62,172 bases of DNA, taken from the NCBI GenBank assembly GCA_009917695.1, contig JAACJG010000007.1:165750-227921 (forward strand), written 5' to 3'. The position numbers were made by a program, and so were the translations under genes. Shown here in pieces: positions 1 through 62,172 of the stretch (within the stretch, counting starts at the first letter, position 1; each line of letters starts with the position of its first letter). The notes beneath the pieces were generated by a model that was not told where the DNA came from, did no database searches, and was given only the letters and a program-made list of their open reading frames with translations. Source of the DNA: Candidatus Rifleibacterium amylolyticum. GTDB taxonomy: Bacteria; Muiribacteriota; Ozemobacteria; Ozemobacterales; Ozemobacteraceae.

Positions 1-261
1 GACACGGTCGCCGGTCAGTGCCTGCAGAAAATCATCGACACCTTCTTCCGGCTCATCAGCTCCACGCGCGTTGGCAGCAAGTTCATCCAGCACCAGCTTG
101 AACTGCCGGGCATGGCCGGTTTCCATTTCTGATAACTGCAAAAGCAGCTGGCGCGGCTGACCAGAAGCCTTGGCGGCAGCGGTGGTATAAAATCTAGCCG
201 CACGCTCTTCGAGCATGACCGCGGCTTTAAAGACATCGACAGCATTCAACTGGAGTTGCAT
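1..261 (-). CDS. Ferritin-like (rubrerythrin-type) protein, 3' end cut off by window edge
   Basis: Reading leftwards from the ATG at 261 gives 87 uninterrupted residues before the window ends, so the C-terminus is missing. Two helices are visible, with Glu18/Glu19 in the first and an E47-x-x-H50 pair in the second. This is the ligand pattern of the first half of a ferritin-like di-iron four-helix bundle. Relatives handle peroxide or iron in anaerobes; which subfamily this is cannot be decided without the rest. The start overlaps the stop of the Rrf2 gene by one base (TAATG), so the two are translationally coupled and the Rrf2 protein probably controls it. Confidence 0.75.
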   Translation of the reverse strand, partial: MQLQLNAVDVFKAAVMLEERAARFYTTAAAKASGQPRQLLLQLSEMETGHARQFKLVLDELAANARGADEPEEGVDDFLQALTGDRV

Positions 262-707
262 TACTTTTCCCTCCCGACAGACTTATTTTTACTCTTTGGC
301 ATCAGGCCGGCGTTCTGTTGGGCCAGGCCGGCCAAGGTAACCGATTCCAGAAATTTTACATAGTCGGAATGCAGCTTCATCCATTGCCTGTGATAGGCAC
401 AGGGCTGGGGGCCACAGCAAAGCTGCCCCATGAAGCAGTTGCGACGCTGGCTGAGATGCTCGATCGGATCGACTATCTGCAGCAGTGTAATCTTGTCGGC
501 AGGCAGCGCCAGACGAACGCCACCGCCGGCGCCCCGCTGCGATTCGAGCAACCCGACAGCACAAAACTGCTGCAGGAGCTTGCCCAGATAATTCTGCGGC
601 GCCTCTATGGCAGCTGCAATTGCCCCGGCCCCGACATATTTGTCGGAAGGCTGCGCTGCCAGCCAGATCAGGGCTCGTATCACATGAATACTGGTTTGTC
701 CAAGCAT
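261..707 (-). CDS. Rrf2-family transcriptional regulator with probable Fe-S cysteines
   Basis: 148 residues, the usual Rrf2 length. The N-terminal winged helix (residues about 1-65) contains the typical segment with YLGKLLQQF and RGAGGGVRLA. Cys91, Cys97 and Cys103 are spaced six apart, as in the cluster-binding loop of IscR and NsrR, so a [Fe-S] cofactor sensing redox, nitric oxide or cluster status is likely. An extra Cys98 is present. The start ATG follows a GGAGAAG ribosome site. It is the first gene of a unit with the ferritin-like gene, which suggests an oxidative or nitrosative stress response. Confidence 0.85.
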   Translation of the reverse strand: MLGQTSIHVIRALIWLAAQPSDKYVGAGAIAAAIEAPQNYLGKLLQQFCAVGLLESQRGAGGGVRLALPADKITLLQIVDPIEHLSQRRNCFMGQLCCGPQPCAYHRQWMKLHSDYVKFLESVTLAGLAQQNAGLMPKSKNKSVGREK

Positions 708-890
708 CTATACTACTTCTCCACTTCTGCACTGCTGCACTGCTGCAGGTTCATGCTCATCTCAAACAGGCAACACACAACTCCGCAGTTCAAGCTTAAA
801 ACTCATCATCACCAAGGGCAGACCGGTCATACGGTCTATCCAGAAGTTTTTCACTGTTCTCGTCAACAAATCGGATATTAACATGCGATT

Positions 891-919
891 ATTATAATTA
901 AATCAAGCACATATGTCAA
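891..919 (-). promoter_or_regulatory. Consensus sigma70 promoter upstream of the Rrf2 gene
   Basis: On the minus strand TTGACA (919-914) and TATAAT (896-891) are both perfect and separated by exactly 17 bp. Transcription should begin near 884, giving a leader of about 175 nt before the Rrf2 start at 707. A 40-codon ORF begins with ATG right at the predicted start site (884-762) but has no other support. No Rrf2-type palindrome is obvious over the promoter. Confidence 0.7.
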
Positions 920-973
920 ACTTTGTGATTTTTTTCTTGAAGTGGTTCGTTACGCCGGCAAATAGACCTGTTC

Positions 974-1148
974 GTAAAGATTCAGTCTTAGGTGGGATTG
1001 CCTATATTGCGTAGATTGCGGTTATAAGATATGCCTTGCTTACCCGTGCTCTCGACAGGGTTAGGCATCTCTTACGGCTTCAGCCGTTAGAGATGCGGAT
1101 CCCTTCAGGGACTCACAATAATGATTCCACTCATAACTGAATCTTTAC
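974..1148. repeat. MITE-like element with 13-bp terminal inverted repeats and an internal hairpin
   Basis: GTAAAGATTCAGT at 974-986 is repeated as its exact reverse complement at 1136-1148. Inside lies a second hairpin, 1065-1096, with arms GCATCTCTTACGGCT and AGCCGTTAGAGATGC (one mismatch). No coding capacity is visible. The structure resembles a small non-autonomous transposon remnant or a long imperfect hairpin RNA. The inner TTACGGCTTCAGCC core recurs near 20310 beside another repeat. The rest of the 708-1251 gap contains only the Rrf2 promoter. Confidence 0.5.
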
Positions 1149-1251
1149 ACCTGCTCATTCATGGTCAACCAGCAAAGCAGTTTGCGTAAGGAATCAGCTG
1201 AATGAGCGAAAGTCGCTATTCGAGAAATTGCTGCGGCAGAACGTCTTAAAC

Positions 1252-1608
1252 TCAGGCCTGGGCTGACTCTAGCAGTTCGAAGGCCTTATCGATATTTTCG
1301 GCCTGGGTAGACAATGAAAATACGCCGGTAAGTCCGAAAAACTTCTGCTGAATCGCATTCAGGCCGGAAATAATTACACTACCTTCGTAATCCTGAACTA
1401 TCATCAGAGTTTCGAGCAAAGCGGCCATGCCAAGACTGTTTATGACTTCGCAACTGGTAAAATCAAAAATCAGGCGACTTTTGTCCTTGTCGCAAAGATT
1501 ACCTACTTTTGTCGCAAGCCCCTCAAGCGTTTCGTTGGTGCAGTAATTCTGAAACCGCACAATCGGAAACCCTTTTTCTTCTGTTATGGTATAAGCAAGT
1601 GCTGCCAT
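1252..1608 (-). CDS. STAS-domain protein (anti-sigma factor antagonist type)
   Basis: 118 residues if started at the ATG at 1608, which has GGGAGCTGAAA just upstream. The longer frame to 1734 lacks a ribosome site. The fold is a single STAS domain: the stretch LIFDFTSCEVINSLGMAALL contains the Ser of the INSLG turn, the position phosphorylated by partner-switching kinases in SpoIIAA/RsbV proteins. Partners in this window could be the two SpoIIE-type phosphatases at 26.3-32 kb, but they are far away. The gene stands alone with no kinase beside it. Confidence 0.8.
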   Translation of the reverse strand: MAALAYTITEEKGFPIVRFQNYCTNETLEGLATKVGNLCDKDKSRLIFDFTSCEVINSLGMAALLETLMIVQDYEGSVIISGLNAIQQKFFGLTGVFSLSTQAENIDKAFELLESAQA

Positions 1609-1834
1609 TTTCAGCTCCCTGATCGGAATCTTTCTGGATTTTACCATAATCCGCGCAAAAGTAAAAAATTTTGAAAATTTTTCTTGTACATCATCGCCCT
1701 TTTCGATATTCAGCGGTTTTGCCAGGTTTGCCATTGTCTGTGATTGTCTGTTATTGGCAAAAAATCAGTACTAAACAAAACTTCACTTTCGCTCGAAAGG
1801 GTTTTTGGATTTGTTTGCCTCCTTATTTTTCAGG

Positions 1835-1861
1835 TCCGGGTAACCCCCGGATTTTTTTTTG
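1835..1861 (+). terminator. Rho-independent terminator with no gene in front of it
   Basis: TCCGGG (1835-1840), a five-base loop and CCCGGA (1846-1851) are followed by nine to ten T residues on the plus strand. On the minus strand there is no T run. No plus-strand protein gene precedes it: the nearest upstream gene, the STAS gene, points the other way. It may end a small RNA transcribed from about 1740. Confidence 0.55.
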
Positions 1862-2018
1862 CCCGCTCAACAGCAACCTTCTGCCAAACTGTCAATAATC
1901 AGCAGAATATAACCGATAGGCTGATATATTGTTGATAATCACATAAGTTAATCCGCTTAATAAGCCCCTTAATTCAGCAGATTAAGGGCGCAGGCGGGTT
2001 TCTCATGAGCGGAAACTT

Positions 2019-2092
2019 CGAGCCAGGCAATTTTGACGCTAAGCCATGGCTTTTTACCGTATATCTTCGCCTGGGGAGAGTTGTAGCGAATG
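2019..2092 (+). repeat. Structured intergenic repeat, copy 1 (leader of the M42 peptidase gene)
   Basis: About 73 nt aligns with 20220-20292 at roughly three quarters identity. Shared blocks are CCAGGCA, TTTTGACGC, AAGCCAT.GCTTT, CTTCGCCTGGGG and TGTAGCGAA. CCAGGC pairs with GCCTGG as an outer stem, and AAGCCATGGCTT forms an inner hairpin in both copies despite base changes. Both copies lie on the plus strand, 80-130 nt before a plus-strand gene. A 47-codon ORF (2005-2148) spans copy 1, but the matching frame has a stop in copy 2, so an RNA or repeat role is more likely than a peptide. Confidence 0.55.
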
Positions 2093-2174
2093 AGATTCCG
2101 CCGAGAGCCCGGATAAGTGGTAAACACTTGAGCGTGAACCTATTTTAACGCATTGAAACAGATTGGAGACTACT

Positions 2175-3230
2175 ATGGATAAAGCCGCCAGAGATTTTCT
2201 AAGCAGCCTGCTACGCGCCCCATCACCTTCAGGTAATGAAAGCGCCCATCAGCGTATATGGCTAGATTACGTCAAAAGATTTGCCCAGGTCGACACCGAC
2301 CATTCAGGCACGGCCATAGGCATGCTTAATCCTGAAGCCGAATTCAGGGTTCTCCTCGCCGGACACAGCGACGAAATCGCGATGATAGTCAAGCGCATCG
2401 ATGAGCGCGGCTTCATCTACTTCACCAACGCTGGCGGCATAAAATCAGCATTACTCCCGGGTCTCAAGGTCGACATTCTCGGATATGGCGGCAAAATCGG
2501 CGGCGTCATCGGCTTCAACCGAAAATCAGACGCAGACGCCCCGGCAAAGCCAAAGTGCGAAGACTACTTTATCGACTGTGGCTTCAGCAACAAAAAAGAA
2601 ATCGAAAAATACGTGCGAGTCGGCGATTATATTCTATATCAGAGCGAACCCGAGATCTTCAACAACGACAAGCTCGTCTGCAAGGGACTCGACAACAAGA
2701 CTGGCTCATTCATAGTCGCTGAAGTTTTAAGAAAGCTGAGCCGGCAGAAGCTGAAAATCGGCGTCTTCGCCGCCAGCACTACGGGCGAAGAAACTAACAT
2801 GCGCGGCGCTCACAGCGCCGGGGCGCTTGTACAGCCAGATATGGCAATCGCCTGCGATGTCACCTACAACACCGACACGCCCGGCGAAGATGCGCAGAAT
2901 CCTTCAGAAGTGTTGCTGGGGAAGGGGCCAGCGCTGTCGGTCGGCAGCCCGGTTAACCGCCGCGTCAACGAGCTGCTCGAAAAAGCTGCAAAGAAACACA
3001 AGATACCCTATCAGCTCGAACTTACCCCGGCACGCACGCACACCGATGCCGACAAAATAATGTTCACCGGAATCGGTGTACCGGTCGCACTAGTTTCGCT
3101 GCCGCTGCGCTATATGCATTCACCGATTGAAATGGCCTCGATGAAAGACATCGAGGCAGTAATCGAACTGTTGGCTACAACTATCGCCAGTCTGACCGGG
3201 AAAGAAGACTTGCGCCCGATCAAGCCCTGA
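2175..3230 (+). CDS. M42-family metallo-aminopeptidase
   Basis: 351 residues from the ATG at 2175, which has GGAG seven bases upstream. Typical M42 features appear in order: AGHSDEIAMIVKRI with the first metal-ligand His, LDNKTG with the bridging Asp, TTGEE with the catalytic Glu pair, ACDVTYNTDTPG with the next Asp ligand, and YMHSPIEM with the last His. Members are cytosolic co-catalytic dimetal peptidases forming tetrahedral complexes that trim peptides from the N-terminus. It is monocistronic, preceded by the structured repeat and convergent with the DUF364 gene. Confidence 0.9.
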   Translation: MDKAARDFLSSLLRAPSPSGNESAHQRIWLDYVKRFAQVDTDHSGTAIGMLNPEAEFRVLLAGHSDEIAMIVKRIDERGFIYFTNAGGIKSALLPGLKVDILGYGGKIGGVIGFNRKSDADAPAKPKCEDYFIDCGFSNKKEIEKYVRVGDYILYQSEPEIFNNDKLVCKGLDNKTGSFIVAEVLRKLSRQKLKIGVFAASTTGEETNMRGAHSAGALVQPDMAIACDVTYNTDTPGEDAQNPSEVLLGKGPALSVGSPVNRRVNELLEKAAKKHKIPYQLELTPARTHTDADKIMFTGIGVPVALVSLPLRYMHSPIEMASMKDIEAVIELLATTIASLTGKEDLRPIKP

Positions 3231-3236
3231 CACGAA

Positions 3237-4022
3237 TCAGCGGGGAGGCGATACTTCTTCGAATCCCTGCAGTATTTCGGGATCTTTAGGATAAAGCACG
3301 CAGCGCAAACCGTTCATATGGCGCGGCGCGCCGCCCTGGCCGGCTTTGGCATAAACTTCGTTTTCGTCTTCAACCCAGGCTCCGCCGATAACATCGACGC
3401 CGAAGTCGAATAGTGCCGAACTCATAGGCACCGACGGGCCGACTACGATGATTTTTGCACCAGGTTTCTTGAGCGCGAGCAGACCCTCGATGGTATCGTT
3501 GAGGCAGGTAACCCCGGTCATGGCGACGACATCAGCCTGCGGAATAATCTTTACCGCTTCGCCGGCATGCAGATCGCCTTCCTGCGGGCGCTTCTCGATA
3601 ATATGAAAAGCCGAGGCAACTTCTTTAATGCGCTCAGTATGTGGGAAATGTCCGACCACGGCCACGCGCTTGCCAACACCAAGCTGTGCCGCCAGTTCGA
3701 GGGCATTTCCGGTAAAATACTTTTTGCCGTCGAGCGGCAGGGCGCTGTTAAGCGCGGCTATCGCAAACGACCGCTCTATTCCCTGTAATGAATCAGTCCA
3801 GCTCAAAACCTTTGCCAATCCCAGCGTTTCAACTTCGCCCATGTGTGAAACCGGCAGATGAACTTTGTATTCGAAAACCCGCTCATCGCTGAGAGTCATG
3901 CTGATACCAAGTCGTTTCGATTTGGCCGTAGTTATGAAGGCGAAGGTCGAAACCTTCTGCAGTGGCAGTTCGTAAAACTCGGCCGGGATCGTGGCCTTTA
4001 CGGCTTCAAGTATCAGTGACAT
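3237..4022 (-). CDS. DUF4213/DUF364 protein (putative heavy-metal chelation family)
   Basis: 261 residues from the ATG at 4022, preceded by AAGGAGG. The N-terminal half matches the DUF4213 layout, and the C-terminal half is a DUF364 Rossmann-like domain with RVAVVGHFPHTERI and IIVVGPSVPMSSALFDFGVD. The family has no established reaction; a heavy-metal or metallophore role has been proposed because of its genomic company. Here it diverges from an ExbB-ExbD-TonB operon whose last gene is a second member, which supports a link to TonB-energised uptake. A GGCAT palindrome lies upstream. Confidence 0.8.
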   Translation of the reverse strand: MSLILEAVKATIPAEFYELPLQKVSTFAFITTAKSKRLGISMTLSDERVFEYKVHLPVSHMGEVETLGLAKVLSWTDSLQGIERSFAIAALNSALPLDGKKYFTGNALELAAQLGVGKRVAVVGHFPHTERIKEVASAFHIIEKRPQEGDLHAGEAVKIIPQADVVAMTGVTCLNDTIEGLLALKKPGAKIIVVGPSVPMSSALFDFGVDVIGGAWVEDENEVYAKAGQGGAPRHMNGLRCVLYPKDPEILQGFEEVSPPR

Positions 4023-4094
4023 GATTCCTCCTTCGGCGCATTTGCCCCACAAGCGTCAGAATAATTCCTTTTAGCGCTCTAATGCAAGTCTTTT

Positions 4095-4110
4095 TTTGGC
4101 ATATGCAAAT
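4095..4110. promoter_or_regulatory. Candidate GGCAT-palindrome operator between DUF364 and exbB
   Basis: TTTGGCATATGCAAAT matches the 16-bp motif TTTGGCATNTGCCAAA seen perfectly before the DUF134 gene; the left half is perfect and the right half has lost one C. It lies about 75 bp upstream of the DUF364 start, where it would overlap a weak minus-strand -35, and well upstream of the exbB promoter, so DUF364 is the likelier target. Confidence 0.45.
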
Positions 4111-4124
4111 AACTAGCTATTTGC
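4105..4124. promoter_or_regulatory. 20-bp imperfect palindrome in the divergent DUF364/exbB region
   Basis: GCAAATAACTAGCTATTTGC has perfect 7-bp arms around a CTAG core with one mismatched pair. It abuts the GGCAT motif and sits upstream of the exbB promoter. It resembles a metalloregulator binding site but does not match the Fur, Zur or DtxR consensus well. Confidence 0.4.
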
Positions 4125-4138
4125 GGGCAGTATTTTAA

Positions 4139-4167
4139 TTGACAGTACTGATAAACCAGTTTAGCAT
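4139..4167 (+). promoter_or_regulatory. Probable sigma70 promoter of the exbB-exbD-tonB operon
   Basis: TTGACA (4139-4144), a 17-bp spacer and TAGCAT (4162-4167). A start near 4174 leaves about 55 nt before the exbB ATG at 4230. The -35 is perfect and the -10 is weak, so activation or repression by the nearby palindromes is plausible. Confidence 0.5.
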
Positions 4168-4229
4168 AAAAATAGTTTACAAAGTAGTGTTAAGTATTAA
4201 CTGATTCTTTGAGATGCCAAAGGAAAAGC

Positions 4230-4832
4230 ATGCGCATGCTTAATAATTTTATAGCTTTCATCGATGCCGGCGGCCCGGTTATGTACCCCCTGACCGTACT
4301 TGGCGTCATGATCTTCGTGCTTGGCATCTATCAAATAATCTGGCTCGGCATCTGGAGCCTCAAATCAGATCTCTACGCCTGTGCCGGCGCTCCGATGTGG
4401 GCAAAAAAAGCAATTGCGCTGGCCCGTCATCAAACTGGCTTTGCCGGACTCACCATTCTTGAGTCAATTGAACTCTGCTTTTCACGTATGGAAGACTGCC
4501 TGACCAGAAGGGTGCCAGCCATGCGCTTTATGGCCCAGATCAGCACCCTGATGGGTTTTCTTGGCACAGTAACCGGTATGGTCAGGGTATTCAACACTGT
4601 TTCGCAACTTGGCACAGTCACGCCAGCTGACCTCGCCGGCGGCATTCATGAGGCACTCTTCACCACTGTGTACGGACTGATACTTGCTATTATCGCCTGG
4701 GGCCTGACCTATTGTATCGAAGCCCTTTCGCGCCGCCATCTGCGACATCTTGAACTGCTCGTAATCAACGAACTCGAAAAGACCACGGGCAGCCTGCCGG
4801 GAGTTACCGATGCGCCTCAGCCGGAGAAATAA
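4230..4832 (+). CDS. exbB: ExbB/TolQ-type proton channel subunit
   Basis: 200 residues from the ATG at 4230, with AAAGGA upstream. Three membrane spans are visible at about residues 15-38, 110-130 and 145-168, the MotA/TolQ/ExbB topology. The stretch around MGFLGTVTGMV is the conserved channel segment. With ExbD it uses the proton gradient to drive TonB at the inner membrane. The downstream exbD start overlaps this gene by 23 bases, and tonB follows, so this is a complete three-gene TonB motor. Confidence 0.88.
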   Translation: MRMLNNFIAFIDAGGPVMYPLTVLGVMIFVLGIYQIIWLGIWSLKSDLYACAGAPMWAKKAIALARHQTGFAGLTILESIELCFSRMEDCLTRRVPAMRFMAQISTLMGFLGTVTGMVRVFNTVSQLGTVTPADLAGGIHEALFTTVYGLILAIIAWGLTYCIEALSRRHLRHLELLVINELEKTTGSLPGVTDAPQPEK

Positions 4833-5229
4833 CCGCGAAACCTTTGCCCTCGACCTGACGACCTGCTCAGACATTATTTTCACGCTGCTGATTTTTTATA
4901 TTCTGACTCAGAGCTTTGTCGTGCAGGTTCCGGTCGATCTTCCCAAACTCGAATCAGAAGTGCAGAATATTTCGAGCACGGCACAGCGAATCGAGATCAC
5001 GGAAAATGGCGAAGTCAGCTGGAACAACGAGACACTGCCGACCGACTGGAAGCCGGCTTTCGCGAAAAAGCTTGCCAGCATGCCGCCTGAGAGCAGTTTC
5101 GTAATCGTCGCGCATCACCGGGCACCGGCCGGGGTCGCCATCGAACTGCTCGATCGCCTGCGCCTGGCCGGTATCGGCAGCGTAGCCTTTGGCGGGATTA
5201 CTGAAAAAACAGAAAAAGCAGAGCCATGA
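4810..5229 (+). CDS. exbD: ExbD/TolR-type proton channel subunit
   Basis: 139 residues: short cytoplasmic N-terminus, one membrane helix and a periplasmic domain. The helix holds the essential acidic residue, Asp21 in TTCSDIIFTLLIF, the proton path of ExbD/TolR. The periplasmic part ends in the usual small alpha/beta domain. It overlaps exbB at its start and tonB at its end (ATGA), so the three are translationally coupled. Confidence 0.88.
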   Translation: MRLSRRNNRETFALDLTTCSDIIFTLLIFYILTQSFVVQVPVDLPKLESEVQNISSTAQRIEITENGEVSWNNETLPTDWKPAFAKKLASMPPESSFVIVAHHRAPAGVAIELLDRLRLAGIGSVAFGGITEKTEKAEP

Positions 5230-6098
5230 CCGAACGATTTGCACAGTTTCGCGAGAACCTGCTCTGGCCGTTTTCGCTTGTCGCTGGTCTGCTTCTGCAT
5301 ATGGTTCTCATCAGCTTTTTATGGCATATCTGCACTTCCTGCGATGACATGCAGCCGCCGGTTCTTCGCCTTATCAGCCTGTCAAAAACAGTAATACCTC
5401 CGCCGCCGGAAGAAGCAGTTCCGGCTGTAGAACCGGCCCAACAGCTGGTTAAACCAGAGCCGCAAGTTGTTCAAGCAGTTGTCGAACCTGTTCCGATCTC
5501 CGCACCTGAGCCAGTCATTGAACCAGTTATAGAGCCAGAGCCGGTTATCGAGCAGAAAGTGGTTGAACCCGAACCGGTTATTGAATCAAAACCAGTCCTA
5601 GAAAAGGTAAAGCCGCAAAAAATCAAGCCCCAGCCCCGGATCAGGGAACCCAGACCAACAGTTAAACCAGTGGCCAAGGCGCCGCTGATAGAATCTCGGC
5701 CACAATCGATTGCTCAACCGATCATTGCGACGCCAGCACCGGTCAATCAACCAGTCGCCAGCAAACCAGCCGTTGCCGCAGCACCAGCTGCGCCGGTGGC
5801 GGTTCCAGCTCCGACACAAGATTTCAGCGGCTATCTACAGAAAATTTACCGTCAGCTCGAACGCGGCAAAAAATATCCCGACCGGGCACGCCGGCGTGGA
5901 ATTACCGGCAAAGTCACGATCGCCTTTTCCATCAGCAAAGAGGGCCGTGCCCGCGACGCAACGATAGTCGGCAAAGCACCGCCAGAACTCGCCGAAGCTG
6001 CTTTGAAGCTGGTCGCTTCACAAAGGTTTGCCAGTCCGCCCGAAGGCTGGAACAGCACCAGTCGCATCGAAATGCAGATAAATTATACACTGCGCTGA
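5226..6098 (+). CDS. tonB: TonB energy-transducing protein
   Basis: 290 residues. An N-terminal membrane anchor (about 13-33) contains His25, as in the TonB anchor. It is followed by a long Pro/Glu/Val-rich spacer with repeated EPVIEP units (about residues 55-160) that spans the periplasm. The C-terminal domain (about 205-290) has the TonB YP..A...G..G.V...F sequence and ends in INYTLR. It carries energy from ExbBD to outer-membrane receptors. A candidate receptor is encoded far away at 56971-58833. Confidence 0.9.
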   Translation: MTERFAQFRENLLWPFSLVAGLLLHMVLISFLWHICTSCDDMQPPVLRLISLSKTVIPPPPEEAVPAVEPAQQLVKPEPQVVQAVVEPVPISAPEPVIEPVIEPEPVIEQKVVEPEPVIESKPVLEKVKPQKIKPQPRIREPRPTVKPVAKAPLIESRPQSIAQPIIATPAPVNQPVASKPAVAAAPAAPVAVPAPTQDFSGYLQKIYRQLERGKKYPDRARRRGITGKVTIAFSISKEGRARDATIVGKAPPELAEAALKLVASQRFASPPEGWNSTSRIEMQINYTLR

Positions 6099-6150
6099 AA
6101 AAGTGTTATAAAGAAATACAAAATAACAATTTTTGATCAAGGAGAGTCGA

Positions 6151-6891
6151 ATGGGAATTCATCAGAAGCTGATTGATTGTGCAATGCCGTGGGTAGATGG
6201 GCAGACAGTTAAGGAGTTGCGCTTCGGCCTTGGCTACAGCTGCGTCGAACTCAGCGACGGGCGCATGGGCCTGGCCTGGACGCCGGATCAGAAAACCTGC
6301 TCATGTACACATCTTGAGGCGGCCGGCCAGATAGCCGGGCAATCAGCCGAAAAGATACTCAGCTGGCTGAACAGCGATAATCCGCTCGAACGAACCGCGG
6401 GACTCGCCGTATTCAACGCCCTGAACTCCCGCAAAGAACGCCTTTTTACTGAGGGCGAAGCGACTTCTCTGCTCAAGATCCAGTCTGGCGACCATGTTGT
6501 CATGATCGGCTATTTTGCGCCGGTTGTGCCTTCTATAAAAGCGACCGGCTGCCGCTTTGAAGTCGTCGAGCTCGACCCCGACAAACCTGATGTAATAACT
6601 CCGGTTATGGGTTTCAGAGCGCTGGAAGAGTGCGACATCGCCATCATTACCGCCACCAGCATTATCAACGGCACTTTTGACAGTCTGGCTGCAGCCTTGA
6701 AGCGCAACCGTGCCGCCCTTATCCTTGGCCCCTCGACCCCGATGTGCCCCGAGGCCTTCGCCGGCACTCGCATAACCCAGCTCAGCGGCTCTTATGTCAA
6801 AGACCAGGACAAGGTCAAAATGATTGTTTCAGAAGGCGGCGGCACCCGCCTGCTCAAAAAACACCTGCGCTTCGCCAATACCATGGTATGA
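6151..6891 (+). CDS. Second DUF4213/DUF364 protein
   Basis: 246 residues from the ATG at 6151, with AAGGAGAG upstream. DUF364 signatures are present in the C-terminal half (VVMIGYFAPVVPSI, ALILGPSTPMCPEAF), and the N-terminal DUF4213 part carries CSCTHLE. It is a divergent paralogue of the gene at 3237-4022. The two bracket the TonB motor, which suggests a joint role in acquisition or handling of a metal or metal complex. The reaction is unknown. It lies 53 bp behind tonB, probably in the same transcript. Confidence 0.78.
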   Translation: MGIHQKLIDCAMPWVDGQTVKELRFGLGYSCVELSDGRMGLAWTPDQKTCSCTHLEAAGQIAGQSAEKILSWLNSDNPLERTAGLAVFNALNSRKERLFTEGEATSLLKIQSGDHVVMIGYFAPVVPSIKATGCRFEVVELDPDKPDVITPVMGFRALEECDIAIITATSIINGTFDSLAAALKRNRAALILGPSTPMCPEAFAGTRITQLSGSYVKDQDKVKMIVSEGGGTRLLKKHLRFANTMV

Positions 6892-6892
6892 T

Positions 6893-8392
6893 ATGTTTGC
6901 CAGTGAAATGTCTCTGAACCTGAACCCGGAAAAAGCCATGGCTATCGTCCTAGACGCCATTCAGGAAGTCATTCCTTTCGAACTTGCCGTCATCATGAGC
7001 CTAGAAAACGACAATGCGCTGCAGATTCGCTTTTGCAGTGGCCGCCTATGTACCGGCAATCTGGTAAACCGCGTAATGACAATCGACGATCACCCGGATA
7101 TCAGAGCGGCACTGAAACGCGGTGAGGTAGCCCTGATAAGAGACACAGAAAACCCTGACCACCACGATACTTACGAAGGCATAATCGATCTGCCGATTGG
7201 CCATTCCTGCATGCTGACACCCCTGAAAGCTGGTGGAGAAGTGATCGGCCTGATGACTCTCGACCACAGTCAGTGCGATCTGTTCACGCCCGAGCGCGTT
7301 AAAATCGCCGGCATTCTTTCACAACTATTGGCAATCGCTCTGGCGCAATCATTGCACACAGAAAGCCTGATGCAGGAAAAAGCCGCATTGCTTTATGAAA
7401 GAAATGCCTATGTCTCAGAGATGGCAAGAGTCGTCGGCGGCCTGATCGGGAACTCGCCTCGCTGGAAGCTGGTGCTCGAAAAAATCAGACTGGTTGCGCC
7501 GACAGACTCGCATGTCATGATCCTTGGCGAAACCGGCACCGGTAAAGAACAGGTAGCCAAAGCGCTACATGCGCTGTCGGGGCGCGCCGACAAGCCTTTT
7601 ATAACCCTCAACTGCTCGGCACTGAATCATAATCTCGCTGAAAGCGAACTTTTCGGCCACGAAAAAGGTGCCTTTACCGGCGCAGTTTCATCCCGCAAGG
7701 GGCGCTTCGAACTCGCAGATGGCGGCACTCTGTTTCTCGACGAGCTTGGCGATCTGCCGCTCGAAACTCAGCCCAAACTGCTCAGAGCAATTCAACAGGG
7801 CACCTTCGAGCGCCTTGGTGGCGAAAAAACTCTCAGGGCCGATGTTCGCATCATAAGTGCCACCAACGTGCGACTCGAAGAAAAAATCCGCAAACAGCAG
7901 TTTCGCGAAGACCTTTATTATCGCCTGAACGTATTTCCAATCGATGTTCCGCCTTTACGCGAACGGCAAAACGACATCGTTTTACTGACCCATCATTTTA
8001 TCGAACAGATGCGTACGCGTTTTGGCTATCGACAGCCGATTGCCGTATCGACGGCAGCCATGCAGCTACTGCTGCAAAACCGCTGGCAGGGCAATGTAAG
8101 AGAACTGCAGAATACCATCGAACGGGCACTTATCAACTGCCGCGGACTCACTGTCAAGCCTGATCACATATTCTTCGAGGAACCGACCGTGCGGCTTTCG
8201 GCGACACAACCAGATGAAAATACGCCACTCGCCGACCTCGACTCAGAAACCGGCAAAATCATAATACGAGCCTTAAAACAGTGCAGTGGCAGGATCTACG
8301 GCGAAAGCGGCGCAGCTGCTCTTTTGAAGGTAAAGCCTACGACTTTGCAGAGCAAAATCAAAAGACTCGGACTCAACAAAACCGAAATATAG
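6893..8392 (+). CDS. Sigma54-dependent activator with GAF sensor (FhlA/NorR type)
   Basis: 499 residues from the ATG at 6893, two bases after the previous stop; no good ribosome site, so coupled translation is likely. Domains: GAF-like sensor (about 10-165), short linker, AAA+ sigma54 domain (about 185-415) with Walker A GETGTGKE, the GAFTGA loop that contacts sigma54 and Walker B GTLFLDEL, then a Fis-type DNA-binding helix-turn-helix at the end ([20 protein letters not shown]). The architecture is that of FhlA and NorR. Inverted repeats and a sigma54 promoter follow immediately, so its likely target is the peroxiredoxin gene. Confidence 0.9.
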
Positions 8393-8399
8393 TTGCAGA

Positions 8400-8434
8400 C
8401 GAAATATCGGTGCAATATTCACCGATATTTCGGT
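8400..8434. promoter_or_regulatory. Upstream activator site for the sigma54 promoter
   Basis: CGAAATATCGGT (8400-8411) and ACCGATATTTCG (8421-8432) are exact 12-bp inverted arms. A further ACCGAAATAT occurs at 8381-8390 inside the end of the activator gene. Several half-sites of the same sequence 50-100 bp before a -24/-12 promoter are typical enhancer sites for sigma54 activators. The arms could also fold as an RNA hairpin, but there is no T run. Confidence 0.6.
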
Positions 8435-8486
8435 ATAATCAACAGTTCATTATACAAAAAATTAGACTCAGAGAGGCTCTAAGGGT

Positions 8487-8501
8487 TGGCACAACGATTG
8501 C
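8487..8501 (+). promoter_or_regulatory. Sigma54 (-24/-12) promoter of the peroxiredoxin gene
   Basis: TGGCAC (8487-8492), five bases, TTGC (8498-8501): an exact match to the TGGCAC-N5-TTGC core. It lies 48 bp before the peroxiredoxin start and directly after the gene for a sigma54 activator and its probable enhancer sites. Confidence 0.85.
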
Positions 8502-8548
8502 AATTGTTGCTGCGTAACTCAAAAATTTTTACCCGGAGGAATTAACAA

Positions 8549-9199
8549 ATGGATAACGTTCAAACTGGTATGCCCCTGCTCGGCGACAGAATGCCTGAAT
8601 TCACCATTCAGACAACACACGGAATGAAGAGCTTCCCAAAAGATTACAGCGGCAAATGGATAGTATTGTTCAGCCACCCCGGCGATTTTACCCCCGTCTG
8701 CACGACTGAATTCGTGGCATTCGCCAAACGCGAAGCCGAATTCAAAAAGCTCAACGCTGAACTCGTCGGCCTTTCGATCGATCAGGTCTTCTCACACATT
8801 AAGTGGGTAGAATGGATCGAGGAAAAGCTCAACGTTAAGATTCCATTCCCGATTATCGCCGACGACACCGGCAACATCGCCAAGAAACTTGGCATGCTGC
8901 ATCCCGGCAAAGGCGCCAACACCGTTCGTGCCGTATTCATCATGGATCCGAATGGCATCATCCGCCTGATCATCTATTACCCGCAGGAAATCGGCCGCCA
9001 GGTCGATGAAGTGCTGCGCGCCCTCAAGGCCATGCAGGTTGCCGATGCCAACAAGGTCGCCATGCCCGAAAACTGGCCAAACAACGAACTGCTCAAAGAC
9101 AAGGTCATTGTACCTCCCGCCAAGGATATGGATACAGCCATGAAACGCAAAGGCGAAAAAGACAGCTACGACTGGTGGTTTGTTTACAAAAGCCTCTGA
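8549..9199 (+). CDS. 1-Cys peroxiredoxin (AhpC/TSA, Prx6-like)
   Basis: 216 residues, the length of archaeal-type/Prx6 peroxiredoxins. The active site is [12 protein letters not shown] with peroxidatic Cys51. No other cysteine occurs in the protein, so it must use an external thiol or another resolving partner. It reduces hydrogen peroxide or organic peroxides in the cytosol. AGGAGG lies close to the start. Expression through a sigma54 promoter next to a GAF-AAA+ activator is an unusual arrangement for this enzyme. Confidence 0.92.
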
Positions 9200-9240
9200 T
9201 CGCGAGCAGATGACTCCGATCAGCTGATATAATCCGTCCA

Positions 9241-9276
9241 CGCCGCCACGCCCCAATCGTGGCGGCGGTTTTGTTT
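9241..9276 (+). terminator. Rho-independent terminator after the peroxiredoxin gene
   Basis: CGCCGCCACG, a seven-base loop and the exact complement CGTGGCGGCG, followed by GTTTTGTTTT. Confidence 0.85.
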
Positions 9277-9405
9277 TGCCCAAAGTCTTTCAGCCAGTAC
9301 AAACCAACATTTCTCGCACCAGATAGCTCTAATGAAAGCGCCTTAGCGGCAAAAGCCCATGATTGCCCGCACAACGACCAGGAATTACTTTGTAATACAA
9401 ACCTA

Positions 9406-9453
9406 TTGACAAGTCGACGCAAATACGATAATGTTTTATAGATAAAACATTAT
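9406..9453 (+). promoter_or_regulatory. Promoter with perfect 26-bp palindromic operator before the DtxR-type gene
   Basis: TTGACA at 9406-9411 is followed by a -10 region inside the palindrome ATAATGTTTTAT-AG-ATAAAACATTAT (9428-9453). The arms are perfect over 12 bp. An operator covering the -10 just before a metalloregulator gene is the classical sign of autoregulation. Confidence 0.75.
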
Positions 9454-9483
9454 TCGAGCAATAAAACCTTAAGGATAATAGAC

Positions 9484-9987
9484 ATGAATGAACAGCTTTC
9501 GATGGCTGCCGAAGACTACCTGGTAACCATTTACGATCTTGAAAAGAGCAAAAAAGTTGCGCGCTCAAAAGACATCGTTGAAATGCTGCAGGTTGCCAAG
9601 TCTACCGTTACGGCGGCGCTAAAACTTCTTGCCGGCAAAAATCTGATTACTTATCAGCCCTACGAACCGATCACGCTTACTCCAGATGGCCTGAAGCGAG
9701 CTCAACAGTTACGTCTACGCAACGCTGCGATCAAAGATTTTCTTACCAGCTTCATACAGCTTTCTGCTGACCAGGCCGAAAAAACAGCGGATTCCATGGA
9801 GCATTTCATGGAACCGCCAGTACTGCGCAAATTTGTCTGCTTCATGACTTTTTTCAAGGAAAAGTGGCATAACGATTCCGGGCCGCTGAAAGAGTATAAA
9901 GACTACATTTCACAGGCCGGGCATGAAAAAGATTGTGGCAAATGTCTGGCCAGTTATGCAAAGAAGCTCGGACTCGAAAAAATTTAA
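9484..9987 (+). CDS. DtxR/MntR-family metal-dependent regulator
   Basis: 167 residues. An N-terminal winged helix (about 1-72) contains the recognition helix VAKSTVTAALKLL. The second domain has the metal-binding segment SMEHFMEPPVL with Glu106-His107. An unusual CGKC pair (Cys151, Cys154) occurs in the C-terminal tail, as does Cys119. There is no SH3-like third domain, so it belongs to the short MntR/IdeR-like class. Fe(II) or Mn(II) is the likely effector. The FmdB gene 11 bp downstream is probably cotranscribed. Confidence 0.88.
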   Translation: MNEQLSMAAEDYLVTIYDLEKSKKVARSKDIVEMLQVAKSTVTAALKLLAGKNLITYQPYEPITLTPDGLKRAQQLRLRNAAIKDFLTSFIQLSADQAEKTADSMEHFMEPPVLRKFVCFMTFFKEKWHNDSGPLKEYKDYISQAGHEKDCGKCLASYAKKLGLEKI

Positions 9988-9998
9988 GGAGGCCAAAG

Positions 9999-10196
9999 AT
10001 GCCAGTTTATGCTTACAAATGCCCAAAGTGCTCGCATATGTTCGATCATTTCGCCAGAACGATTTCGGAAGCTGCGCCCAAGTGCCCGAAATGCGGGGCG
10101 GAGGGTCTCGAAAAACAGTTCTGCACGTTCTCGCAGGCGAAAAAGGAAGCCGTCTCAAGCTGCTCGACCGGCATGTGCTCGCTGGCAAGAGACTAG
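9999..10196 (+). CDS. FmdB-family small zinc-ribbon protein
   Basis: 65 residues, with AAGGAGG before the ATG. The first half is the FmdB zinc ribbon: YKCPKCSHMFD followed by PKCPKCGAEGLEKQF, giving two Cys-x2-Cys knuckles. The tail has two more cysteines (SSCSTGMC). Function in the family is unclear; regulatory or metal-handling roles have been suggested. Its TAG stop is part of a repeat also found at 50152. Confidence 0.8.
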   Translation: MPVYAYKCPKCSHMFDHFARTISEAAPKCPKCGAEGLEKQFCTFSQAKKEAVSSCSTGMCSLARD

Positions 10197-10305
10197 CCTT
10201 CTGTCATGCTTAAATATGGGTATGACATGTCATTTCGAGGAGGGCGTCAGCCCGACGCGGCAATCCTATTGGCAGAAGGATTGCTTCGCTTCGCTCGCAA
10301 TGACA
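10194..10305 (+). repeat. Interspersed repeat (TGTCATT...GCAATGACA type), copy A
   Basis: The core 10228-10305 runs from TGTCATTTCGAGG to CTCGCAATGACA with inverted ends. The left flank matches copy B at 50152: TAG, four bases, CTGTCA, one variable base, GCTT, then AATATGGG. The shared segment starts at the stop codon of the FmdB gene. Such 'cattgcgagg' repeats are common in many bacterial genomes. Between this repeat and 10506 I see only a weak ATGGCTGAAGCCAT hairpin near 10388. Confidence 0.7.
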
Positions 10306-10506
10306 AATAACACTCAGAGTCTCCTGCAGTTAAAGGCCTGAAGAGGCTGACCGCTGGAGCATTGAGTCCATAAACTATCCGTATCTCTATGGCTGAAGCC
10401 ATCAGAGCTGACCCGGCACGTCAAAAAACGGCATAAGCAGAGCCTCTAAGATTTAAATTTCGAACTTCTATAGACAAGGGACTGAGACATTTACAGGAAT
10501 ATCACC

Positions 10507-11847
10507 ATGAATAGAACAAAACTGATTTTATTAATCCTCACAACGACACTTTTAAATTTTTCGTTGCACAAAGCCAGCGCCAATGGCATTTCCAGCGGTA
10601 GTCAGCAGTTACCCTTACGCTCTTACACGCTTCAAGAATGCCTTGAAGCGGCGATGAAGAATAATCCCGACATCGGCAGGGCTTCATGGGAGAGCGAAGC
10701 TGCTGATGCAGACTCCGACGTGGCCCGCAGCAAGCTGCAACCCGCACTTAAATTGAGCGCAGGTTACCTTCATTCGATTGATCCTCAGTCGATAATCAAG
10801 GCCAGAAGAGTCGGCGACCCGTTGCCTTTCGAAAACGACGTCTTTTCAGCCGATCTTGGGCTGAGTTACCCGATCCACACCGGCAAACGGCTCGAAAAAA
10901 AGGCTCAAGCTGCCAGATTGAAGGCAAATTCTCAGAATAAAATCCTGGAATTTACCAGAGACGAACTGACTTATCTGGTTACAACTGTGTTTTACAACAT
11001 ACTGGGCCAGAAAGAAATCATTGGGTCGTTACGCTTCTCACATCAAACACTGCTCGAGCACCAGAAGCGGGTTAACGATCTATTCTCAGCCAAAAAAGCG
11101 GCAAAAGTAGATTTGCTGCGAACGGAAGTAAGAATTGCCGAGCTCCACCAGAGGCTGATAAGAGAAGAAAATGCACTCAGAGTGCTTTATTGCCAGCTTT
11201 TAAATCTGATGGGCGAAATGAATCTTGCACAGGATATCGCAGTCTCTGGAGACCTCGAAATTTCAGATATGCCGCAAAACTTCAACAATGCCTATGAAAC
11301 TGCTCTACACAATCGGCAAGATTACCAGTCGCTCAAGCTCAGGCTCGACGCACAAAGAAAAATGCTCTTTGCCGCAAGATCTGAACGCCAGCCGGAAGTA
11401 GCGTTGCGCGCATCCTATGGCAATCGCTGGCCAGGCAGAAGAGATCTGGGGTCAGAAGAGGTCGGCGAAGTTTATCTGATGGCCAGCATGCCAATCTTCG
11501 ATGGAGGAATGATCAGCGCCAACATTCGCCGCGAACAGGCTATTTTAAAGGCTCAGGAGGAGTCTTTACGCAAACTTGTTCTCAAAATAAGGCTCGACGT
11601 CGAAACGGCAATTTCAAATCTCAACTCGGCAAGTGCCCGCGAAGAAGTCTCAGAAAAAGCAGTTGAACAGGCAGATGAATCCTTTCGCATCGAGCGTGAA
11701 AAGTATCAACACGGCAAAGGTTCGATACTCGACGTGCTGGATGCCCAGAACGCACTTCTTGACGCACAAACAAACAATTTCAGAGCCAAAGCGGAATTTA
11801 GAATCGCGCTGGCCGCATATCACATGGCCACAGGAGTCAGACAATGA
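10507..11847 (+). CDS. TolC-family outer-membrane efflux channel
   Basis: 446 residues with a signal peptide (about 1-25, ending KASANG). Two OEP repeats are visible, beginning near YTLQECLEAAMKNNP and, in the second half, after a central linker with YLMASMPIFDGG. Such proteins form trimeric barrels with a long periplasmic alpha tunnel. It is the first gene of a three-gene RND pump operon: the adaptor starts inside its last codons. Confidence 0.9.
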   Translation: MNRTKLILLILTTTLLNFSLHKASANGISSGSQQLPLRSYTLQECLEAAMKNNPDIGRASWESEAADADSDVARSKLQPALKLSAGYLHSIDPQSIIKARRVGDPLPFENDVFSADLGLSYPIHTGKRLEKKAQAARLKANSQNKILEFTRDELTYLVTTVFYNILGQKEIIGSLRFSHQTLLEHQKRVNDLFSAKKAAKVDLLRTEVRIAELHQRLIREENALRVLYCQLLNLMGEMNLAQDIAVSGDLEISDMPQNFNNAYETALHNRQDYQSLKLRLDAQRKMLFAARSERQPEVALRASYGNRWPGRRDLGSEEVGEVYLMASMPIFDGGMISANIRREQAILKAQEESLRKLVLKIRLDVETAISNLNSASAREEVSEKAVEQADESFRIEREKYQHGKGSILDVLDAQNALLDAQTNNFRAKAEFRIALAAYHMATGVRQ

Positions 11848-13139
11848 AAAAAATCGTAGCATTTATGGTTGTGTTCTTGCTTCCTTTCTGGAAAAACTGT
11901 CCGGTTGTCATCGGCCAGACGCCAGCTGCAAAAAACAAAGCAGCCGCTGTAAAGGTTGTTGAAGCCAGGATTTCATCAATTACCGAAGAGTTTACAACCA
12001 CCGGCAGCCTGATAGCAGATAACTCGGTCACCATACGATCGACTGCTGAAGGCCCGGTAAAATTCTGCCCATGGCGCGAAGGCGATCGAGTAAGCAAAGG
12101 AGAAAAACTGGTCGAAATCGATCGACCGCTTTATCAGCAGGAAATGCTGGTGGCAGAAGCGAATCTGGCCGTCGCAAAAGCCAAACTGGCCGATCTGGTT
12201 GCCGGTACGCGCCGCGAAGAAATTGCTCAAGCGAAAGAACTTGTAAGCCAGCGTGAAGATGCTCTGTTATTCGCAGAAAAAGATCATGAGCGCATATCTT
12301 CACTCGTCAGCTCTGGCGCACTGCCGGCTGAAATGGAAGAGAAATCGAGAGTCAGTTTCGTTAAGGCCAAAACCGATCTTGCCGCCGCAAAAGAACGTCT
12401 GGCAATGCTCAAAGCCGGCCCGACCAGAACCGAGATTGCCGTACAAAAGGCACTGGTCGATGAAGCAGAAGTAAAAGCTGCCATGGCTAAGGCAAAATAC
12501 GAAGAATGCCTGCTACTGGCGCCATTTTCTGGGATCGTCACCAAAACCCACATCAGAACAGGCGATCTTGCCACACCAAGAGCTCCCCTGATCGACTTGA
12601 TCGATCCAGATTCTCTGATCGTAAGGTTTGCCGTGCCCGAAATCTATGCAGCCAGAGTGGCTGTCGGCCACCAGATAGAGGTTTCGCTCGATGCTTACCC
12701 CGGCCAGACCTTTACAGCGTCGGTCAAGAGGGTTTTCGCAGATCTTGAAAAAAGCACCAGAACCAGGCTGATTGAAGCAAGAATTGAGGCCGACCAGTCG
12801 CTCGAACTGCTGCCGGGCATGTTCGCCCGCATCAAAGCGAAGTTGAGAACTGAAAATGACACCGTGGTAATCCCCGACGAAGCGGTTTTATCAACGCCAA
12901 GAGGCGAAAAAATAGCATTTATAGTTGCCGATGGCCGGGCCGTTCAGAAAAAAATCACTACCGGTATAGAACAGCAGAAGATGATACAGGTTCTTGAAGG
13001 CTTGAGTGGTGGCGAAAAGGTAGTGACGGAAGGAAGTCGCAGTCTCAAGGACAAAATGGAGGTAACGATAATAACTTCGACACCCGGAGTCAGTGAGAAT
13101 CCAATAAAAACGACTACTCAGGCAGGTGATATGCGATGA
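11844..13139 (+). CDS. RND efflux periplasmic adaptor (HlyD/MFP family)
   Basis: 431 residues with an N-terminal signal or membrane anchor (1-25). Order of parts: first lipoyl half (around PVKFCPWREGDRVSKGEKLVEI), a long alpha-hairpin (about 95-215), second lipoyl half (LLAPFSGIVTKTHIRTGD), a beta-barrel and a membrane-proximal domain. It links the TolC-type channel to the RND transporter. ATGA overlaps join it to both neighbours. Confidence 0.92.
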   Translation: MKKIVAFMVVFLLPFWKNCPVVIGQTPAAKNKAAAVKVVEARISSITEEFTTTGSLIADNSVTIRSTAEGPVKFCPWREGDRVSKGEKLVEIDRPLYQQEMLVAEANLAVAKAKLADLVAGTRREEIAQAKELVSQREDALLFAEKDHERISSLVSSGALPAEMEEKSRVSFVKAKTDLAAAKERLAMLKAGPTRTEIAVQKALVDEAEVKAAMAKAKYEECLLLAPFSGIVTKTHIRTGDLATPRAPLIDLIDPDSLIVRFAVPEIYAARVAVGHQIEVSLDAYPGQTFTASVKRVFADLEKSTRTRLIEARIEADQSLELLPGMFARIKAKLRTENDTVVIPDEAVLSTPRGEKIAFIVADGRAVQKKITTGIEQQKMIQVLEGLSGGEKVVTEGSRSLKDKMEVTIITSTPGVSENPIKTTTQAGDMR

Positions 13140-16100
13140 AAATCACCGAACTGTCTTTAAAAAAGCCGGTATCGGTAACGGTGCTGGTAATCTCACTGCT
13201 GATAACCGGGCTTTTCAGTCTTACCCTGTTAAATGTCAATTACCTGCCCAGTATCACTTACCCGATGGTCAAGATTCATGCCTGGTGGCGCGGCGCCACC
13301 GCCGACGACATCGAAGCCAACGTCGCAGACCCGCTTGAAGAAGTCATTGCAACAGTAGATGGCCTCGACTATCTCGAATCTTCAAGCATAGAAGGCATGT
13401 ACACGTTATTGATCAACTTTACTTACGGACTGAGCGTCGAAACCGCTTTTCAAGACGTAGTAGCCGCCATGGGTCGCGTCAACAAAAAACTGCCGCCAAC
13501 CATGGAACCACCGGTAGTTATCAAGGCAGACCCCTCGCAGCTGCCGGTCATCGAAATCATGTTGTATTCACAGAAACATGATCTGGTATTTCTGCGAGAC
13601 TGGGTAGACACCTGGCTGGTAGACCGGCTGACTTCGGTCGAAGGCTGCGCCGGTGCTGAAGTAGTCGGTGGGCTCGAACGCGAAATCCGCATTCATCTTG
13701 ACCCCAGGCGATTACAGGCCTACAAAGTTTCACCCATCAAGATTTCCAGAATACTCCAGGAAGAGAATCTCGAAACCTTTGCCGGCAGAGTCACGGTTGA
13801 GTCACGCGAAATCATTGCCCGCACCATGGGTGAATTTGAAAGTCTGGCTGAAATTGAAAATATCGTTGTCGCCCGTGGACAAAACGATCAGGAAGTCTAT
13901 CTCAAAGATGTAGCAACAGTCACCGACGCCAACAAGGAAATGCGTATCAGCACCAGATACAACGGTCAGCCATGCGTCGAACTTAAAGTGCTCAAGCAAT
14001 ATGCAGCGAACGCGGTAACTGTCGCAACAGCTCTCAAACAGAGGATGCAGGAGCTGCAAAAGGACCTGCCCGAAGGAGTCGAATTCGCCTACATAGAAGA
14101 TGAAAGCACTTATGTTATGGGGGCGGTCAACAGTGTCAGAGATTCGGCGATCATAGCCGCACTGCTGGTAATTCTGGTAGTCTATCTCTTCCTTGGTAAA
14201 TGGCGGCATGTTCTGGTAATGATTGCCGCTCTGCCGGTTACGCTGATCATAAACTTTGCGATGATGAAAGCTGCCGACTTTTCGATCAATGTGTTCTCAC
14301 TCGGAGGTCTGGTAGTCGCTTTGGGTGTAATTCTCGACAACTCTATCGTGGTACTCGAAAACATTACCCGACTCAAAGCAGAAGGTGCAAAAGATTTTGC
14401 CGCGAGAGGAACCGAAGAAGTTGGCTCTGCCATATTCACATCGACTCTGACTTTTCTGGCAATCTTCCTGCCATTTGTATTTGTACCGGGAATGGCAGCT
14501 CTGCTCTTCAAAGAACTCATTCTGATCGTAGGTGGCATAGTAGTCATATCGCTGATTGTGGCAGTAACTCTTACTCCGCTGCTCACCGACAGACTTCTGC
14601 GCAACGAGAACACTGAAGCCAGAGGCAACCTGGTGGTAAGAGCATTTAACAAATTCATTGAAGCCGGCATTATAATCTATCGCAACCTTCTTGCTACCAG
14701 CCTGAAGTTCAGAACCACCGTCATTGGCGCAGCATTTCTCATACTCACCGTCAGCATTGCGCTATATTTCAATCTCGGCAGTGAATTTTTACCCAAACTC
14801 GATGACGGGCGGGTCATGGTCAAGCTGGTCAGCCCAAGTGGCACTTCAGTTGAAGAAGTAGAGCGCGTTCTCGGACTGGTCGAAGACAAACTCTCGGGCA
14901 TGCCCGAGATCAAAAGCATGTTCCGTCTTTCCGGTGGCCGCGTCTTCGGATTGTACACACTTGAAGTCGGACACGAAGGGAATCTCAACATTCAACTTGT
15001 CCCGAGATCGCAACGTAACATTTCAACCACAGCTTTTATCGAAAAGATCAGACCTGTCGTAGGGAAAATTCAGGCGATGGTGCCGGGCGTTAAGATGCCG
15101 GTCAAAGCAATGCCGATCAAAGGTCTGCGCAAAGTCGGAGAACAGGACATCGAAGTGAATGTAAAAGGCCCCGATGGCATAACCATTTATGAATTTGCCG
15201 AAAAACTTGCGGGAAAAATGCGACAGACTCAGGGACTTTCCGGAGTGAATCTGTCGATGGACATGACTAAACCGGAATACCGCATCTACATAGACCGTGC
15301 CAAAGTCTCGGCGTATGGCCTGAACGTGCAGCTTATCGCCAACACACTGCGATCGCTTGTACAGGGAATAGTCAGCACTCAGTTTGCCGTAGGCAATGAT
15401 TACTACCCCATTCGTGTCATGGTGCCCGAAATCACGCTCAACAGCAAATCCGATCTTGAAAATCTTCTTCTCGACACAAGAAACGATGAGCCGATCTTTG
15501 TTCGCGACGTTGCCGAGGTAAAACGTGCCGTCGGCCCGGTCGAAATCTCGCGTGAAGACCAGATCATGCGCGTCATTGTGCGCGCCGATGCCAGTGGCAT
15601 CAGCACCGGCGAAGCGCTGGAGCGTGCTGAAAAAGCCGCCATGGAACTGCCCAAACCTCCCGGAGTGACCTTTTCGATGGGTGGTGAAGCTCGCTTTATG
15701 GCTGAGGGGCGACGGGTTATGGGACTGATTCTTGGATTTGCATTCGTTTTCGCCTACACGGTACTGGCGATTCAATTCGAGTCATTCGTTCTGCCGTTTT
15801 TGATTCTGCTCAACGTGCCGCTGACCTTGCCCGGCGCCATGATCGCCCTTTTTCTTACCGGACATGCCGTCGGCGTAACCGTTCAGATCGGCATTCTGGT
15901 AATGATGGGCGGTGTAATCTCGCAGGGCGTCGTGCTCCTGTCGATGGCCGAAGAGCAGAGAGCCAGGGGAATGACTCCCGATGAAGCCATTTCTACAGCT
16001 GCTCCCACTCGCATCAGACCGATTTTGATGACACAACTTACCACTGTCCTCGGCCTGGTGCCGCTGGCATTGAATCTTGGAGAAGGAGGTGACATGCTGG

Positions 16101-16237
16101 TAACCATGGCAATAGCGGTTATCGGAGGCCTGCTCTATTCGCTGCTGCTGGTACTCTTGTTTCTGCCGGCCGCATACAGCATGGTTTTCAGACTGCTGCC
16201 TGAAAAACAAGCTGTTTCTGTCGTTCAAATGTCTTAA
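13136..16237 (+). CDS. RND efflux transporter, AcrB/HAE1-type
   Basis: 1033 residues, full length for an RND permease with 12 membrane helices and two large periplasmic loops. TM1 begins at about residue 11; the helix-4 segment reads GVILDNSIVVLEN. AcrB pumps have two adjacent Asp here; this protein has Asp-Asn, so the proton relay differs from classical multidrug pumps. Substrate cannot be told from sequence. It is the last gene of the tripartite operon. Confidence 0.92.
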   Translation: MKITELSLKKPVSVTVLVISLLITGLFSLTLLNVNYLPSITYPMVKIHAWWRGATADDIEANVADPLEEVIATVDGLDYLESSSIEGMYTLLINFTYGLSVETAFQDVVAAMGRVNKKLPPTMEPPVVIKADPSQLPVIEIMLYSQKHDLVFLRDWVDTWLVDRLTSVEGCAGAEVVGGLEREIRIHLDPRRLQAYKVSPIKISRILQEENLETFAGRVTVESREIIARTMGEFESLAEIENIVVARGQNDQEVYLKDVATVTDANKEMRISTRYNGQPCVELKVLKQYAANAVTVATALKQRMQELQKDLPEGVEFAYIEDESTYVMGAVNSVRDSAIIAALLVILVVYLFLGKWRHVLVMIAALPVTLIINFAMMKAADFSINVFSLGGLVVALGVILDNSIVVLENITRLKAEGAKDFAARGTEEVGSAIFTSTLTFLAIFLPFVFVPGMAALLFKELILIVGGIVVISLIVAVTLTPLLTDRLLRNENTEARGNLVVRAFNKFIEAGIIIYRNLLATSLKFRTTVIGAAFLILTVSIALYFNLGSEFLPKLDDGRVMVKLVSPSGTSVEEVERVLGLVEDKLSGMPEIKSMFRLSGGRVFGLYTLEVGHEGNLNIQLVPRSQRNISTTAFIEKIRPVVGKIQAMVPGVKMPVKAMPIKGLRKVGEQDIEVNVKGPDGITIYEFAEKLAGKMRQTQGLSGVNLSMDMTKPEYRIYIDRAKVSAYGLNVQLIANTLRSLVQGIVSTQFAVGNDYYPIRVMVPEITLNSKSDLENLLLDTRNDEPIFVRDVAEVKRAVGPVEISREDQIMRVIVRADASGISTGEALERAEKAAMELPKPPGVTFSMGGEARFMAEGRRVMGLILGFAFVFAYTVLAIQFESFVLPFLILLNVPLTLPGAMIALFLTGHAVGVTVQIGILVMMGGVISQGVVLLSMAEEQRARGMTPDEAISTAAPTRIRPILMTQLTTVLGLVPLALNLGEGGDMLVTMAIAVIGGLLYSLLLVLLFLPAAYSMVFRLLPEKQAVSVVQMS

Positions 16238-16267
16238 CAATTCTCAATTCAAGGAAACACAATTAAA

Positions 16268-16756
16268 ATGACAAATCTGTTCAAATTACTCATCGTTTTC
16301 TCTTTCGCGATCATAGCTACAGGCTCTTATGCTTATGATGACTCTATTGCCAGAAAATACGAAAAAATGTTCGACAACATCAAGGGCGAAGAAGTCGGAA
16401 AAGCTCTCAACATCGTGTCGCCCGAAGCTTTCGTTGAAGAATATAAATCTGGAAAACAGTTCTTCGCAGTAGATATACGAACCCCGGCTGAAACCTCCAT
16501 CTTCACGTTGAGCCTGCCGGACAGCATGAAGATTCCGCTCGATCAGCTGTTCAAAAAGGAAAATCTCAAAAAGTTGCCGACCGACAAGCAAATCATTCTC
16601 GTCTGTTCTTCCGGAATGCGGTCGGCGGCTGTTCTAATGGCATTGCGGGATGTCGGATTCAGCAACGTAAGTGTGCTTAAAGGCGGATTTAAAGAACTTA
16701 GCTCCTATTTGGAGCCCAAAGAAGCCAACAAGGCTCCCAAAGCCAAAGCACAGTGA
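16268..16756 (+). CDS. Exported rhodanese-domain protein
   Basis: 162 residues with a signal peptide (1-22). One rhodanese domain fills residues about 45-150, with catalytic Cys113 in LVCSSGMRS. Periplasmic single-domain rhodaneses shuttle sulfane sulfur. The tail is Lys/Ala-rich. AAGGAAAC precedes the start, 30 bp behind the RND gene, so it may share that transcript. The flavoprotein that follows belongs to a persulfide/disulfide reductase family, suggesting a sulfur theme. Confidence 0.85.
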   Translation: MTNLFKLLIVFSFAIIATGSYAYDDSIARKYEKMFDNIKGEEVGKALNIVSPEAFVEEYKSGKQFFAVDIRTPAETSIFTLSLPDSMKIPLDQLFKKENLKKLPTDKQIILVCSSGMRSAAVLMALRDVGFSNVSVLKGGFKELSSYLEPKEANKAPKAKAQ

Positions 16757-16761
16757 GCTTT

Positions 16762-16796
16762 GCCGGCCGAAGGAAATCTGACTTGTCCGGCCGGCA
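16762..16796 (+). other. GC-rich hairpin after the rhodanese gene
   Basis: TGCCGGCCG and CGGCCGGCA are exact inverted arms around an 18-base loop. A run of T does not follow, so it is not a standard terminator, though it may protect the 3' end of the RND-rhodanese message. Confidence 0.4.
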
Positions 16797-16967
16797 TAAG
16801 CAAAAAAATTTCTACACAACCGGCCGGTAATATTTTATCATACAGACAGATAGATTTTGCTGAAGCCGGTAGCACAAAGTCCTGTCTGAAATGCATCAAG
16901 GCTGCCCTGAACCAGTTCAAAGACAAGACAGCCCGGTGAATAGCAATATCTATCAATGGAGAACGTA

Positions 16968-18311
16968 ATGAACACTACAAGATCCGATTTTCTGATCATA
17001 GGCGGCGGCCCGGTTGGAATCCAGGCATGCAGAATGCTTCGCGCAGGCAAACCCGAGGCTTCGGTTACAGTTCTCAGACCCGAAGATTTCTCGGTCATTT
17101 ATTGTGCAATACCTTACGTAATCGAAGGTCTGATCGAACCTGGTGCGATCGCAAAGAAAGACGAACTCATCACCGAAACCGGTGCGCAGTTACTCAAGAT
17201 TGCAGCCAGCAAGGTTGATCTTGCAGGTCATCTCGTCACCCTTGCTGATGGCCGGCAGATAGAATACGGCAAACTGATCATCGCAACCGGCGCAGTGCCT
17301 TTTGTGCCGGCCGTTCCCGGACATAATCTCAAGAATATTTTCACGGTAAAGACGGCAAAAGATACCGAAATCATAAAAACCGCCGCTGAAAATGCGACAA
17401 GGGTCGTGGTTATCGGTGCCGGCGCCATCGGCATTGAACAGGCCCAGGCGATGCAGGCACTCGGCATCGAAACCCACCTTGTCGACATGGCTGCGCACCC
17501 CTTATCAACCATGCTCGACACTGAATTCGGCGAGATAGTCGCCGAAAAGTTAGCAGCCAGCGGTATCAAATGGCAGGGTTCAGCCACACTTCAGGAGTTT
17601 GCCGGCAAAGAGTCAGTCAGCGAGGTTATTCTAGCCAACGGCAGCAGCATCAAACTCAATGCCGGCAAAGATTTCGTAATTGTCTCTGCCGGTGTAAAGC
17701 CTGAATTAGAGCTGTTTCGCGGCAGCGCCATCGAAATCGTCAAAGATGGTATAGTAGTCAATGACCGCATGCAGACCAATGTTCCCGATGTTTACGCCGC
17801 TGGCGACTGCGTGCACTTCAAAAGCTCGATCGATGGCCAGCCTCTGGGCGGAAAACTCGCAACCAACGCGGTGCCTATGGCAAAAGTGGCTGCCCGCAAC
17901 CTGCTCGGCAAGGAAGCCACTTACAAGGGCTTTATCAATGGTGCCGCAACCTGTGTCGGCGACTTGCGGGTCGGCGGAACCGGCTTCACCGAGAGTTTTG
18001 CCAAAACCCGTGGCTTCTCGACAGTCTGCGGCTTTGGCCAGACAACTTCGCGCTTTCCGATAATGCCTGGAGCTAAAAAAGTTCAGGTAAAACTGGTGGC
18101 TTACGCCAGAACCGGCCGGCTGCTCGGCGGCCAGATCATTGGCCCGGAAGCAGTTGCCGAGCGAATCGACGTTATCAGTCTGGCACTGCAGCACAAAATG
18201 CACCTGTCTGATCTCGCGGAACTGAGCTATTCCGCCCAGCCCTGGCAAACTTTCTATCCGGCCGCCAACCCGATCGTAATGGCAGCCGAAGAAGCCTTGA
18301 AAAAAATGTAA
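16968..18311 (+). CDS. FAD-dependent pyridine nucleotide-disulfide oxidoreductase (NADH oxidase/CoA-disulfide reductase class)
   Basis: 447 residues starting at the second ATG (16968), which has GGAG six bases upstream. FAD motif IIGGGPVG (about 10-17), NADH motif VVIGAGAIGIEQA near residue 145, and the FAD-closing YAAGDC near 275. Cys46 in VIYCAIPYVI corresponds to the redox-active cysteine of this class. It has no rhodanese domain, but an exported rhodanese gene lies just upstream. NAD(P)H-dependent reduction of CoA disulfide, persulfide or oxygen are all possible. Confidence 0.82.
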   Translation: MNTTRSDFLIIGGGPVGIQACRMLRAGKPEASVTVLRPEDFSVIYCAIPYVIEGLIEPGAIAKKDELITETGAQLLKIAASKVDLAGHLVTLADGRQIEYGKLIIATGAVPFVPAVPGHNLKNIFTVKTAKDTEIIKTAAENATRVVVIGAGAIGIEQAQAMQALGIETHLVDMAAHPLSTMLDTEFGEIVAEKLAASGIKWQGSATLQEFAGKESVSEVILANGSSIKLNAGKDFVIVSAGVKPELELFRGSAIEIVKDGIVVNDRMQTNVPDVYAAGDCVHFKSSIDGQPLGGKLATNAVPMAKVAARNLLGKEATYKGFINGAATCVGDLRVGGTGFTESFAKTRGFSTVCGFGQTTSRFPIMPGAKKVQVKLVAYARTGRLLGGQIIGPEAVAERIDVISLALQHKMHLSDLAELSYSAQPWQTFYPAANPIVMAAEEALKKM

Positions 18312-18406
18312 TCTGTCTGGAAAAACATGCTGCCCGGCATATAGAATGCGAGTTCTCTTGATCGACAGCATCATAACAGACGCTCTAACTCACAAGGAGA
18401 ATCAAT

Positions 18407-18969
18407 ATGCCAAACCGTGATGGAACCGGGCCTTATGGCGATGGAGGCGGCGGCGGGCAGAGACGAAGATATCGATCATCCTTATGGTCATCGCCGCATA
18501 GAAGCAATGATCTCGGTTCTTATCGGTTTTGTGCTCGGCCTGGCATCATCGCAGTGACAGCTTTTCTTCGATTCCGGTAGCTATTGCCATAAGTCTGGCA
18601 ATGTTCGACCCTAAATGGGCTTTTATGGATCCGGTTGCGACTCTGGCTGTTTCAGGATTTATAATTCAGGCAGCTTACGTAATATGTTTACCATCATTGA
18701 AAGAGCTTGCTGATAGTGGAGCAGATGAGAAAGCCCTGCTGGCTATCGAAAAAATAGTTTTGCAGGTTGAAGGTGTCGTGTCGGTGCATGCCGTTCGCTC
18801 AAGATTTCATGGCTCGGGCTTTTATGTGAATCTTCATATTCAGGTGAACGGCAAACTAACGGTAGAAGAAGGTCACAAGATAGCTGGCTGTGCTAAAAGG
18901 CGACTGATCCAAGAAGGGCCCGATATTGTCGATGTGCTTGTTCACATCGAACCCGACAAGAAGTTGTGA
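18407..18969 (+). pseudogene. Chimeric remnant: DUF5320 gene start joined to a deleted CDF cation transporter
   Basis: The first 55-60 bases (MPNRDGTGPYG..GGGGGQRRR) are nearly identical to the DUF5320 gene at 20414. At GACGAAGATATCG (18462-18474) the sequence switches, in another frame, to a CDF transporter: DEDIDHPYGHRRIEAMISVL. That frame stops at 18555. From 18541, in a third frame, the CDF family resumes at WHHRSDSFSSI and runs to the natural end at 18969. The transport helices between TM3 and the HHRSD motif are missing. Two deletion joints and frame changes show a broken gene; only the C-terminal cytoplasmic domain could still be made. Confidence 0.82.
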
Positions 18970-18995
18970 TGCGACTGGCATCAATTCTATTGTTG

Positions 18996-19256
18996 TCAGG
19001 CTGCCTTTGCTTTCAGTTGTGTAACCAGATTTGTTTTCAGTCTGGAGATGATTTTTCTGACTTTTCCGGTTCTGCTGGCAGATTTTGTTAAGGCAAAGTC
19101 AAGTTCTCTGGTTGTTTCGCCAATAAGCTTTGCTTCGACAACAGTGGCTGTTTCCAGGGATTTGCCAAGCCGATCGAGAAAGTCGGCAAAAGTAAGCTTG
19201 TCTTTTTCAAACTGTGAAAGAGATTCCCAGAGCAGTTCAATGTGATCCATTTTCAT
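18996..19256 (-). CDS. Small helical protein of unknown function
   Basis: 86 residues from the ATG at 19256 (GAGAGGATT upstream); the frame stays open further but without a ribosome site. Predicted mostly alpha-helical and charged, Lys/Leu-rich, without cysteine or membrane segment. It begins 35 bp after the stop of the receiver-domain gene and is probably cotranscribed, so it may be its partner. I do not recognise the family. The second receiver copy at 53714 has no such neighbour. Confidence 0.5.
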   Translation of the reverse strand: MKMDHIELLWESLSQFEKDKLTFADFLDRLGKSLETATVVEAKLIGETTRELDFALTKSASRTGKVRKIISRLKTNLVTQLKAKAA

Positions 19257-19290
19257 ATTAAGCAATCCTCTCAGTTTTATTTGCAGTCTG

Positions 19291-19683
19291 TCAGATGACA
19301 GTTCGATTAACCATTGGTCTGACGGCATTTACATAAAGGCTGATTCTGTTTACCAGTGCCTGAATGGGTATTGGTCGATGCAACGACCTGATAGTTGCGA
19401 CATACGGTTCCGGGGGGTCCTCTTGGTCACGAGAAGTAACAGAAAGAACGGGTATCATGCTGGTTGACGGAACCTTTTGCAAAGTTGCAAAATCTGCGCT
19501 TTCCTGCCGACCGGCCAGGCCAGACGCCAGAAGTATTAGGCCGGGATGTTGGCTGATGGCCATTTCCACACCCTGCCGGCAACTCCTGGCTTCGATGACC
19601 TCGAGGCCTGTAATGGCCAGTAAATCTCGAATGAACTTTCTGTTAAACACATTGTCATCAACCAGCAATATTTTTCTACCCAT
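19291..19683 (-). CDS. Receiver-like domain protein lacking the phospho-acceptor Asp (copy 1)
   Basis: 130 residues, a single CheY-like domain. KILLVDDN keeps the acidic pair, but the site that should read LILLD is LILLASGL, with Ala53 in place of the Asp. The Lys of the last strand is replaced by Arg in LHRPIP. It should therefore not be phosphorylated normally and may be a structural or ligand-binding pseudo-receiver. A close paralogue lies at 53714-54106 with the same substitution and a related leader. Start has AAGGGAA. Confidence 0.8.
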   Translation of the reverse strand: MGRKILLVDDNVFNRKFIRDLLAITGLEVIEARSCRQGVEMAISQHPGLILLASGLAGRQESADFATLQKVPSTSMIPVLSVTSRDQEDPPEPYVATIRSLHRPIPIQALVNRISLYVNAVRPMVNRTVI

Positions 19684-19925
19684 GATTCTTCCCTTACATC
19701 TCGAAAAGATTTGAAGACAGAAAAGGTCTTACAGAGCAGGACAAACAGCCAGACCTCGCTGAAAGAATCAGCCGGGCGCAGCTGTTTTATTGTTCAATTG
19801 GGGGACTCTGAAGATATGTTTGCCTGTAAGGCAGTATATAACAGAGAATTTAACTGAAAAGTCTCTCAATGTCGTGATTATTTGGTATTGATATATTTAT
19901 AGCAGATAGTAGTCATTAAACGCAA
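19684..19925 (-). promoter_or_regulatory. Promoter and conserved ~205-nt leader of pseudo-receiver copy 1
   Basis: On the minus strand TTGCGT (19925-19920), 18 bp, TATAAA (19901-19896), then a leader to 19684. It shares long blocks with 54107-54396: the promoter region, TCACGACATTGAGAG, CAGTTAAATT.TCTG, a small TGCCT...AGGCA hairpin, CCAATTGAACAA, and the CTTTTCGAGATGTAAGGGAA ribosome-site region. The conservation is stronger than expected for an untranslated spacer, so a regulatory RNA is possible. Confidence 0.55.
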
Positions 19926-20219
19926 TGGCAGTACCGTTTTGCATTGGATGATGGAATAACAGGTTATGAATATTTCAAGATTGCTTATCTGAGGCAAAAA
20001 AATTTTTGGCAGTTCGGAGAGAAAGTCGAGCAGATAAGATGGCAGATTTGGTCTGTGGCTTTTCGCTGTTTGTCGATCGGCGAGCAGCCTTTTACGTTGA
20101 ACTTCTTTTTCGACTGCTTGCCAAACAGTGCTCAGTCCTAACAACGCCGGAATCATGAGCCAAAACTTTCTGCACAGGCATTTGGTTATGCCAATCTGCG
20201 CAGGATAGAACAACTCGGC

Positions 20220-20292
20220 CGAACCAGGCAGTTTTGACGCAAAGCCATAGCTTTCTACAATAAGCTTCGCCTGGGGGATATGTAGCGAAAGA
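20220..20292 (+). repeat. Structured intergenic repeat, copy 2 (upstream of DUF5320 gene)
   Basis: Matches 2019-2092. Outer stem CCAGGC/GCCTGG and inner hairpin AAAGC-CATA-GCTTT. It is followed near 20310 by TTCTTACGGCTTCAGCC, which also occurs in the MITE-like repeat at 1065. A second hairpin precedes it at 20169-20202 (CTGCACAGGCAT ... ATGCCAATCTGCGCAG). The 19926-20413 interval contains no convincing gene. Confidence 0.55.
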
Positions 20293-20413
20293 TGGCAAGC
20301 CATCCGCAGTTCTTACGGCTTCAGCCAGATGAAGCATAAAATTGATGCTTGCCGCAGAAGCGGTGTTATTTTATAATACAAGTATTGCGAATAGGTAATC
20401 TCAGGAGAGCATT

Positions 20414-20677
20414 ATGCCAAACCGTGATGGAACCGGGCCTTATGGAGCTGGAGGCGGTGGCGGGCAGAGACGAAGATATCGCTGTCGCCCCGGATCAGGG
20501 CTTTCAGGATTCGTGCTTGAGCTGATCATCAACAACTGGCTGACGATTGTCGGATTTATTGCATCAACACTCATACCTGTGATTGGCCGCAAATTATATC
20601 TGGCAAACAAGGCCGACAGTGATAAAATACCGGTATTGACCGCCAGACCGGTCGATAAAAACAAGCAGCTGTCATGA
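20414..20677 (+). CDS. Small DUF5320-like protein with one membrane helix
   Basis: 87 residues, CAGGAGAGC upstream. The start MPNRDGTGPYG is the hallmark of DUF5320-type proteins, followed by a Gly/Arg-rich stretch and a hydrophobic segment (about 32-56). These proteins usually sit beside NifX/MinD-ferredoxin genes, as at 49357, and are uncharacterised. This copy is coupled by ATGA to a radical-SAM gene. A damaged duplicate of its 5' end is fused to the CDF pseudogene at 18407. Confidence 0.72.
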   Translation: MPNRDGTGPYGAGGGGGQRRRYRCRPGSGLSGFVLELIINNWLTIVGFIASTLIPVIGRKLYLANKADSDKIPVLTARPVDKNKQLS

Positions 20678-21618
20678 CCAGATCATATAAACATCTGTTC
20701 GGGCCGGTGCCGTCGCGGCGCTTCGGGCGCTCGCTCGGCATCGACCTGACGCCGTTCAAAACCTGCAGTTACGACTGCATTTTCTGCCAGCTCGGGCATA
20801 CGACCAGACACACGCTCGAACGCAAAAACTATGTCGATGTCGCTGAAACTCTCGCAGAAATTGAGCACTGGCTGGAAAACGACGGCAAAGCTGACCAGAT
20901 AACTCTGGCCGGCTCGGGCGAACCGACCTTGCACGCCGGATTTGGCGAAATACTCTGGTTTATCAAGGCGAGAACAAAGATACCGGTCGCGGTTCTCACC
21001 AACGGCAGCATGCTCTATCTGCCGGAAGTCCGCAAAGCGGCAGCCATGGCCGACATAGTCAAGATTTCATTGAGCGCCTGGGATCAGCAATCTCTCGAAA
21101 CCATCAACCGGCCGGCGCCGGGCTATCGATTTGAACAGCTTATCGACGGTGAAAAGCAGTTCAGAGACGAATTCAAAGGCCAGCTGTGGATCGAAGTCTT
21201 CATGCTCGACGGCATCAATACCACTCCAGCTGAAGTCGCTAAAATTGCGACACTGGTCAAACAGATCAGGCCAGACCGTGTACAGCTGAACACCTGCGTG
21301 CGCCCGCCCGCCGAAGAATCTGCCCGCGCCGTGCCCGAAAACAAACTGCGCGAGCTGGCCACAATTTTCGAACCAGCCGCCGAAATTATCGCCGAGTATC
21401 GCGCCGCCAAAGGCGGCGAAGTAAAGGTAAACGAGCAGGCCATTCTCGAAATGCTGCAACGGCGCCCCTGCACCGCCAGCCAGATTTCTGAAGTTTTCGG
21501 CATGCACCTCAACGAAGTTTCAAAATACCTCGGCATGCTTACGCGCTCAGAGCAGATTACCGCCACTCACCGCAACAACGACGTCTACTACTTCGCGCAA
21601 AAATCGCAAGCCTGCTGA
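20674..21618 (+). CDS. Radical SAM protein (COG0731-like) with C-terminal winged helix
   Basis: 314 residues. Cluster motif CSYDCIFC (Cys-x3-Cys-x2-Cys) near residue 27 binds the [4Fe-4S] used for S-adenosylmethionine cleavage; TLAGSGEPTLH is the second SAM-binding region. Family relatives include Tyw1-like and molybdenum-cofactor-adjacent proteins, but substrate is unknown for this branch. Residues about 245-310 form an added helix-turn-helix-like domain (ASQISEVFGMHLNEVSKYL), seen in many members next to DUF5320 genes. Confidence 0.85.
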   Translation: MTRSYKHLFGPVPSRRFGRSLGIDLTPFKTCSYDCIFCQLGHTTRHTLERKNYVDVAETLAEIEHWLENDGKADQITLAGSGEPTLHAGFGEILWFIKARTKIPVAVLTNGSMLYLPEVRKAAAMADIVKISLSAWDQQSLETINRPAPGYRFEQLIDGEKQFRDEFKGQLWIEVFMLDGINTTPAEVAKIATLVKQIRPDRVQLNTCVRPPAEESARAVPENKLRELATIFEPAAEIIAEYRAAKGGEVKVNEQAILEMLQRRPCTASQISEVFGMHLNEVSKYLGMLTRSEQITATHRNNDVYYFAQKSQAC

Positions 21619-21782
21619 CCCCCACCAGCATCGAATTTGCGGCGCAACACCCGGTCTTTGCCAAAACAGCATCTGAGACGCCGCACCGATTACAGGCTTC
21701 GCTACGCTGAGCACGATTTCAGTCTTTTTCGCGGTGTTATTTTGTGTTAGCATTTACCCATACTAGAAGCTGAGGTGAATAC

Positions 21783-22499
21783 ATGGAACCACTTGTCGTG
21801 GCCAAAAACCTGGTCAAGATCTACCAGGCAGGAGAGATCGAAGTAAGAGCACTGCGGGGAGTAAGCTTCGAGATAAACCCGGGGCAGTTCGTCAGTTTTA
21901 CCGGGCCTTCCGGCAGCGGCAAGACTACGCTGCTCAATCTTATCGGCAGTCTCGATGTGCAGACCAGCGGCGAACTCGTCGTCGCCGGGCAACACGTAAA
22001 CCAGCTGAATATAAGGCAACGCGCCAATTTTCGCGGGCATAACATCGGCATCATTTTTCAGGATTTCAACCTGATTCCGGTGCTGACCGTCAGAGAAAAT
22101 GTCGAATACCCGCTGCTCATGGTAAAACCGACGCCGGCCGCCGAGCGCAGCAAAATCGTGACCAAACTGCTCGAACAGGTTGGCATCGCCGAGCAGGCCG
22201 ATAAATTTCCGAATCAGATTTCGGGCGGACAGAAGCAACGCGTCGCGATTGCCAGGGCGTTATCGACCGCACCAAAACTGGTGCTCGCCGACGAACCGAC
22301 GGCCAACCTCGACAAGGCAACTTCAACCCGAATTATCGACCTGATGAAAGAGCTCAAGAATCAGCTTGGTACCAGCTTTATCTTTTCGACGCACGATCCA
22401 CGCGTGGTCAGCCATGCCGATATCATCTACGTACTCGAAGACGGTCAGCTGCAAACGCCGACTGCTGAAAACACCATGGGCCACGGAGGTAAAAACTGA
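21783..22499 (+). CDS. ABC transporter ATP-binding protein (MacB/LolD type)
   Basis: 238 residues. Walker A GPSGSGKTTLLN near residue 40, Q-loop FQDFNLIP, signature ISGGQKQR and Walker B LVLADEPTANLD are all intact. The MacB/LolD subclass works with FtsX-type permeases in lipoprotein release or mechanotransmission rather than ordinary transport. The permease start shares one base with its stop. The 21619-21782 gap holds no recognisable site. Confidence 0.93.
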   Translation: MEPLVVAKNLVKIYQAGEIEVRALRGVSFEINPGQFVSFTGPSGSGKTTLLNLIGSLDVQTSGELVVAGQHVNQLNIRQRANFRGHNIGIIFQDFNLIPVLTVRENVEYPLLMVKPTPAAERSKIVTKLLEQVGIAEQADKFPNQISGGQKQRVAIARALSTAPKLVLADEPTANLDKATSTRIIDLMKELKNQLGTSFIFSTHDPRVVSHADIIYVLEDGQLQTPTAENTMGHGGKN

Positions 22500-23728
22500 T
22501 GGAAACCGCCAGAATCGCCTTCCGTAATCTCTACCGGCAGAAACGCCGCACCGGCCTTACCGTTTCGATCATCGCCTTTGGTGTCGTTGCAGTCATACTT
22601 TTCACGGCACTGGCCGGCTCGTTCAAGAACATGATGATCAGCCAGATCACCGACTCGATGCTCGGGCACCTGCAGATTCATCGCAGCGGCTACGTTGAAT
22701 CGCTCGATACCATGCCGCTGAACCTGGTCATCGAAGAAAAACACATCGACCAGCTCAAAAAGGTGCTCGGAGAAATCAGGGAAATAGAGGGCTATACCCT
22801 GCGCATTCTGCTCGCTACACTGCTGAGCAATTACGCCGACACAACCAACATCAAGCTTTCGGCTATTGACCCGGCTTCTGAGCAGCTGGTAACGCCGCTG
22901 CTGCCCGGTCGCATCACCGAGGGCAAATTTCTCGAAAAGGGCCAGATTCTGCTGCCGAACCTAGTCGCGCGCGGTCTCGAACTTGGCATCGCCTCTGAAG
23001 CAGTCGTCATCGCTACCAACGTCGATGGTTCGGTCAACGGCACGTCTCTCGTCGTCAGCGGCATAGTCGAAACCACAGTCGGCCCGAGCGGCAAATATGG
23101 CTACATTCACATCGACGACGCGCGCGAACTTCTGCGCATGGAAAGCCTGCAGGTCAGCGAAGTCGCCATCCGCCTCAAAGATGCCGAGACCCTTACTCCG
23201 GTCATGAAAAAGCTGCAGACAGCTCTCGAGGGCATCAAAGACGACAAAGGCAAACCGGTCTTCGAAGTCCACCCCTGGAAAGCGCTGAGTCCGTTCAACA
23301 ACATCGCCAACATGATCGATCTGATGACTATTTTCATTCAGGTCATTCTGGTGACAATAGTATTGATCAGCATCATGAACGTCATGCTGATGGCTGTCTA
23401 CGAGCGAACCAAAGAAATCGGTACCATCGCTGCGATCGGCACCATGCCCTCGTCGATTATGAGCCTGTTCATCTTTGAAGGCCTGTTTCTGGGAATAGCC
23501 GGCGTGGCAGTCGGCAATATAACCGGCCTGGTGCTGGTGTATGCGGTTAAGGCGGCAGAAATGACGATCAGCTTCGGGCAGAGTGACAACATTCTGCTGG
23601 CGCCGCAGATTTCATTGTCAACAATGCTGGCGACCACCTTCATCGTAATTCTGGTCACCCTGCTCGGGGCCGTAGAACCGGCATACAAAGCATCGCAGCT
23701 CGACCCGGTCGAAGCGCTGCGCAATTGA
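22499..23728 (+). CDS. ABC transporter permease (FtsX/LolCE/MacB type)
   Basis: 409 residues with the FtsX layout: one N-terminal helix (about 18-40), a large periplasmic domain, then three C-terminal helices starting near residue 280 (MTIFIQVILVTIVLISIMNV). MAVYERTKEIGTIAAIGT is the conserved cytoplasmic loop contacting the ATPase. The next two genes encode a LolA-like protein and an outer-membrane barrel, indicating that the exporter moves lipid or lipoprotein towards the outer membrane. Confidence 0.9.
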   Translation: METARIAFRNLYRQKRRTGLTVSIIAFGVVAVILFTALAGSFKNMMISQITDSMLGHLQIHRSGYVESLDTMPLNLVIEEKHIDQLKKVLGEIREIEGYTLRILLATLLSNYADTTNIKLSAIDPASEQLVTPLLPGRITEGKFLEKGQILLPNLVARGLELGIASEAVVIATNVDGSVNGTSLVVSGIVETTVGPSGKYGYIHIDDARELLRMESLQVSEVAIRLKDAETLTPVMKKLQTALEGIKDDKGKPVFEVHPWKALSPFNNIANMIDLMTIFIQVILVTIVLISIMNVMLMAVYERTKEIGTIAAIGTMPSSIMSLFIFEGLFLGIAGVAVGNITGLVLVYAVKAAEMTISFGQSDNILLAPQISLSTMLATTFIVILVTLLGAVEPAYKASQLDPVEALRN

Positions 23729-23743
23729 GATAAAGGAGACAAT

Positions 23744-24625
23744 ATGTTTAAAACAGTATTCAATAAAAGTCTGATTCTGCTGACAATCGTAGTTTTGCTC
23801 GGCATGACCGGTCTGACACAGGCTGAAACAGCTGATGTCTCTGCGGCAAAAGACGGCAGTGCAGACACTGCAACAGCCGTTTCATCGTCTACAGAGAAAA
23901 TCAGCACCGGCGCAGACAACGCCGTTCCGGCAGAGACTGCCGGCGGCTCGCTTCCCGACAAGGCTGAGGCGCTCGAAAAAATTGACCGGTCGCTGAATCC
24001 TGAGTCTTACGTTTCTTACAAAAAGATCGTAAACATCGACACCAAGGGCATTAAGAAAGAATTCGTCATGTATGTCGGCAAACTCGGCGCCGACAAGGTG
24101 CTTGGCTCTTTTCTGGCGCCAAAAACCGAAGTCGGCCGCGCCACTCTGCGCATTGGCGACAACATGTGGCTCTACATACCAAACGTCAAAAAACCCGTGC
24201 GCATCACCAGTCTGCAGTCGGTTACCGGCGGGCTTTTTAACAACGCCGACATCATGGGTCTCGATTATTCTGATGAGTATGACTGCATCGACATCAAGCT
24301 CGCAGACGGCAAATACGAGCTCGAGCTCAAGGCCAAAACCGGTGCCGTTGCCTACGAAAAGCTCATTGTCGTGGCCGATACCGAGACTTATACTCCCGAA
24401 CGCATCGACTGCTACACATCGAGCGGCATGCTGGTAAAATCTCTGCATTTCAAGAACATCATCGAGTTTGAAGAAGGTTTCAGGCGCCCGTCGGTGGTCG
24501 AAACCGACAGCCCACTGTTCAAAGGTGCGAAGTCGATCATGATTTACTCGCAGATGAAGCGCGTTCAGCTTGACGAATCGCTGTTCAACATCAACAACAT
24601 GGCAAAATACCAGGAGTTGCGGTGA
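23744..24625 (+). CDS. LolA-like outer-membrane lipoprotein-sorting protein
   Basis: 293 residues. Signal peptide (1-28), a low-complexity Ala/Thr/Ser linker (about 29-70), then a LolA/LolB-like half-barrel with LRIGDNMWLYIPNVKKPVRI, typical of the sorting-protein family that accompanies MacB-like exporters. It probably binds an acyl chain in the periplasm and hands it on. AAGGAGA precedes the start; the next gene overlaps its stop. Confidence 0.85.
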   Translation: MFKTVFNKSLILLTIVVLLGMTGLTQAETADVSAAKDGSADTATAVSSSTEKISTGADNAVPAETAGGSLPDKAEALEKIDRSLNPESYVSYKKIVNIDTKGIKKEFVMYVGKLGADKVLGSFLAPKTEVGRATLRIGDNMWLYIPNVKKPVRITSLQSVTGGLFNNADIMGLDYSDEYDCIDIKLADGKYELELKAKTGAVAYEKLIVVADTETYTPERIDCYTSSGMLVKSLHFKNIIEFEEGFRRPSVVETDSPLFKGAKSIMIYSQMKRVQLDESLFNINNMAKYQELR

Positions 24626-25911
24626 AGCATTATCATGCGTTATTGCTGACTTTCTGCCTGCTTCTGTCGGCTGCCGTGGCTTCGGCTGATGATTATTCAT
24701 TCGACGTCGGAGCTTTTGCGCCAAAACGGCTCGAAATCAATTACCGGCTCGATCTGCGCCCCGGCTTCAGCTATCTCGAAAAAGACAGCCGGCAGTATCG
24801 CCTGACTCTCGCCGATAAAGGCTGGCGCCGTCATCAGAATAACACAACGCTGATGGCCGCCACTTACGGCAGCTATAAAGCCGGCGACAACTCGACCCTG
24901 CTTTTTGACGGGTTGCTGACGGCCAGTCGTTTTCTCGACCAGACACGCGATACGCAGGTTTTAAACGAAGCCTGGCTGCGTTTCGACATCAACAACGACC
25001 TGCAGGCCGGAATCGGCAAAAAGACCTTCAAATGGGGCAAAGGCTACGCCTGGAACCCGGTCAATTTCGGCGGCCGCCAGAAAGATCTCAACGACATCGA
25101 TCTCGCGTTGGCCGGCTACAGCATGCTGTTCACCCAGTTTACCCGCAACCTGTCGGGTCATCTGTCGAACACAACGCTGACCATGGCTTTGTTGCCGGTT
25201 ACCAAAGGCCTCAACGATGATTTCAGCGAGAACGACAGCCTGAACTTTATTTCGCAGTATTACATGCTGCTCGGCGACACCGATGTCGATCTCTACCTGA
25301 TGGCCGGCACGGCAGGCAACCATAAGATCGGCGCCGATTTCAGCAAAAATCTGAGCAGCAACCATGAGATTCACGCCGAGCTCGCTTACGAACGCGAACA
25401 GCGTGGCTGGCAGATCAAACCGAACGGCAGCGCAATGGCCGACCAGCAGGCACAGACCAGCTTTCTCGCCGGCACCCGCTATCTCGACCACCGCGATATT
25501 ACCTACATTCTCGAATACCTGCACAATGGCGGCGGCCTGCACCAGTCAGAGATGGAAAACCACTACGCCGCCGCCGACCTCGCGCTGGCAACCGGCAACA
25601 AAGCGGCGATGCGCCAGGCCGCGCAGAATTACACGCAGTACATCAATCGCCAGTTCGCGATGCGCGATTATCTCTATTTCAAGGCGTCAAAACCTGAACT
25701 GTTCGGGCATCTGTACATGAACGGCGCCTTCTTTTCGGTTGTCAATCTAGCTGATAAAAGCCATTCAAATACGGTCGAAGTAAGCTACACCGGCCTGACC
25801 AACTACATCTTCACGCTGCGCCTGACCACTAACCTCGGCAACCATAACAGCGAATATGGCCAGAAATTGAGTTCCGACCGCATCGAAATGCGCTGCCAGT
25901 ATTACTTTTAA
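24622..25911 (+). CDS. Outer-membrane beta-barrel protein linked to the ABC/LolA-like system
   Basis: 429 residues starting with GTG (AGGAG six bases upstream). Signal peptide (1-23), then alternating amphipathic strands and a C-terminal Phe after MRCQYYF, the barrel-assembly signal. No plug domain, so it is not a TonB receptor. It resembles barrel proteins found beside MacB/LolA-like sorting genes. It is likely the outer-membrane end of the four-gene system starting at 21783. Confidence 0.78.
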   Translation: MKHYHALLLTFCLLLSAAVASADDYSFDVGAFAPKRLEINYRLDLRPGFSYLEKDSRQYRLTLADKGWRRHQNNTTLMAATYGSYKAGDNSTLLFDGLLTASRFLDQTRDTQVLNEAWLRFDINNDLQAGIGKKTFKWGKGYAWNPVNFGGRQKDLNDIDLALAGYSMLFTQFTRNLSGHLSNTTLTMALLPVTKGLNDDFSENDSLNFISQYYMLLGDTDVDLYLMAGTAGNHKIGADFSKNLSSNHEIHAELAYEREQRGWQIKPNGSAMADQQAQTSFLAGTRYLDHRDITYILEYLHNGGGLHQSEMENHYAAADLALATGNKAAMRQAAQNYTQYINRQFAMRDYLYFKASKPELFGHLYMNGAFFSVVNLADKSHSNTVEVSYTGLTNYIFTLRLTTNLGNHNSEYGQKLSSDRIEMRCQYYF

Positions 25912-26259
25912 CCAGATTATGAGCAGCAGGCTAAGTCAGTGGAGTTTTAGCCGGGCACGTGTTATATTTTCGATCGGACGGGAAGCCGCCTGTAATCGAT
26001 CTACATCAACAGTCTTAATTGCCGAAAGCAACAACTTCTGTTGCGGCAAAGTGCTCTGACATTGCACATATTAATCACCAGACATGGCTATCCTCAAATC
26101 AGGCAGGGTATTTTGCCATAGCATAACGGAACAGCATGTGCGCAAAAAAGACTGAAAGAGATTCCTGGATAAGAAACCAGCATCGAATTATTTGTTACCG
26201 ATACCAGGTCTGATACGTATGAATGTTTCAATAACCTTGGACAACAGGTAGCAATATCG
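25912..26259. other. 348-bp intergenic region
   Basis: No gene recognised. One hairpin is clear at 26019-26049: TTGCCG...CGGCAA outside and CAACA/TGTTG inside, without a T run. No good promoter for the downstream phosphatase gene is evident. Confidence 0.4.
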
Positions 26260-29163
26260 ATGTTGAAAGTGCTTCTCAGGAATCAAAAGGGCCAGCAGCT
26301 CAAAATTCTGAATCTGCTGCTTGGTTTTATATGCTTTTTTGTCCTGCCAGGTCTCATCATTTTTCGTGGAATTGATGGGATTATCGATATTGAGGCATCT
26401 GCAAGAAAGCAGCAGGCGGAACAAAAAAAGCAGGAATTGCTCGATCAACTCGAATTCTTTTCTGAAAATGACAGATTCGCACACTTCATTCTTCGTTCTC
26501 TTTGCTCTGAACTCGACAATGCCACCGATCCTCAAAACAAGCTCAAATCTGAAATTCGCAAACTTAAAAACAGCTTTCCCGGGGCTTTTACCTTCATAGT
26601 TGCCGACAAAGCCGGCAATCTACTGCCGACAATCTCTGACGAAACAAGCTATTCATATATGTATCGCCAGGCGATCGAGCTGCTTTCCAACGTCAGTGAC
26701 GCTTTCAAGCGCAATAAAGAATATGCGGCGATACCAGACTTCTCAACCCGTTTCAACAGGCTCAAACCGCTTCTCGGAGATCTTATCAAGCCAGACCATT
26801 TGACCATGCCATTGCACAAAAACAGATATGGACGATCGCTTCTGGCTTCTGGCAACAAGAACCGGTTTCATCTTTGGCATGGTCACGGCGGCAACCTGAA
26901 ACTGCTGGTCTATATAAGCCGTGATTTCATCAGAGGCGACACAGGTCTGCGCTGGATAACCAGCAGGCTTAACCGTAGCAATTCTGAAACTATCGCCGGC
27001 TTTTCCAGTTATCCTCCTGACCAGAACAGCTTCATACCTGTGCTGGCAAAAGAACTTGCAGCAAAAGTCACCATGGCCCTGGCCAGTCATGAAGAAATGA
27101 ACATTGCTCCTGAAGAATCCGACAATGCCTGGCAAGCGATTTCGTGTCGTTTCTTAAACCAGTATTGGCGTGGATTCGCTCTGTTCCGACACAATACGCA
27201 GACCGACCCGGCAGTTATCAAAGCGGCATTTACCGCTACTGTCGTCAAATACCTTTTTGTTTTGTGCTTTGTGCTTTTTGTCTACCAGCTTAAGCACCCT
27301 TTTTCAATGACAGTAAAGCTCAAAATATCGGCGTTCTTCGCATTTGCAGTCATTCTTCCCATTCTGGTCATTTTTACCCAGACCATGGAATACGTTCGTC
27401 AGACCGAGACAGAAATGATGAACGATCTTAAAAATGAAGCCTGTCATGCAATCGAAAAGCTTGATGGTAATTATGAATGGTTTCTCAAAAAGCGCGCAAA
27501 CGCTTTAACCAGCTATCTTATCGCCAATATTGAGCATCACCCGGAAACACTTCAACAAAAAGAGTCGTTGCGAAGATTTTTCGATAATCTCATACCTGTC
27601 GCGAACCCTGGCGAAGTGATGATTACAGACAAACACGGCACAGATTACCTGCTGGGAATTTCCAGAAGAATTACCCGTGACAGAGCACCAATGTGTTCAG
27701 CGGCCAGCAATGCCCTCAAAACCCTGATTTCAGGATATATCGCAGACAAAGGCCCCACGACCAGCATTTTCGACATGCTGTTTTACACCGGAATTTACGA
27801 ACATCAGAATGACATCTCCTATTTCGGTATCGGCGACTTCGAAATGGGCAACTATTACCGACTTTTGCAGCCAAAGGGGAAGTGCAGAGACGCTATGCTG
27901 CTGTCAGTCGTTTCCTGGCGCCTGCATGAATTGCAGCGCGATCATATAGAAAATTACTGCCTGCATGATTTGGCAGAAAACGGCGACCTGCAGATAGCCG
28001 CCTATTGTAGAACTGGAGAAGATCTTTTCCTGGCACCGAATACCAGCCAGCCGCGTTTAATAAACCTTCTGAAAATGTCGGTTAACCGTAAGATAACTCA
28101 AGTAGATCGGCTTAGTCTCAATGGAAAAGAACACATTGCTGTAGCAATGCCCGGAAGACAGCTGAACCGCATGATACTGGCGGCCTTTCTACCCTTGGAG
28201 AAGGTAAAAAAACAGCGAGAAATTATCATCAACCGGGCCAAGGCTCTGGTATTGTCTCTATGCCTGCTTGCCATGGCAACGCTTTACCTTCTCAGAAAAT
28301 GGCTGTTCAGACCGTTACACGAGCTCAAAACCGGGATCGATGCTATCGCGAAAAGAGATTTTCACAAGCGCCTTGAAATTGTCTGCCACAATGAATTTGG
28401 CGAACTCATGACAGCTTTCAATCATTCACTCGAAACTCTTCAGGAACTCGAAGTAGCTAGAATAGTCCAGGAAAGCCTGCTCCCCGAAAACGCCCTTACC
28501 AGCAATCGCTGCCAGATCGTTGCAAAAACCAGAATTATGACAAATCTCGGCGGCGATTATTACGACATGATTCCTCTCGGCAGCAGCAAAGTTCTGCTGT
28601 TCATTGGAGATGCAACCGGGCATGGGATTCCGGCTGCCTTGAGTATGGCCATGGCCAAGTCGATTTTGATTCATGAAAACCATCTTGGCCTGACTGCCGA
28701 GAAACTCATGCAGCAGGTAAATCAGGTTTTTGGAAACCTCCGCCGGCATGGCAGCAAAGATTACATGACTGCACTCTGCATAGAGCTTGATAGCACAAGC
28801 GGTAGCGGTCGTGCCATAAATGCCGGGCATTGCTATCCGATTATCTTCAGGCAAAATACTGGCGAAACCAGAATTCTTTCAGAGATAAATGCTTTGCCAC
28901 CCGGATTCGACGCAAAAATTCACTATCAGGCGTCGGAATTTATGTTGCAACCAGGCGACAGGCTGTTTCTGTTTACCGATGGATTTGTCGAGTGTCAGGA
29001 CAAAAGCGGCCAACAGATCGGCTTTGACGGCCTTGCAAAAATAATCTCAGCGACAGCCGGACAGACCTCAGATAGCCATATTGCCAACATTTTCCAGAGA
29101 CTTGAAAGTCTGTCAGCACAACTTCAGGATGACTGCACCATGATTGTGTTGAGTTTTCAATGA
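26260..29163 (+). CDS. Membrane sensor with HAMP and SpoIIE-type (PP2C) phosphatase, first of tandem pair
   Basis: 967 residues. N-terminal membrane helix (about 18-38) and extracytoplasmic segment, a central pair of helices (about 325-375) flanking a second sensing region, a last helix (about 665-685), HAMP, then the phosphatase. The PP2C metal ligands are complete: GGDYYD near 764, GDATGHG, TDGFVE and DDCTMIV. Such enzymes dephosphorylate STAS anti-anti-sigma factors. The double sensor region before one phosphatase is unusual. It overlaps the next gene by ATGA. Confidence 0.85.
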   Translation: MLKVLLRNQKGQQLKILNLLLGFICFFVLPGLIIFRGIDGIIDIEASARKQQAEQKKQELLDQLEFFSENDRFAHFILRSLCSELDNATDPQNKLKSEIRKLKNSFPGAFTFIVADKAGNLLPTISDETSYSYMYRQAIELLSNVSDAFKRNKEYAAIPDFSTRFNRLKPLLGDLIKPDHLTMPLHKNRYGRSLLASGNKNRFHLWHGHGGNLKLLVYISRDFIRGDTGLRWITSRLNRSNSETIAGFSSYPPDQNSFIPVLAKELAAKVTMALASHEEMNIAPEESDNAWQAISCRFLNQYWRGFALFRHNTQTDPAVIKAAFTATVVKYLFVLCFVLFVYQLKHPFSMTVKLKISAFFAFAVILPILVIFTQTMEYVRQTETEMMNDLKNEACHAIEKLDGNYEWFLKKRANALTSYLIANIEHHPETLQQKESLRRFFDNLIPVANPGEVMITDKHGTDYLLGISRRITRDRAPMCSAASNALKTLISGYIADKGPTTSIFDMLFYTGIYEHQNDISYFGIGDFEMGNYYRLLQPKGKCRDAMLLSVVSWRLHELQRDHIENYCLHDLAENGDLQIAAYCRTGEDLFLAPNTSQPRLINLLKMSVNRKITQVDRLSLNGKEHIAVAMPGRQLNRMILAAFLPLEKVKKQREIIINRAKALVLSLCLLAMATLYLLRKWLFRPLHELKTGIDAIAKRDFHKRLEIVCHNEFGELMTAFNHSLETLQELEVARIVQESLLPENALTSNRCQIVAKTRIMTNLGGDYYDMIPLGSSKVLLFIGDATGHGIPAALSMAMAKSILIHENHLGLTAEKLMQQVNQVFGNLRRHGSKDYMTALCIELDSTSGSGRAINAGHCYPIIFRQNTGETRILSEINALPPGFDAKIHYQASEFMLQPGDRLFLFTDGFVECQDKSGQQIGFDGLAKIISATAGQTSDSHIANIFQRLESLSAQLQDDCTMIVLSFQ

Positions 29164-32009
29164 AACAGAAAAGCATTTTTGTACAGTTTTATCTTATACT
29201 GACGCTTCTTTTGATTCCTGCAGCAGGGATCAACGAAGGCTTGAAGTACTTTGCCGAAAATCGCAAAAAAATAGAAATCAGCAGTGCAGCTCGAGAACTG
29301 ACCGGAATCAGAAACGATCTTCAGCTGCACGCCGACCAGCAGAAGTTCTGGGTCAACCAGCTGAAGACCTGGTTCTCCGAGGCTGAATCACCTCTGCAAT
29401 TCGCAGACCGACTGAAGGAATTTCTCAGCCGTTATCAGTCAGAAGTAGTATTTGCCGTATACGACAAGCATTCTCGACTGGTCAGCGATAATTTTATCCT
29501 AGACCCGGCAGAACGCACAAAATGGGATGAAGCTGGCATATCGCTGCAGACTGCCATGACAACTGCTGTTTCGCCAAAATACTATGAAGCTGTCGATAGA
29601 TTACGACCTGTCATGGGGCGCAATCTCTTCGTTCCAACCACAGATAACCCAGAATTTAATTCCTGTAACATTCTTTATCAAAACGATTTTGAGAAAGACC
29701 TCTATCGCTGCTGGCTGGCGAAAAACAGCCTGCTGATGGCTGTAGTGAGAATTTCCACAAAGGAACTACAAAAGAAGACCGGTCTGAAAGCCTTTATAAG
29801 CACACTCGATCCTGAAAAAACGCAATTTGAAAGCTTTTCTGAAAGCGAACAGGACTTCGACCGGCACTCTGCAACGTCACGTATTGCTTATCAAAAACTG
29901 TTGCAACAGCCGGCGCATGAATTCATCGAATATGAAAACAAACTCTTCAGTAGAGCGCAAACTGGTATAAACTCATGGGTTCTCATCACTTACCAACTTT
30001 CAGACAAACAGATGCGCCCGGGTAGAATTGTCGTCGCTGGGCTGCTGCTGCTGATCTTTTTCATATTATTTTTGCAGCGAAACGGCTGGTTTCCGGCCAG
30101 AATAGAAAATCTGCCTTTACTCGTGCAGACAGGAATACTGATGGCTGTCGCGGCGGGTATTCCCCTCACCATTCTTGGCTCGGTTGCCATAAACTATTTT
30201 GCCAACAAGAAAACGGCTCTGATTCGCGAAGTAAATCAGCAGATGGCGCAGTTTGCACTGAATATCGACCGCAACCTCGAGCTCGAACACTCCAGATATG
30301 CCAGAATGATGCGCCAGAGCATGCACAGAGTCCCCGATATGCTGAGCGACAAGACTTCCAGTAATGACATTCGGCTGCTTTTCAGAGAACGGCTTGATAA
30401 AGCCTATTCCAGCATGCTCATCCTTGCGGGCAGGGTGCTCAGAGATTCAAGCGAAGCAAAGGCTGAATACAGCCTGATAACACACGATATGCATCCTAGC
30501 GACAAAGATATTATCAGTCATCTCGGCAAACGTCATCTTGCCACACTCAATTCGACAGCGCATGAAGACATTCCGCCCGAAATCGCCTATTTACTCGAAA
30601 CCGTGTTTCAAAAACCTTTTGAACAAATTGTACACGACCTCTTATCAGAGGAAGGAAAACTGGTAAATGCCGGCTGGGGCAGTCGTAAATTGACTCTGTT
30701 CGTTGAGTCCTTCCAACTGCTGACCAGCGCATATTTCGACCATTTTCTGTTCATGTCGATACATTCTGATCTGCTTCAGGAAAGCTACATTGCCAGGCAT
30801 CTGCATGGCGCAATCAGAAACCCATGGGGCTTTATTTTTTATGTGGCGTATGGACAGACACTGCTGAACGAACAAAAACCTCTGGAACAATACCCTGATG
30901 TTAACCGGCTTTTCACAAAAACCGCCGACTTTCCTTTACCAGAACCTGAAATCGTCGAATTCAACAACAGCAGCCATCTGTTTGTCGGTCTGAAGGGAAG
31001 CACCACCAACAGTATCAGATTCTGTGTCCTTTATCCGGTCGAACGTATCGATGCCAAGATAAGCGGTGAGGCTAAGGAGCTTATATACCCAACGGTTCTG
31101 GGCATATCGCTGGTGTTTTTTATGATAGTCATTCTGCATCTCAATCTTCTGATGCCGGTTAAGCGTTTACACCAGGCCGCTCGCGCTCTGGAAAATCGCG
31201 ATTCAACCTTCCGCCTGCCGGACAGTGAAGGTGATGAATTCTCAGAAATGGCAAAGATTTTCAATAACAGTATCGGGGAGTTTGACGAGCTTAAAATCGC
31301 CAGTATCGTTCAAGCCAGGCTTCTGCCAAACCAGCCCTTCAATGTTGAAGGTTTCAGCATATTCGGGAAAAGTCTGCCAATGATCGAGCTTGGCGGCGAT
31401 TATTTCGACTATTTTCCGATTGATGAAATGAACTTCGCGCTTCTACTGGGCGACGTGGCCGGGCATGGGGTTGGTGCCTCGCTGATCATGGCGATGGCGA
31501 AAGCTGGAGTGATCTGTAGCAACGACATTGCCAGAGATCCGGCCTCAGTGCTTGGACGCCTGCATCAAATCGTCTTTTCGATCAAAAACCGGGTTCAACG
31601 CAAGGTCATGACTTTTCAATATCTTCTGGTAAACAAAATAGATCGCAGCCTCGTCTACAGTAATGCCGGTGGCTGCTCTCCTGCCCTGATCGACCCGACC
31701 ACAAAAACCGTCAACGAAATTAAGCATGCCGGTGCGGTTCTTGGTGGCTTCAAAAAGAGCGTTTACAGCAATCTCAACCTGACAATCAACCCGGGCCAGG
31801 CCATAATTTTATATACGGATGGCATGGTTGAATCCCGCAATGAAATCGGCACAGAGCTTGGTTATCAGGGACTGTTCGATCTGTTTCTCGCCTGTTACGA
31901 CAAAAATGCGACCATTTATTACCACAACGTTATGACAAGTTACCAGAAGTGGCTTGGGCAAGCCGTTGCCGGCGACGACGTAACCCTCATCGTCATGGTG
32001 TGTACATAA
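29160..32009 (+). CDS. Membrane sensor with HAMP and SpoIIE-type (PP2C) phosphatase, second of tandem pair
   Basis: 949 residues with the same layout as its neighbour: N-terminal helix, helices near 290-345, last helix near 645-665, HAMP (LMPVKRLHQAARAL), phosphatase with GGDYFD near 745, GDVAGHG, TDGMVES and DDVTLIV. Sensor parts are strongly diverged while the catalytic half is conserved, as expected after an old tandem duplication with new input specificity. No kinase or STAS gene is adjacent; the STAS gene at 1252 is a remote candidate target. Confidence 0.85.
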   Translation: MKQKSIFVQFYLILTLLLIPAAGINEGLKYFAENRKKIEISSAARELTGIRNDLQLHADQQKFWVNQLKTWFSEAESPLQFADRLKEFLSRYQSEVVFAVYDKHSRLVSDNFILDPAERTKWDEAGISLQTAMTTAVSPKYYEAVDRLRPVMGRNLFVPTTDNPEFNSCNILYQNDFEKDLYRCWLAKNSLLMAVVRISTKELQKKTGLKAFISTLDPEKTQFESFSESEQDFDRHSATSRIAYQKLLQQPAHEFIEYENKLFSRAQTGINSWVLITYQLSDKQMRPGRIVVAGLLLLIFFILFLQRNGWFPARIENLPLLVQTGILMAVAAGIPLTILGSVAINYFANKKTALIREVNQQMAQFALNIDRNLELEHSRYARMMRQSMHRVPDMLSDKTSSNDIRLLFRERLDKAYSSMLILAGRVLRDSSEAKAEYSLITHDMHPSDKDIISHLGKRHLATLNSTAHEDIPPEIAYLLETVFQKPFEQIVHDLLSEEGKLVNAGWGSRKLTLFVESFQLLTSAYFDHFLFMSIHSDLLQESYIARHLHGAIRNPWGFIFYVAYGQTLLNEQKPLEQYPDVNRLFTKTADFPLPEPEIVEFNNSSHLFVGLKGSTTNSIRFCVLYPVERIDAKISGEAKELIYPTVLGISLVFFMIVILHLNLLMPVKRLHQAARALENRDSTFRLPDSEGDEFSEMAKIFNNSIGEFDELKIASIVQARLLPNQPFNVEGFSIFGKSLPMIELGGDYFDYFPIDEMNFALLLGDVAGHGVGASLIMAMAKAGVICSNDIARDPASVLGRLHQIVFSIKNRVQRKVMTFQYLLVNKIDRSLVYSNAGGCSPALIDPTTKTVNEIKHAGAVLGGFKKSVYSNLNLTINPGQAIILYTDGMVESRNEIGTELGYQGLFDLFLACYDKNATIYYHNVMTSYQKWLGQAVAGDDVTLIVMVCT

Positions 32010-32037
32010 CCATGGCGAGCATTCTGGCCTTTTGTTG

Positions 32038-32730
32038 TCAGGAAATACGAAAGGATGGCTGGGTAGTCATCTGCCAGCCATCTTTGCTGATTTTGAGACT
32101 GCTGTTATATTGATATCTGCCCGAAAACAAGTGGGCGAACTCGCTCACGGCCGCTTGCGGATCGACTGCATAACGCTGCTGGAATTTTGCCGACTCTTTA
32201 CCTATGGCAACAAGGTTTTTGGCACTGACTACCCCGACATAAAGGTTACGAATCTCAGAATTCTGGTTGATAAAATTTTCGATTTTTTCGCGATCGGGGT
32301 GATCATCTCTCAGAACAACTTTTCCGTCATAACCCACATCCAGCTCGATAGCAGGGTCGGTTTGGATATCTTCAGACAGCATGAATCGCTGAAGATGCTT
32401 TTGAAATATGACAAGAGCTTTGTCGGCATTTTCTTCGATAGTTCCAGAATTGGTAGTTCCAGCGCCCCATAACAACGAACTGGCCTGTAGATGATCCTGC
32501 AAGCTATCGCCAGGCTGCCAGGGCTTAATGCCGAATTCGTTTTCAAGATCTTTTTGGACTGCCCTGTCTACTGAGGTCAACTGCCTCACACCCGTTGAGA
32601 TTGAGGGTTCCTGTTTGATCTGTTCTGGATTCTCGCCTGACACGACTGAGAAATCAGCTTCCGGCGCTTTATTGGTGCGCTGATACCCGTAGAAAGAAGC
32701 ACGATCAGAAACATTGCCTATGGCGTACAT
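32038..32730 (-). CDS. Protein of unknown function
   Basis: 230 residues from the ATG at 32730, with AGGAAAAA upstream. No signal peptide, no membrane segment and a single domain of no family I recognise. The composition is ordinary, hydrophilic and Gln/Asp-rich, and the frame has normal codon usage, so it is probably real. It is convergent with the phosphatase gene and divergent from the Tad genes. Confidence 0.6.
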   Translation of the reverse strand: MYAIGNVSDRASFYGYQRTNKAPEADFSVVSGENPEQIKQEPSISTGVRQLTSVDRAVQKDLENEFGIKPWQPGDSLQDHLQASSLLWGAGTTNSGTIEENADKALVIFQKHLQRFMLSEDIQTDPAIELDVGYDGKVVLRDDHPDREKIENFINQNSEIRNLYVGVVSAKNLVAIGKESAKFQQRYAVDPQAAVSEFAHLFSGRYQYNSSLKISKDGWQMTTQPSFRIS

Positions 32731-32975
32731 AAGGTTTTTTCCTGATGTCATCCATGACCGGATTTTGACAATTATCCCTATCTACTTTAAATATCGGCAT
32801 TTTTTCGAAAAACCTGAGATTCGACGCATTTTGGGAAACAAACAGCGGCATTTATGCCACACAATTCCCCGAGGCTAAATTACCCCAAACATATATATTA
32901 TCTGATAAATAGCGGGGTATAATATGGAACAATTTTTGCTTGTACATACAGTAGAGAACATACAGGAGATGACAT
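32731..32975. other. Divergent intergenic region before the Tad-type genes
   Basis: A perfect TATAAT at 32918-32923 could be the -10 of the Tad operon, but no clear -35 lies 17 bp before it. GGCATTTATGCC at 32847-32858 is palindromic yet two bases longer than the GGCAT motif found elsewhere. AT-rich overall. Confidence 0.35.
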
Positions 32976-33401
32976 ATGCGCAGAAAAAAAGGTCAGGCCA
33001 TTGTTGAAATGGCATTGGTTTTCCCGTTTTTTCTTCTTATAATCGTCGGCGGCATTATTGATTTTGGTTTTGCCATGTACAATGCCCTTACCCTGCAGCA
33101 GATCGCGAATGACTCTGCTCAGTGGGCTGCAGACAAGCAGATAACTGAAACTACCGCTATCACAAATTACATTACGGGCAAAAAGCCGGGGTGGTGGCAG
33201 GGCAAGTTTGCCGATCCCAACATTGAGCTGGTAGCATTGGAAAGCGGCGGAACAGTTATACGCATAGGTCTCGGCTATGAATCGCCCACCTATACTCCTT
33301 TTTATCAGGCAATGTTGTCCGGTGTCAAAGGATCTCCTTCGATAAATCTGTCTGCGCTCGCTTCTTACAAAATTCCTCAGCATATCTACAGCAAAATGTA
33401 A
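32976..33401 (+). CDS. TadE-like pseudopilin
   Basis: 141 residues. The start RRKKGQAIVEMALVFPFFLLIIVGGIIDFG is the TadE signature: basic tip, G-Q-A-I-V-E-x-A-L motif with Glu just inside a hydrophobic helix. TadE proteins are minor pseudopilins of tight-adherence pili. It is followed by a second TadE and a TadG. No TadA ATPase, TadBC platform or prepilin peptidase gene is in the window. Confidence 0.85.
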   Translation: MRRKKGQAIVEMALVFPFFLLIIVGGIIDFGFAMYNALTLQQIANDSAQWAADKQITETTAITNYITGKKPGWWQGKFADPNIELVALESGGTVIRIGLGYESPTYTPFYQAMLSGVKGSPSINLSALASYKIPQHIYSKM

Positions 33402-33412
33402 ATTGAGTAAAT

Positions 33413-33874
33413 ATGAAAACACATGCAAAATCACGCGGTCAGGCCGTAGTCGAGATGGCTCTGGTATTGCCGATCTTCATATTCGTGATTGTCGGCATTT
33501 TTGACTTTGGCCGGGCTCTGCACAGCTGGTCGACGCTGAATTTTCAGTGCACCAAGGCGGCAAGACTCGCTGCAAAAAGGCTCAGCCCGCTCATCGCCAG
33601 AAACCTGTATACTCCTGAAACTCACACGCCACTTGGTCAGCAGGACGACGTCTATGGGGTTCATGACGAATTCTGGAAATACCGATCTCCAACAATGGCA
33701 GAAGCCGATTATGACGTTACCTTCGAAGGCGTCGGAACGGGCACCCAGAATGTAACAATCTCGGCCACCTACAATCTCAAACTGATTACGCCATTCATGG
33801 GATCAATATTAGGTGGTTCTAACGGCGATGGAACTATAGTTATCTCGTCCTCGGTAACCGAAGAAAAAGAGTAG
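33413..33874 (+). CDS. TadE-like pseudopilin, second copy
   Basis: 153 residues beginning KSRGQAVVEMALVLPIFIFVIVG, the same TadE hallmark as the preceding gene. The soluble part has diverged. Spacing of 11 bp makes an operon. Two TadE and one TadG is a common minor-pilin set. Confidence 0.85.
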   Translation: MKTHAKSRGQAVVEMALVLPIFIFVIVGIFDFGRALHSWSTLNFQCTKAARLAAKRLSPLIARNLYTPETHTPLGQQDDVYGVHDEFWKYRSPTMAEADYDVTFEGVGTGTQNVTISATYNLKLITPFMGSILGGSNGDGTIVISSSVTEEKE

Positions 33875-33917
33875 CTTTTGGCTTAAATAGCAAAAAATAG
33901 CTGGTAGGGAGCCTGAC

Positions 33918-35564
33918 ATGACAATTACATATTATTTCAAAAAACGCTCTGGTTCCGTAATGTTCATGACTGCCGCCTTCGGCGTCGTTTTGCTGGCTGT
34001 TACTGCACTGGTAACAGATATAGGCTACCTCTATCTTGAGCAGGCACGACTTCAGACTGCAGTAAATGCCGGATGGAAAGCCGGATTCGACCGAATGACA
34101 CAGATCAAGAGCGGCGGAAATCCGATTCTGACCGAAGAGCACAAGACGCAGATAATCCAGCACGTACGTGACGTTATCAAGTCAAACGGCTACACCGACG
34201 AAGAACTCACCGACCTTGAAGTAATTTTTCCCAACGACAATCAGCTGCTCGTCAGGTCAAAAAAAGATGTAGGACTCTTCTTCGCACAGGTCATGGATAT
34301 CAGATCGAAAGAAGTAGATTCCGGCCGTGAAAATCTCGGAGATCTCGGTACAATTATTCCACTCGGCATTCCACACGGAATTACCAGAGATGTCAGCCCG
34401 ACCAAGTATCGATTCGAGCCTTTCGCTCCCAACGAAACATTCACCGTTGGCAAAGAATACATTATTAAACTAGGTGAAACTGAAATACCACAGCCTGGCG
34501 ACGCACCCTGGGGAGTTATTCCTAAGGACATCAACGACAAAAAGGACTTTGGCTTCGTCATTGGTTCGATTTACACGATCAAGTATGGCAGTGGCCAGCT
34601 TACTGACGCAGGACAAGGTCTTAACGGAAACTTCGGCGCGCTTGACGTAGACAGCGCTTTTGACGACGGACATGGGGGCGGCGCAAGCGGCAAAGAATAT
34701 GTTGATCCTAATGACGGGAGAACTTACGCAGACAATTACGAGGGCTGGATTAAATACGGTTTGAACAAAAACAAATTCCCCGGCCTGAAAATCGGCGATG
34801 AGCTCTGGCCTGAAACCGGAAACATGGCCGGACCCACCCGTGACGGGGTTGAATACCGTATAGAGCATGACATGCTTGACATTAGAATACCAGTGGTACC
34901 AAGCTTCCCAAAAGGTCAGAGTAGCATGGTAACAATTATTGGTTTTCTAAATTTCCGCTTATCAATAGTTGGTGGATCAGGAAATAATGCAACTGTAACA
35001 GGCACTTATATGGGCAGCGAATATGCAGTTGACAACGCATCTGGCGAGCTCAAGATCAGCTATGGTCGCATCGACCCAGACAACGTATCTGACAATGAAT
35101 CCCAGTATCTCGATAACTTCAAATATGGATACAGCGCGCCAGTTGAGTATGGCCAGATGATTCTGCCGGAAAACGGCAATGCAAAGGAACCGACTGCTAC
35201 AGCGGTGGCCTATCGCCTGCTGGACAAGGAAGAATCGCCGAAAAAGGTCATAGTTCCGATCACCGAGGTTCCTGAGGAAGTCAACGACAACAACTTTCCC
35301 ACCGCTACCGCGACCACCATTTACGATCTTAAGGCTACTGACAGCCCGGAAGGAGAGGCTTACATCGCCAGCTACCCATTCAAAACTTCAGTAAGAGTAA
35401 CTGGCTTTGCCGAGTTCAAACTTCTTGACGAAGGCAATTACACCAGAGTCGGCGAAAATTACGAAGATGGCGACAATGGTGATCTCGGCCCGGTCATGCC
35501 AGGTCAGGTGCGCGGCACCTTTGAACGCTACATAGTAGAGCCCGGCAAATACCCAATGCCGTGA
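33918..35564 (+). CDS. TadG-like pilus-associated protein
   Basis: 548 residues. The N-terminus (KKRSGSVMFMTAAFGVVLLAVTALVTDIG) is the TadG-type hydrophobic segment, here with Ser where TadE has Ala-Val-Glu. The extracytoplasmic remainder is Gly/Asp/Pro-rich without a von Willebrand domain that I can see. GGGAGCC precedes the start. Probably exposed on the surface or in the periplasm with the two TadE proteins. Confidence 0.75.
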   Translation: MTITYYFKKRSGSVMFMTAAFGVVLLAVTALVTDIGYLYLEQARLQTAVNAGWKAGFDRMTQIKSGGNPILTEEHKTQIIQHVRDVIKSNGYTDEELTDLEVIFPNDNQLLVRSKKDVGLFFAQVMDIRSKEVDSGRENLGDLGTIIPLGIPHGITRDVSPTKYRFEPFAPNETFTVGKEYIIKLGETEIPQPGDAPWGVIPKDINDKKDFGFVIGSIYTIKYGSGQLTDAGQGLNGNFGALDVDSAFDDGHGGGASGKEYVDPNDGRTYADNYEGWIKYGLNKNKFPGLKIGDELWPETGNMAGPTRDGVEYRIEHDMLDIRIPVVPSFPKGQSSMVTIIGFLNFRLSIVGGSGNNATVTGTYMGSEYAVDNASGELKISYGRIDPDNVSDNESQYLDNFKYGYSAPVEYGQMILPENGNAKEPTATAVAYRLLDKEESPKKVIVPITEVPEEVNDNNFPTATATTIYDLKATDSPEGEAYIASYPFKTSVRVTGFAEFKLLDEGNYTRVGENYEDGDNGDLGPVMPGQVRGTFERYIVEPGKYPMP

Positions 35565-35597
35565 ACTGATTGGTCTTAGCCGTTTATAGCAATTGCT

Positions 35598-36482
35598 TTA
35601 ACGCGACAAAATGACATTCGGCGAGAAATCGCTGAGCAGTGGCTGTTTTGCTGCATTGTCGCGAGGGCCCAGCCTTATTATCTGACCACGCCAGCGTCTC
35701 AAAAAATCTTCGATGCTTATCTCAACCAGTCCCTGCAAAGGGTCAGCGAGAAAAAGCCTGTTGTCACGGCTGCCGATCACCCCGATTGCGTGCTCGACAC
35801 GGGCGATACCGACTGAAGTGGTTATTATGAAAGGCATGTTTTCATCGAGGATTTCGCTAAAATTCCTGCTGCTGTAAGCGGCCTGAGGAAATCCAAGATT
35901 GCGGCAGCCTGCGACAGAATGCCCAACCAGCGAGCCAATCAGCAGTGTTTTAACACGGCGGGTCGCTTCATGTTCGCTGACAGGCTCACCATAAAGAGCG
36001 CAAATAGTCGCCAGAGATGAGGGAATACAGGTTGTCTGCAACGTCTGCAAAATCACGCCGTTGCTGTCGTGCCGCGGTTCGCCGACAAACCAGGCGGCCG
36101 GCAGTATCAACACCGTTTCGACAAGAGTTGTCAGCAGAAAAAGAGTTATAAGCAGCAAATGCCTGATCATTGCCAGGCCGGGCACAGGATGACGATAGAG
36201 TCGCCCGGCCATAAAACTCAGTAACAGCAGTTTGCCGGTGAATACGATTACCCAGGCCGGCAACGATGGATCAAACGACATTGCCGCCACCAGCAGCCCG
36301 GTCTGTGATGCCAGCAGCATGACAAAAAAGAAAGCCAGAGCAAGAATAACCGGCACCTTCAGTCGCGAAAGCGGCGTATGCACGACATCCGCAGTCGCCC
36401 CGACGCAGGCAGCACGATGAATCACAAAAATCGTAACTACCAGGCTGAAGATAGCTTTACCGAAAAATTCAATGAACAACAA
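35598..36482 (-). CDS. Membrane protein with C39-like cysteine peptidase domain
   Basis: 294 residues, TTG start with GGGAGTCG upstream. About four membrane helices in residues 8-130, followed by a C39-like domain: Gln-Thr-Thr-Cys152 with PSSLATICALYG, His231 in RVEHAIGVIG and Asp247 in LADPLQG, giving the Gln/Cys/His/Asp set. C39 domains cleave double-Gly leader peptides, usually as part of bacteriocin exporters; here there is no ABC domain. It faces the Tad genes tail to tail. Relatives are also found as stand-alone peptidases. Confidence 0.72.
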   Translation of the reverse strand: MLFIEFFGKAIFSLVVTIFVIHRAACVGATADVVHTPLSRLKVPVILALAFFFVMLLASQTGLLVAAMSFDPSLPAWVIVFTGKLLLLSFMAGRLYRHPVPGLAMIRHLLLITLFLLTTLVETVLILPAAWFVGEPRHDSNGVILQTLQTTCIPSSLATICALYGEPVSEHEATRRVKTLLIGSLVGHSVAGCRNLGFPQAAYSSRNFSEILDENMPFIITTSVGIARVEHAIGVIGSRDNRLFLADPLQGLVEISIEDFLRRWRGQIIRLGPRDNAAKQPLLSDFSPNVILSR

Positions 36483-36617
36483 CGACTCCCTGCCCGTCTG
36501 GCTTCATTCTTTCAGCTATTGTTAGCATTAATGACAAGCTTCGTCAAAAGCATCACAACAAAAGCGATTTGACTTATACACGGTTTTCGTTTATGTTTTT
36601 CGTAAATAACTCGCCAA

Positions 36618-37772
36618 ATGGAAATCAAAAACATGAGCAAAGCCCAGAAGCTGTATGAAACCGCAACAGTGTTTGCCCGGCTCGGGATACTTGCTTTCGG
36701 CGGCCCGGCAGCACACATCGCCATGATGCAGGAAGAAGTCGTGCAGCGCCGACAATGGATGAGCGAACAGCAGTTTCTCGATCTGGTCGGAGTTACCAAC
36801 CTGATTCCGGGGCCCAATTCAACCGAAATGGCGATTCATTGCGGCTATATTCGCGCCGGAACCCCTGGTCTGCTGCTGGCCGGCATCTGCTTCATCTTTC
36901 CTGCCGTTTTTCTGACCGGCCTGCTTGCCTGGTTCTATGCGCAATATGGCGCACTGCCGAATGTCGAACCCTTCTTTTTTGGCATCAAAGCGGCAGTTCT
37001 CGTCATAATCTGCAACGCTGTCATCACTCTCGGACGCAAGGCTGTCAGCAGCCGCAAGCTTGCCGGCCTGGGTCTGATCGCCATAATTCTTTCGCTGCTC
37101 GGCCTGCCGGCGGTTGCAGTAATTCTCGGCCTAGGTCTTATCGGCGCAGTCAACCTTTCGCGGCCAAAAGCGACGGGCACCACTCTCATGCAGGTTGCGC
37201 CGGTGGTTCTCGGCGTCGGCGGTGCTGCAACGCTTCCGACAATAGCCGTAAGCACAACCCATCTGTTTCTGGTATTTCTCAAGATCGGTGCCGTTCTCTT
37301 CGGCAGTGGCTACGTTCTGGTCGCCTTTCTCAACGATGAGCTGGTACACAAGCTCGGCTGGCTGACCTCTCAGGTGCTCATGGATTCTATCGCCATTGGC
37401 CAGTTTACGCCCGGCCCGGTTCTTTCGACCGCAACTTTTATCGGCTATCAGATTGCCGGCATCGAGGGCGCAGCTGCTGCGACCCTTGGCATTTTTCTTC
37501 CTTCATTTTTCTTTGTGCTGCTGCTGAATCCGGTCTTGCCCTATCTGCGCCGCTCGCCCGCTGTATCGCGATTTCTCGATGCAGTAAACGTGGTTTCTGT
37601 CGGTCTTATGGCCGCAGTGGTTATCGAACTTGGCTATGGTTTCGCGAAAGACTGGCGGCTGCTGGTCATCGCAGCAGTGGCCTTCGCCATGAATTACCGC
37701 TGGAAAAAGCTTAACGCCGCCTTGCTGGTTTTATGGGGCTCACTCGCCGGCTACCTGCTGCGCCTGGTTTGA
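36618..37772 (+). CDS. chrA: Chromate transporter family protein (ChrA, two-domain form)
   Basis: 384 residues, the length of the long ChrA form with two homologous halves. Each half has the ChrA signature: FGGPAAHIAMM with LVGVTNLIPGPNSTEMA in the first, and FGSGYVL with IAIGQFTPGPVLSTATFIGY in the second. Around ten membrane helices. It exports chromate and possibly sulfate-like anions. Start may be 36633 (MSKAQ) since no clear ribosome site precedes 36618. Convergent with the PadR gene that follows. Confidence 0.88.
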   Translation: MEIKNMSKAQKLYETATVFARLGILAFGGPAAHIAMMQEEVVQRRQWMSEQQFLDLVGVTNLIPGPNSTEMAIHCGYIRAGTPGLLLAGICFIFPAVFLTGLLAWFYAQYGALPNVEPFFFGIKAAVLVIICNAVITLGRKAVSSRKLAGLGLIAIILSLLGLPAVAVILGLGLIGAVNLSRPKATGTTLMQVAPVVLGVGGAATLPTIAVSTTHLFLVFLKIGAVLFGSGYVLVAFLNDELVHKLGWLTSQVLMDSIAIGQFTPGPVLSTATFIGYQIAGIEGAAAATLGIFLPSFFFVLLLNPVLPYLRRSPAVSRFLDAVNVVSVGLMAAVVIELGYGFAKDWRLLVIAAVAFAMNYRWKKLNAALLVLWGSLAGYLLRLV

Positions 37773-37774
37773 CT

Positions 37775-38092
37775 TCACTTGTTCAAGCACACTTCTTCGT
37801 AAAGCTCGGCGACCTTTGTGCGCAAATCGGCGAGCACTTTTCTACCTTCAGCAGACAAAGTGTATTCGAGCCTGTCCTTGCTCGAAGTCCGGTCAGAATC
37901 ACTGGCAACCAGCCAGCCGCGCGCTTCCATACGTTTCAGAATCGGATAAAGCGTGCCGGGGCTTACTTCGTAACCATGCCTTCGCAGTTCCTGCATGATC
38001 GACTGGCCGTAAACCGGCTCTTCTGACGCATGGTGCAGAATATGAACTTTAAAAAAGCTCAAAAGTATTTCGCGTTGCAGATTAGGAATCAT
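37775..38092 (-). CDS. PadR-family transcriptional regulator, probably leaderless
   Basis: 105 residues from ATG 38092. Typical PadR winged helix: YGQSIMQELRRHGYEVSPGTLYPILKRMEARGWL, ending in a short C-terminal helix. A longer frame to a TTG at 38134 would swallow a consensus promoter, so the internal ATG is preferred. Chromate gene chrA is convergent, so PadR's targets are not obvious; its own promoter carries a palindrome. Confidence 0.82.
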   Translation of the reverse strand: MIPNLQREILLSFFKVHILHHASEEPVYGQSIMQELRRHGYEVSPGTLYPILKRMEARGWLVASDSDRTSSKDRLEYTLSAEGRKVLADLRTKVAELYEEVCLNK

Positions 38093-38130
38093 ATTACGAT
38101 TTTTATAAACGAAATCCGTAATATAGTCAA
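38091..38130 (-). promoter_or_regulatory. Promoter and palindromic operator overlapping the PadR start
   Basis: Minus strand: TTGACT (38130-38125), 17 bp, TATAAA (38107-38102), then nine bases and ATG at 38092. The expected RNA start falls within about three bases of the ATG. ATATTACG...CGTAATAT arms lie in the spacer and over the start codon, consistent with autorepression. Confidence 0.65.
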
Positions 38131-38143
38131 CCAACCAGTTATT

Positions 38144-38500
38144 TCAAAAAGTTAATATCTGCTGACTGTCGACGACCCATTCGGCAAGGGCTGCCATCGT
38201 CGATTTTTCGGCGCCGGCGAAATAGGGCACGTTTTTGTGAATGCCGCAACGCGCCATGCAGGTGCCACAAACTTTAACGGCAACGCCTTTAGCGATCAGA
38301 TCCTTGAGCATCTGGGAAAGATCCTGATCGTAACCGGCAGGTGGCTTGCAGATATCGCGGGCCATATCGACCGAGTCGTTCATCAGAAACACTCTGACTT
38401 CATGTCCAGTAGCCTGCAGCTGGCCGACGAGGCGCAGACCGTTCCAGGTCACGTCGGTTCCGTCATAGGGCGCATGGTTGAAGATAATCAGTACTTTCAT
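38144..38500 (-). CDS. DsrE-family small protein
   Basis: 118 residues from the ATG at 38500 with CGGAGG upstream; the frame continues upstream through the promoter and is not coding there. KVLIIFNHAPYDGTD is the DsrE/YchN opening, followed by RVFLMNDSVDMA and VKVCGTCMARCGI. Three cysteines cluster in the last motif, including the usual conserved Cys, suggesting sulfur relay. A GGCAT palindrome sits in its promoter, linking it to the DUF134 cluster. Confidence 0.82.
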   Translation of the reverse strand: MKVLIIFNHAPYDGTDVTWNGLRLVGQLQATGHEVRVFLMNDSVDMARDICKPPAGYDQDLSQMLKDLIAKGVAVKVCGTCMARCGIHKNVPYFAGAEKSTMAALAEWVVDSQQILTF

Positions 38501-38555
38501 GTCAGCCTCCGTTTGATTTATTACAAAACAGGCTTGCTCATTTGCTGCGAATGCA

Positions 38556-38584
38556 ATAATATATGGCATATGCCACAAACGCAA
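38556..38584 (-). promoter_or_regulatory. Sigma70 promoter with GGCAT operator in the spacer, DsrE gene
   Basis: Minus strand: TTGCGT (38584-38579), a 17-bp spacer TTGTGGCATATGCCATA, TATTAT (38561-38556). The palindrome TGGCATATGCCA (38564-38575) is perfect. The DUF134 promoter at 53464-53492 has the same plan, including TTGTGGCAT at the same place in the spacer. Confidence 0.7.
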
Positions 38585-38686
38585 GAAGTATAATGTTTAA
38601 TCCGCCTGCAATCTTTGCAGATTATTCTACTACCTCATAACTGCATCTGCTATTATTATCAGGCATGCCGAAAGGAAAAAAAGCGT

Positions 38687-39436
38687 ATGAACGGCAGAGA
38701 ATATCTGGCCTGTGAACTGAAAAAATATCGCAGCATCTGTTATTACCCGTCTTCGGGCACCGATCTGAGCAATCTCGATTACTTCGGCTCGGGCCGCAAG
38801 CTCTGGAGCGAGAGAGTCGAAGGCGTGCAGCCGCCACCAGTAGAACCGTCTGAAAAAAACCAGTTACAGAGTGAGCCTGACCTGTATATTCACACAGATG
38901 TTAATTTTTACCAGGAATTTTCAGCCGGCAGCGACCTCGAACCGGAAGACTGCGGCATGCACGACAACCTCGAAGTAATCTCATTCAGAGAATTGCCGCA
39001 GATCGACAAGCCGAACCGCATCTGCGACAATCGCGATTTCAGCGGTAAGTGTTTTGAATACAAACTGCGTGTCTGGAACTCAGAAAAAACGCTGACCCTG
39101 ATTTACTGCCTGTGCGAGAATGAATCATTTGTCGCCGACATTCTGCTCGAATACGGCATCGCGGTCGAGTATGTCTGGTCGCGCAACTGGTATGGCACGC
39201 ACACTTACGGCACCTGGCTCGCCAATATTCTCGACCGGACACAGACCAGAAAAGTTTATACCGACTGGCTGTGCGTGCCTGGCAAGCGCGGCGAACCGAC
39301 GAACCGGCATGTCGCCGAAAAATACCCGGAGTTGATGGTTCCCGCCAAAGTCAAACTGGTACGCAACGAAGAACTACGCTGGATCGACGAAAGCGGCCAT
39401 GGCTGGGTCGAAGAATTCGATGTAAAACCAGCCTGA
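38687..39436 (+). CDS. Protein of unknown function
   Basis: 249 residues from the ATG at 38687 (GAAAGGAAAA upstream). No signal peptide or membrane segment. It is rich in Trp, Tyr and charged residues, has six or more cysteines but no ordered metal motif, and contains YPSSGTDLSNLDYFGSGRKLW and DLYIHTDVNFYQEF. I do not recognise the family. It is monocistronic. Confidence 0.6.
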   Translation: MNGREYLACELKKYRSICYYPSSGTDLSNLDYFGSGRKLWSERVEGVQPPPVEPSEKNQLQSEPDLYIHTDVNFYQEFSAGSDLEPEDCGMHDNLEVISFRELPQIDKPNRICDNRDFSGKCFEYKLRVWNSEKTLTLIYCLCENESFVADILLEYGIAVEYVWSRNWYGTHTYGTWLANILDRTQTRKVYTDWLCVPGKRGEPTNRHVAEKYPELMVPAKVKLVRNEELRWIDESGHGWVEEFDVKPA

Positions 39437-39540
39437 GGAAAAGTCGCAGAATCCATGTAATGATACTTGCCCCCAAAAATGCAATAAGTCCGCGTCAATC
39501 ATTGTGATCTGCGGTTTCTGCTCTTTTTCCGATAATTACA

Positions 39541-39597
39541 GTGAGATTGCCGCGTCGTTCTGCTTCGCTAAAGCTACGCAGAACTCCTCGCAATGAC
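39541..39597 (+). repeat. Interspersed repeat (GCAATGACA type), partial copy C
   Basis: GTGAGATTGCCGCGTCG ... ACTCCTCGCAATGAC resembles the right half of the repeats at 10228 and 50183. The left half is not recognisable. It lies between the unknown gene and the end of the DUF89 gene. Confidence 0.5.
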
Positions 39598-39600
39598 TGC

Positions 39601-40476
39601 TTAAAGTGGGCAGGCGGTGGCGTAGAGGTCGCGGCTGACTACAACGTGTGAACCCAGTTCTATTTGTGCATGTTCTGAGACAACACGGCATTTGACTTTG
39701 AACAGAAAATAGATGTTGCCGGGTTCGTCGCTGAGGGTTTCGAAGTTGCCCTGGCCTTTTGCAACGATCAGATCAGCCTCATTAAAACGCTGACGAAATT
39801 CTGAACTGCATTCGGAAAGAAGCGTGCCCGGGGCGTCTGAACCGTTATCGATTACTTCGACGATCTGGTCGAGACCGGCTGCGACGGCATCGGCCATGGT
39901 GGCATCGTTGATTGCCGGCGCGCCGCGCACCGCCACAGTTACCCGTGAGGGGCCGAGTTTTTCGATCAGCAGGCGGTCAAAAACTATTTCTCCGGCATTA
40001 TCAGTGATGTAAAGTATCTTTTTTGCCTTTTCGACAGCTGACCAGAATTGGGCGGGATCGCCGATCAGTGGTTCTGAAAGACATTTTTCGATGCTGATGC
40101 GAATACTCTCTTCAGTTACCGAGCCGGGCACACCAAGATCGATGACGTTGCCGGCAATGGCCGTGCGCATGGCCATATCAAAAGGATCGGAAGCAGATTC
40201 GATACGTCTTCTCAGATCGGGCAACATGGCCAACGCCATACGATTCTGATGGTCTTTGGCAGATCGATAAGGGTCGTCAACCCCAACGATCTGGCGCAGG
40301 CGGCGATGGATACGCTGACCGATCACCGGTGCCGGCTGCTGCAGGTCTACGCTGCAGGCCCATTGCAGCACTTCGTTGAGAATTTTTGCATGAACTGAGG
40401 GATCATCAGAAACCATTCTGGCAGCGTCAAGCGCCTGTCTGATGAAACAGGGAATACAGTCGAGTGTCATTTTCAT
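39601..40476 (-). CDS. DUF89/ARMT1-like damage-control phosphatase
   Basis: 291 residues, AAAGGAATAG upstream. Opens with MTLDCIPCFIRQALDAA, the Cys-x2-Cys of bacterial/archaeal DUF89 proteins. YITDNAGEIVFDRLLI and VKGQGNFETLSDE-type segments (here VAKGQGNFETL) are the core motifs holding the metal-binding Asp-Asn and Asp. Members are metal-dependent phosphatases acting on damaged phosphometabolites. It lies 41 bp after the MBL gene and is probably cotranscribed with it. Confidence 0.88.
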   Translation of the reverse strand: MKMTLDCIPCFIRQALDAARMVSDDPSVHAKILNEVLQWACSVDLQQPAPVIGQRIHRRLRQIVGVDDPYRSAKDHQNRMALAMLPDLRRRIESASDPFDMAMRTAIAGNVIDLGVPGSVTEESIRISIEKCLSEPLIGDPAQFWSAVEKAKKILYITDNAGEIVFDRLLIEKLGPSRVTVAVRGAPAINDATMADAVAAGLDQIVEVIDNGSDAPGTLLSECSSEFRQRFNEADLIVAKGQGNFETLSDEPGNIYFLFKVKCRVVSEHAQIELGSHVVVSRDLYATACPL

Positions 40477-40517
40477 TGGCTATTCCTTTATTTGCGCTGA
40501 CAACAAACGCTGCGGTG

Positions 40518-41309
40518 TCAGAATTCTTTGATTTTGCCCGAGAATGCAGCTTCGCAGTGAAAAATGCTGTTGAACAACATTATCACACTGGCATCAACAC
40601 AGTGACACGGCATAAGCAGCCCGATATCAGCTGATTTCAGGTAATCTATCGTTGGCTGAATGACCGCGCTTCCCTCTTTGAGGTGGAAACCGCCAACAAC
40701 TGCTGCAATCCTTGTTTTTCCAGTAATTTTCCTGGCGTATTCGACAATATTACAAATACCAGCATGGCTACAGCCAGCAATGATGATTAAACCTGCGGCA
40801 GTATCGATAACCAGTGCCGAATCATCGTTGACGTAATCTGGCTGACCGTTTTCGAGAACGAAGGTTGTCTGTTTTGCCTCAAAGTCATTTGTGCGCGGAA
40901 TCTCACCGAGAAAAGTCACGGATTCTGAGATCTTAAATGGTTTATCCAGCAATATCAGATCAAAGTCTTTTTCCGCAGCGGCCTGGTCGAATTTGAGACC
41001 TATGTATGCAGACTTTTCGGCCCGATAGCGACGGGTAAAGCAGTCAGGATGACAGACCAGACGCTTGCCGTTCATGTGAGCAAAACCGTTGCCATGATCG
41101 TAGTGGCCATGGCTGAGCACCAGATATTCGGCTGAGGTGGGATCGACACCAAGCTGGCTGGCGTTTTCCAGAAACAGGCGACTCTGACCAGCGTCAAAAA
41201 GAATTTTCACATCGGCATCGACAAAAATTGATAGCCCGTGTTCGGCCTGACAACCGGGTCCCGGGTTGTCATCGACGAGAAAACTGATTTTGAGAGGTCG
41301 TTTCAGCAT
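40518..41309 (-). CDS. MBL-fold metallohydrolase
   Basis: 263 residues. Metal motif SHGHYDHGNG (HxHxDH) at about 65-74, GCSHAG near 185 and GGFHL near 212. The set resembles archaeal/bacterial proteins compared with RFA-P synthase-type enzymes, but the reaction is unproven. It probably forms a two-gene unit with DUF89. Confidence 0.82.
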   Translation of the reverse strand: MLKRPLKISFLVDDNPGPGCQAEHGLSIFVDADVKILFDAGQSRLFLENASQLGVDPTSAEYLVLSHGHYDHGNGFAHMNGKRLVCHPDCFTRRYRAEKSAYIGLKFDQAAAEKDFDLILLDKPFKISESVTFLGEIPRTNDFEAKQTTFVLENGQPDYVNDDSALVIDTAAGLIIIAGCSHAGICNIVEYARKITGKTRIAAVVGGFHLKEGSAVIQPTIDYLKSADIGLLMPCHCVDASVIMLFNSIFHCEAAFSGKIKEF

Positions 41310-41362
41310 TATTTCAGCAGCCTTCTCTATAAGAGTTACCAGCAGATCACCCTGCCGTCAAG

Positions 41363-41412
41363 CTAAAACAAAGCTGCAGCAGACACTGAGAGCCAATGCC
41401 CGCTGCAGCCTT
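41363..41412 (-). terminator. Terminator of the CoA-disulfide-reductase gene
   Basis: On the minus strand GGCTGCAGC, a 21-base loop, GCTGCAGCTTTG and TTTTAG follow the gene's stop. Stem of about ten pairs with a T-rich tail. Confidence 0.6.
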
Positions 41413-41419
41413 AAATCAC

Positions 41420-43111
41420 TTATTTTTCTCGCGGATAAGGCCAGGCCATGATACCGCCTTCAAGAACCCTGACGTTGGTGTAACCGTTGCCAACCAGAAC
41501 ACGCGCCGCTTCGTAGCCTCTGAGCGAAATCTTGCAGTAGCAGATAATTGGCGCATTTTTATCGGCAGGCATCTCGTTGAGACGCTTGCGCAAAGCACCG
41601 AGCGGAATCAGCTTTTCGCCTATACCCAGACGCATTACTTCGTATTCGTCTGAGGCCCGTACATCAAGGATTGTAGGAATACTGCCGGTATCGATAAGAT
41701 GCTTCAGCTCTTCAGCAGAAATGCCGGCCATCAGTCCGTCTAGTTTGTTCTGCATGAGGTGTGCCGTGGCAATCGAGTGATCGATAGCCAGTGAGAACGG
41801 CGGCGCATAGGGAAGATCAGCATTGCAATAATCTTCGACAGTTAAACCACCCATAATTGCAACTGCCCATTCGGCGATCTGCTTTGAAACATCGCCAGGG
41901 CCAACGCACTGAGCTCCGAGAATCTTGCGGGTTTTGCGATCTACAACAAGCTTGCTGACCAGCAGCAGACCTTTCATGAACCCGGGTTTGTCCGGGCTTG
42001 CGTTGATAACTGTCTCGAAATCTTCTATACCGGCGCGGCGGGCATTGCGTTCAGAAAGGCCGGTCGAACCGGCTGAATAGTCAAACACCTTGCAGATACC
42101 GGTTTGAATGGTGCCGGGGTATTCTTTTACATTGCCGACAATAGCATTTTCACCGGCAATGCGACCCTGCAGGTTGGCAAGATCGCCATAAGGCGCATGC
42201 ACTTTCTGACCGGTAATGCGGTTGACAGTTTCAATGCAGTCACCAATCGCGTAAATATCGGGATCAGAAGTCTGCATATAGTTGTTTACGATGACGCCCC
42301 CGGTTTTTCCGGTCTCAAGGCCGGCAGAAGCAGCCAGATCGCTGTTGGGAATAACGCCGATGGCGACAACAGCCAACTGACAGTCGATCTCTGCGCCGTT
42401 CTGCAATTTTACGCCAACCAGTTTGCCGTCTTTACCGAGAAATTCAGCAAGTCCGTTGTTGCCGATGACGTTGGCATTCTTGCTGCGAACATGGTTTTCG
42501 ACCAGCTTGGCCATTTCCGGGTCAAGAAAAGAAAGCAGCTGCGGCAACATTTCGACAATGGTAATTTCGATGCCGGCAAGATGCAAAGCCTCGCAGGTCT
42601 CGATACCGATAAGACCGCCACCGATTACCACAGCCTTTTTGATCTTTTTCTCGTCAGCGATTTTTCGCAGATAGTCAGCGTCCTGCATGCTCTGCAGAGT
42701 GGTTATACCATCGAGACCGAGACCGGGAACCTGTGGCATACGTGGCCGCGCGCCATTCGCAAGAATCAGTTTGTCATAAGGAAGATCTTCGATGTGCTGA
42801 CTGGTGAGATCTTTTACCTTAACCAGCTTGTTTGCGCGATCGATCGAAATGGCTTCGGTCGAGGTGCGCGCGGTGATTCCCTTGGCGGCAAGAAAGAATT
42901 TTGAATCACGCACAACTCCGGTCGGGCTGCACAGCAGCTGATTGCGGTCATCAAAAAAACCACCAACATAATAGGGATACCCACATGAAGCCATCGAGAG
43001 ATCTGGAGACTTCTGGATAATCGTGATCTCAGCCTTTTCGTCGAGACGACGCGCACGCGCAGCGGCCTTGGGACCGGCTGCCGAACCACCTATCACTACT
43101 ATTCTTGTCAT
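41420..43111 (-). CDS. CoA-disulfide reductase fused to rhodanese (persulfide reductase type)
   Basis: 563 residues from ATG 43111 (GGGACAG upstream). FAD motif VVIGGSAAGPKAA at the start; Cys43 in MASCGYPYYVGG matches the active cysteine of CoA-disulfide reductase. NADH motif VVIGGGLIGIETCEAL near 150, YAIGDC near 280. The last 95 residues are a rhodanese domain with catalytic Cys526 (CKISLRG). Such fusions reduce CoA-persulfide, polysulfide or CoA disulfide with NAD(P)H. Confidence 0.9.
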   Translation of the reverse strand: MTRIVVIGGSAAGPKAAARARRLDEKAEITIIQKSPDLSMASCGYPYYVGGFFDDRNQLLCSPTGVVRDSKFFLAAKGITARTSTEAISIDRANKLVKVKDLTSQHIEDLPYDKLILANGARPRMPQVPGLGLDGITTLQSMQDADYLRKIADEKKIKKAVVIGGGLIGIETCEALHLAGIEITIVEMLPQLLSFLDPEMAKLVENHVRSKNANVIGNNGLAEFLGKDGKLVGVKLQNGAEIDCQLAVVAIGVIPNSDLAASAGLETGKTGGVIVNNYMQTSDPDIYAIGDCIETVNRITGQKVHAPYGDLANLQGRIAGENAIVGNVKEYPGTIQTGICKVFDYSAGSTGLSERNARRAGIEDFETVINASPDKPGFMKGLLLVSKLVVDRKTRKILGAQCVGPGDVSKQIAEWAVAIMGGLTVEDYCNADLPYAPPFSLAIDHSIATAHLMQNKLDGLMAGISAEELKHLIDTGSIPTILDVRASDEYEVMRLGIGEKLIPLGALRKRLNEMPADKNAPIICYCKISLRGYEAARVLVGNGYTNVRVLEGGIMAWPYPREK

Positions 43112-43272
43112 TTTCTGTCCCTTTCTCATGCCATGGCCAGAGCCAGCGACAAAACCGGCACCAACATCGAGCACAAAAACAATGGTATTATTTTCTAATA
43201 CAGGGATTATATCATTATGCCAGAGAATACCAAGTAAATTTTCAAAAAATGGCCTGAACAAATAAGGGCTTG

Positions 43273-43713
43273 TTATTTATGCAGTTCGATCTGGTCATCG
43301 GGTCGAGTCGAGCCGTCGATAAGGACGCGGCAGAAGACGCCGAGGGTTGGCAGCAGGCGATTACCGTGAAATGAGTAGTGCTGCGGCAGCACTTCTTTGC
43401 CGATCTGGCAGACTTCGAGCAGGGCATCGCCGATTTTGATCTGGTCGCCGACTGCGGCTTTGCGCAGATCGATGCCGGCGGTGACGACGTTTTCGGCGAA
43501 GTCGCCGGGAGCAGCCTTGATTTCGTGCGCTGCGTTGAAGGCTTCGATATCTTCGCTCATCAGCAGACTGACCGGGCGAATCGTGTCGATGTGCCCGTCG
43601 CCCTCGATGCCACGACCGTCAATAAACCGGCACTGCGCGACCGATCGCTTGGCGGTGCCGGTCTTCTCAGAAATACACACGGCCAGCACTTTTCCAGCAG
43701 AGACTACATTCAT
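43273..43713 (-). CDS. MOSC-domain protein
   Basis: 146 residues. MOSC hallmarks GIEGDGHID, AENVVTAGIDL and the conserved Cys in EVCQIGKEV. MOSC domains bind sulfur-carrying molybdenum cofactor or transfer sulfur from it. Stand-alone short MOSC proteins are often near molybdopterin genes, but none is adjacent here. 43714-43815 contains no site I can name. Confidence 0.85.
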   Translation of the reverse strand: MNVVSAGKVLAVCISEKTGTAKRSVAQCRFIDGRGIEGDGHIDTIRPVSLLMSEDIEAFNAAHEIKAAPGDFAENVVTAGIDLRKAAVGDQIKIGDALLEVCQIGKEVLPQHYSFHGNRLLPTLGVFCRVLIDGSTRPDDQIELHK

Positions 43714-43815
43714 CAGGCTTACATCCTTACAGTATTTTCGCGATCAATTCTACTATCAAGGCTGCTGACTGCCAATACATCTGTTCAATTGCAGGTAAGA
43801 ATTCAGTTAGACTGG

Positions 43816-44985
43816 CTATTCAGCGTGCTGTGCAATTATTTCGTTCAAATGCTCGGCGAAGAACAGAGGTGGGTTCAACTTCAAAGCTTCGCGCGCTTTT
43901 TCAGCGGCTTCAGCCGGGCTCTGTGTGGCAATTTTTTCGACGTCGGCGACGATGGTTGGCCAGTCATGCGGCAGCTCGCAGTTTTCTTCAGTCAGCAGAA
44001 CCTGCGCTGAAGAACTGGCCGCTGGTTCTGAGATTTCAGATAAAGCTGACTGAGAGGCTGGTGGCAACGCGGGCGACGCGGTTTCGCCAGTTACCGTCAG
44101 AGTTGAAAGACCCCAGACCAGAAGCAGCGAAAGGGTTACCGACACTATCGCCGCCCGCGCCTGTGACCAGCGGTTTCTGATGTGATTATGAATCATCGCG
44201 AACACAAAGAAGCAGCATGAAATTACAGCAATCAGCTGATTTGGTGGTAAATCAGCCTGATATGAGGTCATGACACCAAGCATGGTGGTGAACAGCGCAA
44301 AAAAGCAGGCCAGCAGGATTCCCGGCACCATGTTGCGCGACAGCAGCAGCGCGGTGGCCGACGGCACGACGAGATAACAGAATACCAGCATCACCCCGGC
44401 AATGCGCGAAGCTGCCGCTACGGTCAGGCCCAGAAAAATGAAGAACAGCAGTTCGTAACGCCAGACATTTATTCCCAGAGAGAGCGCTGATTCACGGTCG
44501 AGAAACGAATATAATATCGGCCTGAAAAAGATCAGCAACGCCAGCAGCGCCGGAATCATCACCGCACAGATCGTCGCCACATCGCCTGTCGAAGCGAAAA
44601 GCAGGTTGCCATAAAGGATCGCCTTTACCTTTTCGAGACCGAAACCACTGCCGGCAACCAGCAGAATCGCCATACCCGAAGCGAAGATGAAGATAGTGCC
44701 AAGAACTGTGTCACGCGGAAGTTTTGACAGTTCGTAAGGATAAGCGAGAATAGCCACTACCACCAGGCAGAACAGGGCTGCCCCCATAAACGGAGGCAGC
44801 TCGTGAATGAGCGCAAATGCAACACCACAAGCCGCTACTTCTGAAAGAGTGACGCCGATAAAAACCATACGCTTGAGAACTACGAAAATCCCGAAGATTG
44901 CAAAGGTAATGGCCATCAGAAATGCGATCGGCAAAGCCCCGCCGTAGACACTGATTACAGCCGAGACGTTATCAATGACAAACAT
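43816..44985 (-). CDS. znuB: Metal ABC transporter permease (ZnuB type) with C-terminal extension
   Basis: 389 residues. Residues 1-275 are the ABC-3 family permease with about eight helices and the LSEVAACGVAFAL and SRIAGVMLVFCYLVVPSATA signatures. Residues about 300-389 are a periplasmic or cytoplasmic tail, Ala/Pro/Ser-rich then helical, not usual for ZnuB. It is the last gene of a zinc-type uptake operon; its start overlaps the ATPase gene. Confidence 0.87.
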   Translation of the reverse strand: MFVIDNVSAVISVYGGALPIAFLMAITFAIFGIFVVLKRMVFIGVTLSEVAACGVAFALIHELPPFMGAALFCLVVVAILAYPYELSKLPRDTVLGTIFIFASGMAILLVAGSGFGLEKVKAILYGNLLFASTGDVATICAVMIPALLALLIFFRPILYSFLDRESALSLGINVWRYELLFFIFLGLTVAAASRIAGVMLVFCYLVVPSATALLLSRNMVPGILLACFFALFTTMLGVMTSYQADLPPNQLIAVISCCFFVFAMIHNHIRNRWSQARAAIVSVTLSLLLVWGLSTLTVTGETASPALPPASQSALSEISEPAASSSAQVLLTEENCELPHDWPTIVADVEKIATQSPAEAAEKAREALKLNPPLFFAEHLNEIIAQHAE

Positions 44986-45691
44986 TTTGTGACTCCTGCT
45001 TTAAAAAGAGATTGCGCTGGTCAAGGAATTCCAGGAGTGGCGTAAGATGAATTCGACCCGGCGAAAAATGGCAAACGTCTTCAGCCAGGCCGATTACCGG
45101 CTCGATGCTGTGCTGCGCAAACAAAACCGTCTTGCCATCCTGTTTTGCCAGCTGATGCAACAACCGCACCAGATCGAATTCAGACTGCTCATCGAGGCCG
45201 GCGGCCGGCTCATCCATGATCAGCACATCGGCACCGCTCACCAGCGCCCGCGCAATCATTATCTTCTGGCGCATTCCACCAGAAAGCTCTTCTAGCGGCC
45301 GATGCGCATGGTGCGAAAGATTGAAGCGTTCGAGATAGCCATCTACTTCGGCATTCATGGCCGAGTCAGGCTTTTTCCACAGGCCAAGCCGCGGGTAAAG
45401 ACCCATACAGACGACTTCGCGGGCAGTTACGGGATAAAGCCGGTCGAGCGTCGACACCTGTGGCACGTAGCCGGGAGGCCGGCGGTCGAAAGGATGCAGC
45501 AGCTCGCCGGCCAGAGACGGCAGAAAGCCGAGAATGGTGCGCAGCAGAGTCGTTTTGCCGACGCCGTTGGGCCCGACAAATGGCAGAAATGATCCGGGTC
45601 TGATCTGCAGATTCACTTCGCTGAGCACCGCTTCTTCGCCATAACCGACAGAAAGGTTGCGACAGCTGATTATGAATTCTTCACTGGCCAT
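44972..45691 (-). CDS. znuC: Metal ABC transporter ATPase (ZnuC type)
   Basis: 239 residues from the ATG at 45691 (an ATG nine bases earlier is also possible). Walker A GPNGVGKTTLLR, signature LSGGMRQK and Walker B VLIMDEPAAGLD are intact. VPQVSTLDRLYPVTAREVV is typical of Zn/Mn importers. Gene ends overlap both neighbours. Confidence 0.9.
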   Translation of the reverse strand: MASEEFIISCRNLSVGYGEEAVLSEVNLQIRPGSFLPFVGPNGVGKTTLLRTILGFLPSLAGELLHPFDRRPPGYVPQVSTLDRLYPVTAREVVCMGLYPRLGLWKKPDSAMNAEVDGYLERFNLSHHAHRPLEELSGGMRQKIMIARALVSGADVLIMDEPAAGLDEQSEFDLVRLLHQLAKQDGKTVLFAQHSIEPVIGLAEDVCHFSPGRIHLTPLLEFLDQRNLFLKQESQNVCH

Positions 45692-46748
45692 CAGGCACAT
45701 CCCCGGTCAGACCGGCTTTTTGCGCAGCGGCCGCAATCTGCTCGACCCAGAAATCCATGAGTTTGATCCATGAGTCGATGCCGGGACGGCCGTTGACGTA
45801 ATATGGCAACATCACGGCAACGGCACCGGTATCGTTGGCCACCTGCCTGACCGTTTTTTCATCAAAGTAGTCAGCCGAAATGACTATTTTGATATTCTGC
45901 TTTTTCATCGTTTCCTTGAGGCTGGCGAGGTGTCTCGGGGAAGGCGGAATACCCGGTTTGGGCTCGATGAATCCACCTTCTGCCAGTTCAAATTCATCAA
46001 ACAGATACAGCCAGTTCTTGTGATAAGAAACGATGCGGGTGCCGCGCAGCGGCCAGAGTTTGCGCAGCCAGCCGCCGGCAAAGTCGGCAAGAGGCTTGCC
46101 CTTGAATTTCTTTTCGGCAAGAAAATTCATGAGCTTACCGGTTTTGTGAAGATCTAAGAGGGTTTCCTGGCCAAGAATCTTTATCAGTTCTTCTCCGTAA
46201 AGGTTGCGGCAGACTTCTGCAACCATCGAATCGGCATTCGACTTGAACTTCTGCGCATGCGCCGGCAGGTTGCGGCTCAGACCGATTCTTATGTTATCAA
46301 TTGCCTGAATGACGTTCATCGAACTCACGGTGACATGCGGATTACCGTAAAGATGCAGCCCGCCTTCGATGTGTGAATAAGCAACCGGTTTGTCCTTGAG
46401 ATTCATGCCGGTGGCCGCGGCTACATAACCGATTTCACCACTTCTGATCTTGTGATTACCCGATTTGTCTACTGCTGAAGGCAGCCACATTTCGAGATCC
46501 AGTCCAGTTGCAATGAGCATGTCGGCATTGCGCAGAATTTCGACGAAAGAAGGCCTGGGCCTGATAAAGTGGGCGTCCTGATCGCCTTCGACTATCGCCT
46601 TGACCTCGACCAGTTCACCGCCAATTCTGCTGGTCAGCCAGGCGTAATCGGTCAGAGTCGTGACTACTTTTAGCGGCTGCGCAAAGGCAGTTACAGAAAC
46701 CAGCACAAATACAAACAGCGCGAATAGTGATATCGTATAATTTTTCAT
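45681..46748 (-). CDS. znuA: Periplasmic metal-binding protein of zinc-type ABC transporter (ZnuA type)
   Basis: 355 residues with signal peptide (1-24). Cluster A-1 ligand positions are His60 (DQDAHFIRP), His138 (GNPHVTV) and His243 (SYHKNW), plus an Asp in VISADYFD. The three-His pattern favours zinc. There is no His-rich loop between ligands, so it is of the low-His type. AGGAGA precedes the start. Confidence 0.88.
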   Translation of the reverse strand: MKNYTISLFALFVFVLVSVTAFAQPLKVVTTLTDYAWLTSRIGGELVEVKAIVEGDQDAHFIRPRPSFVEILRNADMLIATGLDLEMWLPSAVDKSGNHKIRSGEIGYVAAATGMNLKDKPVAYSHIEGGLHLYGNPHVTVSSMNVIQAIDNIRIGLSRNLPAHAQKFKSNADSMVAEVCRNLYGEELIKILGQETLLDLHKTGKLMNFLAEKKFKGKPLADFAGGWLRKLWPLRGTRIVSYHKNWLYLFDEFELAEGGFIEPKPGIPPSPRHLASLKETMKKQNIKIVISADYFDEKTVRQVANDTGAVAVMLPYYVNGRPGIDSWIKLMDFWVEQIAAAAQKAGLTGDVPDGQ

Positions 46749-46764
46749 GGTTTTCTCCTGAAAA

Positions 46765-48225
46765 TCAGTAGCGATCGTGTTTATGAGGGCCGGCCGACCA
46801 GATACACTGCAGCATCAGACGGCGCTCATCCGGGCCCATATTATTGCCAGACTTATAGTTGAATTCGAGCCGGTATTTAACCCATGGGCTCTGGTTCCAG
46901 GTCAGATAGGGGCAGAACTGCCATTCATTCGGGCTGTCGGCAACGACTGCCAGGGGCGCAAGGGCAAGACCTGGCACTGCAGCGTATTTCTGGCTGTCGG
47001 GCTCAAAGTAATCGATACGCAAACCAGACTCGAGCTGACGATCAAGCTTCCAGTGAAGATTGGTGTAGCCACCCCAGGCGGTAACGCTGCCGCGATCCCC
47101 GTTATCCGGCCGCAGAATTTCTTTTCTGACACCGTAAAACTCGGTTCGCCACATGAAATTTCGATAGCGCATGTTGTCGGTCGGCTCCCAGAGATGGGTA
47201 AAATCGAGTCCTAAACCGTAAACAGGGCGGGTTTCATCGATCTGCGCGACGACGCCGGCACGGTTGACCGACCACTGATCGTTAACGCCGGCCAGAGCGG
47301 TAAGACCAAGCTCACGGTAAGTATCGGCATCGACATCTCTGAAGGCTTTAAAGTGCAGCAACAATGAGGGCATGCCTCTGGTATTCCCGGCAAACAGGCG
47401 CTGATTGGTTGATTCGGTAAGTTGCATGGTCAGCTCATGCGTTGTTCTGCCTGACGAACCAAGCTGCCAGTCGAGGGAAATACCGTTCTGACAGAGGCCG
47501 CCATCGCCGAGCACGCGCCGCATCGCCAGCGGGAACTCGTTCTGATCGAGACCGGCCATATGCCAACGTTGAACTATGCCGAACTGCTGCCTGAATTTAC
47601 CTATGGTGAAGTTGAGGTTAGGAGTCAGACCATAACGGGTTATATAAGCTTCACCTATATTTGAAATGTCTTCTTTAACCGGCACGGCGCCCTTAAATTT
47701 GGTGTAGGGGTCAAGATAGGTTTCGTAATGAACTCCGAGATTGCGCATGGTGGCATCTGAGTTCTGGCGCTGGTTATCGATGCTCTGCAGGCGATAGACG
47801 AAGTCGCCGACTATACTGATTTCCGGGTTTTCAGCCTGACGGCTGAGATCGCCGGCAATGAATCTGCGCTCTTCATCGCTGGTTTTCGCCGGCAAAGCCG
47901 CTTCGGCCGATCGACTTTCGGCAGCGGCAGCCTGGCGCAATGTCAGCAGTTCACTGTCGGATTCATCGACTGGTGACGCCGCGACAGTGGTCTGCTGATC
48001 TGCCGGGCTGGCGACAGCGACGGGCGCTTTTCCCTCGAGAAGATCGATCTGAGCAGTAAGAGATGCAATCTGTTGCTTATAATCCGACTGCATCTCGATA
48101 AATCTGTTTTCAAGGGCTGCGAGCCTGGCTTCAAGCTCTGAGACATTATCTGCTGCAGCCAGGACGGGTAAGTTTACGACATAAAATACAAGCAAAAGGC
48201 AAAGAAAAAAACGTTCAGTTTTCAT
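46765..48225 (-). CDS. Outer-membrane porin-like protein of the zinc operon
   Basis: 486 residues. Signal peptide (1-24), then a coiled coil (SELEARLAALENRFIEMQ and on, about 28-65), a Ser/Ala linker, and a barrel from about 135 to the end. The C-terminus HKHDRY contains metal-binding His. Coiled coil plus barrel resembles trimeric porins found next to zinc ABC genes. It lies 16 bp before znuA, so it is likely the outer-membrane entry route. Confidence 0.78.
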   Translation of the reverse strand: MKTERFFLCLLLVFYVVNLPVLAAADNVSELEARLAALENRFIEMQSDYKQQIASLTAQIDLLEGKAPVAVASPADQQTTVAASPVDESDSELLTLRQAAAAESRSAEAALPAKTSDEERRFIAGDLSRQAENPEISIVGDFVYRLQSIDNQRQNSDATMRNLGVHYETYLDPYTKFKGAVPVKEDISNIGEAYITRYGLTPNLNFTIGKFRQQFGIVQRWHMAGLDQNEFPLAMRRVLGDGGLCQNGISLDWQLGSSGRTTHELTMQLTESTNQRLFAGNTRGMPSLLLHFKAFRDVDADTYRELGLTALAGVNDQWSVNRAGVVAQIDETRPVYGLGLDFTHLWEPTDNMRYRNFMWRTEFYGVRKEILRPDNGDRGSVTAWGGYTNLHWKLDRQLESGLRIDYFEPDSQKYAAVPGLALAPLAVVADSPNEWQFCPYLTWNQSPWVKYRLEFNYKSGNNMGPDERRLMLQCIWSAGPHKHDRY

Positions 48226-48279
48226 GTGAATTCCTCTGAAATGATTTATTGCACGCTAAAATGCAGCGTAAAAAACAAT

Positions 48280-48690
48280 TTATCCAATCATTTCAGGCGG
48301 CGGCCCGCGCGAATAATAAAGCAGAAAACCGGGTGTCGTCGGACACTGGACGCAGACCGGCTGCTGCAAAACAGATGCATCGACGACGTGAATTGAAAAC
48401 ACCGAAGAAAGGCTGCTTGAAGCCAGTTGCCATGCAAAATCGCAGATATTACATGGCGAGTCTGGGCTGACCTCGCCTAGAGAGAAATCATAATGGCATG
48501 GCTGCGAAAAAGATGACTTTCCGCAACATGAAGCTTCACTACTGCTACAATGAGAAGCGGCTGAATGTTGAGTATCGGAGCAATCAAAGGCCAGGTGCAA
48601 AGGATAAGATATTACCCACAAAACGAGCAGAACAATCTGAAGGACACCGACTGTTCTGAAAGTGTTCGCGGTAGTTTTCTTCATCAGCAA
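48280..48690 (-). CDS. Small Cys/His-rich membrane-anchored protein
   Basis: 136 residues (TTG start with GAGG five bases before; the ATG at 48684 is an alternative). One hydrophobic helix (about 14-34) is followed by a Cys/His-rich stretch (CSDTQHSAASHCSSSEASCC, about 37-56), then CNICDF and CVQC. The composition suggests metal, perhaps zinc, binding in the periplasm. It heads the zinc operon, 55 bp before the porin-like gene, with a hairpin ACGCT/AGCGT between them. Family not certain; it resembles DUF2946-type proteins. Confidence 0.65.
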   Translation of the reverse strand: MLMKKTTANTFRTVGVLQIVLLVLWVISYPLHLAFDCSDTQHSAASHCSSSEASCCGKSSFSQPCHYDFSLGEVSPDSPCNICDFAWQLASSSLSSVFSIHVVDASVLQQPVCVQCPTTPGFLLYYSRGPPPEMIG

Positions 48691-48738
48691 TCAAACCTCA
48701 GTCTTGTTCTCTCTAACCAGCCATTAACTACAGTTCAC

Positions 48739-48825
48739 ATCATATTACAAATTTATCGCCAGGTCAACTCAAATTGGCATAAGCCAAAAATACTTCTTGC
48801 TTTTGCGCCGGTAATATTTTATATT
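48739..48825. promoter_or_regulatory. Divergent promoters with GGCAT operator (DUF302 gene and zinc operon)
   Basis: Minus strand: TTGACC (48767-48762), 17 bp, TATGAT (48744-48739) towards the Cys-rich gene. Plus strand: TTGCTT (48797-48802), 17 bp, TATATT (48820-48825) towards DUF302. Between them lies ATTGGCATAAGCCAAA (48773-48788), matching the DUF134-promoter palindrome at 13 of 16 positions. It sits just outside both -35 boxes, so it could serve activation or joint control. Confidence 0.6.
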
Positions 48826-48843
48826 ACTTACTGGAGGTGGAAA

Positions 48844-49320
48844 ATGAAACCAACAATCACAGCAGCAATCGGCGCAATATTTGGAGCAGTATTGGCGTTG
48901 TCGGCAGTCTTCCTGCTGATGCCGGGAATGATGATAAAGGAATACCAGAGTCCCTACACGATCGAAGAAACTGTAGAGCGTGTAAAGGCGGCGGCGATCA
49001 GCGAAGGATGGACAGTTTCAGGAGTTTCTGACCTGTCGGCTTCAGTCAAAAAACATGGCGGCTATGACCTGCCGCCTATCCGCCTGATCAATCTCTGCCA
49101 GGCCGGACATGCTCACAAAATTCTCGATGATGATGCCAACAAAAAAATCTCTGTATTCATGCCATGCACAATCAGCGTATACCAGAAAAACGACGGCAAA
49201 GTGTATCTCTCGACGATGAATGCCGGACTTCTCGGCAAAATGTTTGGTGGGACCGTAGCAGAAGTAATGGGTAAAACTGTTGCCGCACAGCAACAGAAAT
49301 TCATCTCGTTTGTAAATTGA
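48844..49320 (+). CDS. DUF302 protein with N-terminal membrane anchor
   Basis: 158 residues from the ATG at 48844, with GGAGG upstream. Signal or anchor helix (about 6-28), then a DUF302 domain: YTIEETVERVKAAAISEGWTV and LCQAGHAHKIL, ending in a helix. Two cysteines in LCQAGHA and FMPCTIS may bind metal. DUF302 proteins have a known fold but no agreed function; they often accompany sulfur or stress genes. Followed at 36 bp by DUF5320. Confidence 0.82.
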   Translation: MKPTITAAIGAIFGAVLALSAVFLLMPGMMIKEYQSPYTIEETVERVKAAAISEGWTVSGVSDLSASVKKHGGYDLPPIRLINLCQAGHAHKILDDDANKKISVFMPCTISVYQKNDGKVYLSTMNAGLLGKMFGGTVAEVMGKTVAAQQQKFISFVN

Positions 49321-49356
49321 GGCAAGTCTGGTTTAGACCAGAGAAAGGAGCTTATC

Positions 49357-49704
49357 ATGCCAGGATTTGACAGAACCGGACCTGATGGACAGGGTCCCAG
49401 AACGGGCTGGGGAACAGGCAATTGCCCGACGCAGGAAACAACGGCACAGCCGATGCGAGGCAGCAGAGGGCGGGGAATGGGCCGACGCGGTTTCGGCGGA
49501 CAGGGCTTCAGCGCTGGTGGAGAGCGTGGAATGGGCATGCGGATGCGCAATCGCTTCTTCGCGCAGAACAACGCACCAGCAGGCAATGCGCCAGGCACAG
49601 AAATAGACGAACTCTACAACATGGTCGAAACTCTGCGCGAGCAGGTAGCAGAACTCAGCAGTCGACTTGACAAGGCCGACACCGACAAGGAACAGAAATC
49701 CTGA
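49357..49704 (+). CDS. DUF5320 protein
   Basis: 115 residues, GAAAGGAG upstream. MPGFDRTGPDGQGPRTGWG is the family's diagnostic start; a Gly/Arg/Met-rich middle follows, then a coiled coil (about 82-105, ELYNMVETLREQVAELSSRL). Proteins of this type accompany NifX, MinD-ferredoxin and DUF134 genes in many anaerobes, as here. Function unknown; the Met/Gly-rich part could bind metal. Confidence 0.85.
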   Translation: MPGFDRTGPDGQGPRTGWGTGNCPTQETTAQPMRGSRGRGMGRRGFGGQGFSAGGERGMGMRMRNRFFAQNNAPAGNAPGTEIDELYNMVETLREQVAELSSRLDKADTDKEQKS

Positions 49705-49722
49705 TCAGGTTTCTGCCAACAG

Positions 49723-50154
49723 ATGCAAACTCAAAACGGCAATAATCTGAAACCCGTGATGGCAGCCAGCTCACATGCTGGCTGCCTTCTTTGCGGCAGC
49801 AAAAACCCGCTGTCAATGCACCTGCACTTTGCCGCTGACGATCAGCAGATCGTGCATGCCAGCTTTCAGGCGCACGACATGCTGCAGGGATACCAGGGCA
49901 TCGTACACGGTGGCGTAATCTGCGCTTTGCTCGACGCGGCCATGACTCACTGTTTGTTCAGCCAGGCCATCGAGGCGGTAACCGGTGAGATGAACGTAAA
50001 ATTTGTGTTGCCGGTGCCTTGCCGCGCCCTGCTGGGTCTGCGCGCCTGGGTAGAAAAAGCCTGCAACCCGCTCTATGTGTTGAAGGCTGAGTTGAGCAGC
50101 GATGGCCGCCTTCTCGCCAGCGCCGAAGCCAAATTCATGCGTACAGTAAGCTAG
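49723..50154 (+). CDS. PaaI-type hotdog thioesterase
   Basis: 143 residues, one hotdog domain. IVHGGVICALLDAAMTH is the PaaI active-site segment (HGG then Asp), and GEMNVKFVLPVP is the next strand. An N-terminal extension carries CLLCG. Hydrolyses acyl-CoA, probably short or aromatic. No strong ribosome site. Its TAG stop begins a repeat shared with 10194. Confidence 0.85.
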   Translation: MQTQNGNNLKPVMAASSHAGCLLCGSKNPLSMHLHFAADDQQIVHASFQAHDMLQGYQGIVHGGVICALLDAAMTHCLFSQAIEAVTGEMNVKFVLPVPCRALLGLRAWVEKACNPLYVLKAELSSDGRLLASAEAKFMRTVS

Positions 50155-50301
50155 TCCTCTGTCAAGCTTGAATATGGGCGTCTGTCATTGCGACTGCGAG
50201 GCATAGCCGAAGCAGGAAGCAATCTCACAGACAGGAAGATTAGCTCAGAGCTGGCTTATGCCTTCGGCATACCGCCTCGTCGCTACGCTCCTCGCAATGA
50301 C
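50152..50301 (+). repeat. Interspersed repeat (TGTCATT...GCAATGAC type), copy B
   Basis: Core 50183-50301 from TGTCATTGCGACTGCGAGG to CTCCTCGCAATGAC, with inverted ends. Left flank TAG, four bases, CTGTCA, AGCTTGAATATGGG is almost identical to copy A at 10194, where the same TAG is also the stop of the preceding gene. Confidence 0.7.
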
Positions 50302-50370
50302 GGCAAAGAACTTGCCATCGGTAAAATCGGTGAAATCTGCGGATGTTCTCAGTTTCTTCGCAATAATAAA

Positions 50371-50403
50371 GCCGCCCGGGCACAAACGTTCTGACCGGGC
50401 GGC
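50371..50403 (-). terminator. Terminator of the DUF134-NifX-MinD operon
   Basis: GCCGCCCGG and CCGGGCGGC are exact 9-bp arms; on the minus strand TTTATTATT follows. It may also act weakly for the plus-strand thioesterase gene. Confidence 0.65.
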
Positions 50404-50456
50404 AAAAGGAACAGCTGCGCTGTGAAATCCGAGAGAGGCTACGCAGCTTTCAAAGC

Positions 50457-50795
50457 TTAGTGCGAGCAGGCATTGGCGCCAGTCTGCAAGGTGCCTTGCA
50501 GATAAGCGGTTATTGCATCTTCAGGGGTGTGTTGGCCCTGAACGCCGGTAATGACGGTGATTTTGTTCTGGGCGAAAAGTTCCTGCGCCCTGACACCCAT
50601 GCCACCAGCGAGAATGTGAGTGACTTTCTGTTCAGCCAGCCAGCGCGGCAGAACACCGGGTTCATGCGGCGGCGGCGTCAGCATCTGTTTGCCGACGATC
50701 TTTTTGGAATCATCGGTATCGATAATGCAGAACTGCTGGCAGTGGCCAAAATGAGTGCAGAGTTTTCCTTCTACGGTCGGAATAGCTATTTTCAC
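50457..50795 (-). CDS. NifX/NifB-C family protein (dinitrogenase-cofactor-binding fold)
   Basis: 112 residues, GTG start with AAGGAG upstream. KIAIPTVEGKLCTHFGHCQQFCIID is the typical opening and HILAGGMGVRAQELF the core motif. The family binds Fe-S or Fe-Mo cofactor precursors in nitrogen fixers. No nitrogenase genes are here, and this stand-alone class is widespread in non-fixers. Its start overlaps the stop of the MinD-ferredoxin gene. Confidence 0.85.
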   Translation of the reverse strand: MKIAIPTVEGKLCTHFGHCQQFCIIDTDDSKKIVGKQMLTPPPHEPGVLPRWLAEQKVTHILAGGMGVRAQELFAQNKITVITGVQGQHTPEDAITAYLQGTLQTGANACSH

Positions 50796-52642
50796 TTTCG
50801 TGTCTCCTTGATTCTGTTCCAGATATTTTTGACAGCCTGCGAAGCCGGGCCTTCATTGAAATCAACAATGGGAACACCTGCTTTTATGGCTTCCTTGACA
50901 GTTTCATCGAATGGAATTTCGCCGAGAATACGATAGCCGGCAGTATCGGCGAGATCTCTGATCTTGCGGGCGTAGGTCGGGTTGATATCAGCTTTGTTAA
51001 TGACTATTTCAGGCTTGATACCGAAATGGCGCACAAGCTTGATAATTCTTTCCAGATCGTGCACTGCCGCAATCGTCGGTTCGGTCACCAGCATGACGCG
51101 ATCGGAACCGGTGACAGAAGCTATCGCCGGGCAGGCGGTACCGGGCGGCCCATCTACCAGCAACCACTCTTTCTGCTGCTGATCTGCGATGGCAAAAGCC
51201 AGACTGCGTACCATGGAAACCAGCTTGCCGGAATTTTCTGCGGCAGGAGCCAGTTTCGCATGCACCAGCCGACCGCGCGCCGATTCGGAAAGCATCAGGT
51301 TGCCGGTTTCGGCACGCTTTTCGCTGATGGCTTTAGCCGGACAGATTTCGACGCAAAGTCCACAACCTTCGCAGTTGAGCTCATTTACGCGATAAGTTCC
51401 GGCCGCTGCATCAAAATCTATGGCAGCAAAGCGACACTGCTCAAAGCATTTTCCGCATTTGATGCATTTTCGCTGCTCGATCACCGCTTCGCTGCCCAGA
51501 CAGGCGCGCTCGGTATAAAGCACGCGATCGTTCATCAGCAGCCGAAGATTGGCAGCATCGACATCACAATCAGCGGCAACCAGGCTATCAGACAGAGCTA
51601 TCAGAGCGCCGGTTACCGTTGTTTTTCCGGTGCCGCCCTTACCGCTCAGGACAGTCAGTTCCTGATAATCGTCAGATTTTCTGTCGGCGGCAGACCCCGA
51701 ATCAATACGACATTCGTCATGCTCTATCTTATCGGCAGCAACAACTGCCGGAACCGCCGCGGCGCTCAACAGGCGCGAAAAACTGCCAATAACCTCGGCA
51801 CGTAATTCAGGATATTCTGCCGTAAGAATCAGACCGTCGGAACAGGCGCGCGCATATTCGCGTTTAAAAGGGATCTTGCCAATGACCGGAACCTGGTATT
51901 CTTCGGCAAGCGCTTCGATAAGCCCATCGTTGTTGTCTGAGCGATTGATCACGATACCGCAGGGTTTGTGCAGCTGCGCGCAAAGATCGAGCGCAAGCGC
52001 AAGATCGTTGGCACCGAAAGGCGTCGGTTCGGTAACCAGTATGACTTTGTCGGCGGCACCGATCGCCTTTACCGTATTGCAGGCTGTTCCTGGCGGGCCA
52101 TCGATAATATTGAGCCCCGTCGATAAAACATGTTCGAGCATTTTGCCAATTACCATAGGGCTTTGCGACTCGCCAATTTGCAGACGGCCAAACATGAAAC
52201 TGAACGGCCGGTGACTGCCATCTACCAACACTTCACCAATCGGCTCAGGTTTTAGAGTTATCGCGTCATGTGGGCAAACAGCGCCGCATACGCCGCATGA
52301 ATGACAAAGATCGTTAAAAACCAGCGGCTTACCTTTAACCACGGCGATAGCATTATAACGGCACTTGTTGGCGCAGCGCCCGCAACCGATACAGAGTTGC
52401 ATATCGAACACCGGCTTTTCTGCCAATACCGGAATCTGCTCAGCATAATTGCCGCGTAGAAACAGGTGGCAGTTGGGCTCTTCGACATCGCAGTCAAGCA
52501 GTCTGACCGGCATGCTGAACTCTTCGGCATGGCCGAGTGTCCAGGCGAGACTGAGCGCCAGAGTGGTTTTTCCGGTGCCACCCTTGCCGCTGCAGACAAC
52601 TACTTTCAACGACTCAGACCCAGTGTCCTTCAACGTCGGCAC
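50792..52642 (-). CDS. Double MinD-type P-loop ATPase with inserted ferredoxin domains
   Basis: Up to 616 residues (TTG at 52609 would remove the first 11). It is two complete MinD/ferredoxin units joined end to end. Unit 1: SGKGGTGKTT near 17, then CIGCGRCANKC and CHSCGVCGAVCP. Unit 2: SGKGGTGKTT near 333, then CIKCGKCFEQC and CEGCGLCVEICP. Each unit normally occurs as its own ~290-residue gene side by side; the fusion into one chain is notable. Such ATPases probably load or deliver Fe-S clusters; the exact client is unknown. Confidence 0.88.
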   Translation of the reverse strand: MPTLKDTGSESLKVVVCSGKGGTGKTTLALSLAWTLGHAEEFSMPVRLLDCDVEEPNCHLFLRGNYAEQIPVLAEKPVFDMQLCIGCGRCANKCRYNAIAVVKGKPLVFNDLCHSCGVCGAVCPHDAITLKPEPIGEVLVDGSHRPFSFMFGRLQIGESQSPMVIGKMLEHVLSTGLNIIDGPPGTACNTVKAIGAADKVILVTEPTPFGANDLALALDLCAQLHKPCGIVINRSDNNDGLIEALAEEYQVPVIGKIPFKREYARACSDGLILTAEYPELRAEVIGSFSRLLSAAAVPAVVAADKIEHDECRIDSGSAADRKSDDYQELTVLSGKGGTGKTTVTGALIALSDSLVAADCDVDAANLRLLMNDRVLYTERACLGSEAVIEQRKCIKCGKCFEQCRFAAIDFDAAAGTYRVNELNCEGCGLCVEICPAKAISEKRAETGNLMLSESARGRLVHAKLAPAAENSGKLVSMVRSLAFAIADQQQKEWLLVDGPPGTACPAIASVTGSDRVMLVTEPTIAAVHDLERIIKLVRHFGIKPEIVINKADINPTYARKIRDLADTAGYRILGEIPFDETVKEAIKAGVPIVDFNEGPASQAVKNIWNRIKETRK

Positions 52643-52979
52643 CTTCCATTGCTTTGATTTTGCCAGATTCGATCATCTGAACCGCTTCTTTGATCGTCAG
52701 ATTGCCTTCGATAGAATAAATCCTGACACCGGCGGCTTCGAGCACACGATATGCCTTGGGCCCGCAATGGCCGGAAATAACGGCCTCGGCGCCGAGGTTT
52801 ACCACGTTTTGCGCCGTCTGAATTCCGGCGCCCTGAGCTGCCTGAAAATTCTGAGTATTCGGGTGCCAGCTGCATTCACCGGTTTTACTGTCGTACAGTG
52901 CGAACATCTGGGCACGCCCAAACCGCGAATCGACTCTGGCATCGAGGCTCTGTTCCTTAACCGAAATCACATACTTCAT
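52614..52979 (-). CDS. NifX/NifB-C family protein, second
   Basis: 121 residues from the second of two adjacent ATGs (52979), AAGGAG seven bases before. VDSRFGRAQMFALYD and AVISGHCGPKAYRVL are the family motifs; the His-Cys in SGHCG is typical. It lies between DUF134 and the double MinD gene and overlaps both. Confidence 0.85.
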   Translation of the reverse strand: MKYVISVKEQSLDARVDSRFGRAQMFALYDSKTGECSWHPNTQNFQAAQGAGIQTAQNVVNLGAEAVISGHCGPKAYRVLEAAGVRIYSIEGNLTIKEAVQMIESGKIKAMEGADVEGHWV

Positions 52980-52981
52980 CA

Positions 52982-53425
52982 TCAAACTCCTTTTTTTCCC
53001 CGTTGGTGGCGATGCCGCTGCACACCCGGCACTTCGGCCGGCTCGATCTTGTCACTGTTGCAGTCGGGACAGCTCTCTTCGCTATCGTCTGACTGGAAAG
53101 TGCTTTCGCAGGCCGGGCAATAGTAGAGATTGTGCATGTATTCAACGGTGCCACCTTCGATTTTGATAGCCATTCCCTTGATCAAGGCCTCTGCGATCTT
53201 TTTGTGCGCCGAATTCACTATATTGCCGAGGGTCTGGCGCGAAACATTCATCTGCTCGGCCGCATCTGCCTGATAAAGCCCTTCAAGGTCGGTCAATCTG
53301 ATGGCTTCGAGTTCATCGAAAGTGAGGTTGACAGTTTCAAGCTCACGCACTGGAATTCCGGCCGGCTTGAAAAAAGTCGCTCCGAATTCTCCGGCAACTC
53401 GCCGCCGCAATCTCGGTCTGACCAT
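52982..53425 (-). CDS. DUF134 DNA-binding protein
   Basis: 147 residues from ATG 53425 (AAAGGAAG upstream). Residues 1-85 are DUF134: MVRPRLRRRV, FKPAGIPVRELE, LEAIRLTDLEGLYQADAAEQ and the helix-turn-helix MNVSRQTLGNIVNSA. The C-terminal part has Cys103-x2-Cys106 and Cys119-x2-Cys122, a zinc ribbon or metal sensor, then a His/Arg/Lys-rich tail. First gene of the operon DUF134-NifX-MinD/Fd-NifX; palindromes over its promoter suggest that it represses itself. Confidence 0.88.
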   Translation of the reverse strand: MVRPRLRRRVAGEFGATFFKPAGIPVRELETVNLTFDELEAIRLTDLEGLYQADAAEQMNVSRQTLGNIVNSAHKKIAEALIKGMAIKIEGGTVEYMHNLYYCPACESTFQSDDSEESCPDCNSDKIEPAEVPGVQRHRHQRGKKGV

Positions 53426-53444
53426 AATATCTTCCTTTCGCTTT

Positions 53445-53492
53445 TTTGGCATTTGCCAAATTCAGTATAATTAGCCAATGCCACAAAGTCAA
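53445..53492 (-). promoter_or_regulatory. Promoter of the DUF134 operon with two GGCAT operators
   Basis: Minus strand: TTGACT (53492-53487), 17-bp spacer TTGTGGCATTGGCTAAT, TATACT (53469-53464). A perfect palindrome TTTGGCA-TT-TGCCAAA lies at 53445-53460, over the expected RNA start. A weaker copy (12 of 16) fills the spacer at 53470-53485. Repression by a dimeric protein bound to both is the simplest reading. Confidence 0.78.
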
Positions 53493-53636
53493 TCATGATT
53501 TCATAAAACACACAACTTCTGCATTCTACAACATCCAGTCAGAATTTACCGGTCCGCAGCAACAGAAACCGTTCTCTCACAGCAAGCACTGGCTATAATA
53601 GCTATTCGTGGTGTTCTACAACAGCACTGCTTTGTA

Positions 53637-53671
53637 AGAAAGAAAAAGTGGCTTCGATAGCCGAAGCCACT
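53637..53671 (-). terminator. Terminator of pseudo-receiver copy 2
   Basis: AGTGGCTTC and GAAGCCACT form an exact 9-bp stem; reading on the minus strand TTTTTCTTTC follows. It lies 43 bp past the receiver gene. Confidence 0.75.
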
Positions 53672-53713
53672 AAAATTTCTGCTGATCCTCTGAACTTGTT
53701 CTATCTGTTCTTT

Positions 53714-54106
53714 TCAGATCATAGTTCTGTTAATCATAGATCGGGCGGCATTTACATAGGGCCTGATCTTTTCAACGAGGGCTTTGATCGGAACCGGTTG
53801 CTTATGCAGTCTGGCTGTTGTCGCGTAAGACCATGAGAGGTCTTCCTCGTCCTGCGAGGTAACCGAAAGAACTGGAATTTTACTGGTTGACGGAAATTTT
53901 TGCAGATCTGCAAAAGCCTTGCTGGCATCCGAACATAACATGCCTGCTGCCAGAAGTATCAGACCAGGATGATGACTGATTGCCATTTCCACGCCATGTT
54001 GGCAATTCCTGGCTTCGATGACTTCGAGGCCGGTTATTGCCAGCAAGTCACGAATGTATTTCCGATTAAACAAATTGTCATCAACCAGCAAAATTTTTCT
54101 ACTCAT
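53714..54106 (-). CDS. Receiver-like domain protein lacking the phospho-acceptor Asp (copy 2)
   Basis: 130 residues, about two thirds identical to the protein at 19291. KILLVDDN is kept, but the phosphorylation site is LILLAAGM with Ala53. The late Lys is present (LHKQPVP). The same Asp-to-Ala change in two separate copies indicates that loss of phosphorylation is a selected family trait, not a decay. Single-gene unit with its own leader and terminator. Confidence 0.8.
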   Translation of the reverse strand: MSRKILLVDDNLFNRKYIRDLLAITGLEVIEARNCQHGVEMAISHHPGLILLAAGMLCSDASKAFADLQKFPSTSKIPVLSVTSQDEEDLSWSYATTARLHKQPVPIKALVEKIRPYVNAARSMINRTMI

Positions 54107-54396
54107 AATTCTTTCCCTTACATCTCGAAAAGATTAGAAGACAGAATGCGCACAAGCATGGCAGATGAGCTTAAATGGCCCTCAGAACTGGCCAGAGAAA
54201 GTCAAAAGATATGCTGTGAGCCTATCCGCGCTGAATTATCAAGCAGGACATGGCTGTTTGGTTGTTCAATTGGTGGATTCTGAAAACATGCCTGTCTGAG
54301 AGGCAATATCTATCAGAAAATTTAACTGGTGGAACTCTCAATGTCGTGAATATTTCTTATAGATATAGTTATAGCAAACTATGTTCTTAAATGCAA
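54107..54396 (-). promoter_or_regulatory. Promoter and conserved ~255-nt leader of pseudo-receiver copy 2
   Basis: Minus strand: TTGCAT (54396-54391), 17 bp, TATAAC (54373-54368); RNA would start near 54361. Shared blocks with 19684-19925 include the promoter, TCACGACATTGAGAG, CAGTTAAATTTTCTG, TGCCT...AGGCA with a longer loop, and CCAATTGAACAA. A middle segment of about 100 nt is copy-specific. Confidence 0.55.
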
Positions 54397-54525
54397 TATC
54401 AGAGCTGTTTCGCACCAGAATGGTACAACGGTAGCGGGCGATCTCTCAAAATTGCTTTTCTGCGGCAAAAAATAATTTGAAATCCAGCAAAGAAGCAATC
54501 AGAGAGTTGTCGCCCTGCGAATCGT

Positions 54526-56469
54526 CTACTCATCCGCCTCTGCCGGCTGAATCGGCTCTTTTTCTGCCGCTGAATCTTTTCCAGTCATCTTATTAACCCT
54601 GATGCTGCCAACATTGGTTATAATGTTGATCTGAGGCGAATCAGACGCAGTTGCTGCGCTTTTGAAAGCATTCTGAATTCTGCCAATACCGCTTCTGGTA
54701 GTAAAAACCGGGTTGCTGTCGGCCGGCAGATCGGCTTTAACCGAGCCAACATCTGATTTGAGATTGACCACCGACATGGGCTTTAATGAGTCTGCCTTAA
54801 GATTGATCGAGCCAGTCCTTGTTTCAACTGAGGTTTTCTGTGCCGAAAACTTTTCCAGCCTGATCGTGCCAACTTCGCTGCTTATATTAAGCTCTTCACC
54901 GGTAAAATTCTCTACTCTGATTGCACCAACATCTGACTTTATTCTGGCATTTGTTGCGTTGACCCCATCGCACCTTATCTTACCGACGTTGCTGCTGACC
55001 GCAAAACTGCCAGCGCTGATTTTCCGCGCATCTATGTCGCCGACCTGCGTTTTAACAGAAATTTCCGGCGAAGAGATCGAATCGAGTCTTACTTTTCCAG
55101 ACTGCAGATCAGCATTGATTGGCCCTGACACCCCGCTGATATCAAGGTCACAATTGACACCTGAGCGCTGATCACATTCGATTTTAAGCAGCTGCTGTTC
55201 AGGAACTCTGATCAGAAAGCTTATATCGGGAAAGGGATAAAGACTCCAGGCCGGTTTATCGATGTCGCCACCAAGTTTGAGCTTGCCGTCATCGCTGATT
55301 TCACAAAGATAACTGAGGCTTTCCAGATTGGCATTGGCCTGATTTTCATTTCTACCGCCCACTCTTCTGGTAACTTCAATTTTGATGTCGTCGATGCCTG
55401 CTTCTCCGACAAGTTGCACAGCTTTTCGATAGAAAGGCATCTGGCTGCCCGGAAAAGATAGATTGATAGCGCGCACACTGCTGGCGGCAAAGGTATGAGT
55501 GTGACTGTCACTGACCAGATGGTCGCGAAGTGAATTCGTTGCCAGCCAGAAACCGGCAAGCACGATAAGTCCTGTTACAGCAAGCCCGGTAGCCAGTCTT
55601 CTCGTATTTATGTTCAGCAGACTGCGGTTGAAAAAGGTCGTGGCGAAATACTGCGTCAACAGGGCAAAGAAGCCAAGACCTGTCAGCAGAGCGGACAGCC
55701 CGACAAGATAGCCCGGGATTCCGGTTGCAAAGTAAAACCAGAGGTCATTGGACTGCCAGCCGGCAATGCCGAGCCCGCTGAGAATCTTGCAGAATCCGGC
55801 AAAGGCGACACTGAGCAGGGCCGCGCTCATCGGCATATAAAGAACGACAAACATAAAGATTACGAAAATACCTTTCAGAGCCGCCTGAATTGTACTGAAT
55901 ACTGAACTGGCCTGGGCCGGAGCGGCCCGCTCGGGGTAGTCGTCGGGAGGCATCAGCAGTCCGATTATTATGTAGGCAAATACGCCGATTCCCGAAAACA
56001 GCATTAAAATGCGCAGCAACAACGATGAGACGCCCCAGTATTCAGCAAAACCACCACAGACGCCCATTAGCCAACGATCTTTGCTAGACCTTTTTAGTAC
56101 TCGATAGCGCGGAAAGGCATAATCATGATGCGGTATTTTGCCGGTCGAATCGTTTGAATCCACATTTTCTGCAGGCGCAATGGCTGTAGAAGACTTCGGT
56201 GTGTCGAGCGCCTCAACAAGCTCGTCAGGCGTACCCAGCGCGAGCAGAACCTCAAGCATGCTCTGAGCATCTACGACTTCAACTCGTCTGCGATCGCAAC
56301 AGTCTCGCAGAGCACAACTGATATGTTCGTCAAGAGAAGCGACCAGATCTTCACAAACGTCAGTTGCAATTGCACATTTGTCGGCGCGCAGGCGTAACTG
56401 TGCAAAAAAATCGCTCAGGGCGCGTTTCGCCTCGGGGGTCATTTCGAAACTGTTCAGGGTGTTTTTCAT
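54526..56469 (-). CDS. PspC-domain membrane protein with DUF4097-like beta-helix
   Basis: 647 residues from ATG 56469. N-terminal cytoplasmic helical segment, then PspC (RWLMGVCGGFAEYWGVSSLLLRI, about 130-180), further membrane helices to about 310, and a long repetitive extracytoplasmic part (about 430-620) with units such as SSNVGKIRCDGVNA and SSEVGTIRLEKF. This is the DUF4097 adhesin-like repeat fold. PspC plus DUF4097 under a PadR regulator is a common envelope-stress arrangement. ATGA overlap with the PadR gene. Confidence 0.82.
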   Translation of the reverse strand: MKNTLNSFEMTPEAKRALSDFFAQLRLRADKCAIATDVCEDLVASLDEHISCALRDCCDRRRVEVVDAQSMLEVLLALGTPDELVEALDTPKSSTAIAPAENVDSNDSTGKIPHHDYAFPRYRVLKRSSKDRWLMGVCGGFAEYWGVSSLLLRILMLFSGIGVFAYIIIGLLMPPDDYPERAAPAQASSVFSTIQAALKGIFVIFMFVVLYMPMSAALLSVAFAGFCKILSGLGIAGWQSNDLWFYFATGIPGYLVGLSALLTGLGFFALLTQYFATTFFNRSLLNINTRRLATGLAVTGLIVLAGFWLATNSLRDHLVSDSHTHTFAASSVRAINLSFPGSQMPFYRKAVQLVGEAGIDDIKIEVTRRVGGRNENQANANLESLSYLCEISDDGKLKLGGDIDKPAWSLYPFPDISFLIRVPEQQLLKIECDQRSGVNCDLDISGVSGPINADLQSGKVRLDSISSPEISVKTQVGDIDARKISAGSFAVSSNVGKIRCDGVNATNARIKSDVGAIRVENFTGEELNISSEVGTIRLEKFSAQKTSVETRTGSINLKADSLKPMSVVNLKSDVGSVKADLPADSNPVFTTRSGIGRIQNAFKSAATASDSPQINIITNVGSIRVNKMTGKDSAAEKEPIQPAEADE

Positions 56470-56807
56470 TTGCCGTGTACTCCCATTATTTGATTGAGAC
56501 TGTGGTTGAGCTGAAGCCATTCATCCTTGAGAACTCTCAACAGCTCGATTCCTTGTTCAGTCAGAAAATAATACTTTCTAGGCGGGCCCTTGAGCGACTC
56601 TTCCCAGCGATATGAAATCGCTCCTTCGTTCTTCAGCCGTGAAAGAATCGGATAAACCGTTCCTTCTGCTATTTGAATGTCACATTGCTTAAGAGTTTCG
56701 ACAATGTTGTAACCATAGCCTTCGTTTTGCGAAAGAATGGTCAGAATCGCCAGTTCGAGTATGCCTTTGCGTAGTTGCTTGCTTTTTTGTTCGATTCCGG
56801 TTTCCAT
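56466..56807 (-). CDS. PadR-family transcriptional regulator
   Basis: 113 residues. ILELAILTILSQNEGYGYNIVETLKQ then EGTVYPILSRLKNEGAI and the wing PPRKYYFLTEQG make a standard PadR domain with a short C-terminal dimer helix. Translationally coupled to the PspC gene, which it most likely represses. Confidence 0.9.
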   Translation of the reverse strand: METGIEQKSKQLRKGILELAILTILSQNEGYGYNIVETLKQCDIQIAEGTVYPILSRLKNEGAISYRWEESLKGPPRKYYFLTEQGIELLRVLKDEWLQLNHSLNQIMGVHGK

Positions 56808-56850
56808 TGGTATACAACCCTTTAGGAATTTTAATACTAGTTATCTACAT

Positions 56851-56884
56851 CTACTTTGTAACACAAAGTAGCGGGTAACGTCAA
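56851..56884 (-). promoter_or_regulatory. PadR operator and promoter
   Basis: CTACTTTGT-AAC-ACAAAGTAG (56851-56871) is a perfect 9-bp inverted repeat. On the minus strand TTGACG (56884-56879) lies just upstream, so the palindrome covers spacer and -10. AAGTAT-TATTT-ATACTT occurs a little further up. Confidence 0.65.
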
Positions 56885-56970
56885 GTATTATTTATACTTT
56901 GGTATCCCGAATAGAACAGGTTCAGCGCCGTAATCTTTTATTGCCCGTTGTCAGACAGGTAAAGGTCAGA

Positions 56971-58833
56971 TTAAAACAGAGCTTCGAGAGCCAGGGTCAG
57001 GCGCCGGCCGGGCCTGGTATAGCCAACTACGCGTTGTTGTGAGGCATCAGTCAGATTCAGCAATCCGGCTTCGAACGAGCACTCTTTGAAGTTATGCCGC
57101 AAAAACAGCGAAATATCATGACTGGCGGGCGCACTGCGCGTGTTTTCGGCGTTCTCCCAGACTGAACCCCACCACTGACCGCGGCAGGTCCAGGTAGTCG
57201 GTCCGATTTTGCGCTCGACAACAGCGGTTGCCTGCCGGGCCGCGATTCCCGGAATCTGGGTTCTGGTGTTTTCTAATCTGGCGCGATCGAGCAGCATAAA
57301 ATCGGCAGCTATACTGAAACCGGCTAATTTAAGCTCTGACAACGAAATCTGATGCGAAGTGATTCTGGCCCGCTCGAGATTCGCAGCTTTGATTCCCCAG
57401 GTATAGGCCGGGTCAGTCGTCGCTGTCGTTCCGATCAGGTTTGAAACGTAGTATTGCGTTGCGCTCACCTCAAGACGCCCGAACCGGCCAGCACCGCCGG
57501 CAACCGACAGGGCTGCCGAAGACGAGAACTCGGGCCCAAGCTCGGGGTCGCCATAAGCGGGGTAAAAGCGTTCGTTCAGAGCCGGCATTCTAAATGATTT
57601 GCCCCAGGCCGCACCGACGTCAAACACACCAACCTTGTGCTGCAGAGCGATATTGCCGGTTTCTACAGCGCTTTGATCCTGTGGTTTGTCGTTGCGAAAA
57701 ACGGCATTCAGTATAGTAGCAGCGCCGATTTTACTTTCGCAGGCAAGCAGACCGGCAGCATCGGTCTCGCGCACCGAGAACAGACCAGCGTTTTCGGCTC
57801 TGACCTCGCTACGTGAAACCTCAAACATCCAGTTCTGCCGGTTGCGCACCAGACTGCGACTGACGGCCTGGCGCTGCCGACTGGTTTCGAGGCCATATTC
57901 ATTGAAGGGATTGTCTTCGTCGATCCCGGTAAAGGAAGTATGGCCAAAGGCATGCGTCAGTCGCATTTCTCCATCGGCAAAGGTTTTTATCAGACCGGTA
58001 TTGAACTGGCTGCCAATCTTTTTCTGTCTGAATGTCAGACTGTCAACCGGCAAGCCACTCACAAAATCGAAACCGTCGAGGTCGGTTCGGCTGCGGTTGA
58101 ACTCTGAACTCATCTGAAGCTGCCAGTCTCGCCTCATCGGTGCTTCCATCGCCAGATACGCGTTATCGAGAGCAAAAGCATCGCGCTCAGTGTTGCCGTT
58201 TTCCTCGGCAGCAGCAGATATGCCCGGCGTAGCGAAACGACTGAGGCGAACGCCAACTTTGGCAGATCCTGGATTTATACTTGCTTCAACGGCATGGCCG
58301 TGACCGCCATGTCCATCGGTCCAGACGCGAACGCGGCCGGAATCAGGAAACCGGCTGGTCAGGCGCAGTGTGCCGCCGATACTGCTGCTTCCCCACAGGG
58401 TTGCCCGGTTGCCCTGCCAGAACTCGGCAGTCTCGAACTGCAGCGTCGAAAAATCGCCGATATCAGGGGTTCCGGTAAAGGGGTCGTTGACTGGCAGACC
58501 GTCTTTCACGACGAGCACTTTATTACCAGAAAGCCCGCCCGAGCTCATTCCGGCCACAGCGCCAGGCCCACCGCTGCTGCGCAGGTGCAGTCCCAGCTGG
58601 CCATCGAGAGCTTCAGACAGAGTAGTTTTGCCGGTCGCCGGCAATACCTCGAAAAACAGATCATCTGTTGGCTTGCCGGTAATGGCGTCGGGGTGGTTCC
58701 AGGCCGGGGCTGCGACTTCGATGGTGCCGAGGTCGTATTGCACCTGGTCGGCCGGCCGAGCGGTCTGCGCAATTGCAGAATGCCACGGAAAAAGAGAAAC
58801 AAAAATTGGAACAAGAAAGAGTTTTTTGAGCAT
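56971..58833 (-). CDS. TonB-dependent outer-membrane receptor, probably cobalamin (BtuB-like)
   Basis: 620 residues, signal peptide (1-22). Plug domain about 50-170 with LVVKDGLPVNDPFTG and GNRATLWGSSSIGGTLRL; 22-strand barrel after that, ending LTLALEALF. A cobalamin riboswitch directly upstream makes a corrinoid the likely cargo. The length fits BtuB. An ATG at 58840 in another frame has a better-placed GAGG, but the 58833 start gives the signal peptide, so that one is chosen. The TonB motor is at 4.2-6.1 kb. Confidence 0.87.
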   Translation of the reverse strand: MLKKLFLVPIFVSLFPWHSAIAQTARPADQVQYDLGTIEVAAPAWNHPDAITGKPTDDLFFEVLPATGKTTLSEALDGQLGLHLRSSGGPGAVAGMSSGGLSGNKVLVVKDGLPVNDPFTGTPDIGDFSTLQFETAEFWQGNRATLWGSSSIGGTLRLTSRFPDSGRVRVWTDGHGGHGHAVEASINPGSAKVGVRLSRFATPGISAAAEENGNTERDAFALDNAYLAMEAPMRRDWQLQMSSEFNRSRTDLDGFDFVSGLPVDSLTFRQKKIGSQFNTGLIKTFADGEMRLTHAFGHTSFTGIDEDNPFNEYGLETSRQRQAVSRSLVRNRQNWMFEVSRSEVRAENAGLFSVRETDAAGLLACESKIGAATILNAVFRNDKPQDQSAVETGNIALQHKVGVFDVGAAWGKSFRMPALNERFYPAYGDPELGPEFSSSAALSVAGGAGRFGRLEVSATQYYVSNLIGTTATTDPAYTWGIKAANLERARITSHQISLSELKLAGFSIAADFMLLDRARLENTRTQIPGIAARQATAVVERKIGPTTWTCRGQWWGSVWENAENTRSAPASHDISLFLRHNFKECSFEAGLLNLTDASQQRVVGYTRPGRRLTLALEALF

Positions 58834-58860
58834 GGGTCATCGCCACCTCACTGAAATTTT

Positions 58861-59034
58861 GTCAGAACCAGGTTCTGACAGGACTTTGAGGTATTCCGGC
58901 TTCCGGATCATTCGCATGCCCGGTCTTCCCATCTCTTCGACAGTGACCACGGCTGGGCATTTGTCCCCGGTTACGGCGACGGACTCGCGCGAGACTCGCA
59001 CTCGCTTCCCTCATCGGCCAGTGGCGATATTATA
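58861..59034 (-). promoter_or_regulatory. Cobalamin riboswitch with its promoter
   Basis: Minus strand: TATAAT at 59034-59029, then from 59020 to 58883 GAGGGAAGCGAGTGCGAGTC, GTGGTCACTGTCGAAG and the B12 box GAAGCCGGAATACCTC, in the order of the cobalamin riboswitch. A GTCAGAAC-CTG-GTTCTGAC hairpin (58879-58861) follows just before the ribosome site and may be the expression platform, acting on translation rather than termination because no T run follows. Confidence 0.87.
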
Positions 59035-59125
59035 CCCACCGCCGCTTTCCTGCAAGCAATTTCGTTGCGCTGTTCGCAGAACTTTTGTATAGTATCAGCA
59101 ACACAGCAATCAGGCAGGTTCTACA

Positions 59126-59320
59126 GTGGGAGTCAGTTCACCTAATTTCAGCTTTCTCGAAAAAATCGATGCAAGCCTGCATGCTCAGGCAATCAACGCC
59201 GAAAAATTCTGCCTGAGCGAACCGGTTTACGCGCTCAGCAAAATCAGACTCTTTGCCGAACTGCTCGCCCGCAACCTCGCCAAAGCCTTTTGCGGCAAAC
59301 TTCTGAGTAAGTCAGTTTAG
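59126..59320 (+). pseudogene. Fragment of a DUF4145/type I restriction R-subunit N-terminus
   Basis: 64 residues: SPNFSFLEKIDASLHAQAINAEKF ... YALSKIRLFAELLARNLAKA resembles the first helices of HsdR- or helicase-type proteins that start with NFxFLxxxxP and an FaxLLA helix. These proteins are many hundreds of residues long; here a stop follows at once and no continuation is seen in any frame. Probably the stub left after a deletion or insertion at the edge of the accessory region. Confidence 0.5.
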
Positions 59321-59388
59321 AAGTTTAGAGAGCGCATGTTTGTATTATTGCTTTTCTTCGCATAACAATCTGAAAAGAGGAGAGGATA

Positions 59389-60516
59389 ATGGTAGAAAAG
59401 TTTCATAACAAGCCATTCGACGAGGCAACCATGCTTAAACTCGACATATTTAGAGAATGCTTCCGCGAATGGCTGCCAGTATTTGTCCATAATCCCAAAA
59501 TAAGTAAGATTTTTGTTTATGATTTTTTTGCTGGACCGGGCCAGGACTGTAATGGCAATCACGGCAGCCCATTGATCTTGTTGAATGAAGCTAAGGGCGA
59601 GAGAAAGCAGTATTGTAACCCCAGCTCAAAGAAGGCAATCATATTTGGTTTCAATGACAAAAATGAATCAGAGTCACTTAAAGAAAACATTCAAAGATAT
59701 CTTTCCTGCTGTCACAAAAGTGAGTGCCAGAAGTCTGAGTGCCTTTTTAAGCTGGAAGAAAACGTATTTGTGCGTGATTTAGACTTTAAAGACTGTTTTA
59801 GCAGTGAAATTCTGAAACAGAAACTAGCTTGTGAAGATTTTGGAAAATTTGTTCTTCTTGATCAGTTTGGTTTCAGCCAGGTAGATGAAACTGTGTTCAA
59901 AGAGCTTGCCAGATCGCCATCTACCGACTTTATATTCTTCATTGCCTCATCTTTCATCGCCCGTTTCAAAGATCATCCCTACACAAAAAAATACATCGAC
60001 ACATCAAAAATCGATTTCGATAATGCTAAACCAGTTGATAAACATGGCCTAATTGCAGACTATTTTGCACAACTTATCGGTAATGAGCAGGAATTTTACC
60101 TACACCACTTCACAATTAGAAAGGGAGCCAACTACTACGGCCTGATTTTCGGAACAGGCCACACATACGGGATGGAAAAATTTCTCAAAGTCTGCTGGGC
60201 ACACGATGAACTTGCCGGCGAATCGAATGACAATAAGTATGGCGATTATCAAAAAGGCACATTATTCTACGATCCCGAAAACTCTAATAAAATTGAGCTT
60301 GTAAAGCGAGAGCTAAGGGCCAAAATTCTAAGCGGAGATATTTCTGACAACATATCGGGTCTTAAGTTTGCCCTTAAAAGGCGTTGCTTACCCAAACTTT
60401 TTGTTCACATGGCAAAAGAACTTGAAAGACAGAATCTGATCAAAAGAGTAGGTAAAGTCAACGATCAGGCAACAAAAATTCATTCCGTGCCACGCTACCA
60501 AATCGTGCTGGCTTAG
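59389..60516 (+). CDS. tcmP: TcmP, three-Cys-motif partner protein
   Basis: 375 residues, AGGAGAGG upstream. DFFAGPGQDCNGNHGSPL near residue 45 is the family signature; FVLLDQFGFSQVDETVF and the C-terminal winged-helix-like part match as well. TcmP is found next to the 'three-Cys-motif' DUF5131/Gp37-Gp68 protein, as here. Its biochemical role is unknown; the FxDxFAGPG motif resembles methyltransferase-type folds. Codon and base composition are more AT-rich than most of the window, suggesting transfer. Confidence 0.85.
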   Translation: MVEKFHNKPFDEATMLKLDIFRECFREWLPVFVHNPKISKIFVYDFFAGPGQDCNGNHGSPLILLNEAKGERKQYCNPSSKKAIIFGFNDKNESESLKENIQRYLSCCHKSECQKSECLFKLEENVFVRDLDFKDCFSSEILKQKLACEDFGKFVLLDQFGFSQVDETVFKELARSPSTDFIFFIASSFIARFKDHPYTKKYIDTSKIDFDNAKPVDKHGLIADYFAQLIGNEQEFYLHHFTIRKGANYYGLIFGTGHTYGMEKFLKVCWAHDELAGESNDNKYGDYQKGTLFYDPENSNKIELVKRELRAKILSGDISDNISGLKFALKRRCLPKLFVHMAKELERQNLIKRVGKVNDQATKIHSVPRYQIVLA

Positions 60517-60555
60517 TATATAATTCGACGAAAAGTCTGAATGAAAGAGAACAAT

Positions 60556-61281
60556 ATGGCCGGCAAGAGCACGATAGAATGGACACAGGTTACCTGGAAC
60601 CCGGTGACGGGGTGCACTAAAATCAGTGCCGGGTGCAAGAATTGCTATGCCGAACGCATGGCGAAGCGGTTACACCTGATGGGCAGTAAGCGCTATATCA
60701 ACGAGTTTGCGGTTACTCTGCACGAAGATCTGCTCGACTTCCCGAAGACGCTGCGGGCACCGCGGCAGATTTTTGTCAATTCGATGAGTGATCTGTTTCA
60801 TGAAGAAGTGCCGCTGGAATTCATACAGAAAGTGTTCACATCAATGAACGCCAGCCCGCAGCACGTGTTTCAGGTGCTGACCAAACGCAGCGGTCGGCTG
60901 GCTGAACTTGCCGGGCAGCTGCACTGGTCGAAAAATATCTGGATGGGCGTAACCGTCGAAGACAACGACAATCAGTACCGCATCGCCGATCTGCGCAAAG
61001 TTGGCGCTGCCGTCAGATTCATCTCATTCGAACCGCTTCTGTCAGAGATCATAAAGCCCGACCTTCGCGGCATGAACTGGATCATTGTCGGCGGTGAATC
61101 CGGCCCCGGCGCCCGCCCGATCCGCCAAGAATGGGTCGAGTCGCTGCAAAAGCAAGCTCATCACCACGATATTCCATTCTTTTTCAAACAATGGGGCGGC
61201 ACCAACAAAAAGAAAAGCGGCAAACTGCTCAACGGCAAAGTATTTCAAGAAAGCCCTCCATATAGCTTTTTAGAGCTATAG
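60556..61281 (+). CDS. DUF5131 (phage Gp37/Gp68-like) three-Cys-motif protein
   Basis: 241 residues (ATG at 60541 would add five). STIEWTQVTWNPVTGC is the family start; GCTKISAGCKNCYAE gives Cys-x6-Cys-x2-Cys, reminiscent of radical-SAM clusters. GESGPGARPI and FFKQWGG are further family motifs. Found on phages and islands, often with TcmP. Function not established; 39 bp after tcmP, so an operon. Confidence 0.88.
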   Translation: MAGKSTIEWTQVTWNPVTGCTKISAGCKNCYAERMAKRLHLMGSKRYINEFAVTLHEDLLDFPKTLRAPRQIFVNSMSDLFHEEVPLEFIQKVFTSMNASPQHVFQVLTKRSGRLAELAGQLHWSKNIWMGVTVEDNDNQYRIADLRKVGAAVRFISFEPLLSEIIKPDLRGMNWIIVGGESGPGARPIRQEWVESLQKQAHHHDIPFFFKQWGGTNKKKSGKLLNGKVFQESPPYSFLEL

Positions 61282-61322
61282 GGATGTAAAATCGTTTTTT
61301 TGTTTTGAGGAGGATATGTTAA

Positions 61323-61646
61323 ATGAATGATTTTGTAGAAGTATTTCAAACCCTTGTTGATAAACTCGATGTGATTGCAGACAAATTAGATACGATTTCT
61401 GACAAGATGGATTGTATGCACGAAATTAGAGATCACCTTGAAAGTATAGAACAATCGATTGTTCGAGTAAGCGGCCCGTCTGGCCATGACATCGGAGATG
61501 TTGTATCACAACTTGCGTCTATCGAAGACACAATTGACGGTGTCAGAGATTCAATCAATGAAATTTCAAATATGGGCGTCTATAACATAAAAGATGTTTG
61601 TGACAAACTGGACGCAATTGACATGAGCATAATAAATATCGATTAG
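61323..61646 (+). CDS. Small coiled-coil protein
   Basis: 107 residues, GAGGAGG upstream. Acidic, with heptad-like runs of Leu/Ile: DKLDVIADKLDTISDKMD, then HLESIEQSI and QLASIEDTI. No enzyme motif. Base composition is AT-rich. It lies 41 bp behind the DUF5131 gene and may be cotranscribed with the TcmP pair. Function unknown. Confidence 0.65.
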   Translation: MNDFVEVFQTLVDKLDVIADKLDTISDKMDCMHEIRDHLESIEQSIVRVSGPSGHDIGDVVSQLASIEDTIDGVRDSINEISNMGVYNIKDVCDKLDAIDMSIINID

Positions 61647-61679
61647 TAACCTGCCCTATATTGCCTATCAATTTGCTTG

Positions 61680-62172
61680 CTACGATAATGAAACTTTGCC
61701 GTTGACGTTTTCGACCCCTCTAGTGGAATACAAATGACTTAATCCTGCCTGAACAGCATTGGCAACATTTTGTCCCACTCTTGAGAAACCGAAGCATTGA
61801 GCGGTATGCTTGACAAGGTCATCTTCAGTCATACTTATGTTGGCCTTCAATACTGCAAGAGCTGCGTTTGCCAGCTCATCAGGGCAGATGTCTTCCGGTT
61901 TGCGCTTGCTCTCTGCCGTATGCTGGCGGTAAATCAAAAAATCATCTATCTGAGCTGGGCTGCACCAGAAATAAATCTGTTGGTGACGCTTGTCGATGTG
62001 AACTTTCGACTGCTTTGCCAGAGTTAGAACACGGTTCGTAATACGCTGAGTTGCCCGACTTATGTTAAATTGGCTGCATACCTTTCTGGACACCTGTGAA
62101 AGGCTCACCGGCCCCTCAACTGCCGTTATTTCTTCAATCATCCTTGTTATTATGTGGTTCGAACTGATTCTG
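61680..62172 (-). CDS. C-terminal end of a DUF3320-type protein, start beyond the window
   Basis: The frame stays open to the right edge, so the Met at 62141 is probably internal. MIEEITAVEGPVSLSQVSRKV followed by two winged-helix-like units is the DUF3320 domain, which normally closes giant (1000-2000 residue) DUF4011/AAA helicase-nuclease proteins of defence islands. 164 residues are visible. Convergent with the TcmP-DUF5131 group. Confidence 0.7.
   Translation of the reverse strand, partial: RISSNHIITRMIEEITAVEGPVSLSQVSRKVCSQFNISRATQRITNRVLTLAKQSKVHIDKRHQQIYFWCSPAQIDDFLIYRQHTAESKRKPEDICPDELANAALAVLKANISMTEDDLVKHTAQCFGFSRVGQNVANAVQAGLSHLYSTRGVENVNGKVSLS

Follow-up and report, generated by a model that had tools for sequence, protein, structure and literature searches.

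Aspartate-less pseudo-receivers of Candidatus Riflebacteria share a conserved untranslated leader, a candidate cis-regulatory RNA

Two genes in a 62,172-nucleotide stretch of the Candidatus Rifleibacterium amylolyticum genome (contig JAACJG010000007.1; the whole stretch is called the window below) code for stand-alone receiver domains that have lost the aspartate of the phosphorylation site, and both are preceded by the same long untranslated leader. We lean towards the interpretation that they belong to a genus-specific type of pseudo-receiver that acts by protein binding and whose amount is partly set by the leader. Such a protein would act without phosphorylation, through binding of a partner that could be a four-helix protein encoded behind it, a kinase or another receiver. 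If it acts in this way, regulation would be effective through the quantity of protein produced.

The first gene (c1; 19291..19683, minus strand) and the second (c2; 53714..54106, minus strand) each encode 130 amino acids with Ala53 at the phosphorylation site, as a first-pass annotation of this DNA had read them. Their assignment rests on translation, Pfam searches and alignment with orthologues, in the case of c1 also on dN/dS. Response_reg is the sole Pfam family matched by the two proteins; against PF00072 c1 scores 29.0 bits (E 1.3e-6), slightly under the curated cut-off of 30.2, c2 reaches 33.5 bits (E 5.1e-8) and the most distant member of the family, that of genome G005, has an E value of 1.4e-10. 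The c1 and c2 proteins are 68% identical (dN 0.22, dS 1.28). Their own genome contains no third copy, and a search for further copies of leader plus gene, suggested in the first-pass annotation, returned none. Both are four residues longer (RTVI in c1, RTMI in c2) than the members of genomes G001 and G002, whose 126-codon frames close with a TGA stop that reads CGA in c1 and AGA in c2 (window positions 19291-19305 and 53714-53728).

Relatives of the genes and of the leader were sought in 40 genomes of the phylum. Of the five other genomes that represent the genus, three (G001, G002 and G005) have a single orthologue each and two (G003 and G004) have none; the remaining 34 genomes gave scores no higher than those of ordinary receivers. 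The orthologue of G001 has 62% identity and Ala53, that of G002 59% identity and Gly53, and that of G005 about 40-41% identity and Gly53. The reading of the first-pass annotation depended on copies without the aspartate, and Asp53 indeed occurs in none of the five members. Its wording, the same Asp-to-Ala change, is correct for c1 and c2 and too narrow for the family: with three alanines and two glycines at position 53, it is the loss of the aspartate that is family-wide and not the alanine. As far as can be read from the alignment, the second residue of the acidic pair is also lost in G001 and G002 (DD to DN), and the conserved lysine of the beta5 loop is replaced by arginine or glutamine before a proline in all five members (Arg in c1, Gln in c2). 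In a phylogeny the five members lie on one side of a branch with a support of 86/49, found in 90% of the bootstrap trees; two outgroup rows of this tree (L019 and L021) had been translated from the wrong strand and are to be disregarded. Judged by sequence, the family is a single, genus-specific clade of stand-alone pseudo-receivers of Candidatus Riflebacteria. The dN/dS ratio of ~0.2, at a dS of about 1.0-1.3 between the main lineages, indicates that the receiver genes are kept functional despite the missing phosphorylation site.

Pseudo-receivers amount to ~4-13% of receivers, depending on count and definition, and are thought to work via protein interaction or control of their amount, two indirect routes among others; a 2025 review calls the way in which these bacterial domains are turned on and off a mystery (PMC12632262). 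The present family resembles them in that its members are receivers by profile (PF00072) in which the aspartate is lost and other active-site residues drift (DD to DN, Lys to Arg or Gln). It differs from the usual case in the replacement, which is alanine or glycine whereas glutamate is the commonest one in aspartate-less receivers, and in that its members stand alone without an output domain, are restricted to one genus and are followed by a four-helix protein.

DivK-like single-domain regulators, which likewise consist of one receiver domain of ~120-130 amino acids, are the closest by sequence and rank among the best fold matches, but they keep Asp, Thr and Lys, of which the present family lacks Asp and Lys. 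A decoy in phosphosignalling is conceivable on this ground: the pseudo-receiver would bind to, and compete with, a histidine kinase of the same cell or one of its DivK-like receivers, and the leader would set the dose only. In agreement with such a function, the relative that ranks behind c2 within the own genome is a DivK-like receiver whose aspartate is intact (32% identity), the top NCBIfam model for c2 is DVU0259_DivK, and DivK is among the closest PDB matches of the AlphaFold2 (AF2) receiver model. That model is weak, however (the element order is receiver-like, but the mean pLDDT is 55, and receivers were matched by Foldseek with E values of 0.006 and worse), and no kinase gene was identified adjoining c1 or c2. 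We regard the decoy as possible though somewhat unlikely; as it is a narrower version of the protein-binding step favoured above, the two estimates overlap. The earlier statement that the family is not controlled by a kinase is reasonable for phosphotransfer to position 53 of this domain, and does not extend beyond that.

A candidate for the partner that the favoured model calls for is encoded next to the receiver. In four of the five loci (c1, G001, G002 and G005) the receiver gene is followed within ~100 nt by a gene that codes, behind c1 (18996..19256, minus strand), for an 86-amino-acid protein predicted by AF2 as four helices with a pLDDT of 83. The two genes would be cotranscribed. The partner protein has no match in Pfam or NCBIfam, and its fold none in the PDB at E <= 0.001; with neither a family nor a structural match, its identification as a known four-helix family or as Hpt was rejected. 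Each of the six genus genomes, and G019 as well, has a paralogue with 33-46% identity that adjoins truA and a gene for a ribosomal protein (gene names as read from the translations), and together the partner and its paralogues are a small protein family without annotation. In each of the six genus genomes the paralogue is placed between an aminotransferase-like gene and truA (e.g. G000:C11:100346-100573, L053). Behind c2 neither a partner gene nor a remnant of one was detected by tblastn, and a strong intrinsic terminator with an 11-bp stem and a T-tract follows at a distance of 42 nt (53647..53671, minus strand). c2 has lost its partner and is closed by this terminator of its own; most likely it is an older duplicate (dS ~1.3). 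That c2 persists without the four-helix protein speaks against the favoured model.

The gene neighbourhoods of the loci are not syntenic, which indicates that promoter, leader and gene stay joined as one unit. Purifying selection maintains the receiver along with its promoter and leader and, at four loci out of five, also with the four-helix partner. Carriage by viruses or phages was considered as well and rejected, as relatives were not found in viral contigs or phage records.

The unit begins with a putative promoter of the sigma70 type, which would start an mRNA with a leader of 200-300 nt. Its layout is the same in all five loci, TTGC(A/G)... and TGnTA(T/G)AA separated by 17-18 nt; the individual forms are TTGCGT-18-TATAAA for c1 (19896..19925, minus strand) and TTGCAT-17-TATAAC for c2 (54368..54396, minus strand), both with TGC before the second hexamer, so that the promoter plan ascribed to both genes in the first-pass annotation is confirmed. 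The c1 promoter scored under the threshold of a generic consensus scan. An inverted repeat (TTGC...GCAA) lies ~55 nt upstream of the -35 element of c1 (19981..19997) and likewise upstream of the c2 promoter (54452..54468); by alignment it is conserved in four loci, with paired changes of the TGCC/GGCA type in G001 and G002, and it may serve as a site for a regulator or, read on the opposite strand, be a stem resembling a terminator. The DNA just upstream of c1 (window positions 20010-20330) is part of a dispersed intergenic repeat, pieces of which occur with 72-91% identity at ~35 places in the own genome, at 16 in G002 and at one in G005; it may be a REP- or MITE-like element.

Counted from the base taken as transcription start, the leaders of c1 and c2 are 207 and 256 nt long. 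This bears out the earlier description of leaders of 200-255 nt with common blocks, whose similarity is above chance: with the c1 promoter-leader DNA as query, the only further match in the own genome is the c2 leader (E 1.8e-28; 73% identity over 220 nt), with the start-codon block at E 3.2e-9 and all others at E >= 0.25. The order of elements is common to the five loci and comprises AAATAnTCACGACA, TTGAGAG, AGTTAAATT, a hairpin H2, AACAAC..ACAGC, a second hairpin H3 and the ribosome-site block; in the G005 leader several blocks are blurred and H3 is not recognisable. The conserved 5' block with the invariant TTGAGAG extends over 19854..19890 in c1 and 54326..54362 in c2 (both minus strand). 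The block around ribosome site and start codon, TTCTGTCTTCAAATCTTTTCGAGATGTAAGGGAAGAATC in c1 (19684..19722, minus strand; in c2 54107..54146, minus strand), is 85-95% identical among c1, c2, G001 and G002. The similarity is thus kept in three other genomes, down to a protein of ~41% identity, where its loss in orthologues would have spoken against the first-pass annotation.

Paralogues such as c1 and c2 initially have their upstream DNA in common, and the likeness of the leaders could in principle be a mere residue of duplication or common descent, with the leader itself lacking a function. The degree of conservation makes this very improbable. Between c1 and c2 the 5' part of the leader is 75% and the start-codon block 88% identical, compared with 51% at the fourfold-degenerate sites of the genes; among all pairs of c1, c2, G001 and G002 except the closer pair G001-G002, the 5' block shows 70-77%, the ribosome-site block 85-90% and the fourfold-degenerate sites 51-55% identity, at a dS of about 1.0-1.3. 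The similarity also breaks off shortly behind the gene and, on the other side, upstream of the promoter region; the spacer between the leader blocks has only 52% identity between c1 and c2, with large indels. Since the blocks are more conserved than the fourfold-degenerate sites, the leader is under selection and not merely inherited.

The association of leader and gene is exclusive. A covariance model of the leader (R1), whose matches begin at the 5' block, found one element per pseudo-receiver gene (five of five, E 2e-18 to 1e-10) and, at E <= 0.1, none before any other gene across the 40 genomes of the phylum. A wider RNA family was considered and dropped: weak R1 matches in G003, in G004 and at a second place of G001 adjoin unrelated genes. 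An Rfam search of the five leaders at E <= 1 gave no relevant match, and the idea of a known riboswitch was discarded for this reason. A scan of the leaders revealed no convincing intrinsic terminator on the sense strand, on which ground attenuation by such a terminator was rejected; by eye, a hairpin followed by T8 is seen in G002 only. In our view the leader is a candidate cis-regulatory RNA, specific to the genus and absent from Rfam.

As an RNA, the leader can fold into one or two hairpins, with moderate and not decisive support. Hairpin H2 of c1 (19806..19846, minus strand) consists of an outer stem CTCTG/CAGAG, a middle stem ATAT/ATAT and an inner stem TGCCT/AGGCA; that of c2 (54278..54318, minus strand) has TTCTG/CAGAA and GCCT/AGGC as outer and inner stems. 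The small hairpin with a varied loop of the first-pass annotation was found again as the inner stem, GCCT-loop-AGGC, of this longer one. When each leader is folded alone, H2 appears at the same place, with z-scores of -3.0 to -3.8 in four leaders and -1.5 in G005. If these independent folds are aligned by the 5' arm, two-sided changes are seen at positions 4 (C-G/U-A), 11, 12, 15 and 19 (C-G/A-U). H3, present in c1, c2, G001 and G002, is formed by CAGC...GCTGA/TCAGC... in c1 (19749..19784, minus strand) and occupies 54221..54256 (minus strand) in c2; it was obtained as RNAalifold pairs with a column-shuffle z of -3.0. The boundaries of the hairpins were picked after inspection. As windows within the coding part of the gene attain z -4.0, the z-scores of the leader, that of H3 included, prove nothing by themselves. 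With five sequences formal covariation is weak: in their automatic alignment the counts of covarying pairs were no better than those of shuffles, and the alignment fold including G005 has z -1.65 (p 0.08).

These only moderate fold statistics are in line with a different explanation, according to which selection acts on the leader blocks as DNA, namely as initial transcribed region and as operator sites for a transcription factor, which would bind the inverted repeat and TTGAGAG. The conserved 5' block begins within ~20 nt of the -10 box, and the inverted repeat precedes the promoter in four loci. The conservation, however, spans ~130 nt and sets in again at the ribosome site, and the asymmetric internal loops and loop-length changes of H2 fit an RNA better than a protein-binding palindrome. 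Moreover, the leader of G005 is recovered (21.4 bits, E 0.014) by a structure model built without it, but not, at E <= 1, by a model of the same rows that uses sequence only. We consider conservation as DNA in place of RNA unlikely, although part of the conservation may be at the DNA level, and assume that the leader probably forms an RNA fold.

Translation within the leader is another option. An open frame that starts at the TTG of TTGAGAG (LRDFSVKFSV...NNKTAAPG) is kept in c1, c2, G001 and G002, where two indels of G002 restore it, and could encode a leader peptide through whose translation the gene would be controlled. Against it, the c1-c2 substitutions are spread evenly over the codon positions (9, 9 and 10), the score of the frame falls short of significance (p 0.09), the TTG is preceded by no apparent ribosome site, and in G005 the frame diverges and ends early. 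A leader peptide is therefore highly unlikely. A minimal ATG-TAA reading frame before the ribosome site was also set aside, being found in c1 and c2 only and absent from G001 and G002.

Returning to the leader as an RNA, its 5' block, the three-tiered H2, H3 in four of five loci and the ribosome-site block would tune the expression of this gene only. The first-pass annotation had proposed a family controlled at the RNA level; the family and its conserved untranslated leader are real, but control by RNA does not follow from the loss of the aspartate. Control acting on the RNA is plausible, and it is the leader data that make it a sensible hypothesis; for a regulatory role of the leader at the RNA level we see an even chance. 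A precedent is provided by cmrRST of Clostridioides difficile, an operon that includes the pseudo-receiver regulator CmrT and lies behind a c-di-GMP riboswitch (PMC12548384), so that a structured leader RNA partly sets the expression of a pseudo-receiver. In contrast to the present family, cmrRST also has a normal kinase and receiver and an invertible switch, and the leader described here matches neither a c-di-GMP riboswitch nor any other Rfam family. ANTAR two-component antiterminators are similar in that a receiver-related family is tied to hairpins of leader RNAs. The ANTAR output domain is absent here, as Response_reg was the only domain found and the protein ends at residue 130. Leaders recognised by ANTAR proteins contain two hairpins with a pair of hexaloops, which the loops seen here do not appear to resemble. 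A more far-reaching model, in which the leader is a new class that occurs only before aspartate-less receivers, senses a ligand or a protein (possibly the pseudo-receiver or its partner) and replaces phosphorylation as the switch, appears quite doubtful to us. Every known member of the family lacks the aspartate and has the same untranslated leader over a near-saturated synonymous divergence, which makes it a clean and testable case for control by amount in place of phosphorylation. It also contributes an RNA candidate that Rfam lacks and a four-helix protein without annotation.

The sole Rfam match of the window is a cobalamin riboswitch of 65 bits at 58889-59025 (minus strand), which precedes a gene for 620 amino acids (56971-58833). 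Window positions 26260-32009 hold two adjacent large genes for 967 and 949 amino acids, the first with HAMP and SpoIIE phosphatase domains, and two large genes homologous to this pair are located near the receiver cassette of G005.
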